Assembly: GCA_029246545.1 (NCBI GenBank)
Contig: JAQWMX010000008.1
Span: 1-64,000, forward strand
Reading direction: 5' to 3'
Source of the DNA: Gammaproteobacteria bacterium
Lineage (GTDB): Bacteria; Pseudomonadota; Gammaproteobacteria; Pseudomonadales; Pseudohongiellaceae
Length of the DNA: 64,000 bases
The first letter of the stretch is position 1; each line of letters opens with the position of its first letter. Under the pieces are notes generated by a model, which saw nothing but the letters and a program-made list of their open reading frames with translations, had not been told where the DNA came from and made no database searches. Of the stretch, positions 1-64,000 are shown one piece after another. The translations under genes were made by a program, and so were the position numbers.

Positions 1-1
1 A

Positions 2-157
2 AAGTTTAAATCTGTAGTACAAGCTCAACGATTCTTAAATACGCATGCTGCTGTATACAATTTATTTAACCTGGGACGTCATTTAGTTTCAGCAGAGAAT
101 TATCGATATTTTAGACTGCGTGCCTTTGCGTCTTGGGAAAACGCAGTAGCTATTTAA
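2..157 (+). mobile_element. IS6-family transposase, C-terminal fragment (cut by window edge)
   Basis: An open frame enters from the left edge and ends at TAA 155-157, giving 51 residues. It contains the pattern A-Q-R-F-L-N-T-H-A-A-V-Y-N followed by N-L-G-R-H-L, which is the typical end of IS6-family DDE transposases, where this tail follows the last catalytic Glu. The catalytic domain lies outside the window, so I cannot say whether the element is complete. No terminal inverted repeat could be recognised with confidence between 158 and 215. The neighbouring SDR gene loses its N-terminal half right here, which suggests this end of the element marks the breakpoint. Confidence 0.7.
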
Positions 158-197
158 ATTCATTAATTAAGACTTTCTTTCGTCTCAAGTAGTTAAC

Positions 198-554
198 TTG
201 TCAATACCGTCTTCAGCAATAGTAAACACTTCGTCTATGACAGGTTTGGTAGGAACTCAAATGATGGGTGTGTACTCAGCCGCAAAAGCTGGCGTAATAG
301 CGCTAACCAAATGTGCTGCTCTTGATTATGCAAAACAAGGATTAAGAGTTAATGCTGTTTGTCCTGGAGTTATTGATACACCTTTTCTGGGAACAGGGGA
401 GGACATAGTAGCTAAAATAACACCAACAATCCCTATGAGTAGACTAGGGACATCGGAAGAGATTGCTAATGCGGTACTGTGGCTAAGTTCTGATCAATCT
501 TCCTATATGACTGGGCATGCTATGGTCATAGACGGGGGGTTTACAATTCCTTAG
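198..554 (+). pseudogene. SDR family oxidoreductase, C-terminal half only
   Basis: This is the second half of a short-chain dehydrogenase/reductase. It has the catalytic Ser region (I-V-N-T-S-S), the Y-S-A-A-K catalytic pair, the L-R-V-N-A-V-C-P-G strand and the C-terminal G-H-A-M-V-I-D-G-G-F. The Rossmann glycine motif and about 130 N-terminal residues of the usual 250 are missing. The only start is a TTG at 198, and the frame closes upstream at a TAA at 168-170. SDR-like sequence begins near 215, just downstream of the IS6 transposase tail, so the gene was probably truncated by the insertion or a later deletion. Without the NAD(P)-binding half it should be inactive. Confidence 0.75.
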
Positions 555-614
555 CTGGATGTGATTAGTGAAATATTTTTTTGGTTAAAGATTCATAAAT
601 TAATGTATTAATCA

Positions 615-1763
615 TTACCATAACTCTTCAGAAGCTAGTTTTGCACCTTCAGTCATTGCGGCAAGCTTGGCCCAAGCGATACCAGGATCAACCAAGTCTA
701 ATCCTACAAATGTGCCGAAACCACAATCACTTCCGGCTATAACATTTTCTCGGCCAACTAAGTTAGCGTAACGAACGATCCTTTCTGCTATTAGTTTAGG
801 GTGTTCAATGCGGTTACTCATTGATTCAATAACGCCAGGAATAATAACCATTTCTTCAGGCAGTTTAACGGTTTCCCATATTTTCCATTCGTGCTCATGT
901 CGAGAATTTGCACCTTCAAAAAGTAGCGCACCAGTGTGTATGGTTAAGAGTAAATCGATAATTTGTTCCATTGGTACATCGTGGTGATGTGGCCCAGGGT
1001 AGTTGCCCCAGCACACATGCACGCGTGTGCGATCTCTAGGCAATTTATCAAGAATCGTATTAAGCACTTCGATATGTAATTGCGCGTATTTACGGAAATC
1101 TTCAACTGGCGCATTGGCAAATTCACGATGGCGAGTCATGGCTAGATCAGGGCAATCAAATTGCAGTGTGTAACCTGCATCTATGATGGCTTGGTACTCT
1201 GGCATCATGGAGTCAGCCACAGCGTAAAGAAACTCTTCTTCCGTCGCGTAATAGGTGTTGCCAAGAAACATAGAAATTAATCCTGGTGATGCAGAATTCA
1301 TAAAGGCATCTTCAGTTTTGGCTGTCTCAAGTGCTTTTTTGAAATGAAGGATATCTTTCTCGGCATCTGCAAGGCCATTTTTTAAAGCAACGGGACCGTC
1401 ACAAGCTGGACGATGCTTATTCAAGCTTTGAACGCCAGGGTCATTGAAATAAGAGCTGGAAACATTAGGGTATTCAAGAATGTCATTGAGCTTTGGTGGA
1501 TTAGATGTTCCGTTGAATCCAGTTAACCTTTCTGCAACATAGGTGGCATAACTTGGTTTACTCATTTCCCCATCACTGACGATATCGACGCCTGCTTTTG
1601 CCTGATGACCGACAATTTCGGTCACGGCTTCTTGAGTTCTCTCTTCGAGTAAAGCGCCATCTACAGTTTCGCCTTCGGCTTTAGCAAACATTAATTCAAT
1701 AAGGCCATCGGGTCTTGGCAAACTGCCAACGTGGGTGGTTAGAATGCGATTTGTATTTTTCAT
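615..1763 (-). CDS. Cobalamin-independent methionine synthase-like (MetE C-domain family) protein
   Basis: The 382-residue product matches the stand-alone catalytic (C-terminal) domain of MetE and related thiol/corrinoid methyltransferases. It opens with T-T-H-V-G-S-L-P-R-P and carries the predicted zinc ligands His249 and Cys251 (V-H-V-C-W-G), Glu283 and Cys347 (G-S-D-C-G-F-G). It lacks the N-terminal half of true MetE (about 750 residues). Such proteins act on varied methyl donors or thiols, and some are related to epoxyalkane:CoM transferase, so methionine synthesis is only one option. No signal peptide is seen. It is the last gene of a leftward cluster with two metallo-hydrolases and a cupin. 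The zinc methyltransferase fold is secure; the substrate is unknown. Confidence 0.8.
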   Translation of the reverse strand: MKNTNRILTTHVGSLPRPDGLIELMFAKAEGETVDGALLEERTQEAVTEIVGHQAKAGVDIVSDGEMSKPSYATYVAERLTGFNGTSNPPKLNDILEYPNVSSSYFNDPGVQSLNKHRPACDGPVALKNGLADAEKDILHFKKALETAKTEDAFMNSASPGLISMFLGNTYYATEEEFLYAVADSMMPEYQAIIDAGYTLQFDCPDLAMTRHREFANAPVEDFRKYAQLHIEVLNTILDKLPRDRTRVHVCWGNYPGPHHHDVPMEQIIDLLLTIHTGALLFEGANSRHEHEWKIWETVKLPEEMVIIPGVIESMSNRIEHPKLIAERIVRYANLVGRENVIAGSDCGFGTFVGLDLVDPGIAWAKLAAMTEGAKLASEELW

Positions 1764-1811
1764 CTAGCGGAACTCCTAAAATTTTATGCTTTTAAATGAA
1801 GCTTATTCGTT

Positions 1812-2783
1812 TTACTGCGTTAAACTTTTATAGATGCGATTAATAAATATTGTTGGGTCTCCAGCAAGCGTTGGTAATCCATATTTATCATCAAAGTCGC
1901 TGGTAGGTCTTGCAGCAAGTACTTCTTCTAGTGAGTTGCCACCATCAATTAAACGGCCAATGCGATTTCGGACAGTCTCAAGCATGGTGATGTGGTTCTC
2001 TAGATCATCATAAGTAAGCATTTCGCCATGGCCAGGCAAAACTATAGTCTCTTCGTTTATGGTGCGAAGGGCGCTTTTACAAAATTCGATCATGCCATCG
2101 ATGTCTCCACCATTATCTGTATCAACAAAAGGGTAACCATCATTATTAAAAACATCACCCATGTGAATAATGTTTGAATTTCGTAAATAAATTATTGCGT
2201 CACCACTAGTATGAGCTGGTGCTATATGGTGTAAGTCGATGGTCTCGTCATTGAAATGAAACTGCATATGATCATCGAAGGTAATCACTGGCAAAGTATC
2301 TTTAGGGTAGGGCGGTTGTAGAAAGGCAATATTTACCATATCTATTGGGCGCTCAGCCACCATGGACCTGCGTGCATTTGCATGAGCAACGATATTGGTG
2401 CCACTTCGGGCCAATAAAGGGTTACCGTCAGCATGATCAAAATGAAAATGAGTATTAATAAGAAAGTCGATATCGCCGCCGCCCAAATCAGCGACAGCCT
2501 GCTGAATTTTTGGCACAACAGGTGCATACATACTATCGATGATTAAAGTCCCTTGATCGCCGATTGATACAAGTATGTTGCCGGCATTACCGCCAGAGGC
2601 AAATAAGACATATAGACCTGGTGCTACTTCTTCAGTTCTTAGTTCAATAGCGTTTAGATCAGCTCCACCTCCACCATTAAAAAACTCTTCCAGAATGAGA
2701 TATTCATGTGCTTGAGTTGAAAAGCTGGAGGCTATAAGTGTGAAAGTGAATAGGGCAGTACTTATATTTTTTTTAATTATCAT
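1812..2783 (-). CDS. Exported MBL-fold metallo-hydrolase
   Basis: This is a metallo-beta-lactamase-fold enzyme with the zinc motif H-F-H-F-D-H at residues 112-117, a second-site His in A-P-A-H-T-S-G-D and a late G-H-G-E motif. I chose the ATG at 2783, which follows GGGAATTAAA and begins a clean signal peptide ending near S-T-Q-A. An upstream ATG (2795) and TTG (2798) are possible but have poorer context. It is a paralogue of the enzyme encoded at 4965-5945, sharing the same length and motif spacing, and sits in one leftward cluster with it. Lactone or ester hydrolysis in the periplasm is plausible for this family, but the substrate cannot be read from sequence. Confidence 0.85.
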   Translation of the reverse strand: MIIKKNISTALFTFTLIASSFSTQAHEYLILEEFFNGGGGADLNAIELRTEEVAPGLYVLFASGGNAGNILVSIGDQGTLIIDSMYAPVVPKIQQAVADLGGGDIDFLINTHFHFDHADGNPLLARSGTNIVAHANARRSMVAERPIDMVNIAFLQPPYPKDTLPVITFDDHMQFHFNDETIDLHHIAPAHTSGDAIIYLRNSNIIHMGDVFNNDGYPFVDTDNGGDIDGMIEFCKSALRTINEETIVLPGHGEMLTYDDLENHITMLETVRNRIGRLIDGGNSLEEVLAARPTSDFDDKYGLPTLAGDPTIFINRIYKSLTQ

Positions 2784-2810
2784 TTTAATTCCCATCAAAA
2801 AAGTTAAAGG

Positions 2811-3422
2811 TTATTCGGCATCGTGATCATGCGCTCTGGCAGGATCAAAATGGTAATCGATGCTTCTAAAAAATGAAGCCATAAACTCGGGGTCATTCTT
2901 TTGCTCTTCGGTTAAGGCATTACGAGCATAGACATCTGCTTCAAAACCGCCTGGATCAAAGATCATCATGGTCCTTGCATGTTCGTTGCCAAGAGTACGA
3001 GCGGAGTGATATGTATTAGGTGGGACGTAAATGAGATCGCCAGCTTCGAGGATCTGTTTTTCGCCTTCTACCATCCATTCCATACGACCGCTAATGATAA
3101 TGTAGGTTTCTGAATGTAAGGCATGATAGTGCCCAGGGGAGGAGTCAGAGCCGATTGGGAAAGTGAAATCCATAATCGTATAACGGCCTTCACTTTGGTA
3201 AGCGTTCAATTTGACTTCTATTCGTTCACCGGGCAAAGATCCATCACGCACTAAAGGTTCAGTAGAGCCTTGTTTATGATAAACATGCGGAGCCGTAGCT
3301 TGTGAAGCGAGCTCTATGCCTTGGCCGCTTTGTTGGGCAAATGTTTGGGAGGATGCAATGGCAACGATAGCAAATGTCATGTACATAAGTTTTCTGAAAA
3401 TCTTAAGTGCTGGTTTGAACAT
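2811..3422 (-). CDS. Exported cupin-domain protein
   Basis: The 203-residue product has an N-terminal signal peptide ending near Q-T-F-A and a single cupin barrel. The first cupin motif is visible as G-H-Y-H-A-L-H-S-E-T-Y followed by a strand ending I-S-G, and the second as G-D-L-I-Y-V-P-P-N-T-Y-H. These supply the usual three-His/one-Glu metal site. The C-terminus is His/Asp-rich (A-R-A-H-D-H-D-A-E). It lies between the two MBL-fold hydrolase genes with short gaps and is probably co-transcribed with them. A periplasmic dioxygenase, isomerase or binding role is possible; I cannot choose among them. Confidence 0.8.
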   Translation of the reverse strand: MFKPALKIFRKLMYMTFAIVAIASSQTFAQQSGQGIELASQATAPHVYHKQGSTEPLVRDGSLPGERIEVKLNAYQSEGRYTIMDFTFPIGSDSSPGHYHALHSETYIIISGRMEWMVEGEKQILEAGDLIYVPPNTYHSARTLGNEHARTMMIFDPGGFEADVYARNALTEEQKNDPEFMASFFRSIDYHFDPARAHDHDAE

Positions 3423-3457
3423 AAATTAAATCCTCTAAATGATTAAATTAGTTTGTC

Positions 3458-4963
3458 TTAAGGTCGGTCGTCTAACAAGAAGGCAAGGGCTTGACCTGGC
3501 ATGGCATTTGGTTCCCAGCCATAAATGAGAAATAGTTCTTTTGAATACTCGCCTATTTCCGTGGAAACAGTTCTAAGGTTCTGATAACGCAATCCAGTTT
3601 GTGGAGTAATGTCGCGGTTAAGTTCCCAGCTGTCACCTTCGTCGCGGGAAATCCATTCTTCTATTCGGTCTCCCCAAGCATAACGATTCAAATCTGTTCC
3701 TACAGTAGTTCCTTGGGCTTCAATCTCGCCATCATTGACTACCAATAATGCACGTAAATTTCCGTCGCTGTTCTTATCTAGAATTCCAGAATTCCAGACA
3801 TTGGAAGCATGAGCGATTTTACTTTCATACCATTCGCCATTAACGAGGCGGATGTGTGTAAACCAGCCACTATTGGGTGATTCATCTGATATAACACCCA
3901 GAAATTGTGGCTGACCGTCTTCATCAAAATGAATCGAGGGTGGAACTGAAAATAGACGTTCGTTTGTATCTAGAATTTTCGCATTGTTGTCGGCATTGCT
4001 ACGTGTAACTGGCGTTTCCAGTGGATTACCGAGATGGTTAGTAACGATGCCAGACTCTATATCCACTGCAAGATAGTAAAGGTTATATCGAGTCCTGCCT
4101 TGTGGCACATGGAAGTCAGCGTAGCGCTCATTAATAGGTAGGGCGCAATTATTGTCCTGCAGCTCTTCAGGCCAAACGTCAAGCGAACCGACTTCCTGTT
4201 GCCATACAAATGCTATATGCAAGGTTCTTCCATCTTGGCTAAGCCGAGAGTTATTGTATGAACCGGCGTAAAAATCAAGGCATGAAACATCCGGATGCGC
4301 ACCTGCATTTAGATCGACTACGGAGTGATCTGGACCAGTCCAATCGGTTTCTCCGTTGGGAGATAGTCGATAGGTCCAAGAACCTAAATGTCCGCCATCC
4401 CTAAAGTAAAACAAGGTCTGGTCATTATAGGCTGTTGTTATATTTGGGTAGTTGATTGACGACGTTATCTCGTCGGACCATGGCAGCCAACCTGATGCTA
4501 TATCGTTAGGAAGTCTGGATTTCACTTTATCGCAACCGTTCACATCGAAGGATAACAGGCCATGACATCCTGCTATGATATGAAAGTAGCCATCTTTAGC
4601 GCGCCATATTGCTGGGTTGTAGTGCTGGTCAGTTATGTACCCACCTAATTCGAATGACTCTTCAATACTTTCATAGACACTGACCTGATTTGAAAATTTC
4701 CGATCTTCAAGATTGTAAGAAATAGCTTGGGGCAGGCCTTCATTACCACGCCAAGTAATGTAGATATTACCTTCGTGCTCGATGGCAGAAGGATGCATAC
4801 GAATATCGTAAAACATCTTTAAATGACCATCCGAGGCAAAGGGAATTGCTACTGCATCGCTTTCAGAATCCGCACAGCCAAGCAGGATTGCCGGCAGTGA
4901 AACCAAAAGAAAAAAGCAGACTGATCTGAACAGCGTTATATTTTTATGCTTTGTATCGTTCAA
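3458..4963 (-). CDS. Lipoprotein with BNR/beta-propeller-like repeats
   Basis: The 501-residue product carries a long signal sequence and a lipobox (I-L-L-G-C), so it should be lipid-anchored. The remainder is rich in W/F/Y-containing strands with features recalling BNR-4 or sialidase-like propellers: an early I-T-W-R-G-N, an internal W-S-D-E-I, and a late S-R-D-E-G-D-S-W-E, which looks like an Asp-box (S-x-D-x-G-x-x-W). The only plausible start is a TTG at 4963, one base after the stop of the upstream MBL gene, implying translational coupling. Carbohydrate binding or hydrolysis is a guess from the fold. I do not recognise a specific family. Confidence 0.6.
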   Translation of the reverse strand: MNDTKHKNITLFRSVCFFLLVSLPAILLGCADSESDAVAIPFASDGHLKMFYDIRMHPSAIEHEGNIYITWRGNEGLPQAISYNLEDRKFSNQVSVYESIEESFELGGYITDQHYNPAIWRAKDGYFHIIAGCHGLLSFDVNGCDKVKSRLPNDIASGWLPWSDEITSSINYPNITTAYNDQTLFYFRDGGHLGSWTYRLSPNGETDWTGPDHSVVDLNAGAHPDVSCLDFYAGSYNNSRLSQDGRTLHIAFVWQQEVGSLDVWPEELQDNNCALPINERYADFHVPQGRTRYNLYYLAVDIESGIVTNHLGNPLETPVTRSNADNNAKILDTNERLFSVPPSIHFDEDGQPQFLGVISDESPNSGWFTHIRLVNGEWYESKIAHASNVWNSGILDKNSDGNLRALLVVNDGEIEAQGTTVGTDLNRYAWGDRIEEWISRDEGDSWELNRDITPQTGLRYQNLRTVSTEIGEYSKELFLIYGWEPNAMPGQALAFLLDDRP

Positions 4964-4964
4964 T

Positions 4965-5945
4965 TTATAAAGATTCTAGAATTTTCGGATAAACCACACT
5001 CAGCCACATGGCTTCATTGATTATTCCCGTAGTAAATTCATGCACTTTGCTAGCAGGTTTGGCTGCAATAACAGCTTCAAGATCATCGCCTTGTATGGCA
5101 TGTTCGATAAGGTTCTCATAAATCTCTGAAAGGATTGCTGTATAGCTTACCAACTCAACTTTATTAGCCAATGAGCCATGCCCTGGAACAATAACCGTAT
5201 TAAAGTCGGCAATATCGGCGATGGCTCTTTGACCTTCAATCATTCCCGCTAGTGAGCCCCCGTGGCCTGAATCGATAAAAGGGTAATTGCCTGTGTAGTT
5301 CCAAATATCGCCGACATGAATAACATTTGATTCGATCAGGTGAATGATAATGTCGCTTTCCGTGTGCGCATCAGGCATATGGGTCAGCTGCAATTGATTG
5401 CCATTTAGATGCAGTTTCATTTCTTTAGCAAAAGTTATGACTGGAAGAGCAGATTTTGGGGCTGGTGGCACAACAAGGTTAAGTAGTTCTATTTCTGTTC
5501 CCCGTTCTAGCAGTTTACGAGCGTTGTCGTGTGCAGCAATAATGGCACCTATATCACCAAAGGGCTGGTTACCGCCTGCATGATCGTGGTGATAGTGTGA
5601 ATTAATAATAAAAGTAGGGGTATTTCCACCTAGCTCCTCAATTGCACGCTGAATTTCTGGGGCTGAGGCTTCAAATTGATCATCAATTAAAAAAGTACCA
5701 TCTTCGCCAATTGAAACTAAAACATTGCCGATGGCACGCTTACCTATAAGTACGTGAAGTCCTTCGGAAATAGTTTCGGTTTGCAATGACAGGTCACGAA
5801 CAACAACAGCGCTATTAGGCGTATCATCCCGGTTAGCAGGGGTGTGTTCCTGAGTCATAGCTTGACTAGTATTTAGTATAAGTAAGGCTGAGATGAAAAG
5901 TTTTAATTTTTGCGCTATCACTATCTTCACTATGTTGTTTTCCAT
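4965..5945 (-). CDS. Exported MBL-fold metallo-hydrolase (paralogue)
   Basis: This 326-residue metallo-beta-lactamase-fold protein has H-Y-H-H-D-H at residues 117-122, a D-A-H-T-E-S-D segment and a late P-G-H-G-S motif for the second metal site. An N-terminal hydrophobic segment ending near T-S-Q-A-M suggests export. It aligns along its whole length with the product of 1812-2783, so the two are probably an old duplication flanking the cupin and lipoprotein genes. It is the promoter-proximal gene of the leftward cluster and faces the MarR gene across 123 bp. Substrate unknown; lactonase-like chemistry is an inference from the fold. Confidence 0.85.
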   Translation of the reverse strand: MENNIVKIVIAQKLKLFISALLILNTSQAMTQEHTPANRDDTPNSAVVVRDLSLQTETISEGLHVLIGKRAIGNVLVSIGEDGTFLIDDQFEASAPEIQRAIEELGGNTPTFIINSHYHHDHAGGNQPFGDIGAIIAAHDNARKLLERGTEIELLNLVVPPAPKSALPVITFAKEMKLHLNGNQLQLTHMPDAHTESDIIIHLIESNVIHVGDIWNYTGNYPFIDSGHGGSLAGMIEGQRAIADIADFNTVIVPGHGSLANKVELVSYTAILSEIYENLIEHAIQGDDLEAVIAAKPASKVHEFTTGIINEAMWLSVVYPKILESL

Positions 5946-6068
5946 TTTTTAAATGTTGCATTCATATTGCTATAACAATGTAAAAGATTGTATTAGAATG
6001 ACCTAAGATATTCAAGAACACTATTGGTAAGTAATAGTTTAATCATCAATAAGCATTAAGGGATAAGC
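5946..6068. promoter_or_regulatory. Divergent promoter region between MBL cluster and MarR gene
   Basis: This 123-bp gap separates the start of the leftward hydrolase cluster from the rightward MarR-family gene and must hold both promoters. It is strongly AT-rich. The MarR gene is preceded by AAGGGATAAGC just before its GTG. MarR proteins commonly bind short inverted repeats in such divergent regions and repress both sides, but I could not pick out a convincing palindrome by eye. Confidence 0.4.
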
Positions 6069-6620
6069 GTGAATAAAGCGATAGCAAATACTGACCAAAA
6101 AACTCAGTTGAATGGCCAAGCTGGGCACCCAAAACAGTTGCTAGATATGGATACTTCTGTGCTAAGCCAGGTGCACTTTGCCGGGAATAGAATCCAGCTT
6201 ACAGGCTCGACAGGCTATAAGAAATGGTATGACATCAGTATCTCTGAGTTTAGGCTGTTAGTTGTAATCTCAAATGAGCCAGGTTCGACTGGTGCGCGTG
6301 TCAATGAGATTATGGGGCTTGATCTAGGAGCTATTAGTCGCAGCTTGCGTAAAATGGAAAAAAGGGGGCTAGTATATAGTACTGTGCATCCCAAGCATCC
6401 GTCATATCGGTGTTGGTACATAACTAAGGTTGGGGCTGAACTGCACGACCGTGTTTATGAGATGACTAAAATAAGAGAAGCAGCGATACTCAAAGGCTTC
6501 AGTAAGGCTGAATCTCACCAATTATTGTCTTACCTGCACCGCATCTCTGAGAACGCGGAGGTACTAGTAGAAATAGCTGAACAGGGAGCAGTAGAGTTCC
6601 GTGCATGCTCTAAAATATAA
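6069..6620 (+). CDS. MarR-family transcriptional regulator
   Basis: This 183-residue protein contains a winged helix-turn-helix of the MarR type. Segments include L-V-V-I-S-N-E-P-G-S-T-G, the recognition region D-L-G-A-I-S-R-S-L-R-K-M-E-K-R-G-L-V and the wing ending in Y-I-T-K-V-G. The start is GTG at 6069, supported by an AAGGGA ribosome-binding site. About 45 residues precede the usual domain start, so it is a little longer at the N-terminus than typical MarR proteins. Its divergent position makes the leftward hydrolase/cupin/MetE-like cluster its most likely target, and a small phenolic or lipophilic effector is usual for the family. Confidence 0.85.
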   Translation: MNKAIANTDQKTQLNGQAGHPKQLLDMDTSVLSQVHFAGNRIQLTGSTGYKKWYDISISEFRLLVVISNEPGSTGARVNEIMGLDLGAISRSLRKMEKRGLVYSTVHPKHPSYRCWYITKVGAELHDRVYEMTKIREAAILKGFSKAESHQLLSYLHRISENAEVLVEIAEQGAVEFRACSKI

Positions 6621-6797
6621 ATTTAGTCAAAAATATGGGAGATATTGTTTTATCTTTGATATTGACGAAACAATATCATTTTATTAAACTCTAGTTTGTT
6701 TTAACTATCTTGGCTACGTATTTTTTATAGAAAGTTTAATAGCTGAGGTTGAATTCGAAATATTAAATTAATTATTAATAATAAGAAGGAAAAGGGT

Positions 6798-7148
6798 ATG
6801 AGCGAAGTATCAAGTAATGTCGGAAGTACTAAAATATTTGAAAACGATAAAATTATTGTATGGAACTTTGAACTTCAACCGGGTGAAACAACCCCCATGC
6901 ACAAACATGACAAATCCTATATCTGGTATGCCATACAAGGCGCTCCACTGGATTGTGATGATGAGCATGGAAATGATCTGGGTATCTTTGATGTGCCAAC
7001 TGGCAGTGTTTTCAATATTAAGTGTGAAAACAACGAACTTGAGGTTATGTCGGAAATTGCCAATGGAGTGAAATTCCCAGTTACTCATAATGCTAAAAAT
7101 GTTGGCGATACACCTTATCGTGAAATTATAATTGAGTTTAAAGAATAA
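6798..7148 (+). CDS. Small cytoplasmic cupin-domain protein
   Basis: The 116-residue product is essentially one cupin barrel: L-Q-P-G-E-T-T-P-M-H-K-H-D-K-S-Y at the first metal motif, then V-P-T-G-S-V-F-N and a C-terminal R-E-I-I-I-E-F-K-E. There is no signal peptide. The ATG at 6798 follows a good AAGGAAAAGGG ribosome-binding site. It precedes the alpha/beta hydrolase gene by 42 bp in the same direction, so the two may be co-transcribed. The ending resembles the small exported cupin at 8984-9352, suggesting related proteins. Function unknown beyond the fold. Confidence 0.8.
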   Translation: MSEVSSNVGSTKIFENDKIIVWNFELQPGETTPMHKHDKSYIWYAIQGAPLDCDDEHGNDLGIFDVPTGSVFNIKCENNELEVMSEIANGVKFPVTHNAKNVGDTPYREIIIEFKE

Positions 7149-7190
7149 CTGCCGCCAAATTAATATATGTATTCTTAAGCTTAAATAAAA

Positions 7191-7964
7191 ATGGCGACTT
7201 TTGTTCTTCTTCATGGAGCTTGGCATGGCGGTTGGTCATGGCGGTTCGTGGGAGAAATACTAGAGCAGCATAATCATCAGGTTTTTACGCCAACCATGAT
7301 AGGACTTGCTGAGCGGGAGCATTTAAATACAGAAGATGTTTCCATCAACGCCCTTGTTGATGATATTGCTCAATTCGTTATTAGTGAAAACCTAAAAGAT
7401 GTGATTTTGGTCGGACACAGCTTTGGTGGTGCCGTAATTTCTGCTGTGGCAGAGCATATCTCTGATCGAATTAAACAACTTGTATATCTTGATGCTGCAG
7501 TATTAGGAGATGGCGAAAGCATGTTTGATCGCATTCCGCTTGAAATTGCAGCCGAGCGTCAGCGCTTAATGAAAGAGAGTGATGACGGGTTTTCACTGCC
7601 TATTCCCACTGCCGAAGACCTAGGTATCTTCGAAAATGAGCAGTGGGAGTATGTAAAACAGTTTCTAACCCCGCAACCACTGTCCAGCTACACCACAAAT
7701 TTGACGCTTAAATATACTCCAGGAGAAGGTTTTCCATGTTGTTACATTCATTGCGCCAAGCCGAGTTATTCAACTTTGGCTTGGGCGCGTGAGCGTGCTA
7801 AAAGTTATGGTTGGCCAATAATACCCATTGAGACTGGACACGACGCGATGATAAGCGCACCAGAAATGCTGTCCGAAATTTTAATTGAATCTATTTCCTT
7901 GGATAGAAATTCTTTTCCTGATTCTAATAAAAATAACCACAAACGTATTTTTGCGGAAGTATAA
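7191..7964 (+). CDS. Alpha/beta hydrolase (esterase-like)
   Basis: The 257-residue product is an alpha/beta hydrolase of the AB hydrolase-6 type. It has the oxyanion-hole motif L-L-H-G-A-W-H-G-G near residue 6, the nucleophile elbow G-H-S-F-G-G with Ser77, and a C-terminal catalytic His candidate in E-T-G-H-D-A. The opening resembles plant methylesterase/hydroxynitrile-lyase-type enzymes and bacterial esterases of the same clade. No signal peptide is present, so it acts in the cytoplasm. The last 20 residues are polar and Asn/Lys-rich, beyond the usual end. Substrate is unknown; a small ester or methyl ester is typical. Confidence 0.8.
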   Translation: MATFVLLHGAWHGGWSWRFVGEILEQHNHQVFTPTMIGLAEREHLNTEDVSINALVDDIAQFVISENLKDVILVGHSFGGAVISAVAEHISDRIKQLVYLDAAVLGDGESMFDRIPLEIAAERQRLMKESDDGFSLPIPTAEDLGIFENEQWEYVKQFLTPQPLSSYTTNLTLKYTPGEGFPCCYIHCAKPSYSTLAWARERAKSYGWPIIPIETGHDAMISAPEMLSEILIESISLDRNSFPDSNKNNHKRIFAEV

Positions 7965-8087
7965 ATATATAATTTCGGGCCAATGAAAATTATGTGGTGA
8001 ATACTAGGAAATTTAAACAGTTCTTAAAAATATTAAGTTGTGTATTTAATTTTCGTTACATAGATAAGATAAAAAAAGAGGATAGAA

Positions 8088-8942
8088 ATGAAATTACTTA
8101 TTTTAATAATGACCATGCCATTCTTAGTTGCTTGCTCAACTTTTGGTGAGCAAGCTATGACAAACTCAGGCTCAGGTTACGCTGACTTGGAAGGTTCTAT
8201 TATTAATTATTCTTACGAGGATTTTGGAGGCTTTAGCTTAATCTGGGCAGATCACAAAGTTCGTTGGGATGCCATGCATGGTTATTATTACGATATGCAG
8301 GCTGAGACTGTTCCACAGGTATCCAAGGTTGCTGATGATATTTATTTCACTTCCTGGGGAACATTAAATGGTGGTGATAATGTAGTTCATGATTTTAACG
8401 CTATGACTGTTCATGCTCACTTGAACCCAGGCAGCCCTTGGATTCCGATGGATAATATTTATGGGGTAGTTCATTGCAAAGACACACCAGATTGTGTGGT
8501 GCCGGCTGAAACAATGAGCCCAAGTTTTAAAACCACGGCTGAAATATTGGCTGAAAATGCTGAGCTTCTTAATTTGCCTCCTCGTCGAAGACGCGGTTTA
8601 TATATCACTGAACCAGGCAGCTCAGATATTGCTGCAAGAAATGAGCTTGAAGGCCTAGCAATTACATATGAAACCCCATTTGGTACAACTAGAATTGAAG
8701 TGGATGGTGTTGAAACTCGAATCACGGAGAATCAGGAAAGTATGCTGGTCTATCCTACTAATGCGACCAAAATCGCCGATGGTATTTATTTTATTTCTTG
8801 GGTCGGTGGTGGACCAGGCGGCAGTCATGTTGTATTTAATCGTCAAACAATGAAAGCTTTTGATCAAATATCACCAATAGGTGAACGTGCCGAAGCTATT
8901 TATGATCTTACTTGTTTTGGCTCTGTAATGAGTTGCGAATAA
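8088..8942 (+). CDS. MoaF-like lipoprotein with two repeated lipocalin-type domains
   Basis: The 284-residue product starts with a short signal and lipobox (F-L-V-A-C), so it is probably a lipoprotein. Two halves resemble each other: the first has V-A-D-D-I-Y-F-T-S-W followed by G-G-D-N-V-V-H-D-F-N-A-M-T-V, the second has I-A-D-G-I-Y-F-I-S-W followed by G-G-S-H-V-V-F-N-R-Q-T-M-K-A. This arrangement fits MoaF-type small beta-barrels, where a tandem of domains is known. A basic run (P-P-R-R-R-R-R-G) links the halves. Two Cys in C-K-D-T-P-D-C and two near the C-terminus could form disulfides. The ligand is not predictable. Confidence 0.65.
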   Translation: MKLLILIMTMPFLVACSTFGEQAMTNSGSGYADLEGSIINYSYEDFGGFSLIWADHKVRWDAMHGYYYDMQAETVPQVSKVADDIYFTSWGTLNGGDNVVHDFNAMTVHAHLNPGSPWIPMDNIYGVVHCKDTPDCVVPAETMSPSFKTTAEILAENAELLNLPPRRRRGLYITEPGSSDIAARNELEGLAITYETPFGTTRIEVDGVETRITENQESMLVYPTNATKIADGIYFISWVGGGPGGSHVVFNRQTMKAFDQISPIGERAEAIYDLTCFGSVMSCE

Positions 8943-8983
8943 AAAATATTAAAAGAAAATTTAAATACATTATGGAGATGAAA

Positions 8984-9352
8984 ATGAATAAATTAAAAAT
9001 TATGTTTTATTTGATCGTAGCTGCTTTTGCTTTAACAGCCGCACCTTTTACTTTCGCACAAGATCCGATAGATGTGGCACCAGAGCATTACAAAGTTCTC
9101 TTTGAAAATGAACGCGTGCGTGTATTAGAGACTCGTTATGGGCCAGGTGAATCCTCAGATTTTCATAATCACCCTGACAACCTAGTGATCGCATTGAGTG
9201 ATGGTGAAGCAATACCTGTTAATAGTGATGGCAGCACTACAGAATATCTTTTTAAGTTTGGCGATGTGATTTGGCGTGAAGCTGTTCAGCATACTGGCGT
9301 AAACTCATCGAATGAAGATATGTATCTGATTACCATTGAATTTAAAGATTAG
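8984..9352 (+). CDS. Small exported cupin-like protein
   Basis: The product has a signal peptide (M-N-K-L-K-I start, hydrophobic core, cleavage near T-F-A) and a cupin-type barrel with the motif G-P-G-E-S-S-D-F-H-N-H-P-D-N and a second motif around F-G-D-V-I-W-R-E-A-V-Q-H. The start was placed at ATG 8984 because GGAG lies at the correct distance upstream; earlier in-frame codons overlap the previous gene. About 122 residues. It follows the MoaF-like lipoprotein by 41 bp, probably in the same transcript. Periplasmic function unknown; the C-terminal I-T-I-E-F-K-D resembles that of the cupin at 6798. Confidence 0.75.
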   Translation: MNKLKIMFYLIVAAFALTAAPFTFAQDPIDVAPEHYKVLFENERVRVLETRYGPGESSDFHNHPDNLVIALSDGEAIPVNSDGSTTEYLFKFGDVIWREAVQHTGVNSSNEDMYLITIEFKD

Positions 9353-9756
9353 TCAGTCAGATATGCTCTTACTAATTTACATATTAACAAGAGCATGTGA
9401 TCTGAAAATAAGGTGAAAGCAGTCGTTAGCGTCTTCTCCTTTTTTTCTAAAACAGCCTCAATTGTGCTTGGGCAGATACTACTCAAACTACTCAACTCTG
9501 AATACCACCCCCGCCCTATAAAAAAGACCCACCCTTACCCTAGACCGTATGCATTATCGTATACATATAAACTATAAGTAATAGTTGTAGTGGTTAATGA
9601 AGGTCTGTAATATTAAGAATAGATATATGTAACTAGTTGAATTATATATTATATTACCAATATTGTTATTTGAGAGATATTCTCAATAAGTATGCTTTAT
9701 AGAGTTAGACGCGCTCCAGGCGCGCCATATTACAATAAAAGTACCAATATAATCAT
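9353..9756. other. Non-coding stretch, no gene recognised
   Basis: About 400 bp without a credible ORF on either strand. Near 9363-9396 there is a weak hairpin (ATGCTCTT/AAGAGCAT with an 18-nt loop) lacking a T-run. A C-rich segment near 9506-9541 and a near-palindromic GTATGCATTATCGTATAC near 9548 stand out in otherwise AT-rich sequence, but I cannot assign a function. The stretch leads into the long inverted repeat and a gene remnant, so it may be decayed coding DNA. Confidence 0.4.
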
Positions 9757-9842
9757 TGTATGTCGTCAAAACCTTTTGGACTGAGGGCAGTCTGTCTCTT
9801 GAATCAGACTGCCCTCAGTCCAAAAGGTTTTGACGACATACA
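9757..9842. repeat. Perfect 38-bp inverted repeat with 10-nt loop
   Basis: Bases 9757-9794 are the exact reverse complement of 9805-9842, with TCTCTTGAAT as spacer. All 38 positions pair, and the match stops at both outer edges (T versus G). It is far longer than an intrinsic terminator stem and has no T-tract. It overlaps the 5' end of an aminotransferase-IV-like fragment: the right arm is continuous with that fragment, so the left arm looks like a recent inverted copy made by template switching, or a chimera introduced during amplification or assembly. Confidence 0.95.
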
Positions 9843-10149
9843 GTACGAGCAGGAGTATCTTAAATCTTATGAAAAAACTGGTTGCTTTGATGTTCTGTTT
9901 TCCAATCAAAAGGGAGAAATAACGGAAGGAAGCCGAACCAATCTGTTTATAAAAAAAGGTGACACTTTTTATACGCCGCCTATTGAGTGTGGTCTACTTG
10001 ACGGTATATACAGGCGACAGATCTTAGATGATGAAAATATTAAAAGCGTTGAAAAAATACTATTCTTTGAAGATTTAAGAAGCGCAGAGCAACTCTATTT
10101 ATGTAATTCGGTTAGAGGACTGATACCTGTTAGTTTGATTGGGCATTGA
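9760..10149 (+). pseudogene. Aminotransferase class IV (PabC-like) C-terminal fragment
   Basis: From about residue 28 the 129-residue frame matches the end of PLP fold-type IV enzymes, closest in style to aminodeoxychorismate lyase domains such as those fused to PabB. Landmarks are G-C-F-D-V-L-F, G-E-I-T-E-G-S-R-T-N-L-F, T-P-P-I-E-C-G-L-L-D-G and N-S-V-R-G-L-I-P-V. The N-terminal half, including the PLP-binding Lys, is missing. The first 27 codons read straight through the 38-bp inverted repeat, so they are not native sequence, and the ATG at 9760 lies inside the left arm. Full domains are about 270 residues. I regard this as a remnant. Confidence 0.75.
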
Positions 10150-10178
10150 ATAAAAGTATCATCGCCAGTGAACTAAAC

Positions 10179-11138
10179 TTATTCTTTTTCAAATTTCTGT
10201 ACTCGCCGATTTATCACATCTGAAATAAAAATATTACCTTCATCATCAACTACCAGGCTGTGGCCTTCACCAAACTCGCCATTGCCAGAACCTGATTTTC
10301 CGATTGAACCTATAATACTACCGTCCATTTCCAGTTTAGCTAGTTCCCCATCGAAGCCTGTAGTGATGTACATAAAACCATCGTCATGTAAATAAAGTGC
10401 GCAGATTAAGGTGTTATAGTTCCATTGATCAATATAGTTGCCGTTAGTATCAAAGGTCTGGATGCGTGTGTTCTCCCTGTCAGCAACATAAATGGTGTTA
10501 TCACTATCAATTACTATTGAATGTGCAACAGCAAACTCACCTTGGTCATTACCGAGCGCCCCCCATTTCATGATGAACTCTCCGCTGGAATTAAATTTTA
10601 AAATTTCAGGGACAGCTCCGTTGCCATGGCCTTGTGCAATATAGAAATTCCCATAACTATCGAGAGCTATGTCATTAGGTTCGGCGAGTAAGAGAGAGCC
10701 GCTAGTAACATCCCATGTACCACTTTCACCACGACTGCCAATACTCATTAGAATTTCACCATCAGGGTTTAGTTTCATAGCAATGTGGTCACTGACATCG
10801 GTCACCCACAGATTATCTTGCTCATCAATACGTAAACCGTGTGAACGGTTAAAAAGGTCTGCTGTACCAAAGGACCGTATAAATGTGCCTTCAGCATCGA
10901 ACTCTAAAAATGGCACGGGGCTGCGTTGAAGTACAATTAAGTGGCCAGCTGAATTTATTGCCACGCTAGCGACTGAAGTGAATTCAACGCCCGCCGGCAA
11001 ATCAAATGCCTCACTGACATCAATTGGTCTATAGCCTTCTAGGGTGTAAGCATTGAGTGGACGAAAAGGTCGATCAGGCGGTTGGGAAAAGCTTTGGCTA
11101 GCTATACACAATAAAAGTAGTAGAAGAATATTTTTCAT
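10179..11138 (-). CDS. Exported NHL-repeat beta-propeller protein
   Basis: The 319-residue product has a signal peptide (cleavage near Q-S-F-S) and about five to six NHL-type blades. Repeated segments of the form G-x-F-x-x-x-x-S-I-V-I-D-S-D-N-T-I-Y-V-A-D and H-S-L-V-V-D-D-E-G-N-I-F-I-S-D, followed by R-I-Q-T-F or R-V-Q-K-F, are characteristic. Such six-bladed propellers are found in peptidyl-hydroxyglycine amidating lyase-like and strictosidine-synthase-like proteins and in many binding proteins. The propeller occupies nearly the whole mature chain. Gene is single, with no clear operon partner. Ligand or enzymatic activity cannot be inferred. Confidence 0.8.
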   Translation of the reverse strand: MKNILLLLLLCIASQSFSQPPDRPFRPLNAYTLEGYRPIDVSEAFDLPAGVEFTSVASVAINSAGHLIVLQRSPVPFLEFDAEGTFIRSFGTADLFNRSHGLRIDEQDNLWVTDVSDHIAMKLNPDGEILMSIGSRGESGTWDVTSGSLLLAEPNDIALDSYGNFYIAQGHGNGAVPEILKFNSSGEFIMKWGALGNDQGEFAVAHSIVIDSDNTIYVADRENTRIQTFDTNGNYIDQWNYNTLICALYLHDDGFMYITTGFDGELAKLEMDGSIIGSIGKSGSGNGEFGEGHSLVVDDEGNIFISDVINRRVQKFEKE

Positions 11139-11258
11139 TTTGGACTCTGAATCATTAGAAGATTTACAATAAGTTAACCTTCTGAATATAAAAACTCAAG
11201 CAATGCTGATTTTAGTAATGCAAGATAAATAAAGCGCTTATGGTGTTTATATATAAAA

Positions 11259-12299
11259 TCACCGGCCCTTTAATTTAAGCGATTCTTTTATTACTTTTTT
11301 ATAAAAGCGACCTGTTTTTTTATCAGCTTCCCGACGCTGGGAAATACTGGCTGCATTTAATGCTTGTTCACGCGAAAGTTTTAAATAATTTTTTAGCCGA
11401 CGTTCATCAAGCTCGCCACTTTCAAGAGCACTTTGAACTTTACAATCAGGTTCGCTTTCATGTTGGCAATCGCTGAATTTGCACTCTTTTGAAAGAGCTT
11501 CTATATCAGAAAAAGTTTCTGCCACTCCATCCTCATAACCACTTAACTGAATTTCACGCATGCCTGGCGTGTCAATAATCATGGCGCCTTGCGGCATGCT
11601 TAAGAGTGAGCGTCTTGTAGTGGTATGGCGTCCTTTAGCATCATCTTCGCGGATAGCACTGGTTTCTTGTGCCTCTATGCCAAGTAGCATATTCGTTAAG
11701 GTGGATTTACCAGAGCCTGAAGAGCCTAACATGACTATAGTTCTGCCAATTTGGCACCAGGGCTGTAGTGCTGAGACGCTTTTTGAATCAAGACTATTAA
11801 TCATTTCTAAACAAAGCGCAGAATTTAACATCTGAACCTGTTCTTTATAGCTTTCAGGTTCAGCACATAAATCAAGTTTACTTAGGACGATTACCGGTTC
11901 GGCACCCGCTTCATAAACTAGACTTAAATAGCGTTCAATTCTATTTAAATTAAAATCTTGATTGAGAGAGCAGACGATAAAAGCTGTATCAACATTTGCA
12001 GCAATTAATTGTTCTGATACTTTTGCGCCGGGAGCTTTTCTTCGAAAGCAACTTTGGCGCTCAAGTATTTTGGAAAAGTTTCCAGTTTCATCAAGCAGAA
12101 TCCAATCACCCACAGTAAAAGAGGGCATTGAATTACTTATAGTTAAAGTTTGAACGCCTGATTCTGTTGCGACTTCAAAAATTGATTTATGTTGTTCAAT
12201 TATTCGTGCAGGTGAGAAAGACCCTAACTCTTCTAAAAGTAATTGTTGTTGAAAAAAAGGTTGCCAACCTAAATTGGCTAATGATGTTTTATTATTCAC
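11259..12299 (-). CDS. rsgA: Ribosome small subunit-dependent GTPase A (RsgA/YjeQ)
   Basis: RsgA is a circularly permuted GTPase that helps late maturation of the 30S subunit. The 346-residue product has an OB-like N-terminal region, the G4 motif S-K-L-D at residues 140-143 placed before the P-loop G-S-S-G-S-G-K-S-T (192-200), the D-T-P-G-M-R-E G3 motif, and a C-terminal zinc knuckle with C-K-F-S-D-C-Q-H and a later Cys. The order G4-G1-G3 is the permutation typical of the family. G4 is Ser-Lys-Leu-Asp rather than Asn-Lys-x-Asp, a tolerated variation. Family assignment is secure; whether this is the only copy in the genome is unknown. Confidence 0.93.
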   Translation of the reverse strand: MNNKTSLANLGWQPFFQQQLLLEELGSFSPARIIEQHKSIFEVATESGVQTLTISNSMPSFTVGDWILLDETGNFSKILERQSCFRRKAPGAKVSEQLIAANVDTAFIVCSLNQDFNLNRIERYLSLVYEAGAEPVIVLSKLDLCAEPESYKEQVQMLNSALCLEMINSLDSKSVSALQPWCQIGRTIVMLGSSGSGKSTLTNMLLGIEAQETSAIREDDAKGRHTTTRRSLLSMPQGAMIIDTPGMREIQLSGYEDGVAETFSDIEALSKECKFSDCQHESEPDCKVQSALESGELDERRLKNYLKLSREQALNAASISQRREADKKTGRFYKKVIKESLKLKGR

Positions 12300-12640
12300 G
12301 ATAAACCCCTGACATAAACAAGCTATTAACGTAAGACAATTAATAGTTGCGCCAAAAATAGAAGGGCTGTTTTGCCCCGGCCTAGTTATAAATCTAATTA
12401 TAAATATAGTGCCGGACTAGTGAACGACTTAGATAAGATTGAAAACTAAGCTGAAACCTAAGTAGAAACTCCTGCCCGGTTAAGATCAAATACAATCATG
12501 TTGTACTCTCCGTATTGTTGCCTAACCGTTTATGAAGGTAATAATATATCACAGCATATACTTGAAAGCTCATTGATAATACTGGTTAATCTGGAACTAA
12601 GTTTTAATGTTTGCTCGTTAGACAAAGAAAATCGGTTCAT
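12300..12640. other. Intergenic stretch, nothing recognised
   Basis: The gap between the rsgA start and the terminator of the next leftward gene has no gene I can support. A short rightward frame beginning near 12498 is Ser/Tyr/Phe-rich, runs across the terminator into the neighbouring gene and has no family resemblance, so I treat it as chance. The rsgA promoter should lie in the left part. Confidence 0.4.
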
Positions 12641-12674
12641 AAAAAAAGGAGCAGCTTTTCAATATAACTGCTCC
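12641..12674 (-). terminator. Intrinsic terminator of the exported aldolase-like gene
   Basis: Read leftward, GGAGCAG (complement of 12668-12674) pairs with CTGCTCC (12648-12654) across a 13-nt loop and is followed by seven T residues (12641-12647). It lies 38 bp beyond the stop of the gene at 12712. Confidence 0.85.
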
Positions 12675-12711
12675 TCTTTTTATTCTTTTAGCTTTTCTCT
12701 ATGGCAATATT

Positions 12712-13530
12712 TTAATCACCAACGATTTCACGAGCTCTTCTGAAAACGTCTGTAGTGTCGTCATTCCAGATGCTTAAAAGTCCTGTGTATCCTTCTTCAA
12801 CACGTTGTTCAAAAACGTCAATTGTGAAAGATGTCATCATACTTGGATAATTTCCGCGAGTAGCCTGCGCTAAGACTTCTAAACAACCTGCCTCTCCTAA
12901 CTCGGGACTACCCAGATCTCCACTAAGGCTGCCTATACCACACGATAAAAAGCTGTAGCCACCGACTTCAGCAACTTCATAGGCTTGTGTAATGGCATGG
13001 CCATCTTCGAGCATATAGACAGAAATGAATTTTCCATCTGGGTTTTGTGGGCTCCATACATCGACGCCTAGACCTTCCATGTAACCTGATAAGTAGGCGG
13101 CCATTGCTGCTGAACTAATGTGTGGGAATACAATACCGTCACCGCCGTGCTCAAGAACTTCGTTGATTCGCTGTAAGGTGAGCTCGTAACCTGCATCATC
13201 TATGGTTGGAATTCGAACTAGCAGTGTCGGTTGGTCTGCAGCTGGAACTCTTGAAATACCTTCTACAAGCACGTCGATTGCTTCAGTTGTGTAGATACCT
13301 TCAAGATTCAGGAAGAGATAATCGAGTTGCTCGTTACTGGCGAGTTCTTCAGCCATATCAACAGAATACACGCCTTCATTACCAGGCACGAAAATACCAT
13401 AGATATTGTTGCCATCATTTAAGATGTCGATAATTTTGGATCCGTCACCGGCATAGTCTTGTGCCATGCTGCTAGTGGTTAATCCTGTCAAAGTGAGAGC
13501 GGCGATAATCGCCGATATTTTATTTTTCAT
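12712..13530 (-). CDS. Exported HpcH/HpaI aldolase-family protein
   Basis: The 272-residue product has a signal peptide ending S-S-M-A-Q and then follows the HpcH/HpaI (class II pyruvate aldolase) pattern: a Y-L-F-L-N-L-E-G strand, L-L-V-R-I-P with the conserved Arg, G-G-D-G-I-V-F-P-H and V-Y-M-L-E-D-G. In typical members the next metal ligand is the Asp of G-P-x-D-L-S; here the segment reads G-I-G-S-L-S, so that Asp is apparently replaced by Ser. Family enzymes are cytoplasmic, so the secretion signal is unusual. Together these suggest an exported binding protein or altered enzyme, but this is inference. A terminator follows the gene. Confidence 0.75.
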   Translation of the reverse strand: MKNKISAIIAALTLTGLTTSSMAQDYAGDGSKIIDILNDGNNIYGIFVPGNEGVYSVDMAEELASNEQLDYLFLNLEGIYTTEAIDVLVEGISRVPAADQPTLLVRIPTIDDAGYELTLQRINEVLEHGGDGIVFPHISSAAMAAYLSGYMEGLGVDVWSPQNPDGKFISVYMLEDGHAITQAYEVAEVGGYSFLSCGIGSLSGDLGSPELGEAGCLEVLAQATRGNYPSMMTSFTIDVFEQRVEEGYTGLLSIWNDDTTDVFRRAREIVGD

Positions 13531-13670
13531 GATCTTTATTCCCTAATCAATTTTGTATCAGTAATAAAAAAGCTTTGGCTATAATGCTAGTTAGTAACTT
13601 ACGTTAGCATAGGGCGAAGATTAAGATATCATCAACACAATAATTTACCAAATAGCTAATGAGGAAGAAA

Positions 13671-14069
13671 ATGAATATACGAAAAATAATATCTACTGGT
13701 CTGTTTGCTTTGGTGCTAATTGCTCCTCTGGCGCAGGCTGAGATCTATGAGTTAAGAACCTATACAGCGCATGATGGAAAACTTGATGATTTGTTAGCTC
13801 GGTTTGAAAATCACACCACCGACATCTTCGAAAGACATGGTATGCGCAACATTGCATATTGGGTGCCGCAAGATTACCCTCAGTCTGAGAACACATTAAT
13901 TTATATTATTGCTCATCAAGATAGAGAAACCGCTACTGCGAATTGGGAAGCGTTCAGAAATGACCCAGTATGGTTGCAAGCCCGAGAGGAATCACGTCGT
14001 AATGGCGCCCTAGTTGAAGGAGTAGTCTCTATATTTATGGAAGCTACAGCTTGGTCATCGATGCTATAA
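13671..14069 (+). CDS. Exported NIPSNAP-family protein
   Basis: The 132-residue product consists of a signal peptide (cleaved near A-Q-A) and one NIPSNAP-type ferredoxin-like (dimeric alpha/beta barrel) domain: E-I-Y-E-L-R-T-Y-T at the mature N-terminus, a central I-A-Y-W-V-P, L-I-Y-I-I-A-H and W-E-A-F-R-N-D-P-V-W. The ATG at 13671 was chosen over one at 13659 because GAGGAAG is well placed in front of it. It is divergent from the aldolase-like gene (140 bp apart) and upstream of the Tat-dependent aminotransferase. NIPSNAP domains often act as small oligomeric binding or catalytic units; the role here is unknown. Confidence 0.85.
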   Translation: MNIRKIISTGLFALVLIAPLAQAEIYELRTYTAHDGKLDDLLARFENHTTDIFERHGMRNIAYWVPQDYPQSENTLIYIIAHQDRETATANWEAFRNDPVWLQAREESRRNGALVEGVVSIFMEATAWSSML

Positions 14070-14222
14070 ATAAAAAAGTAGGTGGGGAATCTTTTGTTTT
14101 ATTCTATTGATATATTTTTGCGCATCCGATTGACGCATCTAACTGAATAGGAATATGCTTTATCGTCTAGTATTTATCATCCTTTTGATGCTCACAAAAC
14201 AAAATAAAGCAGGAGGCTAGGA

Positions 14223-15578
14223 ATGGTGGAAAAATTAGGCCTTGATCGAAGAAGCTTTATGAAAGGAGCAGGTGTGACAGCACTAGCAGGTGCTGCTGGA
14301 ACCGTTGCAACAGCCCCTAATCGTGCCTCAGCACAAAACTCTATCAGTATTCCACTGCACTCTAATGGTAACTACGATTTCGATACGCCTTATAACCGAG
14401 TTGGTCAAAATACTTCGCGTTGGGACTCTCCTGCTAAGTTGTATCCTGAAGGCGTTTTTAAATACGGCATGGGTGTTGCTACTTTAGATTTTGAGTGTGC
14501 TCCTTGTATAACAGAGGCTTTGCAAGAGCGAGTTCAACACCATAGTTGGGGTTATATGAGTTCTCAAGACGGGCTCATCGATGGAATCGTTAAATGGAAT
14601 GGTGAACGACACAAAATTGATATTGACCCGAATTCGATAATTATTTCCGCTGGGGTTTATCCAGGAATAATAGCCGCCTTGCGCTCATTTGCACGCAGAG
14701 GCAGCAAGGTTTTACTTAGCACGCCGACATATTCAGGGTTTTATGGCATTGCGCGCAATGCGCATGTAGAAACAGTCGACAGTCAGATGCGTTACATTAA
14801 TGGGCGTTATGAGATTAATTGGGAAGACCTTGAATCTAAGATGACCCCTGATGTGGCCGCAATGATTGTTTGTAATCCAAATAATCCCACCGGCAATGTG
14901 TGGACTGAAGAAGAACTCTTGCGAATGGGGCGTTTAAGTCTGGATCACGGAATTATGGTTATTTCTGATGAAATTCATTCAGATTTTGTTCGCGCAGGTC
15001 ATCAATACACACCATTTGCTAATTTACCTGATCAAGCAGTGGTTAATAATTCAGTGACCTTTAATGCTATTAGTAAGACCTTTAATTTGGCAGGTATGAA
15101 AAATGCTTACTTTTATTCAAAAAATCCTATTTTGCTAGAACGCGTTAATCAGAATCATCGTGCTGATTTAACTACCTTGGGTGTAGTGGCTAATGAAGCA
15201 GCTTATGCAGAAGGTGCAGAATGGTTTGAGCAAGCAAATGCCTATATTGATGGCAGCCATACCTTTATCGAAAACTATTTTAGAAACAATATCCCGAATG
15301 TGGGGTACACTCACAACGAAGGGACTTTTATGACCTTTCTTGATTTTTCTGATGTGATGTCTTCCATTGGTGCTGAGGAAAGATACATGGAAAATGATCA
15401 TCAATCACCAGAACATTATTTCCGTGATTGGTTAGTGTATGAATCTGGCATTTACATGAATCCAGGTAGTAGTTTTGGAGAAGGTGGTGCGGGACATATG
15501 CGTATGAACACGGCTTCTTCACGCATAGTTTTACAAGAAGTTTTGGATTCGTTGGCAGCAGCGGTTCGAAACGTATAA
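14223..15578 (+). CDS. Tat-exported PLP-dependent aminotransferase (fold type I)
   Basis: The 451-residue product starts with a twin-arginine signal (R-R-S-F-M-K-G at residues 9-15, then an Ala/Gly-rich segment ending near A-S-A-Q). The rest is a class I/II aminotransferase, closest in style to the MalY/PatB branch: C-N-P-N-N-P-T-G at 217-224, the D-E-I-H-S-D segment at 249-254 and the PLP Lys285 in A-I-S-K-T-F-N-L-A-G. Tat export fits a protein that folds with its cofactor in the cytoplasm. Activity could be C-S lyase or transamination; I cannot decide. Its neighbours at 13671 and 15645 are also exported. Length is normal once about 38 signal residues are removed. Confidence 0.88.
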   Translation: MVEKLGLDRRSFMKGAGVTALAGAAGTVATAPNRASAQNSISIPLHSNGNYDFDTPYNRVGQNTSRWDSPAKLYPEGVFKYGMGVATLDFECAPCITEALQERVQHHSWGYMSSQDGLIDGIVKWNGERHKIDIDPNSIIISAGVYPGIIAALRSFARRGSKVLLSTPTYSGFYGIARNAHVETVDSQMRYINGRYEINWEDLESKMTPDVAAMIVCNPNNPTGNVWTEEELLRMGRLSLDHGIMVISDEIHSDFVRAGHQYTPFANLPDQAVVNNSVTFNAISKTFNLAGMKNAYFYSKNPILLERVNQNHRADLTTLGVVANEAAYAEGAEWFEQANAYIDGSHTFIENYFRNNIPNVGYTHNEGTFMTFLDFSDVMSSIGAEERYMENDHQSPEHYFRDWLVYESGIYMNPGSSFGEGGAGHMRMNTASSRIVLQEVLDSLAAAVRNV

Positions 15579-15644
15579 AAATCAATAAACTTAAAGTAAT
15601 ATTATTTTCTTTTAAAAAATTATTTTTTATAAACGGAGACAACA

Positions 15645-16400
15645 GTGAAGCTTAATAATAGTTATGTAAAAATAGTTGGGTTAGCGGTACTTGGATTGGG
15701 TATTTCTTACCAAGCTATTGCTCAAGAATATATGGTGCCAGATAACACACCTGCACATATCCTCAATGCAGTTGAATCAAATGCTAGAAGTGATGAAGAT
15801 ACTGCACGTGATATAAACCGTTTGCCTGCAGAAATTTTAACATTAGCAGATTTGAATCAAGGCGATACGATTATTGAATTATCCGTTTTAGGACAGTATT
15901 ACTCAACTATCATTGCCAGTGCTATCGGTGCTACAGGCAGCCTACATATGTATGATTTAGTAGCTTTTGAAGGTTTTGGTGCAGAAGCCGGTAACGCTTT
16001 CGCAGCAGCACATGCTAATACTGAATATAACTTACAAGATTATGATAATGCGGATTACCCGAATGGAGCTGATGCTGCTTATTTAATTAATGGTTATCAT
16101 GATTTGCCAGAACGCGGTAATGACCCAGTAGCAATGAATGAGATGCTGTTTGCAACTTTAAGATCAGGCGGTAAATTTGTTGTTATCGATCACAAGTCAG
16201 TAGATGGAGCCGGTTGGAGTGACGCGGATACTGCTCATCGTATCGATGCTGATACAATCATCGAAGAAGTGACTGCGGCAGGTTTTGAATTGATCGCTAA
16301 TAGTTCTTTATTGGCTCACCCTGAAGACCCTCGAGATGCTGCGCCTTTTTCAATGAGAGGCTTAACCGATAGAGCAGTATTGATTTTTCAGAAACCTTAA
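15645..16400 (+). CDS. Exported class I methyltransferase-like protein
   Basis: The 251-residue product begins with GTG at 15645 after a GGAGA site and has a signal peptide ending A-I-A-Q. The mature part follows a family of exported SAM-methyltransferase-like proteins: a helix with R-S-D-E-D-T-A-R-D-I-N-R, then G-D-T-I-I-E-L at the motif-I strand, Y-Y-S-T-I-I-A and a late G-G-K-F-V-V-I-D-H. The glycine-rich loop expected after motif I (for example G-G-G-Y) reads S-V-L-G-Q-Y here, so SAM binding may be lost. A periplasmic location would also lack SAM. It lies 66 bp behind the aminotransferase gene and is followed by a strong terminator, so the two probably share a transcript. Confidence 0.8.
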   Translation: MKLNNSYVKIVGLAVLGLGISYQAIAQEYMVPDNTPAHILNAVESNARSDEDTARDINRLPAEILTLADLNQGDTIIELSVLGQYYSTIIASAIGATGSLHMYDLVAFEGFGAEAGNAFAAAHANTEYNLQDYDNADYPNGADAAYLINGYHDLPERGNDPVAMNEMLFATLRSGGKFVVIDHKSVDGAGWSDADTAHRIDADTIIEEVTAAGFELIANSSLLAHPEDPRDAAPFSMRGLTDRAVLIFQKP

Positions 16401-16426
16401 AAACAGTTTTAAAGTAGTACAAAAAA

Positions 16427-16452
16427 AGCCCTGATTAATCAGGGCTTTTTTA
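16427..16452. terminator. Bidirectional terminator between convergent genes
   Basis: Bases 16427-16446 form a perfect 20-nt palindrome (AGCCCTGATT and its complement), preceded by an A-run and followed by a T-run. It can terminate the rightward methyltransferase-like gene and the leftward PNPOx-like gene. Confidence 0.9.
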
Positions 16453-16482
16453 TTCTAGCTTTATAATTAATTTTATAAAAAA

Positions 16483-17136
16483 CTAATCGTCTCTTTTTTC
16501 GTATTCCTGCAATTCTTCAAGTGAAATTGTTCCACCTTGTTCTTCTGCTTTACCTTGATCTTTGGAAGGTAGCATCTCTTGAAACAAATCCAACTTTTTC
16601 CATTCAGGTAAAGGTGCTTCTTTATCTTTCTCTGGAACATATTTTGAAGATTCAACGCGTTCATATTTATGAATATAGCGTGGGCAATTGATCCACATTT
16701 CGGTAATTTTAATTCTGATGATGAGTTGCGCATCATTGTATTCAGCTAATAATGGATCGTCATTAGAGACGCTAGCTTCGCCGTATATTCTTAAACGGTG
16801 AGGGTTTTCAAAATCGATAAATAACATGCCTACTTTATTGTTGATAGTCATATTGCCGGCTGAAAGGTACATGCCATTACCATCGTAACTAGGGAAAGCC
16901 AGCGTATTAGCATCGATAACTTTAACTAAGCCTCTTTCCCCTCCCTTGTAGGACACAGAGGGTCTACCTAGGTGGTCGACGGTGCTAAGAAAAAACATAT
17001 CCCTGCTTTCTATAAAAGCTTTTTCTTCGTCTGAAACTTCGTCATGAACAATTACGTTTTCAATAGTGTCGGCTAATTTTCTGGTTTCAAATTCATCCTG
17101 AAATCCTCTGTGTTGTTCACCATAGAGTTTGCTCAT
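16483..17136 (-). CDS. Pyridoxamine 5'-phosphate oxidase-family (FMN split-barrel) protein
   Basis: The 217-residue product contains a flavin-binding split barrel: F-F-L-S-T-V-D-H-L-G-R-P near residues 48-59, L-A-F-P-S-Y-D-G-N-G around 84-93 and V-G-M-L-F-I-D-F followed by R-L-R-I-Y-G-E-A. These match PNPOx-like general stress or F420/FMN oxidoreductase proteins rather than PdxH itself. The C-terminal 40 residues are highly charged. It has no signal peptide. It lies downstream of the DUF6152 and nitrile hydratase genes in the same direction and may be part of their transcript. Substrate unknown. Confidence 0.8.
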   Translation of the reverse strand: MSKLYGEQHRGFQDEFETRKLADTIENVIVHDEVSDEEKAFIESRDMFFLSTVDHLGRPSVSYKGGERGLVKVIDANTLAFPSYDGNGMYLSAGNMTINNKVGMLFIDFENPHRLRIYGEASVSNDDPLLAEYNDAQLIIRIKITEMWINCPRYIHKYERVESSKYVPEKDKEAPLPEWKKLDLFQEMLPSKDQGKAEEQGGTISLEELQEYEKRDD

Positions 17137-17174
17137 ATTAATACCTAAATTTATTAAAAAGTGTCAGTGAGTGC

Positions 17175-17759
17175 TTATAAAGAAGCTGCTAAGTTTTTCT
17201 TTTTGAAAAAACTCAAACTATAAACGGCAATTGAGCCGGCAAATATGCTTAATATTATGAACAATTTATAGTTGATAGCTAAGTTTGCCGGTTCTTTTAA
17301 AACTATTTCGTCGCTAGTAGCCATTGTAGCTCCAGAAATAACTTCTACGGTTTGAGCCCAAAGTGGTTGAAAGCCTTGTTTTAGTACTAATTCCTTACCG
17401 TTGGGAAATAGCACATTAGTGCCTTGTAAATAATTCTCTATTCGGTTTGATGCAAGTCCTGCAATGTTGACGCTTTGACCAACTTCAAAAGAGCTAGCCG
17501 TTAAGCCAAGTGCTGTTAGTGATTCGAGTGTTCCAGGAATTTGAATATTCCATAATTCATTAGAGTTCGCAGATTGAAAAGTTAAACTAGGATGAGGATT
17601 ACGCCAGCTAACTTGAAGCAGTGTACCTTCTAGTTCGACTCGTGCAGCTGTAAATTCAGAAGAAGAATGATGAGCCAGACCCAAAGAAGGCATGAGTGGA
17701 ACTAATACAACCATTATTAGTGTTTTTAAAATTGTGCTTTTTATTTTATTTATGTTCAT
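17175..17759 (-). CDS. DUF6152-like exported, membrane-anchored protein
   Basis: The 194-residue product has a signal sequence ending L-G-L-A and a mature N-terminus A-H-H-S-S-S-E-F, followed by V-E-L-E-G-T-L and V-S-W-R-N-P-H-P. This H-H-S start with W-R-N-P-H is the signature of DUF6152 proteins. A hydrophobic segment near the C-terminus (residues about 163-185) followed by F-K-K-K should anchor it in the inner membrane. The family has no established function. It sits just downstream of the nitrile hydratase activator gene (38 bp) on the same strand, so it may be co-expressed with it. Confidence 0.7.
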   Translation of the reverse strand: MNINKIKSTILKTLIMVVLVPLMPSLGLAHHSSSEFTAARVELEGTLLQVSWRNPHPSLTFQSANSNELWNIQIPGTLESLTALGLTASSFEVGQSVNIAGLASNRIENYLQGTNVLFPNGKELVLKQGFQPLWAQTVEVISGATMATSDEIVLKEPANLAINYKLFIILSIFAGSIAVYSLSFFKKKNLAASL

Positions 17760-17797
17760 TTATTAAACCTCAAAAATTCTTGATACTAGCTGTATAT

Positions 17798-18085
17798 TTA
17801 GTCGAGTTTTTTTTCTAACAAGCTTTCCAGAGAAACTTGCCAGCTTTCGAAATAACCTCTGCTAGGATGATCAGGGTCTTCACCTTCAGCGTCTTTAATA
17901 GCAGAAATCAATTCACTTTGAAATTCATGCCATTCAAATAGACCTTGTTCTGAAAGGCTTACTGCGAGGGTGAAAGATTTTCTTTCCCAGGCGTCATGAA
18001 AAACCATCTCACCACTTTTGCGCGGTAATGCGGCTGACCCGTTCATTTCGGCAATTTCTGACTTAGCTATACGTTCTTCTTTCAT
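17798..18085 (-). CDS. Nitrile hydratase activator/accessory protein
   Basis: The 95-residue product resembles the small nitrile hydratase accessory proteins (NhlE/P14K-like) that deliver cobalt or assist assembly of the alpha subunit, and which are themselves similar to the N-terminal part of the beta subunit. The motif [14 protein letters not shown] parallels V-F-H-A-E-W-E-K-K-V-F-A-L-N in the beta subunit encoded upstream. Its start overlaps the end of the alpha-subunit gene by four bases, which indicates translational coupling. The order beta-alpha-activator matches known cobalt-type clusters. Confidence 0.85.
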
Positions 18086-18717
18086 GGAGCATTGACCTTA
18101 GTGACACCAATCATTGAATCTCTTTCAATTATCTCGGCTAACTCGCCCTCGCTGAGATTTTCAGTACCTTCAGGTTGTTCAGGAATAACTAAATAACGAA
18201 TTTCAGCACTACTGTCCCAGACTCTAACCTCAACATCATCACTTAAGGTAGTGCCGAACTCTGCTAAAACTTCTCTGGGTTCGATTACAATTTTTGAACG
18301 ATAAGCGAAACTTTTATACCAAGAGGGTGGCAGTCCTAATACCGGCCAGGGGTAACAAGAACATAAAGTGCAAACCACGACATTATGAATATCTGCTGTG
18401 TTTTCTTTTGCGACCATATGCTCACCTTGCAGACCACCAAAACCTAATTCGGCAATTGCAGCAGTGGCATCTGCTAACAAGCGTTGTTTAAAGTCAGCAT
18501 CAACCCAAGCACGCGCGACAACCTTAGCACCATTCATCGGTCCAAGATCGTTTTCGTAAATGTCAGCTAATTTCTCAATACCTTCCTTCGAAACTAAGCC
18601 TTTCTCAAGTAAGAGAGCTTCCATCTTATCGACTCTCTCAGTCATTGCTTTATTGGTTGCCTCGTCACGTTCACTTTCATGATAAGGGTTTGGATGGTCA
18701 TGGCTGTGTGTAGTCAT
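18082..18717 (-). CDS. nthA: Nitrile hydratase subunit alpha, cobalt type
   Basis: The alpha subunit carries the metal site that hydrates nitriles to amides. The 211-residue product has [11 protein letters not shown] with Cys116, Cys119 and Cys121 as metal ligands; Thr between the first two Cys is typical of cobalt enzymes, whereas iron enzymes have Ser. The following P-P-S-W-Y-K-S and [13 protein letters not shown] are also conserved. The N-terminus is His-rich. It is flanked by the beta-subunit gene upstream and the activator gene downstream. No amidase gene was found next to it, so the fate of the amide product is unclear from this window. Confidence 0.93.
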
Positions 18718-18747
18718 TTTGTTCGAACCTTTTTATTCGTTTTTGAG

Positions 18748-19404
18748 TTATACAGTTTCTAAATAGTCTTCCCACAGATCAATATAAACACAATCTTTTC
18801 TGTCAACGTTTTCTCCCCACAAAGTCTTTGCTTCAAATCTAACTGTATAAAGAGGCTGAGAGTTCTCACCAAGATCATGAGCATGGCTATCAGGAAGCAC
18901 ATGAGAGCCGTTGAAATGTGTTATTTCACCAACTTTGCCTTTAACATAGTTAGTTGCACGGTTATGACCTTTTGATTCTAGATTACGCACAAGTACTTTA
19001 TCGCCAACCTTGTAGGCAGGGGCTCTTCCATCTTCTCTGTCTGCCGGAACACCACCACGACTTAAACCTTCTATCATGGCTGCGTCAGGCGCAGGGTGAG
19101 GAGTCTCTTTATGATTAATTTCCTTACCAGTGGCAATCTCTTCATCCGATAAGTAACCAAGGTCTTTTCCCATAATTTCTATGCCGCGAAGCCAGCGTTG
19201 GTAATATGAGCTGTTTAAATACTCCACCGTGTCCATACGTTCGACAGCATGCCTTGCCCTATCAACAGGCCCTAAAAAAGCTAAGGTGGCGATATTTAAG
19301 GCAAATACCTTTTTCTCCCATTCAGCGTGAAAGACTGGTTCGTTAGATTCTTGAGGTATAGGGCCGAATTGGGTCATGCCGCCCATGTCATGTATGTTAT
19401 TCAT
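18748..19404 (-). CDS. nthB: Nitrile hydratase subunit beta
   Basis: The 218-residue product begins M-N-N-I-H-D-M-G-G-M-T-Q-F-G-P, the conserved start of nitrile hydratase beta subunits, and continues with F-H-A-E-W-E-K-K-V-F-A-L. Its C-terminal SH3-like domain shows Y-K-V-G-D-K-V-L-V-R-N, H-N-R-A-T-N-Y-V-K-G and Y-T-V-R-F-E-A-K-T-L-W-G. It is the first gene of a three-gene leftward operon with the alpha subunit 30 bp downstream. The beta chain shapes the active-site pocket of the alpha-beta heterodimer in the cytoplasm. Confidence 0.93.
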   Translation of the reverse strand: MNNIHDMGGMTQFGPIPQESNEPVFHAEWEKKVFALNIATLAFLGPVDRARHAVERMDTVEYLNSSYYQRWLRGIEIMGKDLGYLSDEEIATGKEINHKETPHPAPDAAMIEGLSRGGVPADREDGRAPAYKVGDKVLVRNLESKGHNRATNYVKGKVGEITHFNGSHVLPDSHAHDLGENSQPLYTVRFEAKTLWGENVDRKDCVYIDLWEDYLETV

Positions 19405-19499
19405 TGTTATATAACCGTTGAGTCTTATATATTTTTACTATCTCGCACACTAATTTAAAAATCAAGATTTATTATTCGAAATAAAAAAGAGGGAAGGAA

Positions 19500-21374
19500 T
19501 TACTGCTCGGCCTTTTCAATGGCACCAAGCCACTCTTCTTCTAATTCAGAAGTTGTTGAAAGTAATTGCGCTCTTTCCTTCAATATAAGATTAAGTTGGT
19601 CTTTTTGCTTATCCTCATAGAGCGCTGAATCACTTAGCTGTTCTTCAATAGAATTTAATTGGGTTTGATTCGATTGGATGCTTTTTTCTAGCTTGCTAAT
19701 TAGAGCTTTTAAAGACTTTAATTGATTGCGTTGTTCAGCAGCTTGTTGTCTGGTTTCTTTTTTATTAAGTTTGCCAGCTTTAACTTTATTGGTTTTATTG
19801 TCGGACTTATTACTTTCTAGTAATAGCTTTTCGTAATCATTTAGATCACCTTCAAAAATATCCAGCTTGCCATCTTTCACAAGTAAGAATTGGTCCACGG
19901 TATTACTTAATAAATGACGATCATGAGAAACCAAAATTAAAGACCCTGCAAATGCTTGCAAACCTACAGTCAGGCTATGACACATTTCTAGGTCAAGATG
20001 GTTTGTTGGTTCGTCCATTAATAATAGATTAGGTTTTTGCCAGACGACTAGTGCGAGAGCCAAGCGTGACTTTTCACCACCAGAAAAGTGTTCAATAGTT
20101 TCTGCTACCCTGTCGCCACGAAAATCAAAGCCGCCGAGAAAATTACGAATCTCTTGCTCTCGTACATTATTAGAAATCTTTTGAATCAGTTTCATAGGGG
20201 TGGATAAAATATCTAGTTCATCAACTTGATGCTGCGCACAATAACCAATCTTAATATGATCGGAACGGTTAATTTCACCACCCAATAAGGGTAGCTTTCC
20301 AGCAAGTACTTTGAGTAAAGTCGATTTACCCTGACCATTAGACCCGAGCAAACCTATACGGGAATCTGCACGAATGTTAATCGAAAAATTTTGTATTATG
20401 GGTTCTTCATAACCGATAGAAATTTTGTCAGTAGCAAGCAGGCTAGGCGGAAGTTTTGTCGGTTCTAAAAATTTAAAATGAAAAGGTGAATCTATATGTG
20501 CCGGAGCAATATCAACCATTCGGCTCAGCTCTTTTATTCGACTCTGTGCCTGTTTAGCCTTGGATGCTTTAGCACGAAAACGTCTTACAAAAGATTCTAT
20601 TTCTTTTTTACGGCTTTGTTGTTTTTCATATTCAGCTTGTTGTTGGGCCATGCGCTCAGCTTTTTGTTTTTCATAATCACTATAGTTGCCGCGGTATAAA
20701 ATAAGTTTTTTATTTTCAAAGCTGACAATATGACTAACCACAACATCCAAAAAACTACGGTCATGCGAAACTAACAATAGGGTTCCCTGGTATCGCAATA
20801 GCCATTGTTGTAGCCACAAGGTGGCTTCCAGGTCTAAATGGTTTGTGGGTTCGTCCAACAGTAATAAGTCAGAGGGCGTCATCAGTGCCTGAGCCAGGTT
20901 TAAACGTATACGCCAACCGCCCGAGAATTCATTAACTGTTCTATTAAAGTCTTCTGGTGGAAAACCTAAACCAGATAACAATTGTTCAGCTCTATTTTGA
21001 ATAGTCCAGCCATCGTGCAAATCCAAGTCTGCATGTAACTGTGCCAGTTTGTTGTCATTATTAGCTTGTTCAGCTTCTGCGATTTGTTTTTCTAGGACCC
21101 GAAATTTAACATCACCATCAATCACAAAGTCGACTGCTGAACGTGTTGAGCCTTTAGTTTCTTGGAGCATTTGAGATTTGCGTAAATCTTTTGGAAAGTC
21201 CAACTCGCCAGTGTCAGGGCTTATTTCTTCCATCAATAGTTTAAATAGACTGGTTTTGCCAGTGCCATTGCGTCCAATAATGCCGACCTTTTGTCCGGCA
21301 TAGACGGTAAGCCCAACTTCATCGAGTAATAATTGGCTACCCAAGCGTAGGGAGATGTCTTGTAATGAGATCAT
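19500..21374 (-). CDS. yheS: ABC-F family ATPase YheS
   Basis: ABC-F proteins act on translating ribosomes rather than as transporters. The 624-residue product has two ABC cassettes, with Walker A G-R-N-G-T-G-K-T and later G-S-N-G-Q-G-K-S-T, and two copies of L-L-L-D/M-D-E-P-T-N-H-L-D-L-E. Between them lies the charged linker (Q-Q-Q-A-E-Y-E-K-Q-Q and F-R-A-K-A-S-K-A-K-Q-A-Q-S-R-I-K). The C-terminal coiled coil is long and rich in Lys/Gln/Glu. Length and motif wording match E. coli YheS closely (about 637 residues). No membrane segments. A stand-alone gene; role in ribosome rescue or stress is inferred from the family. Confidence 0.93.
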   Translation of the reverse strand: MISLQDISLRLGSQLLLDEVGLTVYAGQKVGIIGRNGTGKTSLFKLLMEEISPDTGELDFPKDLRKSQMLQETKGSTRSAVDFVIDGDVKFRVLEKQIAEAEQANNDNKLAQLHADLDLHDGWTIQNRAEQLLSGLGFPPEDFNRTVNEFSGGWRIRLNLAQALMTPSDLLLLDEPTNHLDLEATLWLQQWLLRYQGTLLLVSHDRSFLDVVVSHIVSFENKKLILYRGNYSDYEKQKAERMAQQQAEYEKQQSRKKEIESFVRRFRAKASKAKQAQSRIKELSRMVDIAPAHIDSPFHFKFLEPTKLPPSLLATDKISIGYEEPIIQNFSINIRADSRIGLLGSNGQGKSTLLKVLAGKLPLLGGEINRSDHIKIGYCAQHQVDELDILSTPMKLIQKISNNVREQEIRNFLGGFDFRGDRVAETIEHFSGGEKSRLALALVVWQKPNLLLMDEPTNHLDLEMCHSLTVGLQAFAGSLILVSHDRHLLSNTVDQFLLVKDGKLDIFEGDLNDYEKLLLESNKSDNKTNKVKAGKLNKKETRQQAAEQRNQLKSLKALISKLEKSIQSNQTQLNSIEEQLSDSALYEDKQKDQLNLILKERAQLLSTTSELEEEWLGAIEKAEQ

Positions 21375-21541
21375 TGGCTTATGAGTGAGATAGAATAAAA
21401 CTGAGTTTAATAAAGCTTTCTTAACAAGAAGGGTTTAAAAACTGCATCTTTATAACTGCTAATCCTTTGTTGAAACAGCTATTTTAAACCAGCTATTATG
21501 AAAGGCGAATCTTACCAGAACTTACACGTTAAGAGGTAAAA

Positions 21542-21925
21542 ATGAACACTCAAACGGATAAAAATAAAGAAAATGCTCAAGCATTCTATGACTTAATGTT
21601 TAATCAATGCCAGCCGCGCAAGGCCATCGAGCTTTATGCTGGGGATGTTTATATTCAACACAATCCGCATGTCGCCGATGGGAAAGATGCTTTCATTGAC
21701 TACTTTGATCGAATGGCAGTGGAATACCCCGGTAAAACAGTCGAGTTCAAAAGAGTTATAGCAGAAGACAAGCTAGTGGTTTTGCATTGTTATCAGGTAT
21801 GGCCGGGGGATCTAGAATATGCCGGAATAGATATATTTCGCTTTGATGATGGAAAAGTTGTCGAACATTGGGATGCTTTACAAGAAATTCCTAAAGAGTC
21901 CAAACATTCGAACACGATGTTTTAA
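21542..21925 (+). CDS. SnoaL/NTF2-like family protein
   Basis: The 127-residue product has a single NTF2-like fold of the SnoaL polyketide-cyclase group: N-A-Q-A-F-Y-D-L-M-F-N, Y-I-Q-H-N-P-H-V-A-D-G, G-I-D-I-F-R-F-D-D-G-K-V-V-E-H-W-D-A-L-Q-E. This set is the hallmark of small predicted SnoaL-like proteins common in proteobacteria. No signal peptide. The start at 21542 follows AGAGGTAAAA. It is divergent from yheS and convergent with the acetyltransferase gene, so it is monocistronic. Function unknown; small-molecule binding or isomerisation is usual for the fold. Confidence 0.88.
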   Translation: MNTQTDKNKENAQAFYDLMFNQCQPRKAIELYAGDVYIQHNPHVADGKDAFIDYFDRMAVEYPGKTVEFKRVIAEDKLVVLHCYQVWPGDLEYAGIDIFRFDDGKVVEHWDALQEIPKESKHSNTMF

Positions 21926-21928
21926 TCT

Positions 21929-22504
21929 TTACTTATTTGATTGGTCGTACTCAATTGAGAAACTCTGTATTGCCGCGACATCACCTTGCAGTAATGATGG
22001 CATAGCTGAGTTTAGTTTTGCTTCGTCCCATGACCACCAGCAGAGTGCTTGCAAGATTGAGATTTCTTCATCAGTGAAACGCATTTTAATATTTTTGGCA
22101 GGGTTGCCGGCAACAATGCTGTAGGGAACAACATTACTTGATACAACAGCTGAAGACCCAATTACTGCGCCATTACCAATGCTTACACCTGATAAAATCT
22201 TGGCATCATCACCAATCCAGACATCGTGGCCAATAATCACATCACCTTTGGTAGCAGGGTGACCGATAATAGCCTTCGCACTTTCACGAAAAATAGGGAA
22301 AGGATAAGTCGTGATCCAGTCTGTTCGATGATTGCCGCCTAGATAGATTTTTACGCCATCTGCAATAGAGCAATAAGACCCCACTTTAAGAGTGGCAGCT
22401 TCCCCCCAATGCAGAACTGTTGGTTCGCCGTATGTGCCAGCACCAACTTCATAGAGTTCTTTCCAAGAAGGTTCAGCTTTTTTAAATAAGGCTGTAAATT
22501 TCAA
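21929..22504 (-). CDS. CatB-related hexapeptide O-acetyltransferase
   Basis: The 191-residue product is a left-handed beta-helix acetyltransferase of the xenobiotic (CatB/Vat) type. Visible landmarks are V-G-S-Y-C-S-I-A-D-G-V-K-I-Y-L-G-G-N-H-R with the likely catalytic His, D-W-I-T-T-Y-P-F, G-D-V-I-I-G-H-D-V-W-I-G-D-D-A and I-V-A-G-N-P-A-K-N. Members acetylate chloramphenicol or streptogramins, or sugars and other hydroxyl substrates in cells that lack resistance. No mobile element lies beside it, so an intrinsic metabolic role is as likely as drug resistance. Convergent with the SnoaL-like gene, three bases apart. Confidence 0.87.
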   Translation of the reverse strand: MKFTALFKKAEPSWKELYEVGAGTYGEPTVLHWGEAATLKVGSYCSIADGVKIYLGGNHRTDWITTYPFPIFRESAKAIIGHPATKGDVIIGHDVWIGDDAKILSGVSIGNGAVIGSSAVVSSNVVPYSIVAGNPAKNIKMRFTDEEISILQALCWWSWDEAKLNSAMPSLLQGDVAAIQSFSIEYDQSNK

Positions 22505-22730
22505 AACTAGTTCCTGTTAATGGGCAAGAATTTCTACAGAAAATCACATTACTGGATACTAAATCGATTATCAATAAAGACTAGCAATAGTTTGATATCA
22601 ATTTAACTATCTAACATGGGCCAAGTTAATTCATTGGGTTGGTGAATTAAAAATAATGCTATGCTAGTTTTTTGAGTATGAATTTAATAGAAGAAAGTTG
22701 CCTCTTTGTTGGCTCTTTAAGGAAGTAAGT

Positions 22731-24317
22731 ATGTACAAGAAAACTAATATAAAACATAGCTCTGCAGTTTCCCATTTCGTGCTTAGACCGGCGTTATGGC
22801 CTTTCGCTTTATTGTTGTTTAGTAACAATTTGTTTGCACAGAACCCTAGTCCACTAGAAATTAGTCAGCTTATCAATGACTATCGCGCATCTATGGAAAC
22901 GGTGATTATTAATGACTTTGTGGACTTGCTTGCCTTACCTAATGTTGCTCAAAACCAAGCGGATATGGACGTCAACGCAGATCATATTACTAGTCTTCTA
23001 GAACAAAGAGGTTTTACCACGCAACGTCTTCAGTCTGGCGGATCTCCTTACGTTTACGCTGAAATGATGCAGCCTGGTGCGACCGAAACCTTACTCTTAT
23101 ATGCGCATTATGATGGGCAGCCAGTGCAAGTTGAAAACTGGGCATATCCACCTTTTACGCCAACCTTATTAGATGCACCACTACAAGCTGGTGGACAGCC
23201 TGTTGATATTGCTGAGGTGTCGGGCAGTTTTGATCCTGAGTGGCGACTTTATGCTCGTTCTGCTGGCGATGACAAAATGCCGATTATTGCGCTTATGCAT
23301 ACTTTAGATGCGATGCAAGCTAACGACATCGACCTTTCAGTTAATTTGAAATTATTGCTGGATGGGGAAGAGGAAAGGGGTTCACCTTCAGTAGGTAATA
23401 TCATTGATGAGAATCCTGGTTTGTTGGATGCAGATTTACTACTGTTTTGTGATGGGCCTATGCATCAATCTCGCAATGCGCAATTGGTGTTTGGCGTGCG
23501 TGGATCTAAAACATTAGATATGACGACATATGGTGCTAATAGACCCTTACATTCAGGGCACTACGGCAATTGGGCACCCAACCCAATTATGCAAATGACC
23601 TATTTACTAACCAGTATGCGCGATGAAACAGGTCGAATTCTGATTGATAACTATTATGATGATGTGGCGCCAGTTAATGATATGGAACGCTCAGCTATTG
23701 CAGCTATGCCGGATATCACTGAAGCCTTAAAGAACGAGCTTGCTATTAATACTCCTGAAGGTGATGGCGTTAGGTTAGAGGAGCTTGTCACTCTGCCAGC
23801 GATTAATGTGAGAGGAATATCAGCTGGTGGAGTAGGTCCTTTAGGGCGCAATATTATTTTATCTAACGCAACAGCTTCACTGAATATTCGACTTGTTGCT
23901 AACCAACGGCCGGAAGGTGTCGAAGAGTTGATTGAAGCGCATATTGTTAATCAAGGCTTTCATATAGTTTATGAAGACCCAACGAATGAGATTCTTAGCG
24001 CTAATGAAAAAGTAATTAAACTTGATTGGCGTGGCAGGGGTAGTCCTGGGTTACGCACACCAATGGATGATGCAATGTCACAACGTTTGGTTAATTTGAT
24101 GCAAAGTGTGACAACTGATTTGATATTAACGCCAAGCATGGGCGGGAGTCTGCCCTTAGATGATTTTGCCACAAGAATGGATACGCCAATAATCGTATTG
24201 CCATTGGCGAATCATGACAATAATCAACATGCTGAAAATGAAAATATTCGTCTACAAAACATGTGGGATGCGATGTCTATATACGGCGTTATTTTGGCCA
24301 ATTTTGGGCTGGAATGA
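22731..24317 (+). CDS. Exported M20/M25/M40-family metallopeptidase
   Basis: The 528-residue product has a long N-terminal export signal (about 42 residues, ending L-F-A-Q) and a di-zinc M20 peptidase body. Metal-site landmarks are Y-A-H-Y-D-G-Q-P-V-Q, S-A-G-D-D-K-M-P and D-G-E-E-E-R-G-S-P-S, the last providing the catalytic Glu and a bridging ligand, plus a distal His in N-H-D-N-N-Q-H. The middle segment with H-S-G-H-Y-G-N-W belongs to the dimerisation/lid domain. I chose ATG 22731 with AAGGAAG in front rather than a TTG at 22698. Likely a periplasmic dipeptidase or aminoacylase-type enzyme. Confidence 0.88.
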   Translation: MYKKTNIKHSSAVSHFVLRPALWPFALLLFSNNLFAQNPSPLEISQLINDYRASMETVIINDFVDLLALPNVAQNQADMDVNADHITSLLEQRGFTTQRLQSGGSPYVYAEMMQPGATETLLLYAHYDGQPVQVENWAYPPFTPTLLDAPLQAGGQPVDIAEVSGSFDPEWRLYARSAGDDKMPIIALMHTLDAMQANDIDLSVNLKLLLDGEEERGSPSVGNIIDENPGLLDADLLLFCDGPMHQSRNAQLVFGVRGSKTLDMTTYGANRPLHSGHYGNWAPNPIMQMTYLLTSMRDETGRILIDNYYDDVAPVNDMERSAIAAMPDITEALKNELAINTPEGDGVRLEELVTLPAINVRGISAGGVGPLGRNIILSNATASLNIRLVANQRPEGVEELIEAHIVNQGFHIVYEDPTNEILSANEKVIKLDWRGRGSPGLRTPMDDAMSQRLVNLMQSVTTDLILTPSMGGSLPLDDFATRMDTPIIVLPLANHDNNQHAENENIRLQNMWDAMSIYGVILANFGLE

Positions 24318-24337
24318 TATTTAAGCTTTTAAAGGAA

Positions 24338-25624
24338 TTACAGCGTTGTAAAAAATATTGCCGCGAGGAAGCCCAGTAAGGTAGAAATTCCTGTGACGCC
24401 ACCACCTCGATGAAATGCTTCTGGCAACATGGTTTCTGCAATGACAGTTAACATGGCGCCAGCGGCTAGACCTTCAACGAATGAGAAGGTTGTTAGCGCT
24501 ACTCCAACAAAGAAAATACTGCCAAGCCACGCGCCAATTCCTGTAAAGATCATCAGCGAAGTCCACATGGTGAGAATGCGCTTAAAACTATAACCTTGTT
24601 CTTTCATTCCTAATGAGCTGGAAAATGCTTCAGGGAAATTGGCAAGGAATAATCCGGCTATTAAAGACAAACTAACACTGGCATGCAGCATGCTGGAACC
24701 AATCACTAAGGACTCGGGAATGCCATCGAGGAATATTCCCAGCCAAATTGCTAGGGGAGCAGCGCTAAAGCTAGTCGCAGCTTCATCAATCTCACCTGCT
24801 GTGGGGGGAGCGATAGCATCGTCTACTCTATACTTGGCTTCGTCATACCATTTTCCGGCCTGCTCTTCACTTAAGGCTTTTTCGGCACCTAATTCTTTAA
24901 GCCTGTGCTCAGTCAAACCCATAATTGCATGGGTAAAGGCAGGTATTGCTTGAACGATTTTATCAAAGTCTGCTTTCTTCAATGCCCAAGTAGAAACTTC
25001 ACCATCAGCGACAACGCTAGCTGTGTGTGCACTTCCGCTCAGTAAAGCGATTTCACCTACAACATCATCAGCGCCTAAGGTGGCAATTTGATTATTGCTT
25101 TTATCATCAATGACCTTAACCTGACCTGCATCGATGATATATAGGTAAGCGCCTTCTTTGCCTTGGCGCATGAGTGCTTGTCCAGCTTGAAAATCTTGTT
25201 GCTCAATCAGTGGAACCAAGTGTTGTATTTGTTGTGGTGGTAGTGCATTAAATAAAGGAGAGCGGCTTAGGCGTTTAAATAAGCGCTTATAGTTCTTACT
25301 TTTAGAGCGTGTGAGATAACTTACCGTAGTACCAACTTTGCGTAGAAATCCCCCCTGGCTATTAATCAATTTGTTTAATATGACAAATAGAAATCCACCT
25401 ATTAGGCAGCCAATAGCTAATTGGAAATAATGGTCTCTTTCAAGTGCCTCGCCGACCAAATCTATTGTTAGAGCAGCCAGCAATGCGCCGCCGCCAAAAG
25501 CCATCATGGCAGCAATGACTCTATTTCCAGGAGACCAAAATCTGGCAACGATAGCCCCCAATGGCAATGAGGCTGCGCTGATTATTCCAAATATAAAAGC
25601 CTATAGAGCAATAGATTCTGGCAT
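24338..25624 (-). CDS. ZIP-family metal transporter with inserted cyclic-nucleotide-binding domain; amber codon at position 8
   Basis: The product combines N-terminal ZIP-type membrane helices, a cytoplasmic cNMP-binding-like domain (F-Q-A-G-Q-A-L-M-R-Q-G-K-E-G, then V-V-G-E-I-A-L-L-S-G-S) and C-terminal ZIP helices with D-G-I-P-E-S and a later E-G-L-A-A-G. The natural start appears to be ATG 25624, reading M-P-E-S-I-A-L, then TAG at 25601-25603, then A-F-I-F-G-I-I-S-A-A-S-L-P-L-G-A in the same frame. The stop sits where Gln or a similar residue would be expected. A downstream TTG at 25567 would give 409 residues but removes most of the first helix. This may be a recent nonsense mutation, a sequencing error, or a gene rescued by internal initiation. 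Confidence 0.75.
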
Positions 25625-25753
25625 AGTGATTTAACTACCTCGGGAATTAGTCTACTCTTAGATCTAATATACTAAAGAGGGTAAGGTTCATAAAACAATA
25701 GCTTTATAATTTAAAGCGTAAATATTTGTTATTTGTCAATCTGAAGTGCTTGT

Positions 25754-26950
25754 ATGAAATTAATTCTTAAACTACTGCTTGGAATTGTTGTCGGCTTATT
25801 GATTGGTTTGCTTGCACCAGAAAGTATTATTCGTCTTCTGGTGACGATTCAAACCGTTATAGGTGCATTTATTGTATTTCTTATTCCTCTTATTATTTTG
25901 TTTTTTATTACGCATGGTATTTCAAGTTTGCCACATTCATCAGGCAAGCTTTTAGGACTTACTATTGGTACTGCTTATGTATCAACAATTATCGCAACGC
26001 TAATTGCTTGTTCGATTGCCCTGTTATTACTTCCAATGTTATTAAACGGCGTTGAACCTGATGCTATCAATGTAGAGGCGCAGGATATTTTGCCTTTTAT
26101 TGAATTTAAAGTGGAACCTGTAATGGATGTGATTACGGCCCTACTGATGGCATTTCTATTTGGTATCGGCATTCAGTTTACCTCTACTAGCGAGAGAACA
26201 ACTGCATTAAAAGATATTGTTTCGCAAGGAAAAGTAATCGTTGAGTTGGCAATCAGGAAAGTGGTGATACCACTGTTGCCATTTTACATTGCTGGTATTT
26301 TCACTGATTTAGCAGCCAGTGGTACAGCATTTGTTTATCTCTATACCTTTGCCAAAGTGTTAATTCTAGCTATTGTTTTACACTGGCTATGGATACTAGT
26401 GCTTTATGCTCTTGCTGCGCTAGTGTCAGGTAGAAATATGTTTAGCTTAATTAAAGTTATGCTGCCGGCTTATGTAACAGCTATTGGCACTATGTCTAGT
26501 GCGGCGACAATTCCTGTCACGCTGCGACAAGCGCAGAAAAACAATATTTCAGAACCCACGCGTGAATTTGTGATTCCGCTTTGTGCTTCAATTCATTTAT
26601 CTGGGAGTTCCATTACGATTATTACTTGCGCAGTGGCTGTGATGCTACTGACGCCTTCATTACCTACACCAGGTTTGTTAATGCTGATTCCTTTTATTCT
26701 TACCTTGGGGGTTATTACGATTGCGGCGCCAGGTGTTCCAGGTGGAACTATTTTGGCAGCACTTGGCATACTGGCAAGCATATTGGGTTTTGATGAAGCT
26801 ACATTGGCCCTAATGATTGCTTTGTTTTTAGCTCAGGACAGTTTTGGTACTGCCTGTAATATCTTAGGTGATGGTGCGATTGCCGTGATTGTTGATACAA
26901 AAGCCGGAACCAATCTAGAGGACAGTTCAGAAAAAGTTAAAGACTCCTAA
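25754..26950 (+). CDS. Dicarboxylate/amino-acid:cation symporter (DAACS family)
   Basis: The 398-residue product is an integral membrane transporter of the DAACS (glutamate/C4-dicarboxylate) family. It has about eight hydrophobic segments and two re-entrant loop signatures: I-G-T-M-S-S-A-A-T-I-P-V-T in the first Ser-rich hairpin and V-I-P-L-C-A-S-I-H-L-S-G-S-S in the following helix, with A-A-P-G-V-P-G-G and D-S-F-G-T-A-C-N-I-L-G-D-G later. These supply the sodium and substrate sites. It should import amino acids or dicarboxylates with Na+ or H+. Divergent from the ZIP gene and followed by metY 120 bp downstream. Confidence 0.88.
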   Translation: MKLILKLLLGIVVGLLIGLLAPESIIRLLVTIQTVIGAFIVFLIPLIILFFITHGISSLPHSSGKLLGLTIGTAYVSTIIATLIACSIALLLLPMLLNGVEPDAINVEAQDILPFIEFKVEPVMDVITALLMAFLFGIGIQFTSTSERTTALKDIVSQGKVIVELAIRKVVIPLLPFYIAGIFTDLAASGTAFVYLYTFAKVLILAIVLHWLWILVLYALAALVSGRNMFSLIKVMLPAYVTAIGTMSSAATIPVTLRQAQKNNISEPTREFVIPLCASIHLSGSSITIITCAVAVMLLTPSLPTPGLLMLIPFILTLGVITIAAPGVPGGTILAALGILASILGFDEATLALMIALFLAQDSFGTACNILGDGAIAVIVDTKAGTNLEDSSEKVKDS

Positions 26951-27070
26951 TTGTTGTCAAAAAGTTGCCAGAATCTGAACTAAAGGTAATATAGCGCTTC
27001 TGTGCATATCTGAACTGATACTACATTAAAATACACAGCAGAAAATAATAACTGAAATAGAGGAAGAGAA

Positions 27071-28345
27071 ATGAAATTAGAAACCATTGCGCTGCATTCG
27101 GGATATGAAGGTGATCCAGCAACTAACGCAGCTACGACGCCTATCTATCAAACTACTTCTTATACTTTTGATAATACTCAGCATGGTGCCGATTTATTTA
27201 ATCTGGCTGTTCCTGGCAATATTTATACGCGAATTATGAATCCGACAACCGCAGTATTAGAAGCGCGGTTGGCTGAAATGGAAGGGGGCATAGGTGCATT
27301 AGGTGTCGCTTCTGGTATGGCCGCTATTACTTATTCTATTCAGGCTATTACGAGAGTTGGCAGTAATATTGTTAGTACATCACAGCTTTATGGTGGCACT
27401 TATAATTTCTTTGCTCATACTCTGCCTGCACAAGGTGTTGAAACGCGCTTTGCATCTTTTGATGATCATGCTGGTTTGGAAGCGTTAATTGATGAAAATA
27501 CCAAAGCACTTTTTTGTGAAACGATTGGTAACCCAGCAGGGAATATTGTTGATATCGAGGCTCTAGCGGAAATTGCCCATAAACACGGGATTCCTTTAAT
27601 TGTTGATAACACTGTTGCGACGCCATTTTTATGTAAGGTCTTCGATCTAGGCGCAGATATTGCGATTCATTCTTTAACTAAATATATCGGTGGCCACGGA
27701 ACTTCTATTGGTGGCGCTATAGTCGATTCAGGAAAATTTGATTGGGCTGCTAATAAAGAGAGATTCCCAATGTTAAATGAGCCTGACCCTTCTTATCACG
27801 GTGTGGTTTACACCGAAGCCTTGGGTCCAGCGGCTTATATTGGTCGCTGTCGTGTTGTGCCTTTACGAAATACTGGTGCTGCTTTATCACCGCTTAATGC
27901 TTTTCAGATTATGCAGGGACTGGAAACTTTAGGTTTAAGAATGGAACGTCATTGTGAGAATGCGCTTAAAGTTGCGGAGTATTTGGAAGCGCATGACCAA
28001 GTCGAATGGGTTAACTATGCCGGATTAAAATCTAGCGCTGACCATGCGATGTGCCAAAAAATAGTCGGTGGCCGACCATCCGGAATTCTTAGTTTTGGCA
28101 TCAAAGGCGGTGAGATTGCAGGTGGCAAATTTATTGATGCGCTGCAAATGATTTTACGATTAGTCAATATTGGTGATGCAAAATCATTAGCTTGTCATCC
28201 GGCCTCTACAACACATAGACAGTTAAATGATGATGAATTAGCAACAGCTGGTGTTAGTAGAGAAATGGTTCGTTTATCAATTGGTATTGAACACATTGAT
28301 GATATTCTAGTCGATATTGAGCAGGCTTTATCAGCAGCTAAATAA
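27071..28345 (+). CDS. metY: O-acetylhomoserine aminocarboxypropyltransferase (MetY)
   Basis: The enzyme makes homocysteine (or methionine) from O-acetylhomoserine and sulfide (or methanethiol), using PLP. The 424-residue product has the Cys/Met-metabolism PLP fold: L-H-S-G-Y near the start, P-I-Y-Q-T-T-S-Y, Y-T-R-I-M-N-P-T, V-D-N-T-V-A-T-P and the PLP lysine in I-H-S-L-T-K-Y-I-G-G-H-G. Length and wording favour MetY over MetB or MetC, which are near 390 residues. The start has GAGGAAGAG in front. A rho-independent terminator follows. Direct sulfhydrylation of acetylhomoserine is common in marine proteobacteria. Confidence 0.92.
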   Translation: MKLETIALHSGYEGDPATNAATTPIYQTTSYTFDNTQHGADLFNLAVPGNIYTRIMNPTTAVLEARLAEMEGGIGALGVASGMAAITYSIQAITRVGSNIVSTSQLYGGTYNFFAHTLPAQGVETRFASFDDHAGLEALIDENTKALFCETIGNPAGNIVDIEALAEIAHKHGIPLIVDNTVATPFLCKVFDLGADIAIHSLTKYIGGHGTSIGGAIVDSGKFDWAANKERFPMLNEPDPSYHGVVYTEALGPAAYIGRCRVVPLRNTGAALSPLNAFQIMQGLETLGLRMERHCENALKVAEYLEAHDQVEWVNYAGLKSSADHAMCQKIVGGRPSGILSFGIKGGEIAGGKFIDALQMILRLVNIGDAKSLACHPASTTHRQLNDDELATAGVSREMVRLSIGIEHIDDILVDIEQALSAAK

Positions 28346-28383
28346 TAGTAATAAGTAATAGAAAATTTATTACCCAATAAAAA

Positions 28384-28416
28384 GGGCGAAGTGTTCTTAA
28401 CGCTTCGCCCTTTTTT
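28384..28416. terminator. Intrinsic terminator after metY
   Basis: GGGCGAAG (28384-28391) pairs with CTTCGCCC (28403-28410), followed by six T residues and preceded by an A-run on the other side. It lies between convergent genes and can serve metY and the leftward gene ending at 28439. Confidence 0.9.
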
Positions 28417-28438
28417 ATTGTTTAAATAATTAGGAGTT

Positions 28439-29089
28439 CTAAAAGATTCCGTAATCAATGATCTCGTTATAATAGCCAGTGACATTTAAGGTTATGCTTA
28501 TAGGTTCTTCATTGATGTTGAAAAAAAGCCAACCATGTTCGCCATAAAAAGGAGCTGTTAAAGAGCCGCTACTTTTACTAAGCCCTTCTTGTCGTTCTTT
28601 ATAACGAACAAAAAAGTCTGGACCAAATGATTCTTCATGACCGTGAAAATCGAAATAGACTTTCTTATCGTCTACGACTTGCCAGTTATAAATAATTACT
28701 TTGCCTTCGTCTAAAACAGTTTTTATTTCTGTCTGTTCAAATGCACCTAGTTCAATAGTCATACTTATTGTTCGTGCATCTTCTGTTTGATCTTGAAAAA
28801 CTGCAGGGTTTGGTAAGGGCACAGGGTCGCCGAACAAAGGAATTTCAACTTCACGGACAACTTCGTTACCGCCGATAATGTCAGTGAAGACAACAGTTTC
28901 ATAAGGTTCTTCAGCTAAGTCGCTCAATCCGGTTAAGTTTCCAAAGCCAGTAGGATCTACTCCATATTCAGCTGGTAAAACGACCAATACCAACAGGATA
29001 ATTGCACCGATAAGCGTTGCGACGGTGGCTTTCAGTAAATTTGATGCCGAAGGCGCTTCTGTTTCATGGTTTGAATTATTTTCACTCAT
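28439..29089 (-). CDS. Membrane-anchored protein of the HupE-associated type
   Basis: The 216-residue product has a polar N-terminus, a single membrane helix at about residues 24-42 and a periplasmic domain ending in aromatic strands (V-Y-F-D-F-H-G-H-E-E, E-H-G-W-L-F-F-N, L-N-V-T-G-Y-Y). This layout, directly downstream of a HupE/UreJ gene, matches proteins usually annotated only as transmembrane anchor proteins. The F-H-G-H-E segment could bind metal. The 48-bp gap to the HupE gene suggests an operon. Function not established. Confidence 0.65.
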   Translation of the reverse strand: MSENNSNHETEAPSASNLLKATVATLIGAIILLVLVVLPAEYGVDPTGFGNLTGLSDLAEEPYETVVFTDIIGGNEVVREVEIPLFGDPVPLPNPAVFQDQTEDARTISMTIELGAFEQTEIKTVLDEGKVIIYNWQVVDDKKVYFDFHGHEESFGPDFFVRYKERQEGLSKSSGSLTAPFYGEHGWLFFNINEEPISITLNVTGYYNEIIDYGIF

Positions 29090-29137
29090 TTTTATACCTT
29101 ACTATTTAAAAGTTTCACTAAATAAAAAATCATTTAC

Positions 29138-29830
29138 TCAAGCTACAAAGTAACCGGTTAATTGATAACCAAACAACATGAAGCCTGCTGTCATGATTAC
29201 AAGGTTGGTTGCCACGGCCCCTTTAATAAAGCTGTCATGCTGGCGCCAATATTGGAAGGCAAGAAGAATAAATGCCAAAGCAGCCAGTTGACCCAATTCA
29301 ACCCCGATATTAAAACTAAGCATGTTGCCAACTAGGCCTTCTTGAGATAATGATAAGTCTTGTAGCTTAGTAGACAACCCGAAGCCATGGACTAATCCAA
29401 ATAAAAATACAGCGGCTCGGGTATTAATATTAATACCGAGTTTTTTAAACCCGCCAATATTTTCAAAACCTTTGTAGACTACCGATAAACCAATTATTGC
29501 ATCAACGATATAGGCATCGGCTCGAATACCTCCGAGAATACCGATCAACAAAGTTAAACTATGTCCGATTGCAAAAAGGCTGACATAAAGAGCAACGTCT
29601 TTCATGCGATATAAAAAGAAAATCACTCCTGCCAGAAATAATAAATGATCATAGCCAGTGAACATATGTTTCGCGCCAAGATACATATAAGGAAAAAAGT
29701 TAAAACCTGCGACACTTTCTATAAATGCAGCATCTTCGGTAGAAACACCGTGACCAAATGCTGTGCCAGTTAATATTAACAAAGGCAAGGAGCATAATAA
29801 GGAAAATATGTACTTTTGATTTAGTTTCAT
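29138..29830 (-). CDS. HupE/UreJ-family membrane protein
   Basis: The 230-residue product has a signal sequence followed by H-G-V-S-T at the mature end, then about six membrane helices. Conserved His-containing motifs are present: G-A-K-H-M-F-T-G-Y-D-H-L-L-F-L, F-A-I-G-H-S-L-T-L and F-G-L-V-H-G-F-G-L-S. HupE/UreJ members transport nickel or cobalt and serve hydrogenase or urease maturation in some bacteria. No hydrogenase or urease genes are in this window, but a cobalt-type nitrile hydratase is encoded 10 kb away, so a cobalt supply role is conceivable. That link is inference. Confidence 0.85.
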   Translation of the reverse strand: MKLNQKYIFSLLCSLPLLILTGTAFGHGVSTEDAAFIESVAGFNFFPYMYLGAKHMFTGYDHLLFLAGVIFFLYRMKDVALYVSLFAIGHSLTLLIGILGGIRADAYIVDAIIGLSVVYKGFENIGGFKKLGININTRAAVFLFGLVHGFGLSTKLQDLSLSQEGLVGNMLSFNIGVELGQLAALAFILLAFQYWRQHDSFIKGAVATNLVIMTAGFMLFGYQLTGYFVA

Positions 29831-29951
29831 AATTTATTAAATACTATTACATTTTTAATTGATTCTACTCTGACAAGATAAGTTTGTAACCCATTCGACT
29901 TGGATGAATAAGGCTGATGAGGGTAGTTTCATATTTTTCCCGCATTTAACT

Positions 29952-30380
29952 TTAAAGCAAAATTAGTGCTAATAGTTGCACAATTACTAAGCCTGTAAAA
30001 CCCATAAGCATGCTTGCAATAGTGTGTGTTTTTAATGCAGTTGCAGTGTCCATATTTGAGCATTTTGCGATAACCCAAAAGTATGAATCATTGACATGAG
30101 AAACGGTTATTGAGCCTGCACCAATAGCAAGAAGTACTAGCGCTTTACCAAGGCTGGAATCGAAACCCAAAGCGGCAATAAGTGGAACCATAATTGCAGA
30201 TGTTGTGATGATGGCAACAGTTGAAGAACCTTGAGCAGTTTTTAGAAAAGCAGCTATCAAAAAAGGAATCAACATCCCAAATGCGCCAAACAAGAGGCCT
30301 AAAAATGGATGTAATTGAAATTTAATAGTTAGCCAAACAATTGCGGCGACTGTAATTAATAACCAAATAAAAATTATCAT
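29952..30380 (-). pseudogene. GntP-family permease with large internal deletion
   Basis: The 142-residue frame has a GntP-like N-terminus (V-W-L-T-I-K-F-Q-L-H-P-F-L-G-L-L) joined at about residue 31 to the C-terminal third of the family (L-I-P-F-L-I-A-A-F-L-K-T-A-Q-G-S-S-T-V, then V-S-H-V-N-D-S-Y-F-W-V). GntP permeases are about 430-450 residues, so roughly 300 residues are missing although the reading frame is kept. The deletion appears clean and in-frame. The remaining chain could make four helices but lacks most of the transport path. It follows the AEC transporter gene by 15 bp. I treat it as a relic that may still be translated. Confidence 0.75.
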
Positions 30381-30395
30381 TTTAGTGCTCTCTAT

Positions 30396-31325
30396 TTATG
30401 TTACTAGCAGAATAAAAAAACTACTGGTGAATACTGACAGCATTGCAGTTATAACGACAGCTGATGCTATTTGACTTTCACATGCGCGATATTTGAGTGA
30501 AAAAACGTAGGGCCCAATACCGGTAGGCATGGAGGATAATAATACAGCTGTTCCTGCCCACAGGGGGTCAATGTCAAAAACATGAAAAAGGGATAAGTAA
30601 ACCATCGTTGGCAGTATTAAAAGTTTCATCACGACGATAGTCAGTGTTGCACGCATGTTGCCAGTAATTTTGTAACGAGTAAGTGCACCACCTAGTGCAA
30701 AAAGTGCTAAAGGTGAAGCTGCTAGCGCGAGAAGATCTAGGGTATTTAAAATAGCGATATGAAATGGAATGTTTAAAAGATTAACGATTATCCCGGCTAG
30801 TAAGCTTCCCGTTATAGGGTGGGAAACTAAATCTTTAATAACTACAGCTAGGTGTCTTAAGATCGACGTTGATGATTCTTTTTTAATTTCAGCGATCACT
30901 GTGCCAAAGGTAAAAATAATAATATTATGAGTCGAAATAATGATGAACAGTGGCACAAAGGCTTCATCACCAAAGGCTTGCACGCAAAACGGTATCCCAA
31001 TTACCGTTACGTTTGAGTAAGCACCGCCCATCCCAAAAACACTATATTGAACATTGTTGTATGCAAAAAATATTTTCCCTATGAGCATTCCAATCAAGTA
31101 AACAATAAAAATTGATGCATAAAATCCACTCATTAAACTCCAGTCGATAAACTCTGGGAAAATTGTCGTGGCTGTACCGTTAAAGAGTAAACAGGGGATT
31201 AGAAAATTAAATGCAACTTTCTCTATGCCTAAGCTTTCTGTTTCAGATAGTACGTTTCGTTGGCGCACAAAGTAGCCTATTAATGCGATTACGATAACGG
31301 GGAGAATGGTTCCCAAAAGTGCCAT
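30396..31325 (-). CDS. AEC-family transporter (auxin efflux carrier-like)
   Basis: The 309-residue product has ten hydrophobic segments in two halves, the usual layout of AEC permeases. Recognisable points include P-V-I-V-I-A-L-I-G-Y-F at the start, F-L-I-P-C-L-L-F-N-G, G-I-P-F-C-V-Q-A-F-G-D-E-A near the middle and L-S-S-M-P-T-G-I-G-P-Y-V-F in the second half. Bacterial members export or import small carboxylates such as malate or malonate. It sits between an SLC13 carboxylate transporter and the GntP remnant, all on the same strand, so the set looks devoted to carboxylate transport. Confidence 0.85.
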   Translation of the reverse strand: MALLGTILPVIVIALIGYFVRQRNVLSETESLGIEKVAFNFLIPCLLFNGTATTIFPEFIDWSLMSGFYASIFIVYLIGMLIGKIFFAYNNVQYSVFGMGGAYSNVTVIGIPFCVQAFGDEAFVPLFIIISTHNIIIFTFGTVIAEIKKESSTSILRHLAVVIKDLVSHPITGSLLAGIIVNLLNIPFHIAILNTLDLLALAASPLALFALGGALTRYKITGNMRATLTIVVMKLLILPTMVYLSLFHVFDIDPLWAGTAVLLSSMPTGIGPYVFSLKYRACESQIASAVVITAMLSVFTSSFFILLVT

Positions 31326-31392
31326 AAAAATTATTCCAGGTTTGAAGCCAGATTCAGTGTCAGTTTATTGCTAAGTATTTTTTAAAGCCATT

Positions 31393-32898
31393 TTAACTGA
31401 CACCAAGTAATGGCATCGCTACCCAATAAACCATAGCAGTAATTACGACAGCACCAACAATGTTTAACCAGATTCCAGCGCGTACCATTTCTCTAATGGT
31501 AAAACGTTCAGTAGAAAAGATAATCGCGTTGGGGGGAGTAGATACTGGCAACATAAAGGCACAGCTAGCACCAAAACCAGCTGGAATTATTAGCCAGAGA
31601 GGGTCTAAACCTAATGCTGGTGCAAGAGCAGCAAATATTGGAATCAGCGTAGCTGCTGTTGCTGTGTTGGATGTTAATTCAGAGAGCAGCATCATCATTA
31701 CTAATACAGAGACAATAATAACTAATTGCGGCATGCCATCCATGCCAATAGCGAGACTACCGATATAAGAACTTACGCCATACTGATCCATCATGGCCGC
31801 CAGACTTAATCCACCTCCGTAGAGTAGTAACAATCCCCAGGGCAACTTGTTTGCAGTTTCCCAACTCACCATTGCTTGTTTTTTTTCATCGCCTGCTGGT
31901 ATACAGAACAAACTTAATGCAGCAATAATGGCAATACCTGCATCGGTAAGCCCAGAAAAAATTTGCAGACCGCCGATCTCAATACCTGAAACGAATGGGC
32001 GAGTCATCCATAATGTAGCCATGAATAGAAAGACCCAAAGTACGCGCCACTCCTGGGTAGACATAGGGCCTAGTTCTTTTTGTTCTTTTTCTATTAATTC
32101 TTTAATGCCTTCTAAGGGCCTATCACCAACCGGTAAAATCCAACGTGTTAGCAAAAGCCACCCTAGCGGGGCGAATACCATTACCAATGGAACGCCAAAG
32201 GTCATCCAACGTGCAAAGCTGATTTCGATGCCTAGCTGATTTTGCAAATAAGAAACGACAAAAACATTTGGCGGAGTGCCTATGATGGTTCCCATGCCAC
32301 CAATTGTTGCAGCATATGCTGTTCCAAGCAGTAGCGCAGTGGCAAGGTTATGGTTTGATTCAGAGGGTAATTCTTTTCGTTCCGCTACTAAGGAAATCAC
32401 ACTAAGGACAACAGGCAGTAACATCATAGTTGTTGCTGTATTGCTGATCCACATGCTGCCGATTGCCGCAATCGCCATGAAAGCACCAATAATTTGTCGA
32501 GGAGTTGTGCCAGATAAGCGTAATGCCGAATAGGCCACACGCTTATGTAATTGCCAACGCTGCATCGTCATTGCAACAATGAAGCCACCAAGATATAAAT
32601 AAATTACTTCGTTTGAATAGGGCGCGGCAACTGCTCGGATGCTTAGACCACCCAAAGCAGGTAATAGTGCTAAAGGAAGCAGAGCGGTCGCATAAACTGG
32701 GATAGCTTCGGTAATCCACCAAACGGCCATCCAGCCAACCGTCGCAGCAATAGTGCGAGTGGCATGGCCAATTTCGAGAGTTTCACCTTCAATACTAGCG
32801 TATTGATCTGGCATGAGTAGAAAAATTAGCAGAGCAACGAGTGGCCCTGCAAAAAGACCAATTTGGCGTAAACTGTTACTGGAGTCTGCTTTACTCAA
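31393..32898 (-). CDS. SLC13/DASS-family Na+-coupled dicarboxylate or sulfate transporter
   Basis: The 501-residue product is a full-length DASS transporter with about 11-12 helices. It has two characteristic S-N-T motifs, W-I-S-N-T-A-T-T-M-M-L-L-P in the first half and L-T-S-N-T-A-T-A-A-T-L-I-P in the second, and the helix W-W-I-T-E-A-I-P-V-Y-A-T near residue 60. These define the sodium and carboxylate sites. Typical substrates are succinate, malate or citrate. A cytoplasmic loop of charged residues (E-L-I-E-K-E-Q-K-E-L) lies mid-protein. The start is ATG 32898, with the AEC gene 67 bp downstream. Confidence 0.9.
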   Translation of the reverse strand: MSKADSSNSLRQIGLFAGPLVALLIFLLMPDQYASIEGETLEIGHATRTIAATVGWMAVWWITEAIPVYATALLPLALLPALGGLSIRAVAAPYSNEVIYLYLGGFIVAMTMQRWQLHKRVAYSALRLSGTTPRQIIGAFMAIAAIGSMWISNTATTMMLLPVVLSVISLVAERKELPSESNHNLATALLLGTAYAATIGGMGTIIGTPPNVFVVSYLQNQLGIEISFARWMTFGVPLVMVFAPLGWLLLTRWILPVGDRPLEGIKELIEKEQKELGPMSTQEWRVLWVFLFMATLWMTRPFVSGIEIGGLQIFSGLTDAGIAIIAALSLFCIPAGDEKKQAMVSWETANKLPWGLLLLYGGGLSLAAMMDQYGVSSYIGSLAIGMDGMPQLVIIVSVLVMMMLLSELTSNTATAATLIPIFAALAPALGLDPLWLIIPAGFGASCAFMLPVSTPPNAIIFSTERFTIREMVRAGIWLNIVGAVVITAMVYWVAMPLLGVS

Positions 32899-32987
32899 TG
32901 ACTTTGCCTTGTTCCGTTTTGTTTAAAACCAAGCCGTAATACTACCTAGCTTGCAGCACATTGCCAGCTTGATAACGGCATTAATAC

Positions 32988-34016
32988 TCAATTTTTGTCA
33001 GTAATAAATGGTGTGAAAGCGGTTGAATAACTTTCAGAATAGCCATCCTCAGTAAGACTTATAAAATAAACTGGAATATTATTATTGTTAGCTAGCAAAG
33101 TCGCCTGCTCAAGACCCATAACATTAAAAGCTGTGGCTAATGCATCGGCAAGAGCTGTGTTATCTGCTACTACAGTCACAGACCGTAAATTGTGTTTAAC
33201 AGGATGACCGCTTCTCGAGTCAATTGTATGTGAAAAATATTCTCCATCAATTTCATAATAATTTCTGTAATCTCCAGAACTTGCGATACTCAAATCACTG
33301 ATTTCGATTATTCGCATTGAACTGCGGTTGGTTGCTAGGCGTTCTGGTGTTTCAATAGCTATTTGCCAGAGCTCCCCTTGTGGGTTTCTACCCCTGCTGC
33401 TTATTTCCCCACCAATTTCTACTAGATAATTTGTAATATTGTTGGTTTCTAATAAAACCGCAATCTCATCCACAGCATATCCTTTTGCAATGGCTGATAA
33501 ATCGAGATTGATACTTTTGCTTTTAAAGATTGCAGGTCGGTCTTTGGCGATCACAAGAGATTGAAAGCCAACAATATCTTTCGCTGCCTCAATTTCATCC
33601 TCACGTGGAGGTGGGGCAAAGTTATTTTTATTTGGCCCAAAGCCCCAGAGGTCAACTAAAGGTGCGACAGTAATATCAAAAGCACCGTTACTCAACAGAC
33701 TTACATCTTCACTTAAGAGCAAAACCTCATATAAAGCTTGTGAGACTTCTAACCATGTATTTATAGGAGCCGTGTTGAGCCGCATTAATTCTGAATTGCT
33801 ACGATAGGTCGACATGGTATTTTCAATATCTTCTAGAACGTCAGTTATTAATGTGGGATCCAGAGTATCTTCACCTACAACTGTAATGTTGTAAGTAGTG
33901 CCCATGGTAAAGCCGTTTAATTGAAATGATTGCGAATTATGTTGATTACTACAGGCAGAAAATAGTAGAAGAATGCTTATTAAAAATATTATTTTTGAAG
34001 AAGACATGAAATGCAA
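32988..34016 (-). CDS. apbE: FAD:protein FMN transferase (ApbE), lipoprotein
   Basis: ApbE covalently attaches FMN to Thr or Ser of target proteins such as RnfG or NqrC, in the periplasm. The 342-residue product has a lipobox (L-L-F-S-A-C-S-N) and the family sequence G-F-T-M-G-T-T-Y-N-I-T-V, L-S-A-I-A-K-G-Y-A-V-D, V-E-I-G-G-E-I-S-S-R-G and the metal-binding A-L-A-D-A-L-A-T-A-F-N-V-M-G. Target flavoproteins are not visible in the window. It begins two bases after the stop of an unknown gene on the same strand and is probably translated from the same message as the esterase and unknown gene upstream. Confidence 0.92.
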   Translation of the reverse strand: MHFMSSSKIIFLISILLLFSACSNQHNSQSFQLNGFTMGTTYNITVVGEDTLDPTLITDVLEDIENTMSTYRSNSELMRLNTAPINTWLEVSQALYEVLLLSEDVSLLSNGAFDITVAPLVDLWGFGPNKNNFAPPPREDEIEAAKDIVGFQSLVIAKDRPAIFKSKSINLDLSAIAKGYAVDEIAVLLETNNITNYLVEIGGEISSRGRNPQGELWQIAIETPERLATNRSSMRIIEISDLSIASSGDYRNYYEIDGEYFSHTIDSRSGHPVKHNLRSVTVVADNTALADALATAFNVMGLEQATLLANNNNIPVYFISLTEDGYSESYSTAFTPFITDKN

Positions 34017-34017
34017 A

Positions 34018-34638
34018 TTAAGAATTCATTGCCATCATAAGAAAGCCAGAAAATGCTGCATTACTTGGTGTGAGACTGCTATCAACAAAATCTTTCATTT
34101 CTAAAATGGTTTCACGGTAACGCTGGTAAAATTCCCAACTAGGTTGTGGCTTATAAATTAAGCCTTCTAATTCAAATGTCGCAATCACACCTTTGGCGGT
34201 AGTTGGCTTAATAAAGACTTCTTTGTCGGGGTGAAAGTATGTCGAGATGATAGTCATCAATGTCCATTTTGCTAATTTAGCTGAACGTAAAATAGTTAGC
34301 ATGTCGTTAAAGCCTTTTTCTTGATTTCCATGCAGAAAATTTTTAAGTCCGTTACTTAGTTTTCTTTTTTCTTTCTCAGTTAAGGCTTTTAATAAATCTC
34401 TAAACTTAGGTTTTTCGAATAAAGAAACCATTGATGAAGCACTAATTACTTTGGCCATATTTATGCAAATTTCTTCATGATCGCGAAATTTACTTTTCGA
34501 AAAAAAGTTCTGGGCTTGGGTGACTCGCTTGTTCATGCCGTGTTTTTTCCCCATAGCAAGCATGTCAGGATGCTCAAAACCGCCAGGGTATTTATATAAG
34601 AAAGCTGATTCTGCTTCTTTTAATTTTTCCAGATTCAT
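34018..34638 (-). CDS. Conserved hypothetical protein, no family recognised
   Basis: I chose ATG 34638, giving 206 residues; a TTG 45 bp further upstream would overlap the esterase gene and adds no recognisable sequence. The protein is Lys-rich and mainly helical, with no signal peptide or membrane helix. Segments such as Y-K-Y-P-G-G-F-E-H-P-D-M near the start and F-L-H-G-N-Q-E-K-G-F-N-D-M in the middle look conserved in style, but I cannot attach a domain name. It is packed between an exported esterase gene and apbE in the same direction. Function unknown. Confidence 0.65.
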   Translation of the reverse strand: MNLEKLKEAESAFLYKYPGGFEHPDMLAMGKKHGMNKRVTQAQNFFSKSKFRDHEEICINMAKVISASSMVSLFEKPKFRDLLKALTEKEKRKLSNGLKNFLHGNQEKGFNDMLTILRSAKLAKWTLMTIISTYFHPDKEVFIKPTTAKGVIATFELEGLIYKPQPSWEFYQRYRETILEMKDFVDSSLTPSNAAFSGFLMMAMNS

Positions 34639-34651
34639 TGTGTTGTGATGT

Positions 34652-35374
34652 TTAGTTGCTGCAACTGGTACGAGCTCGATCAAGCTCGGCGAATAAACGC
34701 TCTCTTAAATTATTTTTTCTAACATCCAGTACATGATTTTGATCAGTTTCTACATTAAAGCTGATGTTGTAGCCGCGTTCTTGTAAGGCTTGATATTGAT
34801 TTTGCATGGCAGAACGCCACGAGGAATCACGATCACCGACATGCATGTAAATACAAAGTGGACGTAATGCTTCCAGTCTCGAATCAGAAGCGCCATTGAG
34901 CAGTCCCGGGTAGCCAGTGACAGAAGTGAAATAATCTGGATACAGAGAAGCAACATGAAATGCACTCAAGCCTCCGTTGGATATGCCAGTGATATGGAGC
35001 TTGTTATCTGCCACAGGATAGGTGTCTCTTATATAGTCTAGAAATTCAGGGAATACTCTGTCACCGCCTTGAAAAAATAACTGACCGTTTGGAGCAGATG
35101 GGCTGATGACGATATAGCCATCGCGTTCTGCTTTTTCACGCCAATCTGCATCGGTGCTACCTGCAACGATATTCCAGCTTTGAGAACCACCAGGAAATTG
35201 TAGAACGGTTGGGTAAGTTTGAGTCGGGTCATAGTTGTCGGGCAATATGATTCTAAACCTGACATCTAAGCCGCCAAATTCTCTGGTGTCTTCGCTGACT
35301 TCTGCAAAGGAAGGATTAACCAAGAGAGTTAGAAGTGTAATGACACTTAGTATTTTTATGCTGAATTTAATCAT
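34652..35374 (-). CDS. Exported esterase-like alpha/beta hydrolase
   Basis: The 240-residue product has a signal peptide ending P-S-F-A and an esterase/PHB-depolymerase-like alpha/beta hydrolase domain. The nucleophile elbow is G-I-S-N-G-G (Ser near residue 133), with an upstream V-L-Q-F-P-G-G oxyanion region and a downstream V-G-D-R-D-S-S-W Asp candidate and D-Q-N-H-V-L-D His candidate, so a complete Ser-Asp-His triad is plausible. The size and layout fit poly(3-hydroxybutyrate) depolymerase or feruloyl-esterase relatives. It probably acts in the periplasm. It follows the oligoendopeptidase gene by 15 bp and is likely co-transcribed. Confidence 0.8.
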   Translation of the reverse strand: MIKFSIKILSVITLLTLLVNPSFAEVSEDTREFGGLDVRFRIILPDNYDPTQTYPTVLQFPGGSQSWNIVAGSTDADWREKAERDGYIVISPSAPNGQLFFQGGDRVFPEFLDYIRDTYPVADNKLHITGISNGGLSAFHVASLYPDYFTSVTGYPGLLNGASDSRLEALRPLCIYMHVGDRDSSWRSAMQNQYQALQERGYNISFNVETDQNHVLDVRKNNLRERLFAELDRARTSCSN

Positions 35375-35389
35375 TGTCTCTCCGTAGTA

Positions 35390-37246
35390 TTAGTTATCAA
35401 GAATACTTTCAATTCTGTCCATTAACGAATTCATTCGCCGAATTACTGGTTCATAGGCTTCAGGCTGCGTCATATCTAAGCCCGCTTCGTTTAACAAAAT
35501 GTCATGTGGGTAATCTGAGCCCCCAGCACTAAGTACATTTAAAAAGTTATCTCGCACCTGAACATCACCGGCTAGAAATTTTTCAGCAAACCAGGCGGCA
35601 CCAGTAATACTTGTGGCATATTGAAAAACATAAAAATCATAATAAAAGTGTGGGATATATGCCCACTCGACGGTATAGGCTTCATCTATAGTAAGTACAC
35701 CTTCATCATGTCCGTGATAACGTTTTAATAGATCACCATAAGTTTCACTTAATACCGTGCCATTGAGTGGCTCGCCATTTTCTGCCATTTGATGGATGGC
35801 TAATTCAAATTCAGCAAACATTGTTTGGCGAAAAAAAGTTCCGCGAATACTTTCTAATGCGGACCCTAGGTAGAACAGCCTTTCTTCATCAGTTTGGGCA
35901 TTGGCAATCATATATTCTTCAAGCAATATCTCATTAATGGTTGAGGCCATTTCTGCAGTGAAAGTTGAATAATCCGCAGTTTCCCAGGGGTTGCTGGCAT
36001 TAGCCAAGAGCGAGTGCACCGCATGTCCCCACTCATGAGCAAAAGTAGAAAGGGCGTTATAGTCATCAGTGTGGTTTAACAGAATATAAGGATGCACATC
36101 ATAAGCAGACCCACTCATATATGCACCAGAGATTTTACCAGGCTGAGGGTGGCTATGCATCCAATCCTGAGAAAGTCCTTCAGCTAAAAGGTTTAGATAA
36201 GTCTCACCAAAAGGTTGTAAGGCTTCAAAGGCTATTTCTTTAGAACGCTCAATATCGAAAACACCAGTATCAACTTCAAGTAATGGTGGATAGATATCGT
36301 AATAGCGTAAATCGTCAACACCCAACATGCGTCCACGTAGTTCCAAGTAACGATGGAAGATTGGCAGTGAGTTATTTACTTGTGTAACTAATTGAGTATA
36401 AGTTTCTGGTGGTAGGCCATCTTGAAACAGGTTTTGTTGCAAAACTGAATCGTAAGATCGGGCTCGTGCAGAAAAAACATTGGCCTGAACTTCTGAACTT
36501 AAAGTGGCGCCCATACCATCCGCGTATTGCTGCCAAGCACCCCAAAATGTATCGAATACCAGTTTCCTGTCTTCGCGATTATCTACACCTCGATAAAAGG
36601 AATAGGCAGCTTGTGTCAATTGGACTTCTTCACCATCGCTTAAAGTTACGCTAGGCCAGGGAATGTCAGCATTCGCATACATTTGATAAATCTGCTCTGG
36701 TGAAGACAGCAATAGTGAAGCTTGAGCCAGAATAGCTTCAGTCTGTTCATTTAAAGTGTAAGGTGCCATGCGCAAAGTGTCTTCTAACATGAATTCAAAT
36801 TTAGCCAAGGCAGGTTCTTCATCTAAAAACCGATGTACGTTTTCTGTACCAACTGAGAGAATTTCAGGGCTAAGCCATGAAGTCGCTTCTCCCCAATTAG
36901 TATAGAGTTGCATGGCTCTACCAAAACGAGTTTGCTCGTCTGAGTTTCTCTGGTCCGCATCAAGTCGAAGGTTGGTATAAATATAGATTCGAGTAATTTC
37001 TTTATAAGCATTTGAAATAGTGCTGAGGGCCTCAGCCAATGCTTCAGCACTACTACCTAAGGTGCCACGATAGCGTTCAACACTTTGCAGACGATTTTCA
37101 AGATCAGTAAATGCGGCTTCCCAATCATCGGTAGATGCATAGAGATCAGTTAGATCCCAGACATAGAGCTCTGATTCTTGGGCGGTGGCTGATAGGAAGA
37201 TAAAGCTCAGGATAGTAGAAATTAATAGAGTTGAGAGTCTCATCAA
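35390..37246 (-). CDS. pepF: Exported oligoendopeptidase F (M3 family)
   Basis: The 618-residue product is an M3-family zinc metallopeptidase. It has an N-terminal signal peptide ending S-A-T-A-Q, the helical oligoendopeptidase N-domain (L-Y-V-W-D-L-T-D-L-Y) and the zinc motif F-A-H-E-W-G-H-A-V-H-S, with the third ligand Glu in S-T-I-N-E-I-L-L about 28 residues on. PepF enzymes cleave short peptides; many are cytoplasmic, so the signal peptide suggests periplasmic peptide processing here. It is the first gene of a leftward run with the esterase, an unknown protein and apbE. Confidence 0.9.
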   Translation of the reverse strand: MMRLSTLLISTILSFIFLSATAQESELYVWDLTDLYASTDDWEAAFTDLENRLQSVERYRGTLGSSAEALAEALSTISNAYKEITRIYIYTNLRLDADQRNSDEQTRFGRAMQLYTNWGEATSWLSPEILSVGTENVHRFLDEEPALAKFEFMLEDTLRMAPYTLNEQTEAILAQASLLLSSPEQIYQMYANADIPWPSVTLSDGEEVQLTQAAYSFYRGVDNREDRKLVFDTFWGAWQQYADGMGATLSSEVQANVFSARARSYDSVLQQNLFQDGLPPETYTQLVTQVNNSLPIFHRYLELRGRMLGVDDLRYYDIYPPLLEVDTGVFDIERSKEIAFEALQPFGETYLNLLAEGLSQDWMHSHPQPGKISGAYMSGSAYDVHPYILLNHTDDYNALSTFAHEWGHAVHSLLANASNPWETADYSTFTAEMASTINEILLEEYMIANAQTDEERLFYLGSALESIRGTFFRQTMFAEFELAIHQMAENGEPLNGTVLSETYGDLLKRYHGHDEGVLTIDEAYTVEWAYIPHFYYDFYVFQYATSITGAAWFAEKFLAGDVQVRDNFLNVLSAGGSDYPHDILLNEAGLDMTQPEAYEPVIRRMNSLMDRIESILDN

Positions 37247-37341
37247 ATTTGATCCGTCTAGAATTGGGTAGTATTGTTCAATTAAAGCATAAGTGAAAAG
37301 ATTTGTTGAAGAGTATAATTACCTTCAGCATACCCAAAAAC

Positions 37342-37737
37342 ATGAATAGACAACGCCTTAACTTTGCTGCTCTGATGCTAATCTGTGTATACGGACTATG
37401 GTATATGCGGCAACAACTTACTCCAGAAATACCTGATGTGACACCTTATGCTGCGCGCCCTGAATTGTTGGAGGATGCCCCACCGGAAGAGTGGCAAGGT
37501 GAAGTACAAGCCGTGCACTATGCGCTTGGATGGAGTCTGGTTTATTTCTTGCTGGATAATAATTCTGGTCGACGCACATTAACCGCTCTTTTACAAAAAC
37601 TAGCCGATGATTATTGTACGCCCACTAATAGCTTGTTGCAGTTAGATTTGAATTACCCTGGCGGTATCTCTGCCTTGCAGGAAGATTTTTACACCTGGTT
37701 GAATGATGAGAATGATTTACGTACTCATACTTATTAG
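37342..37737 (+). CDS. Small membrane-anchored protein, family uncertain
   Basis: Starting at ATG 37342 (an upstream TTG at 37303 is less likely) the product is 131 residues. It begins with a membrane segment (F-A-A-L-M-L-I-C-V-Y-G-L-W-Y) followed by a Pro-rich linker and a domain containing A-L-G-W-S-L-V-Y-F-L-L-D, G-R-R-T-L-T-A-L-L-Q-K-L-A-D and D-L-N-Y-P-G-G-I-S-A-L, ending D-F-Y-T-W-L-N. This resembles the C-terminal end of larger periplasmic peptidase-MA-like (DUF1570-type) proteins, but the match is from memory and weak. Divergent from pepF. Function unknown; possibly a truncated gene. Confidence 0.5.
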   Translation: MNRQRLNFAALMLICVYGLWYMRQQLTPEIPDVTPYAARPELLEDAPPEEWQGEVQAVHYALGWSLVYFLLDNNSGRRTLTALLQKLADDYCTPTNSLLQLDLNYPGGISALQEDFYTWLNDENDLRTHTY

Positions 37738-37905
37738 CAATAACCTGCTTTGAAGGCTTTAGTTTAAGCTTCGGGCTATACCAATCACATCTCTCTGATG
37801 TGTATTTTATTCAAATTGAATTTTTCCTAGGTAAACCTATTTTTTTCTTAGGCGTTATAAGTAATACAAATGAAAAATAATGCTTAACAAAGCTGGAGAG
37901 AAATA

Positions 37906-38199
37906 ATGGAAAAGATGAATAAAATTAAAGTTTTCTTAGTAGGCACTGCTTTATGCAAAGCGGCAGCCTTAAGTGTTGGAGGTGTGTTTGCACAAGATTC
38001 TGAGAATGCAGATGGTGAGCGCAGAGCTGAATTTGAAGAACGACGGCAAGAACGTAGGGAAGGAGCTGAAGCTAGGCGTGAAGAACATTGGGCTGAATTA
38101 TCTTCAGCTAACCCTGAATTAGCCGGTGAGATCGAAGCCTTACGTGCCGAACGTACAGCGCAACGAGAACAAGCGCGGGCAGAGTTTGCAGAAAATTAG
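37906..38199 (+). CDS. Small exported Glu/Arg-rich protein
   Basis: The 97-residue product has a signal peptide (M-E-K-M-N-K start, cleavage near V-F-A) and a mature part dominated by Glu, Arg and Ala in long helical segments (E-E-R-R-Q-E-R-R-E-G-A-E-A-R-R-E-E). It recalls Spy/CpxP-like or other small periplasmic helical proteins but lacks their L-T-x-x-Q repeats. GGAGAG precedes the start. After the TAG stop the same frame continues 33 codons to a second TAG at 38299-38301, ending in G-Q-E-Q-G-G-P-R-G-R-R, so the original protein may have been longer. It precedes an ECF sigma gene. Confidence 0.55.
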   Translation: MEKMNKIKVFLVGTALCKAAALSVGGVFAQDSENADGERRAEFEERRQERREGAEARREEHWAELSSANPELAGEIEALRAERTAQREQARAEFAEN

Positions 38200-38308
38200 C
38201 CAAATATCGCGATTGCTTTAGAAGATGGCACTATTAATAGATGCATGCTAAATGGCAGATCAAGGGGACAAGAGCAAGGTGGCCCTAGAGGTCGACGCTA
38301 GATTATAA

Positions 38309-38935
38309 ATGAGTTTTTTCATTACCTATACTTATGACAGTCTTTTTACTCTGGGCTATGATGGCCAGGGTAAAAGATTTAATTCGAGGAGAAAATTTCT
38401 GGATAACTCCCAAGCGCTGGGAAATTTTTTTTCGTCAATCGAAAAAAGAGCTTTTCGCCGTGCTCAGATAGCAACTGGTAATACTGATGATGCTTTAGAT
38501 ATCGTCCAGGATGCAATGCTTTCGTTAACGAACAAATATGCTAATAAAGAAGCTCAAGACTGGGAATTACTATTCCATAAGATTTTAAGCAATCGTATTA
38601 TGGATTGGCATCGCCGAACGGCAATACGAAAACGTTTTGGAACTTGGCTTTCATCAAATGATGATGATGAGTTAGAAGAACCAGAGTTTGAAGATCTTAG
38701 TGCACGCAGCCCTGAAGAGATAAGCCAAACGGATCAATCTCTTGTGCTGTTGGAAGCTGCATTACAAGAAATGCCACTTAAACAACAGCAGGTTTTTTTA
38801 CTTCGAACCTGGGAGGGTTTGAGTGAAAAAGAAACTTCCGTGGCAATGTCTTGTTCGGTTGGTACTATTAAGTCGCATTACTCAAGAGCCCGCAGTTTCT
38901 TAAAAAATAAACTGGAATATGAGCTAGATAGATAA
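38309..38935 (+). CDS. ECF-type RNA polymerase sigma factor
   Basis: The 208-residue product has sigma-70 region 2 (A-L-D-I-V-Q-D-A-M-L, with L-F-H-K-I-L-S-N-R-I-M-D-W-H-R-R) and region 4 (Q-Q-Q-V-F-L-L-R-T-W-E-G-L-S-E-K-E-T followed by C-S-V-G-T-I-K-S-H). An acidic linker lies between. About 30 N-terminal residues before L-D-N-S-Q-A-L are not conserved in style, so the true start may be internal. The next genes (DUF3619, DUF3106) are the usual partners of this subgroup in proteobacteria, where the DUF3619 protein is a candidate anti-sigma factor. Regulon unknown. Confidence 0.88.
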   Translation: MSFFITYTYDSLFTLGYDGQGKRFNSRRKFLDNSQALGNFFSSIEKRAFRRAQIATGNTDDALDIVQDAMLSLTNKYANKEAQDWELLFHKILSNRIMDWHRRTAIRKRFGTWLSSNDDDELEEPEFEDLSARSPEEISQTDQSLVLLEAALQEMPLKQQQVFLLRTWEGLSEKETSVAMSCSVGTIKSHYSRARSFLKNKLEYELDR

Positions 38936-38940
38936 ATGTT

Positions 38941-39306
38941 ATGAGTGAAAAAAAATCAGATCAACAATTTTTGAATGAAGTTAAGCAGGAACTTGACGAT
39001 AGTTGTGAACGTTTAGACGCTCAGACTTTATCTCGCTTAAATCATATTCGTCATCAGGTTCTTGAAGGGGCTATAAAAGAAAATAGATTTTCTTTTTATC
39101 AAAGACCTTTACTGTCAGGTGGCGCCTTGGCATTTTTTACGCTGGTTCTGGCTGTGAGTTTTAATTTTAATAGTGATAGTGGAAATGATGCTGATATTGC
39201 TTTGTCTGAATTAGAAGACATTGAAATGCTCACCACTGAAGATAGCTTTGAGTTATATGAAGAAATGGAGTTCTATCAATGGTTGAGCATGAATGATGGG
39301 TTCTAA
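38941..39306 (+). CDS. DUF3619-family protein, candidate anti-sigma factor
   Basis: The 121-residue product has a soluble N-terminal helix region (L-D-A-Q-T-L-S-R-L-N-H-I-R), a single membrane segment at about residues 58-74 and an acidic C-terminus ending D-S-F-E-L-Y-E-E-M-E-F-Y-Q-W-L. This C-terminal pattern is the signature of DUF3619. The cytoplasmic-helix/one-helix membrane topology fits an anti-sigma factor for the ECF sigma encoded five bases upstream. It overlaps or touches the DUF3106 gene downstream, so all three are one operon. Confidence 0.8.
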   Translation: MSEKKSDQQFLNEVKQELDDSCERLDAQTLSRLNHIRHQVLEGAIKENRFSFYQRPLLSGGALAFFTLVLAVSFNFNSDSGNDADIALSELEDIEMLTTEDSFELYEEMEFYQWLSMNDGF

Positions 39307-39307
39307 A

Positions 39308-39832
39308 ATGAGTCATATAAAGAATATATTGCTATTACTCAGTTTAAGCTTTTGTTTACTTGCTGCTCCAGGTTTTACACAACCACCATCATCTTCAGTA
39401 GAAGATATTTCGCTGGTGGAATGGGAAAGTTTGGATAATGAAAAGCAGAAAATTTTGTCTCGGTTTAAAGAATCTTGGGATGGTTTCGATGTGCAACAAC
39501 AACAACGCATGCTGAGACAAGCAGAGCGCTGGCAGAGTATGTCACCAGAACAACGAGAGCGAGCCAGAAGTCGTGTTAGAGAGCTTTCCGGGATTAATAG
39601 AGAAAGGCGTGATCGAATTCGGAATAATTTTGAAGCTTTCGATAACCTGTCGGAAGATGAAAAACGCGCCATAAGACAAAGTTTTCAACGTTATCGCGAG
39701 CTTTCCGAAGAACAACGATTAGAGTTAATGGAAGAATTTGAAAGAAGAGGTCCTCCATCTCGAGACGGTCGAGATGGTCGCCGTAGAAGTGGGCCTTCGG
39801 CAGATTTGGAGAGTGAAGAACCTACTCCGTAA
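39308..39832 (+). CDS. Exported DUF3106-family protein
   Basis: With start at ATG 39308 (an ATG at 39293 would overlap the previous gene) the product is 174 residues. It has a signal peptide ending P-G-F-T-Q and a highly charged helical body with repeats of the form W-E-S-L-D-N-E-K-Q, R-W-Q-S-M-S-P-E-Q-R and F-D-N-L-S-E-D-E-K-R, which define DUF3106. The C-terminus is Arg/Gly/Ser/Pro-rich. Such proteins accompany ECF sigma/DUF3619 pairs and are thought to be periplasmic; no biochemical role is known to me. Confidence 0.82.
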   Translation: MSHIKNILLLLSLSFCLLAAPGFTQPPSSSVEDISLVEWESLDNEKQKILSRFKESWDGFDVQQQQRMLRQAERWQSMSPEQRERARSRVRELSGINRERRDRIRNNFEAFDNLSEDEKRAIRQSFQRYRELSEEQRLELMEEFERRGPPSRDGRDGRRRSGPSADLESEEPTP

Positions 39833-39891
39833 TTTAAGTTCTAGAATATTAATGATTGAATTTTTTTCTTTTTGCCTTATTATATATTCGG

Positions 39892-40173
39892 ATGATTAAG
39901 TTGAATAGACAGTTTTTTCAAGTTTGCTTTCTGGCATTTTTGTTGCTTGGGGTCCAGGCTTTACAAAATTCAACTATTCATGATCATGTTCAGCACCAAG
40001 TTGATTGTGTTCTTTGTCACTTCGATTCTCATGATCAAGTTACACTTTCCCAGCCTGATACAAGTTTTGCAGTTGAACAGATTGCTCATTTAAGTAAACT
40101 TTCTGATCAGGTTTATATTTCTTACCACTACCCTTCTTACCAAGGCCGCTCTCCGCCACGTTTTTACTCTTAG
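39892..40173 (+). CDS. Small exported His/Cys protein upstream of TonB receptor (DUF2946-like)
   Basis: From ATG 39892 the product is 93 residues. It has a signal or anchor segment (F-L-A-F-L-L-L-G-V-Q-A) and a short region with H-D-H-V-Q-H-Q-V-D-C-V-L-C-H-F-D-S-H-D, that is six His and a C-x-x-C pair within about 20 residues. This resembles small DUF2946-type proteins that sit beside TonB-dependent metal receptors. The TonB receptor gene starts 69 bp downstream. Metal binding is a reasonable inference; experimental function is unknown. Confidence 0.6.
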   Translation: MIKLNRQFFQVCFLAFLLLGVQALQNSTIHDHVQHQVDCVLCHFDSHDQVTLSQPDTSFAVEQIAHLSKLSDQVYISYHYPSYQGRSPPRFYS

Positions 40174-40242
40174 ATCGTATTAAACAAATAAGCTGTTCAG
40201 TTTTTGAGCGGTTCCTCTGTATGTTTATAAAGAGTAAAAAAA

Positions 40243-42288
40243 ATGAAATCGAAAATTTTATTGGCACCGTCGCTGTTATTAACAGCGGCAGTAAATGCAC
40301 AAGAAGCTCCAGCAGAAGTTGATTTTGAATTTATCATTCAAGGGGTTCATGCCCGAGATTCCCAGACTGCTTTACCAATTACCGTATTGAGTGAAGAAGA
40401 AATTAGGTCGGAAGCAAGCGTTAATATTGGGGATAGCCTTTCCATGCAACCAGGAATAAACAATGCTTCGTTTGGCCCCGCCGTGGGACAACCAGTCATT
40501 AGGGGTCAACAGGGAAGAAGAGTCATGAGTTTGACCAACGGCATGGTTAATGCTGATGCATCGGGTAATTCTGCCGACCATGCCGTAACTGTAGAGCCTA
40601 TGCTGGCGACAGGCGTTGAAATCCTGCGCGGCCCTTCCACCTTACTTTATGGCGGTGGTGCAATTGGTGGTGTTGTCAATGTCACCGATAGCCGGTTTAA
40701 CGAAAGTGGCCTAGATCGACCTGTATTTTCCTTTGAGTGGAGGCATGATTCTGCTTCTGATATGGACACTGCCGTTGGCAGCTTCTCAATTCCAGCGGGT
40801 AATTTTGTCTTGCATGCCGACATAACGGATAGGCAATGGAATGACCTAGAAATATCTGGGTTAGCTATTCATCCGGATTATCTTGAGGAAGAGCACGAAG
40901 AAGAAGAAGAGCACGAAGAAGAAGTAGAAAACTCCGATGGGTTTATTGCCAATACCCGCGGAGAAACTCAGGCCGTCAATCTGGCATTTTCCTATTTGTT
41001 GGATAATGGCTTCCTTGGCTTCTCATTTAATCAGATGGCCAATGAGTACGGTTTACCACCTGGCGTGCATGGTCATCATGAAGAAGAGCATGGTGAAGAG
41101 AATATTTTCATCGATATGGAAAGAAAGCGTTATGACTTTATTGCAAATTTAAATGACCTTAGCCCAATGATTGAATCATTGGATTATCGCTTAAGTTATA
41201 CCGATTACGAGCATGCTGAGATGGAAGGCCCTGGTATGATCGGGACTCAGTTTAATAATGATTCTTTTCAGCAACGCCTACAATTAACTCATTCCGAGAT
41301 CGGTGGCTGGCATGGTGTGCTTGGCTTCCAGCACAGTGATGAGACTTTTTCGGCAGTTGGCGAAGAAAGTTTTATTCCAGAAACTGATATCAGTACAGTG
41401 GGCGTATTTTTAGTAGAAGCTATACATACTGAAGATTTCACTTATGAATTTGGGCTGCGTGCGAACCGGGATGAAATGGACCCAACGAATGGTATTGCAG
41501 GTAGAAACTTTTCAACCTTGAGTTATTCGGGCTCGACATTATGGGATACAAATGATGTCGTTTCTGTTGGTCTGGCATACTCTCATTCAGAACGAGCTCC
41601 TTCGCAAGAGGAGTTGTTCTCTAATAACAATCTAGCGAATATCGATGATTGCGTCATTCACTTTGCCACCGGGTCATGTGAGATTGGAGATGTAACTTTA
41701 GACGAAGAAAGTTCTGATAACCTGGAATTAAGCTTTTATCTAGATCTAATGGAAATGGAAGCAAACGTAACTTTCTTTGTTAATAAATTCGACGACTATA
41801 TCTATCAGTCTAATATCGGAGTAGAAGTTGATGAATTTCCTGTTCGATCGTATTTAAATTCTGATGCAGATTTTTATGGTATAGAAGCAGATTTACTTTA
41901 TAGCCTTAGTAATAATTGGAGTCTGCGTATATTTGGCGATAAAGTGAAAGGGACCTTGGAGGATGATACTTATGTTCCCAGGATGCCGCCTCTCCGACTG
42001 GGTTCAGAGTTAAACTATAACCTTTCCAGCTTAAATGCTTCGATCTCTGTACTGAAAGCTTCTGATCAAGACAATCCTGGTATTGGAGAAATAGCGACAG
42101 ATGGCTATACTCGCTGGAATGCGGAAATAAATTATTCATTTGATAATTTGTTTGATGGTGAATTGATGTTGTTTTCTAAGTTGCGAAACATAACTAATGA
42201 AGAAATTAGACTTGCTACCTCTTTCTTAAGAGGTTTTGCCCCTGAAAGTGGTAGGTCTATAGAGCTAGGTGCCAGGTATAGTTTCTAA
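40243..42288 (+). CDS. TonB-dependent outer-membrane receptor with His/Glu-rich loops (ZnuD-like)
   Basis: The 681-residue product has a signal peptide, a plug domain (P-I-T-V-L-S-E-E-E-I near residue 46, then P-V-I-R-G-Q-Q-G-R-R, V-E-I-L-R-G-P-S-T-L-L-Y-G-G-G-A-I-G-G-V-V-N) and a 22-strand barrel ending in G-A-R-Y-S-F. Two extracellular-type loops are extremely rich in His and Glu, around residues 211-228 and 273-284 (H-G-H-H-E-E-E-H-G-E-E). Such loops are known from ZnuD, a zinc/heme receptor. The adjacent small His/Cys protein supports transport of zinc or another transition metal. No Zur or Fur box could be identified by eye. Confidence 0.9.
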   Translation: MKSKILLAPSLLLTAAVNAQEAPAEVDFEFIIQGVHARDSQTALPITVLSEEEIRSEASVNIGDSLSMQPGINNASFGPAVGQPVIRGQQGRRVMSLTNGMVNADASGNSADHAVTVEPMLATGVEILRGPSTLLYGGGAIGGVVNVTDSRFNESGLDRPVFSFEWRHDSASDMDTAVGSFSIPAGNFVLHADITDRQWNDLEISGLAIHPDYLEEEHEEEEEHEEEVENSDGFIANTRGETQAVNLAFSYLLDNGFLGFSFNQMANEYGLPPGVHGHHEEEHGEENIFIDMERKRYDFIANLNDLSPMIESLDYRLSYTDYEHAEMEGPGMIGTQFNNDSFQQRLQLTHSEIGGWHGVLGFQHSDETFSAVGEESFIPETDISTVGVFLVEAIHTEDFTYEFGLRANRDEMDPTNGIAGRNFSTLSYSGSTLWDTNDVVSVGLAYSHSERAPSQEELFSNNNLANIDDCVIHFATGSCEIGDVTLDEESSDNLELSFYLDLMEMEANVTFFVNKFDDYIYQSNIGVEVDEFPVRSYLNSDADFYGIEADLLYSLSNNWSLRIFGDKVKGTLEDDTYVPRMPPLRLGSELNYNLSSLNASISVLKASDQDNPGIGEIATDGYTRWNAEINYSFDNLFDGELMLFSKLRNITNEEIRLATSFLRGFAPESGRSIELGARYSF

Positions 42289-42460
42289 GCTACAGCTTCA
42301 AATTTTGTTAAATACTGAAATAATTATGGGATAAACTTTAAGCTTGTCCCATATTTACTATATTTCGTTTGACAAGTTCCGGCTATTCTATCAACACTTT
42401 CTTCTTTCTCTTATGTTTTTATAATTTAAATAAAAATTGCATTAAGAACGCTAGATAAGA

Positions 42461-43098
42461 ATGGCTATGCAAAAACATAAAAATGATATTGGTTGGAATG
42501 ATTTTCTAGCACAAACTACTCCATCTAAATGGAATTCAGGTCTAGTAGAAATTGCTGGCGAAAGAATTGTTCCTCATTTTCAGCCTATTGTTGGAATTAT
42601 CAGCGGAAAAATTGTTGGTTTGAATGTTTAGCTAGATCTCTTAGTCCCGATGGTAGCCCTCGAAGTTTTGGCCATTTTTTTTCCGATCCAAAAATAAGTG
42701 GGTCCTTCCAGCTTGAGGTTGATCATGCTTTACGTTTTCAAGCCTTAGATTATTTCGCTAAGCATCCAGATGCCGGCTATATCACTCTAAACATATCTCC
42801 ATATTGGATAGAGAGAATTTTAAAAACTCATACTATTCCAACACTAGAAATGATCGAAGAGACAGGAATAGATCCTAAGCGTGTTGTTATAGAAATTACT
42901 GAGACCAAAGGTGACCTAGATAGGTTGAAAGAAATGGTCGATTTATATCACCAAGCTGGCTTGATGGTTGCAGTTGATGATTTTGGCGCAGGCTCATCCC
43001 AAATTGGTCGTATAGAGGCATTAGAGCCTGATATAGTTATGTTGGAATTGGTTTTGAAATGCAGTCTTTTTGAAAAGGTAATCAGTAGCTATGAATAA
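42461..43098 (+). pseudogene. EAL-domain (c-di-GMP phosphodiesterase) gene, frameshifted and truncated
   Basis: The ATG at 42461 opens a frame with the EAL domain start (V-P-H-F-Q-P-I-V, G-K-I-V-G) that hits TAG at 42629. The other frame continues the domain: E-C-L-A-R-S-L-S-P-D-G, L-N-I-S, I-E-I-T-E-T and V-D-D-F-G-A-G-S-S. One extra T in GGTTTGAA (42617-42624) would join them, so a single-base deletion is the likely cause. The first motif is E-C-L rather than E-A-L. The last third of the domain, including the conserved Lys and the late Glu motif, is absent, and the frame ends in the start of the nitroreductase gene. A dead remnant. Confidence 0.82.
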
Positions 43099-43828
43099 TG
43101 TAATGAAACTGATGCAAGAACACAGCTCAGTACGTTCTTATACGAATGATAAAATCGATCTCAGTTTGCTTCAGGCAATAATCACCAGTGGTCAATCAGC
43201 CGCATCGTCAAGTTTTATTCAGGCCTATTCTGTGGTTAGAGTAGTCGATTCTGCAAAGCGAAACACCATCGCAGAGGCAGCTGGTGGGCAAGGTTGGATA
43301 AGAGATGCAGCAGAATTTATGGTGCTCTGTGCTGATATGCAACGCATTAACTATGCGTCTATTAAAAATGCTGAAGGTGAGCTTAAGGGCTACACTGAAC
43401 ATTTTCTTGCAGCGACTGTAGACACCGCATTAATGGCACAAAACATGTTATTAGCTGCTGAGTCGGCTGGTTTGGGCGGAGTTTTTATAGGTGGTATTAG
43501 GAATGACCCTGAAGTTGTTGCAGAGACATTAGCCTTACCAAAACATGTTTTTCCTGCATTTGGTTTATGCTTGGGTTGGCCTGAACAAAAAAATGCTGTT
43601 AAACCCCGCATGCCAGTATCAACAATTTTACATCAGGATACATACAATGTTGATGCAGTTGCTGCTAGTGTTGATGACTATGACGAAAGCTTTGCTGCTT
43701 ATTATGGATCACGAGGTAGCAATGCTAAAAGTAGTGATTGGTCAGCACCAACCGCTCGAGCAATTCAAGGAAAAAGAAGAGAACATATGTTGGCGTTTCT
43801 TCAAGAGCGTGGATTTTTAAAATGTTGA
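43091..43828 (+). CDS. NfsA-type FMN nitroreductase
   Basis: The 245-residue product is a nitroreductase of the NfsA/FRP group, which reduces nitroaromatics, quinones or flavins with NAD(P)H. Landmarks are H-S-S-V-R-S-Y-T near residue 10, Q-S-A-A-S-S-S-F near 36 for FMN contacts, A-E-S-A-G-L-G-G-V-F-I-G-G-I-R-N, F-G-L-C-L-G-W-P and the late K-R-R-E-H-M-L-A-F-L-Q-E-R-G-F. Length equals E. coli NfsA (240). Its start overlaps the end of the EAL remnant by eight bases. A bidirectional terminator follows. Confidence 0.88.
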   Translation: MNNVMKLMQEHSSVRSYTNDKIDLSLLQAIITSGQSAASSSFIQAYSVVRVVDSAKRNTIAEAAGGQGWIRDAAEFMVLCADMQRINYASIKNAEGELKGYTEHFLAATVDTALMAQNMLLAAESAGLGGVFIGGIRNDPEVVAETLALPKHVFPAFGLCLGWPEQKNAVKPRMPVSTILHQDTYNVDAVAASVDDYDESFAAYYGSRGSNAKSSDWSAPTARAIQGKRREHMLAFLQERGFLKC

Positions 43829-43858
43829 TTGTTTAAAATATATGCTGATATAAAAAAA

Positions 43859-43882
43859 GGGCTTCTATTGAAGCCCTTTTTT
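43859..43882. terminator. Bidirectional terminator after the nitroreductase gene
   Basis: GGGCTTC (43859-43865) pairs with GAAGCCC (43870-43876) over a 4-nt loop, with a T-run after it and an A-run before it. It separates the rightward nitroreductase gene from the leftward hydrolase gene at 43904. Confidence 0.9.
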
Positions 43883-43903
43883 GTGACTTTAAATAAGCCG
43901 TCT

Positions 43904-45256
43904 TTAAAAGTCTACGTTTTGAGCATCTTGCATAATTAAGTCATGATAAACCGGCAAAGACCAACCGGCTGCTTCCAGTTCACTGAGTCTATCTTCAAAT
44001 TGGCTGACGTAATTAGTCGTATTTCTGTATTCCCTTCTTAAATCTGCTTGTTCAACAGAGGTTTGCCAGCCTGAAATTCTGCATAAAACGTTGGCACCCA
44101 TGCCTTGCACATTAGCATCTCCAATATAAATATTGACCATTGTGTATTTATAAGCGGCTAAATCAACGTAAGGATTACGTATGCCGCCATATGGGTTCCC
44201 ATTGCTATCTAGCAGCATTAGAGAATCATCATTTTCGACATAGTTATCCATGAGGATTCGAGGTGCGCGAGGAGGAACAGTGCCATTGTCTACCCATTCC
44301 AGCAGGTGGTGTAGAGCAACTGAGAAATATGCTTCTTGCGGAAACATGGACATTGGATGTTGGCAATCGTTTTGTGTAAAACGTGCAGAGTTATTTCTAG
44401 CATCCAGATGGGCTAAACCAGCAAACTCATAAACACGGAATTGATTACCAGGTTCGTCTCCATCCTGGATAGAAGTAGCACCTACTTCATATTCATGCTG
44501 GGTGGGCACTTGAATCATAGGTACATCAACAGGTTCTATGTCAGAACCATTTGAAGTTGGCATAAAGCCGTCATAAATATTGCTGCCATCAGCTAAAGTA
44601 AATACTGCATGAGCAGAGAGGTACCGCGTCATTATCATTGAGCTTGCGGATGTTCCCCATAAAATCATTTTGCGTGGATTTAACTCCGCGATGGGGCTTT
44701 GTGCACTTTTAATCAAAGCACCTGCTTGAGCCAGAACTTCACTAGTCTGAGCTGGGCTAATTTGAATGTCACCATAGCGTCGTGGATTATATTCATTGAT
44801 TTGAGCGGCACCTAGAGTGCTTACCTCTAAGGCAATATGCCCGGAATCCATGATATAAACAGAGTTATATTCAAAAGCATGAGCGCCACCAATTGGATGC
44901 ATTGCTTCAGCTACAACTAAACCGCTAGAGTCATTATCATTAGCAGGTCGTCGGATTACCAGTCGAGTCGTGTATGGTTCACCGGCGGCCATACCAGAGA
45001 TATAGTATTCGTTAACTTCATAATCGAATTCTTCAATGCCGTAGCCAGGCCATTGTGCCGGAGATGAATCCCAAGCATTTCCTGAACCAATAATAGGTCG
45101 AATACTGGGAATCGAAGCAATAGTAGACTGCTCTGGAACAATAGGTTCAATCATGAAACCAGCTAACGGGCCACCTTGAGAGAAAGCCTGACTGCTTACA
45201 ATTAAGGTTAGGGCTGTTAATGCAGTTTTTAAAAATGAAGTTCTTTGTTTGCTCAT
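43904..45256 (-). CDS. Exported alpha/beta hydrolase domain protein (PF20091-like)
   Basis: The 450-residue product has a signal peptide ending S-Q-A-F-S and a large alpha/beta hydrolase of the type with a G-x-S-x-S elbow: I-L-W-G-T-S-A-S-S-M-I near residue 197. The N-terminal region contains Y-E-V-N-E-Y-Y-I-S-G and a Y-T-T-R-L-V-I-R-R-P segment typical of this secreted family, and E-F-A-G-L-A-H-L-D supplies a candidate His. Members are usually annotated only as alpha/beta hydrolase domain-containing. Convergent with the nitroreductase gene. Substrate unknown. Confidence 0.78.
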   Translation of the reverse strand: MSKQRTSFLKTALTALTLIVSSQAFSQGGPLAGFMIEPIVPEQSTIASIPSIRPIIGSGNAWDSSPAQWPGYGIEEFDYEVNEYYISGMAAGEPYTTRLVIRRPANDNDSSGLVVAEAMHPIGGAHAFEYNSVYIMDSGHIALEVSTLGAAQINEYNPRRYGDIQISPAQTSEVLAQAGALIKSAQSPIAELNPRKMILWGTSASSMIMTRYLSAHAVFTLADGSNIYDGFMPTSNGSDIEPVDVPMIQVPTQHEYEVGATSIQDGDEPGNQFRVYEFAGLAHLDARNNSARFTQNDCQHPMSMFPQEAYFSVALHHLLEWVDNGTVPPRAPRILMDNYVENDDSLMLLDSNGNPYGGIRNPYVDLAAYKYTMVNIYIGDANVQGMGANVLCRISGWQTSVEQADLRREYRNTTNYVSQFEDRLSELEAAGWSLPVYHDLIMQDAQNVDF

Positions 45257-45499
45257 GATTATCTCCTTAGGGATATCATTAATATTGCTCAGACTTGAAT
45301 TTTCGTAATATTTTGCAATTAAAAATATTGCTGTACTTAGGTTCGATTTGTAGTGGTTTTAAAGCATAAAACACTGCTTAGAATAATTCACTCAAAAAAG
45401 TGTACAAATTATGGAACTCTCACTATTAAATGAGAGCTCAAGAGTGGCAGGAAAAAGCTGGACTGTGGAGTATTCTGTTCAGGCAAATAAGGTAGTTTT

Positions 45500-46129
45500 G
45501 TGAAAAATATGGAATCTGCTGGTTTCCTGGGCAAGCTAAAAGCCGAGGATCATCAGGCTTTTAATCAACTAGTGCAGCAATATCACCAGTCTTTGGTTAC
45601 TGTGGCACGGCCAATTGTTGGTGATAGTTGGGCAGAGGAAGTTGTTCAGGAAGCTTCGGTTTCCATTTTTAAAGCTTTACCAAAATTTCAGGGGCGCTCT
45701 ACATTAAAAACCTGGATATACACCATTTTAAAAAATGAAGCCCTCAGCCGCTACAAAAAACAATCTAAAACTGTCTCCTTAGAAGGCCAATTACCTGATG
45801 ACCAACAGGTTCGTAGCGTTGATGACTGGTTAAATGATGCTTTCAAAAAAGATGGGCATTGGATTAATCCACCTTCTGGCTGGGATCTGAGTTCGCCAGA
45901 GGCTTTAATGCAAGGTGAGCAGCTGTAAAAGTGTATTGAACATACACTAGAGATATTGAAATCGGATCAAAAAGTGGTATTTTTGTTACGCGATCAAGAC
46001 CAGCTAGATATGGAAGAAGTCTGTAACATTTTAGAAATATCTCACTCCAATCCAAGAGTACTATTGCATCGTGCGCGGCTCAAACTTTTTCAGGTAATTA
46101 ATCATTATCAGGACACGGGCGAATGTTAG
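45500..46129 (+). pseudogene. ECF sigma factor gene interrupted by an in-frame TAA
   Basis: From TTG or GTG near 45500 the frame encodes sigma-70 region 2 (F-N-Q-L-V-Q-Q-Y-H, E-E-V-V-Q-E-A-S-V, L-K-T-W-I-Y-T-I-L-K-N-E-A). It stops at TAA 45926-45928, but the same frame continues with K-C-I-E-H-T-L-E-I-L, Q-K-V-V-F-L-L-R-D and V-C-N-I-L-E-I-S-H-S-N-P-R-V-L-L-H-R-A-R, a complete region 4, ending at TAG 46127-46129. The stop sits where Gln is common, so CAA to TAA is likely. Without region 4 the protein cannot recognise the -35 element. The anti-sigma gene behind it is also broken. Confidence 0.88.
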
Positions 46130-46176
46130 CGCCATTAAACGACAATTAGATTAAAAAAGATTAGGTCGGAGAGACA

Positions 46177-46409
46177 ATGTTGAAATGTAATGAAATAGTG
46201 GATAAGGCCACTGATTACGTCGATGAACACCAAAGTAGGGGCAGTCTCTGGTGATGGCTTAGCATCTGCTTATGTGTGGTAAATGTCGCCGCTTCATTAA
46301 ATATTTCAAATTATCCATTCGATCAATGCAAAACAAACAAATCATCAGTCAAAAAGATGCAGAACAACTAAGCTCTAAGATCATCACTAAAGCTCATTCA
46401 GAAAACTAG
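46177..46409 (+). pseudogene. Zinc-finger anti-sigma factor gene, frameshifted
   Basis: An ATG at 46177 with GGAGAG in front opens M-L-K-C-N-E-I-V-D-K-A-T-D-Y-V-D and stops at TGA 46252. In another frame, downstream of a TAG, H-L-L-M-C-G-K-C-R-R-F-I-K-Y-F appears and runs to TAG 46407-46409. Together they form a small zf-HC2 anti-sigma factor with the H-x-x-x-C-x-x-C zinc motif, split by a frameshift near 46240-46265 and a nonsense codon. It follows the broken ECF sigma gene by 47 bp, the expected operon partner. Both genes of the pair are therefore inactive. Confidence 0.8.
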
Positions 46410-46436
46410 TAATCCATTCGCTGTGCTAATATCGTA
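46410..46436 (+). promoter_or_regulatory. Putative ChrR-controlled sigma promoter for DUF523-phrB
   Basis: TAATCC at 46410-46415, a 17-bp spacer and CGTAAGA starting at 46433. This matches the pattern in front of the sigma gene and the SDR/CFA operon in this window and resembles published RpoE-ChrR promoters (TGATCC/TAAGA). The expected start lies about 50 bp before the first gene. Confidence 0.65.
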
Positions 46437-46492
46437 AGATATGTATTATTAAGTACTATCCTTTAGGTACTGTTTCAATTATTAATGGCAGA

Positions 46493-47446
46493 GTGGCGTT
46501 GAATAAAATTCAAATTGGTATTAGTAGTTGCTTATTGGGCGAAGAAGTTCGCTATAACGGTGGGCATAAATTATCACGCTTATGTGTAAACACTCTTTCA
46601 AATTTCTTTGAATATAAATCAATCTGCCCAGAGGTTGGTATTGGTCTCGGAACTCCGCGTAAACCTATACATCTCATTGGTAGCTCTGAAAAGCCAAGAG
46701 CAGTTAATGTAAATGATGAAAGTATTGATGTTACTGATAGGCTTTTAGAATTTTCAGAACAGACTGTTCCGTCATTACAAAATCTTTGCGGATATATCTT
46801 TATTAAGGGTTCACCAAGTTGTGGATTATTTAAAGTGAAGGTTTACCAAAAAGGTAACCCACATCCTGAATATTCTGGCAGAGGTATCTACGCCAATGCG
46901 GTCACCCAAGCTATGCCTTTATTACCCGTTGAAGAGGCTGGGCGGTTGACTGATCCAGTGTTAAGAGAAAACTTTGTTACTCGTGTTTATGCTTATCACC
47001 GTTGGCAAAAACTTTTAGAAAAAGGGCTTAAAGCGTCATCAATTATCGAGTTTCATGCTTCTTATAAATATTGTTTGATGGCAAATGATCCGAAAACCTA
47101 TAATTCATTAGGTCAGTTACTGGCTGACGCTGGTAGTTATGTCGCTGATGAACTTGGCGAAAAATATTTTGCTATGTTAATTCCAGCATTAACAAAAAAA
47201 GCAACGCGTAAAAGCAATACCAACGTGTTGACTCATATCCAAGGCTATTTGAAAAAACAATTAAATGCTAAGGAAAAAGCAAAATTAGTAGAGGTGATTG
47301 AACAGTACCGAACGGGGATTGTACCTTTGGTTGTTCCGGTTACTTTACTGCAACATCATTTCACTATTCACCCAAATGACTATATAAGTAAGCAGGCATT
47401 TTTTGATCCCTATCCCCAAGAATTAAGTTTGCGTAATGCCATATGA
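46493..47446 (+). CDS. DUF523 and DUF1722 domain protein
   Basis: The 317-residue product combines an N-terminal DUF523 domain (G-I-S-S-C-L-L-G-E-E-V-R-Y-N-G-G-H-K, C-P-E-V-G-I-G-L-G-T-P-R) and a C-terminal DUF1722 domain (V-Y-A-Y-H-R-W, F-H-A-S-Y-K-Y-C-L-M-A-N-D, ending in Y-P-Q-E-L-S-L-R-N). This fused form is often linked to photolyase genes, and here phrB starts four bases before its stop. The start is GTG 46493. Three Cys in the DUF523 part may bind a metal or cluster. It is predicted to belong to the photooxidative regulon through the promoter upstream. Biochemical role unknown. A partial diverged copy of its 3' end is found at 56139. Confidence 0.88.
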   Translation: MALNKIQIGISSCLLGEEVRYNGGHKLSRLCVNTLSNFFEYKSICPEVGIGLGTPRKPIHLIGSSEKPRAVNVNDESIDVTDRLLEFSEQTVPSLQNLCGYIFIKGSPSCGLFKVKVYQKGNPHPEYSGRGIYANAVTQAMPLLPVEEAGRLTDPVLRENFVTRVYAYHRWQKLLEKGLKASSIIEFHASYKYCLMANDPKTYNSLGQLLADAGSYVADELGEKYFAMLIPALTKKATRKSNTNVLTHIQGYLKKQLNAKEKAKLVEVIEQYRTGIVPLVVPVTLLQHHFTIHPNDYISKQAFFDPYPQELSLRNAI

Positions 47447-48870
47447 GTGTACAGCTTGTTTGGTTAAGAAATGATCTACGCATAGAAGATAACTCAGCAT
47501 TAATTCAGGCACTAAATCAAACTGAAGAAAAAGGCCCTTGTGTAGCTATTTATATAGCTACACCTAAGCAATGGCGAGCGCATGATGATGCGCCAATCAA
47601 AATAGATTTCTGGCGAAGAAATTTAATAGAGTTACATTCAAGTTTAAAAACTCTTGGTGTTCCCTTACACTATTTTCAGGTTGCTACTTATGCTGAGGTC
47701 CCTCAGTTAATTCAAAATATTATTAAAAGTTGGCATGTGGATAGCTTACATTGCAATGCTGAATACCCTTTGAACGAAAAGAATAGAGATGATGCTGTAG
47801 AGGCCCTTTGTAAGGAATATGATATTAGTTACCGTTGCTATCAAGATCAGTGCTTACTACCGCCCGATTTTGTCTTAACTGGTGAAGGTAATCCTTTTAA
47901 AGTTTTTACGCCTTATGCCAAAAAAACCAAGCTTATACTAGAGTCTGCTGGCCCAATTAAAAGCTATGGTTTAAACATTAAGACAGTTAAGAATGAATAT
48001 TCAATCGATTTTCCTGTATTAGACGAGCAACTAGAACTTAATAAAATTGATTGGCCTAAAGTGGAAGTTTGGTGGGATCAGCAGTGGCCCGCAGGTGAAA
48101 GAGAGGCTCACAAACGTTTAAAGAGTTTTGTTAGTTCACAAATTCAAAATTATAAAAGTGCACGAGATATACCCGCCCTAAATGGTACTAGTTCCTTATC
48201 AGCATATTTAGCCAGTGGAGTTATTTCTGTACGCTCATGCTGGGAAGCGGCAGGTTCAGAAGGCCTTGATGAATCTGCGCGAACTTGGCGCAATGAATTA
48301 TTGTGGAGGGATTTTTATAAATATGTAATGTTTCACTATCCACATGTTTGTATGCATCAAGCTTGGAATAGTAATTATGACAATATTCCATGGAGAGAAA
48401 ATCACGAGGATTTTCAGCGTTGGTGTGACGGAGAAACTGGCTTTCCACTTATTGATTCTGCTATGAAGCAGCTTATAGAAACTGGATGGATGCATAATCG
48501 CTTACGTATGGTTGTCGCCATGTTTCTTAGTAAAAATTTATTGCTTGATTGGCGCTGGGGTGAACGCTGGTTCATGCAGAATTTAATTGATGGTGATTTT
48601 TCTGCCAATAATGGAGGTTGGCAGTGGAGTGCGTCAACAGGTACAGATGCTGCACCTTATTTCAGAATATTTAATCCTATCCGTCAGTCAGAACGTTTTG
48701 ATAGTAAAGGTGAATTCATAAAATCTTATATACCAGCATTGAATTTGGAGAATGAGCGTAGTGTGCATGACCCGGCAAAACTTAAAACAAGTTATTTTGA
48801 CCCTTTAATAGATTTAAAATTTTCGCGTGAGCGTGCTTTGACTGTGTTTAAAGAATTTAAAGGCGCCTAG
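47443..48870 (+). CDS. phrB: Deoxyribodipyrimidine photolyase (class I CPD)
   Basis: Photolyase splits cyclobutane pyrimidine dimers using blue light and FADH-. The 475-residue product has the N-terminal antenna domain (Q-L-V-W-L-R-N-D-L-R) and the FAD domain: G-T-S-S-L-S-A-Y-L-A-S-G near 246, W-R-N-E-L-L-W-R-D-F-Y, W-M-H-N-R-L-R-M, W-G-E-R-W-F-M-Q-N-L-I-D-G-D-F-S-A-N-N-G-G-W, and R-I-F-N-P. Length is normal. Its start overlaps the DUF523/DUF1722 gene (ATGA). Co-expression with a ChrR-type sigma regulon fits known singlet-oxygen responses. The first 80 residues have a diverged duplicate at 56216. Confidence 0.94.
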   Translation: MSVQLVWLRNDLRIEDNSALIQALNQTEEKGPCVAIYIATPKQWRAHDDAPIKIDFWRRNLIELHSSLKTLGVPLHYFQVATYAEVPQLIQNIIKSWHVDSLHCNAEYPLNEKNRDDAVEALCKEYDISYRCYQDQCLLPPDFVLTGEGNPFKVFTPYAKKTKLILESAGPIKSYGLNIKTVKNEYSIDFPVLDEQLELNKIDWPKVEVWWDQQWPAGEREAHKRLKSFVSSQIQNYKSARDIPALNGTSSLSAYLASGVISVRSCWEAAGSEGLDESARTWRNELLWRDFYKYVMFHYPHVCMHQAWNSNYDNIPWRENHEDFQRWCDGETGFPLIDSAMKQLIETGWMHNRLRMVVAMFLSKNLLLDWRWGERWFMQNLIDGDFSANNGGWQWSASTGTDAAPYFRIFNPIRQSERFDSKGEFIKSYIPALNLENERSVHDPAKLKTSYFDPLIDLKFSRERALTVFKEFKGA

Positions 48871-48894
48871 AAAATGCTCTTTCAGTAAGAATAC

Positions 48895-49569
48895 TTAAAG
48901 TGCTTGCGCTGATTGTTTAAATAGGGGCATAAGTAATCTATAAAACCAGTTCGTCATTTGAATGGGTTCTTCAAGCGTAGATAGGCATAAGCAGTCTTCA
49001 TCTTGTGAGGCGACAGGCGTATGAATTTCACCACTTGTGCGCACAATAAAATCACCGGCTAGATAATGGTCGTCTTGATCAGAAAAGCTGCCTTTTAGTA
49101 CGACAGTAATTTCATCGCCTTTGTGGAGATGTCTTGGTACGTTACCACCAGCTTTAATATTAATAAGAGAGGTCTCTCGAATAGAATCGCCAGTATTTAA
49201 TTCTGAATAACGAAAGTTTTTGCCGATGCCTTGCCAATTAAGCGAATCAAGATCATTATTAGTTAGCTTATTTAATGCCGCAGGCAGGGGTGAAGATTTA
49301 GTTGAAGCTGTGATCACCTCGCTATTAAATTGGGCATTGTTTTCCGGCATCGAATCAATTCGTTGCATTAAGGAAGAAAAATCTTGCTCCAAATTCATTG
49401 GAGAAATTTTATCAAACAGAACAGAACCTAAATCAGTTAACTGTTCTACCTTTTGTTTACAATCATCGCAATAGTGCAGGTGTGCAGAAACACAAAGTGC
49501 TTGTGATAAGGGCAGACTACCAGCTGCGAAATCGGAAATAAAACGAGTATCAGGGTGATATTTAGTCAT
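48895..49569 (-). CDS. chrR: ChrR-type zinc anti-sigma factor with cupin domain
   Basis: ChrR holds its ECF sigma inactive until singlet oxygen or peroxides are sensed. The 224-residue product has the N-terminal anti-sigma zinc domain with H-L-H-Y-C-D-D-C (His/Cys ligands) and a C-terminal cupin with N-V-P-R-H-L-H-K-G-D-E, L-A-G-D-F-I and G-E-I-H-T-P-V, the metal site of the sensing domain. Two adjacent late Cys (C-L-C) are present. It lies downstream of the sigma gene by 22 bp on the same strand. The assignment is strong; the inducing signal is inferred from the family and from the photolyase and CFA neighbours. Confidence 0.9.
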   Translation of the reverse strand: MTKYHPDTRFISDFAAGSLPLSQALCVSAHLHYCDDCKQKVEQLTDLGSVLFDKISPMNLEQDFSSLMQRIDSMPENNAQFNSEVITASTKSSPLPAALNKLTNNDLDSLNWQGIGKNFRYSELNTGDSIRETSLINIKAGGNVPRHLHKGDEITVVLKGSFSDQDDHYLAGDFIVRTSGEIHTPVASQDEDCLCLSTLEEPIQMTNWFYRLLMPLFKQSAQAL

Positions 49570-49591
49570 AATTTAAGGTTTGCTAATTGAG

Positions 49592-50209
49592 TTAGACATC
49601 AATGGTTAATTTAAGTTTTTGAAGCGCTAATCTAGCTCTTGATTTAACTGTGCCTAGCGGTAACTTCAGTTTTTTGGCTGCTTCTGAGTGAGAAAGGCCA
49701 TCAAGAAAAATTGTTTTTATAACGGTGAGTTGTTCTATAGGAAGCTCGTTAATTAACTCTAAGATTCTTTGCTTATTGCTAATTGCTTCTAACTGGTTAT
49801 AAACATCATCATTTTGATCAGGCCAAATATCGTCTGCAGTCAATACGTTCTCGTCAAACTCGCTGACATTAGCTTTCCACTGTTTAGAGTACTTCCGGAT
49901 TAGGTCAATACGCGTATTTCGAGCGATAGTAAAAATCCAAGTGCCTGCAGCAGCCTTATCAGGCTTGAATGTATGAGCTTTGTTCCAAACCTTGATCATA
50001 GTTTCCTGAGCAAGTTCTTCAGCGAGTATTTCAGCCTTTGAAAGCTCAGTCACTTTAAATGCATAAGCTTTAATTAAAGGTGCAAAATGTTCAAATATTT
50101 CTTTGAAAGCAGCTCGGTTTCTATCCTGAGAAATAGCAATCAATAAGGTATTCCACTTGTTTGCAGCTTTTACTTTGTCAGGTTCTTTGTGTTGCATCAG
50201 TTGCAGCAT
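49592..50209 (-). CDS. rpoE: ECF sigma factor of the RpoE/ChrR (singlet-oxygen) type
   Basis: The 205-residue product has sigma region 2 (E-E-L-A-Q-E-T-M-I-K-V-W, T-W-I-F-T-I-A-R-N-T-R-I-D) and region 4 (L-P-I-E-Q-L-T-V-I-K-T-I-F-L-D-G-L-S-H-S-E-A-A, P-L-G-T-V-K-S-R). Its gene is followed by chrR, the diagnostic partner, and is divergent from a six-gene target operon. A promoter of the same type as those of its presumed targets (TGATCC, 17 bp, CGTA) lies about 47 bp upstream of the start, suggesting autoregulation. The role in photooxidative stress is inferred by analogy with Rhodobacter. Confidence 0.9.
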   Translation of the reverse strand: MLQLMQHKEPDKVKAANKWNTLLIAISQDRNRAAFKEIFEHFAPLIKAYAFKVTELSKAEILAEELAQETMIKVWNKAHTFKPDKAAAGTWIFTIARNTRIDLIRKYSKQWKANVSEFDENVLTADDIWPDQNDDVYNQLEAISNKQRILELINELPIEQLTVIKTIFLDGLSHSEAAKKLKLPLGTVKSRARLALQKLKLTIDV

Positions 50210-50255
50210 AGCATGATGTCCGTTATTTCTTGTGTAGACCTTAATTCTCTTAATT

Positions 50256-50282
50256 TACGCAGTTAAGCTCTATAACGGATCA
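50256..50282 (-). promoter_or_regulatory. Putative autoregulated promoter of the sigma-chrR operon
   Basis: On the minus strand, TGATCC (complement of 50277-50282), a 17-bp spacer and CGTA (complement of 50256-50259). The -35 is identical to the RpoE-ChrR consensus as I know it. The start would fall about 40 bp before the sigma ATG. Confidence 0.7.
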
Positions 50283-50316
50283 CTTCATGTTAAATTTTTT
50301 TAAGGGTTCTTTCATT

Positions 50317-50342
50317 TAATCCAAAAGTAATCTATTTGCGTA
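50317..50342 (+). promoter_or_regulatory. Putative ChrR-controlled promoter of the NTF2-SDR-CFA operon
   Basis: TAATCC at 50317-50322, a 16-bp spacer and CGTA at 50339-50342, about 32 bp before the first ATG at 50374. It uses the same elements as the two other promoters found in this region. Confidence 0.65.
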
Positions 50343-50373
50343 CCAATGTGCAAATATAAATTAGGTAAGAAAC

Positions 50374-50832
50374 ATGACTAATGTAGCTAAGCTAAATATC
50401 TCGGCTGTTTCTGAGAAAGGTATCGTTGCTAAGATTATGGACTTCTACAGTGAGTTCTCTAAAGAGTCTATTTCATCAATCGATGAGCTTTATACCAAAG
50501 ATATCGAGTTTATTGACCCTGTGCATACCTTGATAGGCAGCCTAGCGTTAAAAGCATACTTCAAACGCATGGCTAGCAATATGCTGCATTATGAAATGCG
50601 GTATCTCGATATTGTTGAATCTGAAGGCAGTGCACATCTCAGCTGGGAAATGACTTTTGCTCACAAAAGCTTAAACGGTGGGCAGGCTATTTTGGTTAGA
50701 GGCATGTCATTGATTAAATTCACTTCAAAAGTTTATTACCACGAGGATAGCTACGATTTAGGCGCGCTTGTTTATGAGCATGTCCCCTTATTCGGCAAGA
50801 TTACCAAATTTCTAAAAAGCCGGATGCAATAA
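50374..50832 (+). CDS. NTF2-like (SnoaL-type) protein of the photooxidative operon
   Basis: The 152-residue product has an NTF2-like fold: I-M-D-F-Y-S-E-F-S, a Y-T-K-D-I-E-F-I-D-P-V-H strand, Y-F-K-R-M-A-S-N-M and V-Y-Y-H-E-D-S-Y-D-L-G-A-L-V-Y. Proteins of this kind are the regular first gene of the operon with SDR, FAD-oxidoreductase, DUF1365 and CFA-like genes found next to ECF-ChrR pairs. No signal peptide. The next gene starts 14 bp downstream. Its role in lipid modification is not established; small-molecule binding is typical. Confidence 0.85.
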   Translation: MTNVAKLNISAVSEKGIVAKIMDFYSEFSKESISSIDELYTKDIEFIDPVHTLIGSLALKAYFKRMASNMLHYEMRYLDIVESEGSAHLSWEMTFAHKSLNGGQAILVRGMSLIKFTSKVYYHEDSYDLGALVYEHVPLFGKITKFLKSRMQ

Positions 50833-50846
50833 CAAAAGCATATTTT

Positions 50847-51632
50847 ATGGAATTAACGAATCAACAGAAATATTGGATAACCGGAGCAACCTCTGGTATC
50901 GGCAGAGCGCTATGTATTGAGCTTGCTCAGTTAGAACATAAGCTCATTATAAGTAGCCGCAATGCTGAAGAATTGGGGAAGTTAGCATTAGAGTATCCTA
51001 AGTTAATCCAAATCTTACCTTGTGATGTGTCAAATAATGAAGAAATGGCTGAATTATTTAGCACTAAGATGCCAACGCTTAAAAATCTTGATGGTATCTT
51101 TTTATGCGCAGGGGTCTGTGAATATATTGATCTACCAAAGTTTAATTTGGATGCTTTCCAAAAAGCAGTGGCTATCAATTATCTAGGTACGGTGAATTCC
51201 TGTGCTGCAGCATATCCTTTATTAAGCAATTCAGTTTCGGACATGCCAAATAAAAAACCGTTTATTGCTGGGCTTTGTTCAATGAGCTCCTATCTTGGTT
51301 TTCCACGAGCAGAAGCTTATGGCGCCTCAAAGGCGGCCATGGCTTATTTTTTAAACTCTTTGCGAGCGGATATAGGCGACAAAATTGATGTCATTCCAGT
51401 GTATTTGGGTTTTGTAAAAACACCAATGACAGCGCAAAACGATTTCCCTATGCCTTTTTTAATTAGTCCTGAAGAGGCAGCTAGAGGAATTTTAAATAAA
51501 TTAACAAAACGCCCCTTAAGAATTAATTTACCTTGGAGACTGCATGCAGTGCTGGGTACTTTTAGTAAATTACAGAGATTATGGTACCAAACGATTATCC
51601 CGAGAATGCGGCGCTCAAGGAATGTGACTTAA
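50847..51632 (+). CDS. SDR-family NAD(P)-dependent oxidoreductase
   Basis: The 261-residue product has the full SDR layout: the cofactor motif W-I-T-G-A-T-S-G-I-G-R near residue 10, I-F-L-C-A-G-V, the Ser in S-M-S-S-Y and the Y-G-A-S-K catalytic pair near 156-160. It differs from the beheaded SDR at the left edge in being complete. It lies second in the operon headed by the NTF2-like gene. In comparable clusters the SDR accompanies fatty-acid modification enzymes. Substrate unknown. Its TAA stop overlaps the ATG of the next gene. Confidence 0.9.
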   Translation: MELTNQQKYWITGATSGIGRALCIELAQLEHKLIISSRNAEELGKLALEYPKLIQILPCDVSNNEEMAELFSTKMPTLKNLDGIFLCAGVCEYIDLPKFNLDAFQKAVAINYLGTVNSCAAAYPLLSNSVSDMPNKKPFIAGLCSMSSYLGFPRAEAYGASKAAMAYFLNSLRADIGDKIDVIPVYLGFVKTPMTAQNDFPMPFLISPEEAARGILNKLTKRPLRINLPWRLHAVLGTFSKLQRLWYQTIIPRMRRSRNVT

Positions 51633-52906
51633 TGAAAATAGCAGTAATTGGTAGTGGTATATCAGGTATGACAGCAGCCTATTATCTATCCGAAAATCAT
51701 GAAGTCACCTTGTTTGAGGCTGGCGACAGATTGGGTGGTCATACGGCCACTATTGATGTTGAAGAAGGTGAAAAGACAATACCTGTAGATACGGGTTTTA
51801 TTGTGTTTAATGACTGGACCTACCCAAACTTTATTGAGCTGCTAGATGAGCTTGGCGTAGATAGTCAGCCAACCCAAATGAGTTTTAGTGTGAGTGACAA
51901 GCAGTCTGGCATTGAATATGCAGGCACAAACTTAAATACCCTATTTGGTCGCCGCAAGAATTTGTTTTCAATTAAGCACCTTAAGATGCTTAAGGAAATC
52001 GTCACTTTTAATAAACAAGTTGAAGGTCACCTAGCTCAAATGCAAGATGATAATCAATTAACCTTGGGGCAATATCTTGAGACTTATACTTACTCAGAAG
52101 CTTTTAAGAATTTATATATAGTTCCGATGGGCTCAGCAATTTGGTCAGCTAAGCAAAGCGATATGTTAAAAATGCCATTGAGCTTTTTTGTGAAATTTTT
52201 TAGAAACCATGGCTTGTTGAATTTAAAAGAAAGACCACAATGGCGAGTCATAAAAGGTGGGTCTAGTGCTTATATTGAGCCCTTAATTGCACCCTATAAA
52301 GATAGAATTCGCTTAAATACGGCCGTCTATGAAGTTGATAGAAATATTACTGGCTCATATGTCACTTTAAAAACCAAAGAAGGAGAGGAGGCATTTGATC
52401 ATGTGATATTTTCTTGTCACAGTAATCAAGCATTGGCTTGCTTGAATGATGTTAATAAATTAGAAAAAGAAATATTACAGTCTATTCCTTATAGCAATAA
52501 CGAAGTTGTATTGCATACCGATAAAGGTGTTTTGCCGAAGACGAAGCGTTGTTGGTCAAGCTGGAATGTTAGCTTAGGAGATCAAAATGAAATACCTTGT
52601 CTTAGTTATAATATGAATATTCTTCAAGGTATTGATAGTGATCAAACCTATTGTGTCACTTTAAATCAGTCTGATTGTATTGACCCACAAAAAGTAATTG
52701 GCGTATACAACTACGAGCATCCTGTTTTTACCACTGAGAGTGTAGAAGCACAGAGTAGATGGGGCGAGATAAATGGCAAGAGAAACACCTGGTTTTGTGG
52801 GGCATACTGGCGTAATGGTTTTCATGAGGATGGTGTTTGGAGTGCGCGTAGAGTAAGTGACACTCTTGAGCAGGTAGCTGTTAAGTCAACATTGAGTGCT
52901 GCTTAA
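51632..52906 (+). CDS. FAD-dependent amine oxidase-like oxidoreductase
   Basis: From ATG 51632 (TAATG overlap with the SDR gene; an upstream GTG-like start is not needed) the product is 424 residues. It begins I-A-V-I-G-S-G-I-S-G-M-T-A-A-Y, the Rossmann FAD motif, followed by T-L-F-E-A-G-D-R-L-G-G-H and a C-terminal F-C-G-A-Y-W-R-N-G-F-H-E-D-G-V. Relatives sit beside CFA-like methyltransferases in ECF-ChrR regulons and have been connected to furan fatty-acid formation in Rhodobacter; that exact role here is inference. It is third in the operon and probably acts on membrane lipids or carotenoid-like substrates. Confidence 0.88.
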   Translation: MKIAVIGSGISGMTAAYYLSENHEVTLFEAGDRLGGHTATIDVEEGEKTIPVDTGFIVFNDWTYPNFIELLDELGVDSQPTQMSFSVSDKQSGIEYAGTNLNTLFGRRKNLFSIKHLKMLKEIVTFNKQVEGHLAQMQDDNQLTLGQYLETYTYSEAFKNLYIVPMGSAIWSAKQSDMLKMPLSFFVKFFRNHGLLNLKERPQWRVIKGGSSAYIEPLIAPYKDRIRLNTAVYEVDRNITGSYVTLKTKEGEEAFDHVIFSCHSNQALACLNDVNKLEKEILQSIPYSNNEVVLHTDKGVLPKTKRCWSSWNVSLGDQNEIPCLSYNMNILQGIDSDQTYCVTLNQSDCIDPQKVIGVYNYEHPVFTTESVEAQSRWGEINGKRNTWFCGAYWRNGFHEDGVWSARRVSDTLEQVAVKSTLSAA

Positions 52907-53697
52907 TGAAAGTTTCTGGTTCAATCAATAAAAGTGAATTTAACAGCGCTATTTATGACGGAGTAGTAAGTCATTGTCGTTTGCAACCAATAGAGCATAG
53001 TTTTCATTACAAGGTTTACATGATGTTCATTGACCTTGCAGAAGCAGAAAGCTTGTTTAAAAAATCATGGTTTTGGTCTTTTAAGAAATGGAATTTAGCT
53101 TGTTTCATCAGAAAAGATTATTTAGGTGATGAAAATATTTCTTTAGATGAATCGGTGAGAAATAAGGTAGAACTTGAAACAGGAAAGCGTCCTTCAGGAA
53201 GAATATGTGTTCTAACTAATTTTCGATACTTTGGCTATATCAACAATCCAATCACGTGCTATTACTGTTACAACAACGAAGACCAATTAGAGTATTTAGT
53301 AGCGGAAGTAACTAACACTCCTTGGGGAGAAAGGCATGCCTATGTGATTCCTTGTGATAATGATCAAGGTTATATCAATGGGAGTTTCACTAAAGAACAT
53401 CATGTTTCACCTTTTATGCCCATGCAAATGGAATACTCTTGGCGTAGTAACTCCCCCAAAGAAAGATTAAACATATTAATCGATACTTTTCATCAAGATA
53501 AAAAATATTTTACTGCTAGTCTCATGCTGAATCGTAAGAAAGCAAGTCCAGCCAATCTAACTAAGGTGATGGTTGCTTACCCATTAATAACAATCAAAGT
53601 GCTTGCTGGCATATATTGGCAGGCATTTTTGCTATGGATTAAAAAAGTACCATTTTATTCAAATCCTAAGTCTTTAAGAGCACAGCAAAATAAATGA
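52906..53697 (+). CDS. DUF1365 domain protein
   Basis: The 263-residue product matches DUF1365: I-Y-D-G-V-V-S-H-C-R-L-Q-P near the start, F-H-Y-K-V-Y-M-M-F-I-D-L, R-I-C-V-L-T-N-F-R-Y-F-G-Y-I-N-N-P-I and E-H-H-V-S-P-F-M-P-M. DUF1365 genes are nearly always next to FAD-oxidoreductase and CFA-like methyltransferase genes, as here. A hydrophobic stretch near the C-terminus (residues about 222-244) may associate with the membrane. Its start overlaps the previous stop (TAATG). The biochemical role is unknown. Confidence 0.88.
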   Translation: MKVSGSINKSEFNSAIYDGVVSHCRLQPIEHSFHYKVYMMFIDLAEAESLFKKSWFWSFKKWNLACFIRKDYLGDENISLDESVRNKVELETGKRPSGRICVLTNFRYFGYINNPITCYYCYNNEDQLEYLVAEVTNTPWGERHAYVIPCDNDQGYINGSFTKEHHVSPFMPMQMEYSWRSNSPKERLNILIDTFHQDKKYFTASLMLNRKKASPANLTKVMVAYPLITIKVLAGIYWQAFLLWIKKVPFYSNPKSLRAQQNK

Positions 53698-53734
53698 ATA
53701 TGAATATTTTAAGTAATAGGAATGGAGCTAAACC

Positions 53735-55012
53735 TTGAGAGAATCTACTTTAAATCCTGCTAAAAATAATTTTAAAACCAAAGTTATCTTTCCTGACATC
53801 GCCCGTAAGACAATTTTAAGCGTACTTAAAAATATTAAGCAAGGTTGTCTAGTGATAGAAGAGGGATCTGAGAAAATGATTTTTGGAGAGCTGTCTTCGC
53901 AGGAAGATTTAAGAGCGCATGCGGTAGTTCATGACCCAAAGGTATACTCAATGATGCTTAGAAATGGTGATTTAGGTGCTGGGGAGGCCTATATGCTTGG
54001 ATTGTGGTCTTCACCTCAAGTGCTGAATGTGGTTCGAATTTTCGTATCAAATATGCATGCTCTTGAAAGAATAAATGGACAAAAATCTCTGTGGCAAAAA
54101 TTTTCTGGTTCGCTGACTCATTGGATGAGAGAAAATTCGCAGAAAAATGCGAAACAAAATATTGCTGCTCACTATGATCTTAGCAATGATTTCTTCTCGC
54201 ATTTTTTAGATGAAACGATGGCTTATTCATCAGGTATATTTTTAAGCGATGAGCATAGTTTGCAGCAGGCTTCAGAATATAAATTTAAACATATTTGTGA
54301 CAGATTGCAGTTAAATGAATTAGATCACCTCCTGGAAATTGGCACTGGTTGGGGTGGCTTAGCGATTTATGCAGCCAAACATTATGGTTGTCGAGTAACG
54401 ACCACAACTCTGTCAGAAGAACAGTTTGCTTATGCAAAAAAATGGGTTGCACGTGAAGGACTTGAAGATAAAATTAATCTGTTGCTAAAAGATTATCGCG
54501 ATCTCGAAGGTAGATTTGATAAGTTGGTGTCAGTTGAAATGATTGAGGCTGTCGGTGCTAAGTACTATTCAAAATATTTTTCTAAATGTAATGAGTTGTT
54601 AAATGAAGATGGCTTGATGTTGATACAAGCAATCACCATTAGTGACCAGCGTTTCCAACAGTCGGTAAAATCTATGGACTTTATCAAGTGCTATATTTTT
54701 CCGGGTGGCCAGTTACCTAGCAATAGCGTAATCAGCAAGCATATTGCTAATGATACTAATATGCAGTTAGTCGGCATGGAAGATATCACTCTAGATTACG
54801 CGAAAACTCTAATGCATTGGCGTAAAAGGTTTTTTGAAAAAATTGATGAGGTAAAACAATTAGGCGTCGATGATACCTTTATAAGAATGTGGGAATATTA
54901 TTTATGTTTTTGTGAAGGTGGGTTTCGTGAAAGGGTTATCCATACCGGACAATTCCTAATGGCGAAACCAGGCTTTAGAGCATTACCAAGGATAAAAGTA
55001 GACCCGTCATAA
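53735..55012 (+). CDS. Cyclopropane-fatty-acid synthase-like SAM methyltransferase
   Basis: The 425-residue product is a CFA-synthase-family methyltransferase that acts on unsaturated acyl chains of phospholipids. The SAM motif is L-L-E-I-G-T-G-W-G-G-L near residue 200, with Q-N-I-A-A-H-Y-D-L-S-N-D-F-F before it and V-S-V-E-M-I-E-A-V-G after it; I-F-P-G-G-Q-L-P-S is also conserved. The start is TTG 53735, set by GGAGCTAAACC seven bases ahead. It is the fifth gene of the operon and follows DUF1365. Known relatives are induced by singlet oxygen. Cyclopropane versus methylated or furan product cannot be told. Confidence 0.9.
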   Translation: MRESTLNPAKNNFKTKVIFPDIARKTILSVLKNIKQGCLVIEEGSEKMIFGELSSQEDLRAHAVVHDPKVYSMMLRNGDLGAGEAYMLGLWSSPQVLNVVRIFVSNMHALERINGQKSLWQKFSGSLTHWMRENSQKNAKQNIAAHYDLSNDFFSHFLDETMAYSSGIFLSDEHSLQQASEYKFKHICDRLQLNELDHLLEIGTGWGGLAIYAAKHYGCRVTTTTLSEEQFAYAKKWVAREGLEDKINLLLKDYRDLEGRFDKLVSVEMIEAVGAKYYSKYFSKCNELLNEDGLMLIQAITISDQRFQQSVKSMDFIKCYIFPGGQLPSNSVISKHIANDTNMQLVGMEDITLDYAKTLMHWRKRFFEKIDEVKQLGVDDTFIRMWEYYLCFCEGGFRERVIHTGQFLMAKPGFRALPRIKVDPS

Positions 55013-55013
55013 T

Positions 55014-55550
55014 ATGGCTAGAATGAAAGGTATTGGCTTTATATTGTGTGGGGTTCTCATTCTTTCTTCTTGTACTGGCATTCCTGAGGGAATACAGCCC
55101 ATTACCCATTTTGAAATAGAAAAATATCTTGGTCAGTGGTATGAAATTGCCAGATTAGACCATTCATTTGAAAGAGGGATGGCAGGGGTTACTGCTACTT
55201 ACAGCATGAGAGAAGATGGTGGAATAAAAGTCTTGAATGAAGGGTTTTTAGCTAATGAAAATTTCTGGGACCAAGCCGAAGGTAAAGCTTATTTTATTAG
55301 CCAAGGGGACGTGGCGCATCTAAAAGTGTCTTTCTTTGGTCCATTCTATGGTTCCTATATTGTATTCCAGCTAGGTGATAATTATGACTATGCTTTTGTT
55401 ACGAGCACGAATAAGTCTTACTTATGGTTTTTATCAAGAGAAGCAGAAATAAATGAAAGCTTGAAACAGGAATTTATTGAGTTAGTAACGGGCCTTGATT
55501 ATAAAATTGACGAGCTAATCTGGGTTGACCATAACATTGTTAAAGATTAG
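55014..55550 (+). CDS. blc: Lipocalin family lipoprotein (Blc-like)
   Basis: The 178-residue product has a lipobox (L-I-L-S-S-C), so it is probably attached to the outer membrane. It is a bacterial lipocalin with the G-x-W motif L-G-Q-W-Y-E-I-A-R-L-D-H-S-F-E and the later Y-D-Y-A-F-V-T-S and Y-L-W-F-L-S-R segments. Blc binds lysophospholipids and helps during membrane damage. Its ATG lies one base after the CFA-like gene stop, so it ends the lipid-repair operon. Confidence 0.9.
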   Translation: MARMKGIGFILCGVLILSSCTGIPEGIQPITHFEIEKYLGQWYEIARLDHSFERGMAGVTATYSMREDGGIKVLNEGFLANENFWDQAEGKAYFISQGDVAHLKVSFFGPFYGSYIVFQLGDNYDYAFVTSTNKSYLWFLSREAEINESLKQEFIELVTGLDYKIDELIWVDHNIVKD

Positions 55551-55582
55551 TTATTTTCCTTCTAGTTCATCGAGATCTTTAT

Positions 55583-56044
55583 TTATTTGATCGGCAGATA
55601 AATGTCAGTCAGCATATCGTTATCTTTTACATCAGGGCCAACATTGATGTAATGAAAAAAGAAAGGGTAGTCTCTTAACTCTTCGCCACTTTCAGGTAAC
55701 CATTCACGATAAAGATAATCAGCTGCAGGTATGTAGTCTCTTGACCCATGATGTCCTATTACTGCGCAACGGCCTTCGGGTATTATTTTATTAACAACGC
55801 CTTGTGGGTTTTCAGCAATTTCTGCACCTACAGAAACACAAATATCTAATCGATAATCTTCGGGTAAAGTGCTGGCTGGATCACTGTAATGGATGCCGTA
55901 AGTATTACCTTCACTTGGCTTATACCCATATGCTTGTCGCCATTCTATGAATTTTTTTGATGTGTTATATGTTAGATGCTCTGGACCATGATGTTCCAAA
56001 GCGGCAATCTTAGTTTCCGGGAAATTAATTATTTTTACTTGCAT
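55583..56044 (-). CDS. GyrI-like small-molecule-binding domain protein
   Basis: The 153-residue product has the GyrI/SbmC (AraC effector-binding) fold: V-K-I-I-N-F-P-E-T-K-I-A-A-L-E-H-H-G-P near the start, Y-G-I-H-Y-S-D-P, Y-R-L-D-I-C-V-S-V, G-R-C-A-V-I-G-H-H-G-S and a C-terminal D-I-Y-L-P-I-K. No helix-turn-helix is present, so it is a stand-alone effector-binding domain like those that protect gyrase or hydrolyse small substrates. It is convergent with the lipocalin gene and not part of the operon. Confidence 0.85.
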   Translation of the reverse strand: MQVKIINFPETKIAALEHHGPEHLTYNTSKKFIEWRQAYGYKPSEGNTYGIHYSDPASTLPEDYRLDICVSVGAEIAENPQGVVNKIIPEGRCAVIGHHGSRDYIPAADYLYREWLPESGEELRDYPFFFHYINVGPDVKDNDMLTDIYLPIK

Positions 56045-56138
56045 GTTTTGACTCCTGTTAATATTTTTTAAATCTACTAAGAGGTTAAATATTTCCCAAT
56101 CAAGGTTGGCTCTAAATTCGCTGGGAGTTTGTTTTAAT

Positions 56139-56219
56139 GTTCATCCGAACGAATATATTGCAAAACAGGCATTTTTTGATACTTACCCCCAAGAATTAAG
56201 TTTGCGTAATGCAATATGA
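56139..56219 (+). pseudogene. DUF1722 3' end, diverged duplicate fragment
   Basis: This stretch encodes V-H-P-N-E-Y-I-A-K-Q-A-F-F-D then Y-P-Q-E-L-S-L-R-N-A-I and TGA, matching the last 27 codons of the DUF523/DUF1722 gene at 47366-47446. Nucleotide identity is high but clearly not complete. The A-T-A-T-G-A junction with the following photolyase-like start is kept as in the intact locus. Only the tail remains; upstream sequence is unrelated. Confidence 0.8.
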
Positions 56220-57007
56220 GTCTACAACTTGTTTGGTTTAGAAATGATCTGCGCAAAGAAGACAACACGGCGTTAATTCAAGCAATAGATAAGGGGCCTT
56301 GCGTAGCAATCTATATTGCCACTCCAGATCAATGGCAAGCCCATGATGATGCGCTAATCAAAATAGATTTCTGGCGTAGAAACTTAACTGAGCTACAGCA
56401 AAGCCTTAAAAAAATAGGCGTTTCATTATTTTACTTTCAGGTTCCAACTTATGCTATTGCGGGAAGAATGTCGACCGAAGATACCTTTGTATTCTTTTTT
56501 TCAGGACACGGGGATCAAGTTACCAGGGCTGATGGTTTTGAAAGCAGTGACCCAGATGGTCAGGATGAAATAATTGAGCTTTATGATGGCGCAGTTTTGG
56601 ATAACGAATTGAATGACATGCTAGCGCAGATAGATGTTGGTAAGACCTTAATTATTCTTGATTCCTGTTTTAGTGGAGGCTTCTCTAAAGATGTTATTTC
56701 AGTACCAGGGCGTATGGGTCTATTTTCCTCTGAAGAAGATGTGACTTCGCAAGTCGCTTTTAAATTCCAGGCGGGCGGTTATCTCTCATACTTCTTTGAA
56801 GAGGCTTTAACAGATACATATGCAGATAGCGATCAAGACGGTAGCCTCAATGCAATTGAGCTTAGTCAGTTTTTACATGAGCGTTTCAGACTAGATGTGA
56901 AATCTTTCGGAGATGAAAACTATGTAACAACTGGTGGGCCGCAGAGTAATTATCAGCATTTAGTTGTTGATAGAGGCAGCTTGGATCCTTTTGATATTCT
57001 TTTCTAG
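56216..57007 (+). CDS. Photolyase N-terminus fused in frame to a caspase-like (C14) domain with EF-hand
   Basis: Residues 1-80 are a diverged copy of the PhrB antenna-domain start (Q-L-V-W-F-R-N-D-L-R, F-W-R-R-N-L). From about residue 81 the chain becomes a caspase-fold peptidase: F-F-F-S-G-H-G-D-Q with catalytic His98 and I-I-L-D-S-C-F-S-G-G with catalytic Cys151. Residues 204-215 fit an EF-hand loop (D-S-D-Q-D-G-S-L-N-A-I-E). The join falls near 56456 and keeps the frame. The caspase part has lost the N-terminal strand and any export signal, so this is probably a chance fusion made by deletion between a second DUF1722-phrB copy and a metacaspase gene. The catalytic dyad is intact, so activity cannot be excluded. 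Confidence 0.8.
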   Translation: MSLQLVWFRNDLRKEDNTALIQAIDKGPCVAIYIATPDQWQAHDDALIKIDFWRRNLTELQQSLKKIGVSLFYFQVPTYAIAGRMSTEDTFVFFFSGHGDQVTRADGFESSDPDGQDEIIELYDGAVLDNELNDMLAQIDVGKTLIILDSCFSGGFSKDVISVPGRMGLFSSEEDVTSQVAFKFQAGGYLSYFFEEALTDTYADSDQDGSLNAIELSQFLHERFRLDVKSFGDENYVTTGGPQSNYQHLVVDRGSLDPFDILF

Positions 57008-57068
57008 GCCATTTGTATCATTGCTAGCCCAACAAGATTAGTACTTAAAAATGCTGAGATTGGCGGGT

Positions 57069-58100
57069 TTAAGCAACTTCCCAAGTGTGCCCACTACGCA
57101 GTAAGTCATTTATGCTGCCTTTGTCTTTACCCTGGCGTAATTGTTCACGTTGAATAATTAAATCATCAACGTAATTTGGTTTTGGGTTGTGATAGATCAC
57201 ACCGACAGCAACAGGGAAGTCTTCCCCGTCATCATTATTTCCGCCCATGGCACCGATTAATTGAGCCAGCGTAAGATTAGTTTGGTCATGAACCAATACT
57301 TCTTCTAATGAGCAATCTTCACCAATAGTGACAATTTCCAGTGCTAGAGATTCTATGTTTAGTCTAATGCCTTTATTTTTTTCTTTACCAAAAACTAGAG
57401 GTTGACCGTGTTCAATTTCAACACGAAAGTCAGCAGCAATTTTTTTATCTTTGACGTTTTCAAAAATGCCATCGTTATAGATTGGGCAGTTTTGTAAAAT
57501 TTCAACAAAGGAAGCACCTTCATGTGCATGAGCTGTTTTAATCACTGCGCTCAAATGTTTCATTTCAGTATCGATCGAGCGAGCTACATATGCAGCACCA
57601 GAACCTAAGGCAACTGCACATGGGGAAAGAGGCAAGTCGATTGAACCTTGCGGTGTAGAAGGCGAGCGTGTGCCGACTTTAGAAGTAGGTGAATATTGCC
57701 CTTTGGTTAATCCATAAATTTCGTTATTAAATAAAAGTATATTCAAGTTAACGTTACGGCGCAGCGCATGCATTGTGTGATTACCACCAATACTTAATGC
57801 ATCACCATCGCCAGTAATAACCCAAACATCTAATTCTGGATTGGCCAGTTTGACGCCAGTCGCAATTGATGGCGCACGACCATGGATAGTGTGGAAACCA
57901 TAAGTATTCATGTAATAAGGAAAGCGTGATGAACAGCCAATGCCTGAAACAAACACCTGATTTTCTTTTGGTTGATCGAATTCCGGCATGAGTTTCTGAA
58001 TAGTCTTCAAAATGGCATAGTCACCACAACCTGGACACCAACGTACTTCCTGGTCAGAGGTGAAGTCTTTAAGAGTAAGTTTGTTGACTGCCTGGTTCAT
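57069..58100 (-). CDS. korB: 2-oxoacid:ferredoxin oxidoreductase subunit beta (KorB-like)
   Basis: The beta subunit binds thiamine diphosphate and an iron-sulfur cluster. The 343-residue product has W-C-P-G-C-G-D-Y near residue 21, G-I-G-C-S-S-R-F-P-Y-Y near 53, the TPP motif G-D-G-D-A-L-S-I-G-G-N-H and later N-N-E-I-Y-G-L-T-K-G-Q-Y-S-P-T. Length and wording fit the two-subunit 2-oxoglutarate type (KorAB), which replaces or supplements the 2-oxoglutarate dehydrogenase step. It follows korA by 63 bp on the same strand. Substrate (2-oxoglutarate versus pyruvate) is inferred. Confidence 0.9.
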   Translation of the reverse strand: MNQAVNKLTLKDFTSDQEVRWCPGCGDYAILKTIQKLMPEFDQPKENQVFVSGIGCSSRFPYYMNTYGFHTIHGRAPSIATGVKLANPELDVWVITGDGDALSIGGNHTMHALRRNVNLNILLFNNEIYGLTKGQYSPTSKVGTRSPSTPQGSIDLPLSPCAVALGSGAAYVARSIDTEMKHLSAVIKTAHAHEGASFVEILQNCPIYNDGIFENVKDKKIAADFRVEIEHGQPLVFGKEKNKGIRLNIESLALEIVTIGEDCSLEEVLVHDQTNLTLAQLIGAMGGNNDDGEDFPVAVGVIYHNPKPNYVDDLIIQREQLRQGKDKGSINDLLRSGHTWEVA

Positions 58101-58163
58101 AAATTTTTCCTACGTTCTCTTCTGAATTTGGTTTTAACTTCAGAGTTTTAGCATTTATATAGC

Positions 58164-60002
58164 TTAATTTAGCTCAGTTTTAATCGCACTTTCTATTTCG
58201 CTAATTTTAAAAGGTTGTCCTGAAACTTTATTTAAGGCTTTTGCATCAAGCAGGTATTCTGAGCGGATTATTTTAACTAGTTGCCCAGTATTCATTTCAG
58301 GAATCAAGATGTTGTCATAAGCTGAAAGTAATTGATTCAGGTTTGCTGGTAAAGGCCACATGTGACGAATGTGGATATGAGCAACATCCAAACCTTGTTT
58401 AATACTTCTCTTAACTGCTTGGTGGATAGCGCCATAAGTTGAGCCCCAACCGACGACGGCCAATTTACCACTATTATTACCCAAGTGAACTTTTTGTAAG
58501 GGAATATCATCAGCAATATTATCGATTTTTGCTTTTCGAGTATCAGTCATTTTTTGATGATTGTCGGGGTCATAACTAATGTCGCCGGTATCATAACTTT
58601 TCTCGATACCACCAATACGATGCTCTAGACCTTCCGTGCCAGGTTTTGCCCAAACTCTTGCTAGAGTTTCAGCATCACGTAAAGATGGTGTAAAACCTTC
58701 AGGTTTGTCATGGAAGGTTACTGGGAATGCATCATATTCATCAAAGTCAGGAATTAACCAAGGCTCGGAAGCGTTGGCAATATAACCATCTGACAGCAAC
58801 ATAACAGGCGTCATATATTTGGTGGCTAATCTTACTGCTTCAATAGCGGCATCGAAGCAATCACCTGGGTGACTTGATGCTACTACTGGCAATGGTGTAT
58901 CGCCATGTCGACCATAAATAGCCTGCAACAGATCAGATTGTTCGGTTTTAGTAGGGAGCCCAGTTGAGGGGCCGCCTCGTTGTGTATTAACGACAATTAA
59001 GGGTAGTTCAGCAGACACAGCTAGTGAGATAGCTTCTTGTTTTAGTGCAATTCCTGGCCCGGCACTTGATGTAACACCTAGTGAACCTGCAAATGACGCG
59101 CCGATGGCAGCACAGACTGCAGCAATTTCATCTTCAGCTTGAAAAGTAATGACGTCAAACTCTTTTCTGGCAGCAAGTGTATGCAACAGGCTGGAGGCTG
59201 GGGTGATTGGGTATGAAGCAAATAAGACACCAAGGTTTGCGAGTTGGCCACCAGCGATTAGTCCCCAGGCCAAAGAGGTAGAACCGTCCATATTGCGATA
59301 GGTTCCAGGTTTTTGCTCGGCCTTGGGTACTTTGTAAACTTCAATACCACTAGGTAATTCTGCTGTTTCTGCATAGGCGTTGCCGGCGTTCAAAGCAGCT
59401 ACGTTGGCATTGGCAATTTCTGGCTTATTGGCAAATTTAGCTTTTAAACCATCAATAGTGCTTTTTTTATCGCGATCAAATAGCCAGAAGACCAGACCCA
59501 GAGTCCACATGTTCTTACAACGTAAAGCCATTTTATGACCTAGACCAAACTCTTCAACGGCAGCAATGACCTGAGAGTGAATATCTATGGCTAGTACTTT
59601 GTAGGCATCCAAAGAGCCATCTTCAATAGGGTTACTTTCATATTTAGCTTTAGACAGATTTTTATCATTGAAAGCTCCCGAATCAATAATCACTAAGCCT
59701 CCAGGAACTAGGTATTTTAGGTTGGTGATTAGTGCGGCCGGATTCATTGCAACCAGAACTTCTACTTCATCACCAGCAGTGGTGACATCTTCAGAACCAA
59801 AATAAATCTGGAAGGCAGACACGCCAAAAGTCGCACCTACCGGGGCACGAATTTCAGCCGGGAAATCTGGAAAAGTTGAAAGATTATTACCATGAAGAGC
59901 GGTTGCCAGCGTGAAGTTGGTGCCGGTTAATTGCATACCATCACCGGAGTCCCCGGCAAAACGTACAACAATATTTTGATGTTGTTCAACTTCTACAGTC
60001 AT
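58164..60002 (-). CDS. korA: 2-oxoacid:acceptor oxidoreductase subunit alpha (KorA-like, gamma-alpha fusion)
   Basis: From ATG 60002 (a TTG 15 bp upstream is less likely) the product has 612 residues. The N-terminal third is the gamma domain (F-A-G-D-S-G-D-G-M-Q-L-T-G), the rest the alpha domain with A-S-Y-P-I-T-P-A-S-S near residue 262 and A-G-P-G-I-A-L-K. This gamma-alpha fusion with a separate beta subunit is the usual KorA layout. It reduces ferredoxin during oxidative decarboxylation of a 2-oxoacid in the cytoplasm. First gene of the korAB operon. Confidence 0.9.
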   Translation of the reverse strand: MTVEVEQHQNIVVRFAGDSGDGMQLTGTNFTLATALHGNNLSTFPDFPAEIRAPVGATFGVSAFQIYFGSEDVTTAGDEVEVLVAMNPAALITNLKYLVPGGLVIIDSGAFNDKNLSKAKYESNPIEDGSLDAYKVLAIDIHSQVIAAVEEFGLGHKMALRCKNMWTLGLVFWLFDRDKKSTIDGLKAKFANKPEIANANVAALNAGNAYAETAELPSGIEVYKVPKAEQKPGTYRNMDGSTSLAWGLIAGGQLANLGVLFASYPITPASSLLHTLAARKEFDVITFQAEDEIAAVCAAIGASFAGSLGVTSSAGPGIALKQEAISLAVSAELPLIVVNTQRGGPSTGLPTKTEQSDLLQAIYGRHGDTPLPVVASSHPGDCFDAAIEAVRLATKYMTPVMLLSDGYIANASEPWLIPDFDEYDAFPVTFHDKPEGFTPSLRDAETLARVWAKPGTEGLEHRIGGIEKSYDTGDISYDPDNHQKMTDTRKAKIDNIADDIPLQKVHLGNNSGKLAVVGWGSTYGAIHQAVKRSIKQGLDVAHIHIRHMWPLPANLNQLLSAYDNILIPEMNTGQLVKIIRSEYLLDAKALNKVSGQPFKISEIESAIKTELN

Positions 60003-60094
60003 AATTGTAATTCTCAATAGATACTTTTTTAGCTCTCATCTAGTTTGTCTCCATTGAAATGAGCCAAGGAGCAGCAAGAAAATAGCGTGCGCAT

Positions 60095-60124
60095 TATAGC
60101 AATCTACAAGGAAATATTGCTATA
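60095..60124. repeat. 9-bp inverted repeat upstream of korA
   Basis: TATAGCAAT (60095-60103) and ATTGCTATA (60116-60124) form a perfect inverted repeat with a 12-nt spacer in the gap between the divergent korA and DsbA-like genes. Position suits an operator, but no regulator can be named. Confidence 0.45.
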
Positions 60125-60187
60125 GCAGTCTTATTTTGGCATTGTTCCACTCCAGATTTAATATGAATGTTCAGGAATAATTGGGTT

Positions 60188-60883
60188 ATGACAAAAAGCT
60201 CAGACAAGAAACTCAAGCGCGAAGAGAAGAAGCAACAAGCAAAACGCCGCCAACATGTCCAAAAATCACTCTTTACTGCATTTGTAGTATTGATGATTCC
60301 GATTGCTTTATATGTGTTTTATCAAGGCCTCTTTGGTGGTGCGCCAGTATATCCACCCGATGAAGTCTCAATTACGGATCATGTGCAAGGTGAAGCAGAT
60401 GCGCCGCTGACTATTACAGTATATGGCGATTTTCAGTGCCCTAACTGCGCAAACGAAGCGAATATAATTAGCCAAGCTTGGCCTCTGATTAGCAATCGTG
60501 CACGAGTGGTTTTTCGGCATTATCCTCTGGATAGCTATCCACATTCTTTTGAAGCTGCACGTTATGCAGAAGCTGCAGGAAGGCAAGACGCTTTTTGGGA
60601 ATTTTATAGTTTGCTTTATGGTGATCAGAATTCATGGGCAGTTTTACCTGATGCGACCATAGCCTTCGAGAATTATGCAGAGCAGCTTGAGCTAGATATT
60701 GATCAGCTTCGGGAAGATGCAGGCTTATCTGAAATTAGAGAAAAAATTCTGGCTGATCAACGTGGCGGGAATAGAGCGGGAGTTAGAGCTACACCAGCTA
60801 CGTACTTCAACGGAGAGATTATGGCGAGTCCAAGGACGGCTTCGGAACTTATACAGATGGTTAACGACTTCTTGTCCGAGTAG
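60188..60883 (+). CDS. DsbA-family thioredoxin-fold protein, membrane anchored
   Basis: With start at ATG 60188 (an ATG at 60167 adds seven residues) the product is 231 residues. A strongly basic N-terminus (K-K-L-K-R-E-E-K-K) is followed by one membrane helix (about residues 29-47) and a periplasmic DsbA-like domain with F-Q-C-P-N-C near residue 89 and the cis-Pro segment R-A-T-P-A-T-Y. The C-P-N-C active site and large helical insert are those of the DsbA/protein-disulfide group used for oxidation or reduction of exported proteins. It is divergent from korA. Partner proteins not identified. Confidence 0.88.
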   Translation: MTKSSDKKLKREEKKQQAKRRQHVQKSLFTAFVVLMIPIALYVFYQGLFGGAPVYPPDEVSITDHVQGEADAPLTITVYGDFQCPNCANEANIISQAWPLISNRARVVFRHYPLDSYPHSFEAARYAEAAGRQDAFWEFYSLLYGDQNSWAVLPDATIAFENYAEQLELDIDQLREDAGLSEIREKILADQRGGNRAGVRATPATYFNGEIMASPRTASELIQMVNDFLSE

Positions 60884-60885
60884 GT

Positions 60886-62115
60886 TTATTCACCAATAGC
60901 CATAACTCGCATCATTTCTAGCAAATCAAATGAAGCGTAGCCGTCAGTAGGCAATCCACTTTCTTCCTGGAACGTTCTGACCGCACCTCTGGTTCTTGAG
61001 CCTAAGATACCATCTGGTGTGCCGACATCGATGTCCATAGAATTTAGAAGTGTTTGTAGTTCGATGACTTCAGCACGACTAAGTGCGCGTTCATTAGTTT
61101 CGGGCCAGTGTTGAATTTCTCCGCCGCCAACGAAACGATCGGCGAGGTGCCCAACGGAAATTGCATAATAAGTTGAACGATTCCAGACCATGGTGGTTCT
61201 GAAGTTGTTATAAGCTAAAAAGATCGGGCCGGAGGCTCCAGCAGGTAAAACGATTGAGCCTTCTATTGATGAATTTCCTAAAGTGCTGCCATCAGATCGC
61301 ATAACACCCAGAGCATTCCATTCTGTTACTGATTTACGTATAGCTGTGCCGGATTCTGTGAAATCAAAACCTTGAGGTAGTGTCACTTCACGACCCCACC
61401 GTTCATCAGGGCGCCAGCCTGATTCTGATAAAAAGTTAGCAGCTGATGCGAAAATGTCAGGTAAGCTGTTCCAGATATCGATACGGCCGTCATTGTCACC
61501 ATCAACAGCATAACGATCAAAAGTCGACGGCATAAACTGACATTGGCCCATTGCACCTGCCCAAGATCCAGACATGTCTGCAACGCTAATGTGGCCTGCA
61601 TCTAAAATTTTCAGTGCAGTTATTAATTCGTTACGAAAAAAGTTGCTACGACGTGGGTCATAAGCCAGAGTTGCCAGTGCATTTAGCACCGAAAAACCAC
61701 CAGTGTAATCCCCAAAGTTACTTTCTAAAGCCCAGAAAGAAACTAAGTAATGTGGTTGCACGCCATATTCACGAGAAATGCGGCTAAATAGCTCACTGTG
61801 TTCCTCTAGAAGCGCCTGCCCTCGTTCAATTCGAGCCTGGCTAAGCCGGTTATTCATGTAGTTTGAGAAAGTTTGTACAAATTCTGGTTGGCTTTGATCT
61901 AATTCAATAACTCTGGGTATTGGTTCTTCGATAACCCCTAGGGCTTCATCTAAAAGACTTTCGGTAACACCTTCAGCAAGCGCTTCGCTACGTAAATCAG
62001 CTAGCCAATCAGCAAAAGGCTGTTGTTCTTGAGCAATACTGCCAACGCTCAGCAAGCTAGCTAGAATTAGGCAGGCTGTCTGTAAGAAGGCTTGCGATGA
62101 TTTAGTTAAAGGCAT
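60886..62115 (-). CDS. Lytic murein transglycosylase (MltB-like) with peptidoglycan-binding domain
   Basis: The 409-residue product starts at ATG 62115; a TTG at 62130 would overlap the regulator gene. It has a signal peptide ending G-S-I-A-Q, an SLT_2 (MltB-type) catalytic domain with the Glu in W-A-L-E-S-N-F-G, then M-G-Q-C-Q-F-M-P-S-T-F and D-N-D-G-R-I-D-I-W-N, and a C-terminal PG_binding_1 domain (L-Q-T-L-L-N-S-M-D, T-R-G-A-V-R-T-F-Q). It cleaves glycan strands of the cell wall. Its gene starts two bases after the response regulator stop, so it is probably in the same transcript as the BaeRS-like system, which responds to envelope stress. Confidence 0.9.
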   Translation of the reverse strand: MPLTKSSQAFLQTACLILASLLSVGSIAQEQQPFADWLADLRSEALAEGVTESLLDEALGVIEEPIPRVIELDQSQPEFVQTFSNYMNNRLSQARIERGQALLEEHSELFSRISREYGVQPHYLVSFWALESNFGDYTGGFSVLNALATLAYDPRRSNFFRNELITALKILDAGHISVADMSGSWAGAMGQCQFMPSTFDRYAVDGDNDGRIDIWNSLPDIFASAANFLSESGWRPDERWGREVTLPQGFDFTESGTAIRKSVTEWNALGVMRSDGSTLGNSSIEGSIVLPAGASGPIFLAYNNFRTTMVWNRSTYYAISVGHLADRFVGGGEIQHWPETNERALSRAEVIELQTLLNSMDIDVGTPDGILGSRTRGAVRTFQEESGLPTDGYASFDLLEMMRVMAIGE

Positions 62116-62116
62116 A

Positions 62117-62785
62117 TTAATTCCACTCAAATTTATAACCTACAGCATATAGGGAATGGATCAACTCAATGTCAGGTAATTCCGAGGCAATCTTTTTGCG
62201 CAACTTTTTAATATGGCTATCGATAGTTCGGTCGCTGACTATACGCCCATCAGAATAAATTTTATCGACAAGTACTGCTCGAGAAAATATACGCCCCGGG
62301 TGGTCTGATAATACCTTAAGTAGCTGAAACTCTACTGCTGTTAGTCCAAGATCATTGCCGTCGATACTGACTTTATAAGTATCTGTATCTAGTTTTAAAC
62401 CTTTCTCTTCGAGTTTTTCAGAGCCTTCACTGCGGCGTAATACTGCTTTAACACGAGCAACGACTTCGCGCGGGCTAAATGGTTTGCAGATATAATCATC
62501 GGCGCCAAGCTCTAAGCCAAGCAGGCGGTCAATTTCTTCGACTTTTGCAGTGACCATGATCACAGGCAATTGTGAATTTCGACGAATTTCTTTGCAGATA
62601 TCCATGCCATCAATGCCTGGCAGCATTAGATCTAGGAGAACTAGGTCTGGCTGGTGATTTTCCAGCCAAGGCATTACTTCCTCACCATTGTGTAGCATTG
62701 AAGATTTGAACCCGTTACGGTCGAGATATTCCTCTAGTAGGGTCGCCAGTTTTACTTCGTCTTCAACTATCAAGATATGCTGCAT
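62117..62785 (-). CDS. baeR: OmpR-type response regulator, BaeR-like
   Basis: The 222-residue product has a receiver domain with acidic pair E-D-E near residue 8, the phosphoacceptor Asp52 in L-L-D-L-M and C-K-P-F near 103, followed by an OmpR/PhoB winged helix (S-D-R-T-I-D-S-H-I-K-K-L-R). The stretch M-V-T-A-K-V-E-E-I-D-R-L-L-G-L-E is nearly the same as in E. coli BaeR, which controls efflux and envelope-stress genes. The histidine kinase gene lies 71 bp upstream on the same strand. BaeR orthology is likely but not proven. Confidence 0.9.
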   Translation of the reverse strand: MQHILIVEDEVKLATLLEEYLDRNGFKSSMLHNGEEVMPWLENHQPDLVLLDLMLPGIDGMDICKEIRRNSQLPVIMVTAKVEEIDRLLGLELGADDYICKPFSPREVVARVKAVLRRSEGSEKLEEKGLKLDTDTYKVSIDGNDLGLTAVEFQLLKVLSDHPGRIFSRAVLVDKIYSDGRIVSDRTIDSHIKKLRKKIASELPDIELIHSLYAVGYKFEWN

Positions 62786-62856
62786 AATATAGTCCGAGCT
62801 AAAATTGATGGAAGCAGTTTAAGTCCTCGCGGGCTGAGGGGCAAATGTTCCCTTGC

Positions 62857-64000
62857 TTAAGATTTCTGTCTTTTTGGCAGTTCAATGATGAGTTTCAGAC
62901 CGCCTAATTCAGAGTGTTCAGCTTTAATACTGCCTGCATGGGCTTCGACAATATTTTTACAAATAGCTAATCCCAGGCCAGAGCCGCCTTTTTCTCGATT
63001 GCGAGAAGAGTCGACGCGGTAAAGACGATTAAATAATTTATGCAGGTCTGCATCGCTGACGCCTGGTTCAGAGTCAATCCAAGTCAAAATGATTTTATCA
63101 GTGTATTCTTTAAGTGTTATTTTGAGCTCACCACCTTCGTCAGTGTAACGGCAGGTGTTTTGTAAAAGGTTGTCAAAAAGCTGTTTAAGACGTTTTGGGT
63201 CACAAAATAAATTTATTGCCTTTTTATTTTTAAGGCCTAAGGTTTTAATTGATACTTTAATGTTGTTTTGAGCAACTAAATTTTGATGCATTTCCATTGT
63301 TTGTTCTAACAAGGACTTAATATCAATTTTTTCTTTTTCATAAACCAATGCGCCATTATCAGACATCGATAATTCATGTAGATCATTAACCAAGGTATTC
63401 AAATGCACCACTTCATGGTGCCAGGAATTTAGGCTTACGGGATCTAATGGTCTGATGCCGTCCTGTACAGCTTCAAGTTCGCCTCGAAGTATTGCCAAAG
63501 GTGTTCTGAGTTCATGTGAAATGTCTGCAATCCATTGACGTCTTGCTGTTTGGTTCTGATCCAGGGTGTTCGCTAGAGTATTAAAATCTGTGGAAAGCAA
63601 GGCTAATTCATCAGAACTTCGAATTTTTATTCTGGAGTCATAATCTCCAGCGGTAAGTGAGCGGGTGCCATTTACTAAATCTTTAATAGGGCGAGCCATA
63701 TAGCTTGACGCAGGCAGAGCAATCATTGTTGAGATAACAACTAGAACGACACCAAATAGAAAGAAAGTATTTATCTGGCCCTCAACGAAAAGTTGATCAG
63801 CAAGATCTGATAATTCCTGCCTACTGGTAACAGCTAAAAAACCTACAGTTTCTTCCATAAATGTAAGCGGATAAATGTTTGCAAGCGGCAAAGCTTCAGG
63901 ATCGCCAAACATAATTTCTTGATTCGCATCTAATAAAAGTAAGTGAGGTCGGGCTGGGCTGTATTCAGATGAGAAGTACCAGTCATCATCCGCTAATAAT
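62857..64000 (-). CDS. baeS: Sensor histidine kinase, BaeS-like (5' end outside window)
   Basis: The frame is open to the window edge, so the first part is missing; an internal ATG at 63912 is not the real start because the conserved L-L-L-L-D-A-N-Q-E precedes it. Visible parts are the end of the periplasmic sensor domain, a membrane helix, a HAMP linker, the H-box I-S-H-E-L-R-T-P-L, the N-box N-L-L-Q-N-T-C-R-Y-T and the G-box G-G-S-G-L-G-L-A-I. It phosphorylates the adjacent response regulator. The sequence around P-L-A-N-I-Y-P-L fits BaeS-type sensors. Confidence 0.88.
   Translation of the reverse strand, partial: LLADDDWYFSSEYSPARPHLLLLDANQEIMFGDPEALPLANIYPLTFMEETVGFLAVTSRQELSDLADQLFVEGQINTFFLFGVVLVVISTMIALPASSYMARPIKDLVNGTRSLTAGDYDSRIKIRSSDELALLSTDFNTLANTLDQNQTARRQWIADISHELRTPLAILRGELEAVQDGIRPLDPVSLNSWHHEVVHLNTLVNDLHELSMSDNGALVYEKEKIDIKSLLEQTMEMHQNLVAQNNIKVSIKTLGLKNKKAINLFCDPKRLKQLFDNLLQNTCRYTDEGGELKITLKEYTDKIILTWIDSEPGVSDADLHKLFNRLYRVDSSRNREKGGSGLGLAICKNIVEAHAGSIKAEHSELGGLKLIIELPKRQKS

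Follow-up and report, generated by a model that had tools for sequence, protein, structure and literature searches.

Results

A photolyase start and a caspase end in one open reading frame

The stretch analyzed here (the window) is a 64-kb part of contig C12, from a genome of 2.25 Mb that is assembled in 23 contigs and has a listed contamination of 0.04. Its forward strand carries a stop-free open reading frame (ORF) of 263 codons (56216-57007), in which the ORF list and Pfam place a photolyase start before a caspase end. The first 80 codons (56216-56455, +; blastn and Pfam) belong to a second photolyase gene, phr', whose C-terminal 395 residues are missing. The remainder (56456-57007, +), assigned by homology and alignment to relatives, is the C-terminal part of a PPC-caspase gene that has lost its N-terminal part. 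Directly upstream lies what is left of a second DUF1722 gene (DUF1722', 56132-56216, +), its final 28 codons, recognized by DNA likeness to 47359-47443. These are preceded by an AraC-GyrI gene cut within its HTH (55583-56140, −; Pfam and homology), whose GyrI part (55583-56044) has kept an ATG of its own and remains an ORF.

Intact counterparts lie upstream in the same window: phr, encoding 475 residues (47443-48870, +), and the DUF523-DUF1722 gene that overlaps it (46493-47446, +), both assigned from ORFs and Pfam. The rest of this light cluster (48895-55550) is syntenic with contig C7 of the congener G004 and holds genes that we take, several from their sequence, to encode a ChrR-like protein, a sigma factor, a SnoaL-like protein, an SDR, an FAD oxidoreductase, a DUF1365 protein, Cfa and a lipocalin. 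On the other side, two genes that are presumably korB and korA (57069-60017, −) stand tail-to-tail with the chimeric ORF, in a block extending to 63912 that is syntenic with G004 contig C1.

When 56001-57010 was compared with the window by blastn, 56132-56456 aligned to 47359-47694 with 259 of 336 identities (77%), 12 gap positions and an E value of 2e-71. The copied DNA takes in the last 28 DUF1722 codons and the ATATGA overlap, the likeness ends at 56456, and its extent is far beyond chance. An earlier reading made from the sequence alone had described a copy of the DUF1722-photolyase junction, gene overlap preserved, running in frame into a caspase-like stretch; blastn, the open frame and Pfam bear this out. 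Of the extent it had given, 56139-57007, the copy itself and the ORF end hold, while the copied DNA begins at 56132. The relic was considered as a translated leader and ruled out, its own frame containing no ATG. A frame left open across one join is expected about one time in three, so no special explanation is needed for it.

Both halves of the chimera score over their Pfam cut-offs, yet as fragments. Positions 2-76 of the 164 in the DNA_photolyase profile match residues 5-78 (E 2.3e-18); only 80 of 475 photolyase residues are kept, and the FAD-binding domain PF03441, present at residues 282-470 of intact phr, is missing. Positions 65-139 of the 233 in the Peptidase_C14 profile match residues 86-159 (E 3.4e-05, 24.1 bits against a cut-off of 21.4), and from about residue 81 on the chimera aligns with caspase-domain proteins in their C-terminal part. 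Alignment to the complete caspase domains of relatives shows H98 and C151, as previously reported, at the conserved motifs SGHG and DSCFSGG. The chimera therefore carries the His-Cys dyad of orthocaspases and C14 p20 proteases, as defined in PMC5756287. It does not carry a complete p20 domain: complete relatives match the profile from position 7 or 8, and the chimera's domain is incomplete because positions 1-64 have no counterpart. The C14 peptidase domain proposed earlier thus stands as a match with its dyad, though not as a whole domain.

The missing parts were sought elsewhere in this genome. Photolyase residues 81-475 matched the intact gene only, and a caspase query from the congener G002 matched, apart from the chimera, only one other frame, of 733 aa, with 42% likeness over query residues 23-147. 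A third, weak match to the chimera lies on contig C19 (25%, E 0.0017).

Caspase relatives

Relatives of the caspase part occur in the same bacterial family, with complete members of about 760-1020 aa in the loci fetched. PPC repeats precede the caspase domain in the two frames scanned with Pfam, and many complete members have, by eye, signal-peptide-like N-termini. A model of one relative's caspase domain found metacaspases in the PDB (best E 2.3e-10). A complete relative also matched the PADLOC 'caspase' model (E 5.1e-09); the chimera gave no PADLOC match, and a role in defense was set aside for it. At four of the 19 caspase loci examined, all in genus g5 (L037, L038, L040 and L041), a frame with a GGDEF-type motif begins at most 4 bases from the caspase stop; the one at L038 is PAS-GAF-GGDEF by Pfam.

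The fusion is seen in one of the genomes searched

Both halves share a frame in this genome only, at every level searched: one of 57 genomes, one of five in the genus, one of 137 in the family and one of 390 in the order, these sets overlapping one another. The count for the order applies among the matches listed, which reach down to E ~8e-10, a level far below that at which a fusion would rank. A pattern-based scan of 84,980 species, with one genome each and possibly omitting the query's own, returned no fusion among 18 loci (17 caspase, 1 photolyase). One candidate, L043, listed with query residues from 47 on, was ruled out on finding a complete caspase N-terminus in the protein. No photolyase-caspase fusion appears in the titles or abstract openings of the literature matches listed. 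The search for further fusions, which the sequence-only reading had proposed as a check, therefore found none outside this genome, and on these searches the chimera does not represent a conserved photolyase-caspase fusion family.

Blocks that are separate in relatives meet at the chimeric ORF

Two parts of the window have syntenic counterparts in the interior of G004 contigs, 39.3-56.0 kb in C7 and 57.0-63.9 kb in C1. The light cluster and the kor-dxs locus sit within different contigs in that congener, whereas here the cluster abuts kor. A functional link between the caspase and the light cluster was rejected because in G004, G002 and G001 the cluster is not found next to kor; the caspase piece adjoins it only through rearrangement. 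The suggestion that a caspase works beside a light-stress regulon finds no support in this arrangement, nor in a caspase domain that lacks its start.

Two local differences were noted along the cluster. The second GyrI-like gene that lies between the lipocalin and AraC-GyrI genes in G004 and G002 is absent from 55550-55583 of the window, and none was matched in G001. At 45500-46130, an in-frame stop (45926-45928) closes a sigma-factor-like gene; past the stop, this frame continues with the C-terminal part found in a 218-aa G004 frame.

The interval between korB and dxs differs widely among relatives. It spans 330 bp in G004, where a caspase C-terminus and the end of another gene stand tail-to-tail with korB and dxs, respectively; the orientations of both remnants match those found here on contigs C12 and C9. 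It spans about 14-14.6 kb in G003 and G001, where a PPC gene without a C14 match adjoins korB and a gene with the G004-type end motif adjoins dxs. The G002 caspase protein has an N-terminal region similar to this dxs-side gene, whose G003 member has no Pfam match. The G002 interval measures 25 bp, with the caspase gene elsewhere. These contents suggest that the earlier arrangement had a caspase or PPC gene next to korB and that the interval readily loses DNA.

The long intervals (G003, L108, 1824-16208; G001, L109, 3093-17153) have contents of their own. The G003 proteins comprise PPC, M4 peptidase with FHA, PP2C, MotA/TolQ/ExbB, FHA, PP2C, trypsin-like with FHA, and VWA; one of the PP2C proteins matches PADLOC PDC-M21C (E 6.3e-18). 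In G001 the Pfam scan covered the PPC gene beside korB. G003, with a listed contamination of 4, carries korB and dxs twice each at similar spacing, on contigs C4 and C17.

A matching junction on a second contig

In the genome studied here, dxs is separated from korB and lies on contig C9. Its neighbors there are, in order, the end of the dxs-side gene and a second, diverged AraC-GyrI gene (AraC-GyrI'), whose match to the G004 gene stops at residue 278 of 290 and whose first part is in another frame. Past AraC-GyrI', C9 shares synteny with the part of G004 C7 that lies past the AraC-GyrI gene of G004. Contig C9 thus joins a C7-type block ending in AraC-GyrI' to the end of the dxs-side gene and dxs, and contig C12 joins the light cluster and GyrI, followed by DUF1722'-phr', to the caspase end and korB. 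Every gene cut by these junctions is truncated. Taken together, the two layouts are what one exchange between the light cluster and the kor-dxs locus would give; the loci were read from draft contigs, on which an inversion and other kinds of exchange look alike.

Joins of this kind could also be errors of a metagenome-type assembly, a concern raised by the 23 contigs and by an arrangement seen in a single genome. Yet two separate contigs hold matching halves of one exchange, and phr' and GyrI' are diverged and group with this genome's own copies rather than with another sampled species. The AraC-GyrI copy on C9 is decayed, its first part out of frame, and the listed contamination is low. Assembly error is therefore considered very unlikely.

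A probable older joint and the origin of the second cluster copy

The GyrI gene at 55583-56044 is what remains of an AraC-HTH-GyrI gene such as that of G004. Its homology to the C9 copy reaches 56140 and DUF1722 homology starts at 56132, an overlap of at most 9 bp (56132-56140). The left edge of the copied DNA, 56131/56132, looks like an older duplication joint, since a DUF1722-phr end joined to the middle of an AraC-GyrI gene would be the expected product of a tandem duplication of the cluster.

Trees group phr with phr' (support 93/93) and GyrI with GyrI' (95/95), in each case apart from G004 and G002. The joined phr and GyrI tree, which assumes that phr' and GyrI' are one copy, recovers the sister relation at 99/99; its G002 row contains partly unrelated bases in the DUF1722 stretch because the DUF1722 gene of G002 has an internal deletion. 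The interior of that DUF523-DUF1722 gene is lost (L034, 9942-10094), with matches to residues 2-40 and 303-317 only. DNA identity is much the same for the two pairs, 78.6% between phr and phr' and 78.0% between GyrI and GyrI'.

A variant compatible with the rearrangement is that the second copy was transferred from an unsampled sister species instead of arising by duplication within the lineage. The copies differ as congeneric species do (78.6%, against 79.7% between the G004 and G002 phr genes), and such divergence seems large for tandem copies open to gene conversion. Against this, each copy has the other as its nearest relative in the sampled set, and tandem duplication directly explains the DUF1722/AraC joint. 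Transfer from an unsampled sister would give the same tree picture as duplication, and we regard it as a realistic, if less probable, origin.

Selection on the two halves

Codon fits, made with custom scripts on fixed trees (two of ten inner branches starred in the caspase DNA tree), showed purifying selection on both branches, averaged over the time before and after the break. The phr' branch has an omega of 0.124, against 0.112 elsewhere, and setting it to 1 costs 2.4 log units. On the caspase branch, an omega of 1 falls short of the one-ratio fit by 3.3 log units and of the free fit by 4.5; in the free fit, the chimera branch length (at its upper bound) and the G002 omega (at its bound of 20) are not usable as estimates.

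Conservation of the caspase part was also scored by columns. It changes three of the 70 columns invariant in 22 other representatives; by the same test, which is lenient and favors members with close relatives, 21 of those 22 change 0 or 1 of 67-68 columns, and G002 changes 12 of 78. The chimera has no stop or frameshift in 263 codons, and its dyad and core are intact. This selection argues that for most of their history both halves were working genes, and the intact dyad is explained by strong purifying selection on the caspase gene over most of its branch. Were the ORF neutral after the break, its freedom from stops would cap the divergence accumulated since then at about 0.10 per site. The open frame and the selection data are equally compatible with a young pseudogene and with a retained gene, which is the main weakness of the verdict reached below.

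Expression and predicted fold

The sequence-only reading had proposed a check for an upstream promoter; the scan gave no promoter-like site upstream of the chimeric ORF. The lone site lies inside it (56547-56574), where 5.4 would be expected by chance over the region. In the intact pair the photolyase start codon overlaps the DUF1722 stop, so translation of phr is probably coupled to that of DUF1722, and nearly all of the DUF1722' gene is gone.

AlphaFold models, both built on shallow alignments, reached a mean pLDDT of 48.2 and pTM of 0.48 for the chimera (16 rows) and 64.2 and 0.69 for a complete caspase domain (14 rows). Foldseek laid the chimera model over a metacaspase across 245 columns (E 2.9e-4) with a TM score of 0.34 and an rmsd of 10.9. 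This match is too weak to use, yet it is the basis for the idea of a new-born protein considered below.

These data bear on whether the ORF encodes a working new protein, in which the photolyase beta-alpha-beta-alpha-beta unit replaces the lost caspase start and the dyad is active in the cytosol. The open frame, the dyad, the long intact core, the purifying selection on both branches and the metacaspase overlay all speak for it. But the overlay is poor and rests on a model of low confidence, the selection branches span the time on both sides of the break, and the protein is found in one genome only. It would also start where its parent's start overlapped the DUF1722 stop, with 28 DUF1722' codons left and no promoter-like site upstream. 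We judge a working protein highly improbable. Even less likely is its most specific form, a new-born protein in which half of the photolyase Rossmann-like domain would replace the start of the caspase p20 domain element for element, turning an exported caspase into a cytosolic one. With the fusion in no other genome searched and no upstream promoter-like site, a working caspase, as hinted at from the surviving frame and dyad, is not supported.

Discussion

A probable chimeric pseudogene at a rearrangement junction

The ORF is very probably a chimeric pseudogene formed at a chromosomal rearrangement junction, most likely a recent one, and the joined frame is probably without function. Accidental fusion, the cautious option of the sequence-only reading, is thus the best supported account. 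The order of events we infer begins with duplication, in this lineage, of a stretch from inside araC-gyrI to the DUF1722 end, which would have left the joint at 56131/56132. Sequence divergence would then have brought the copies to about 78% DNA identity, with purifying selection still acting on photolyase and GyrI. A later exchange, by inversion or a similar event, would have linked the second copy to a kor-dxs locus that at the time held a PPC-caspase gene beside korB and another gene beside dxs. Its products would be phr' joined to the caspase end and korB on C12, and AraC-GyrI' joined to the end of the dxs-side gene and dxs on C9, with the interiors of both loci lost.

A striking fusion of a light-repair enzyme to a caspase can thus arise from ordinary chromosome breakage, and it should not be taken as evidence of a link between caspases and light stress. 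Preservation is good in this case, since the two junctions of the exchange and the presumed older duplication joint are still legible.

Comparison with known systems

The light cluster looks related to the blue-light regulon of Vibrio cholerae. There, according to PMC5241685, blue light raises photolyase/cryptochrome operons and a CFA synthase gene, and the title of that paper names MerR and ChrR.

The closest relatives of the second half are PPC-caspase proteins of the same family (PF00656 with PF04151), to whose C-terminal part chimera residues 81-263 are 54-67% identical. The dyad and core are common to both, whereas the chimera lacks their PPC repeats, their N-terminal region and the beginning of the caspase domain. 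For the first half, the comparison is with DNA photolyase (PF00875 with PF03441) in the DUF1722-phr pair. The first 80 residues are 77% identical to intact phr, 8.8 kb upstream, and the chimera is without the remainder of the N-terminal domain and the entire FAD-binding domain.

As a whole, the locus resembles the general class of chimeric pseudogenes at rearrangement breakpoints. As in that class, truncated genes lie on either side, one joint has a short homology overlap, a matching junction lies elsewhere and relatives have no orthologues. Unlike that class, the frame here is still open, and an older joint sits about 325 bp from the newer break. What reads here as a fusion gene is the scar of a rearrangement, real and well preserved, probably without function and ordinary in kind.
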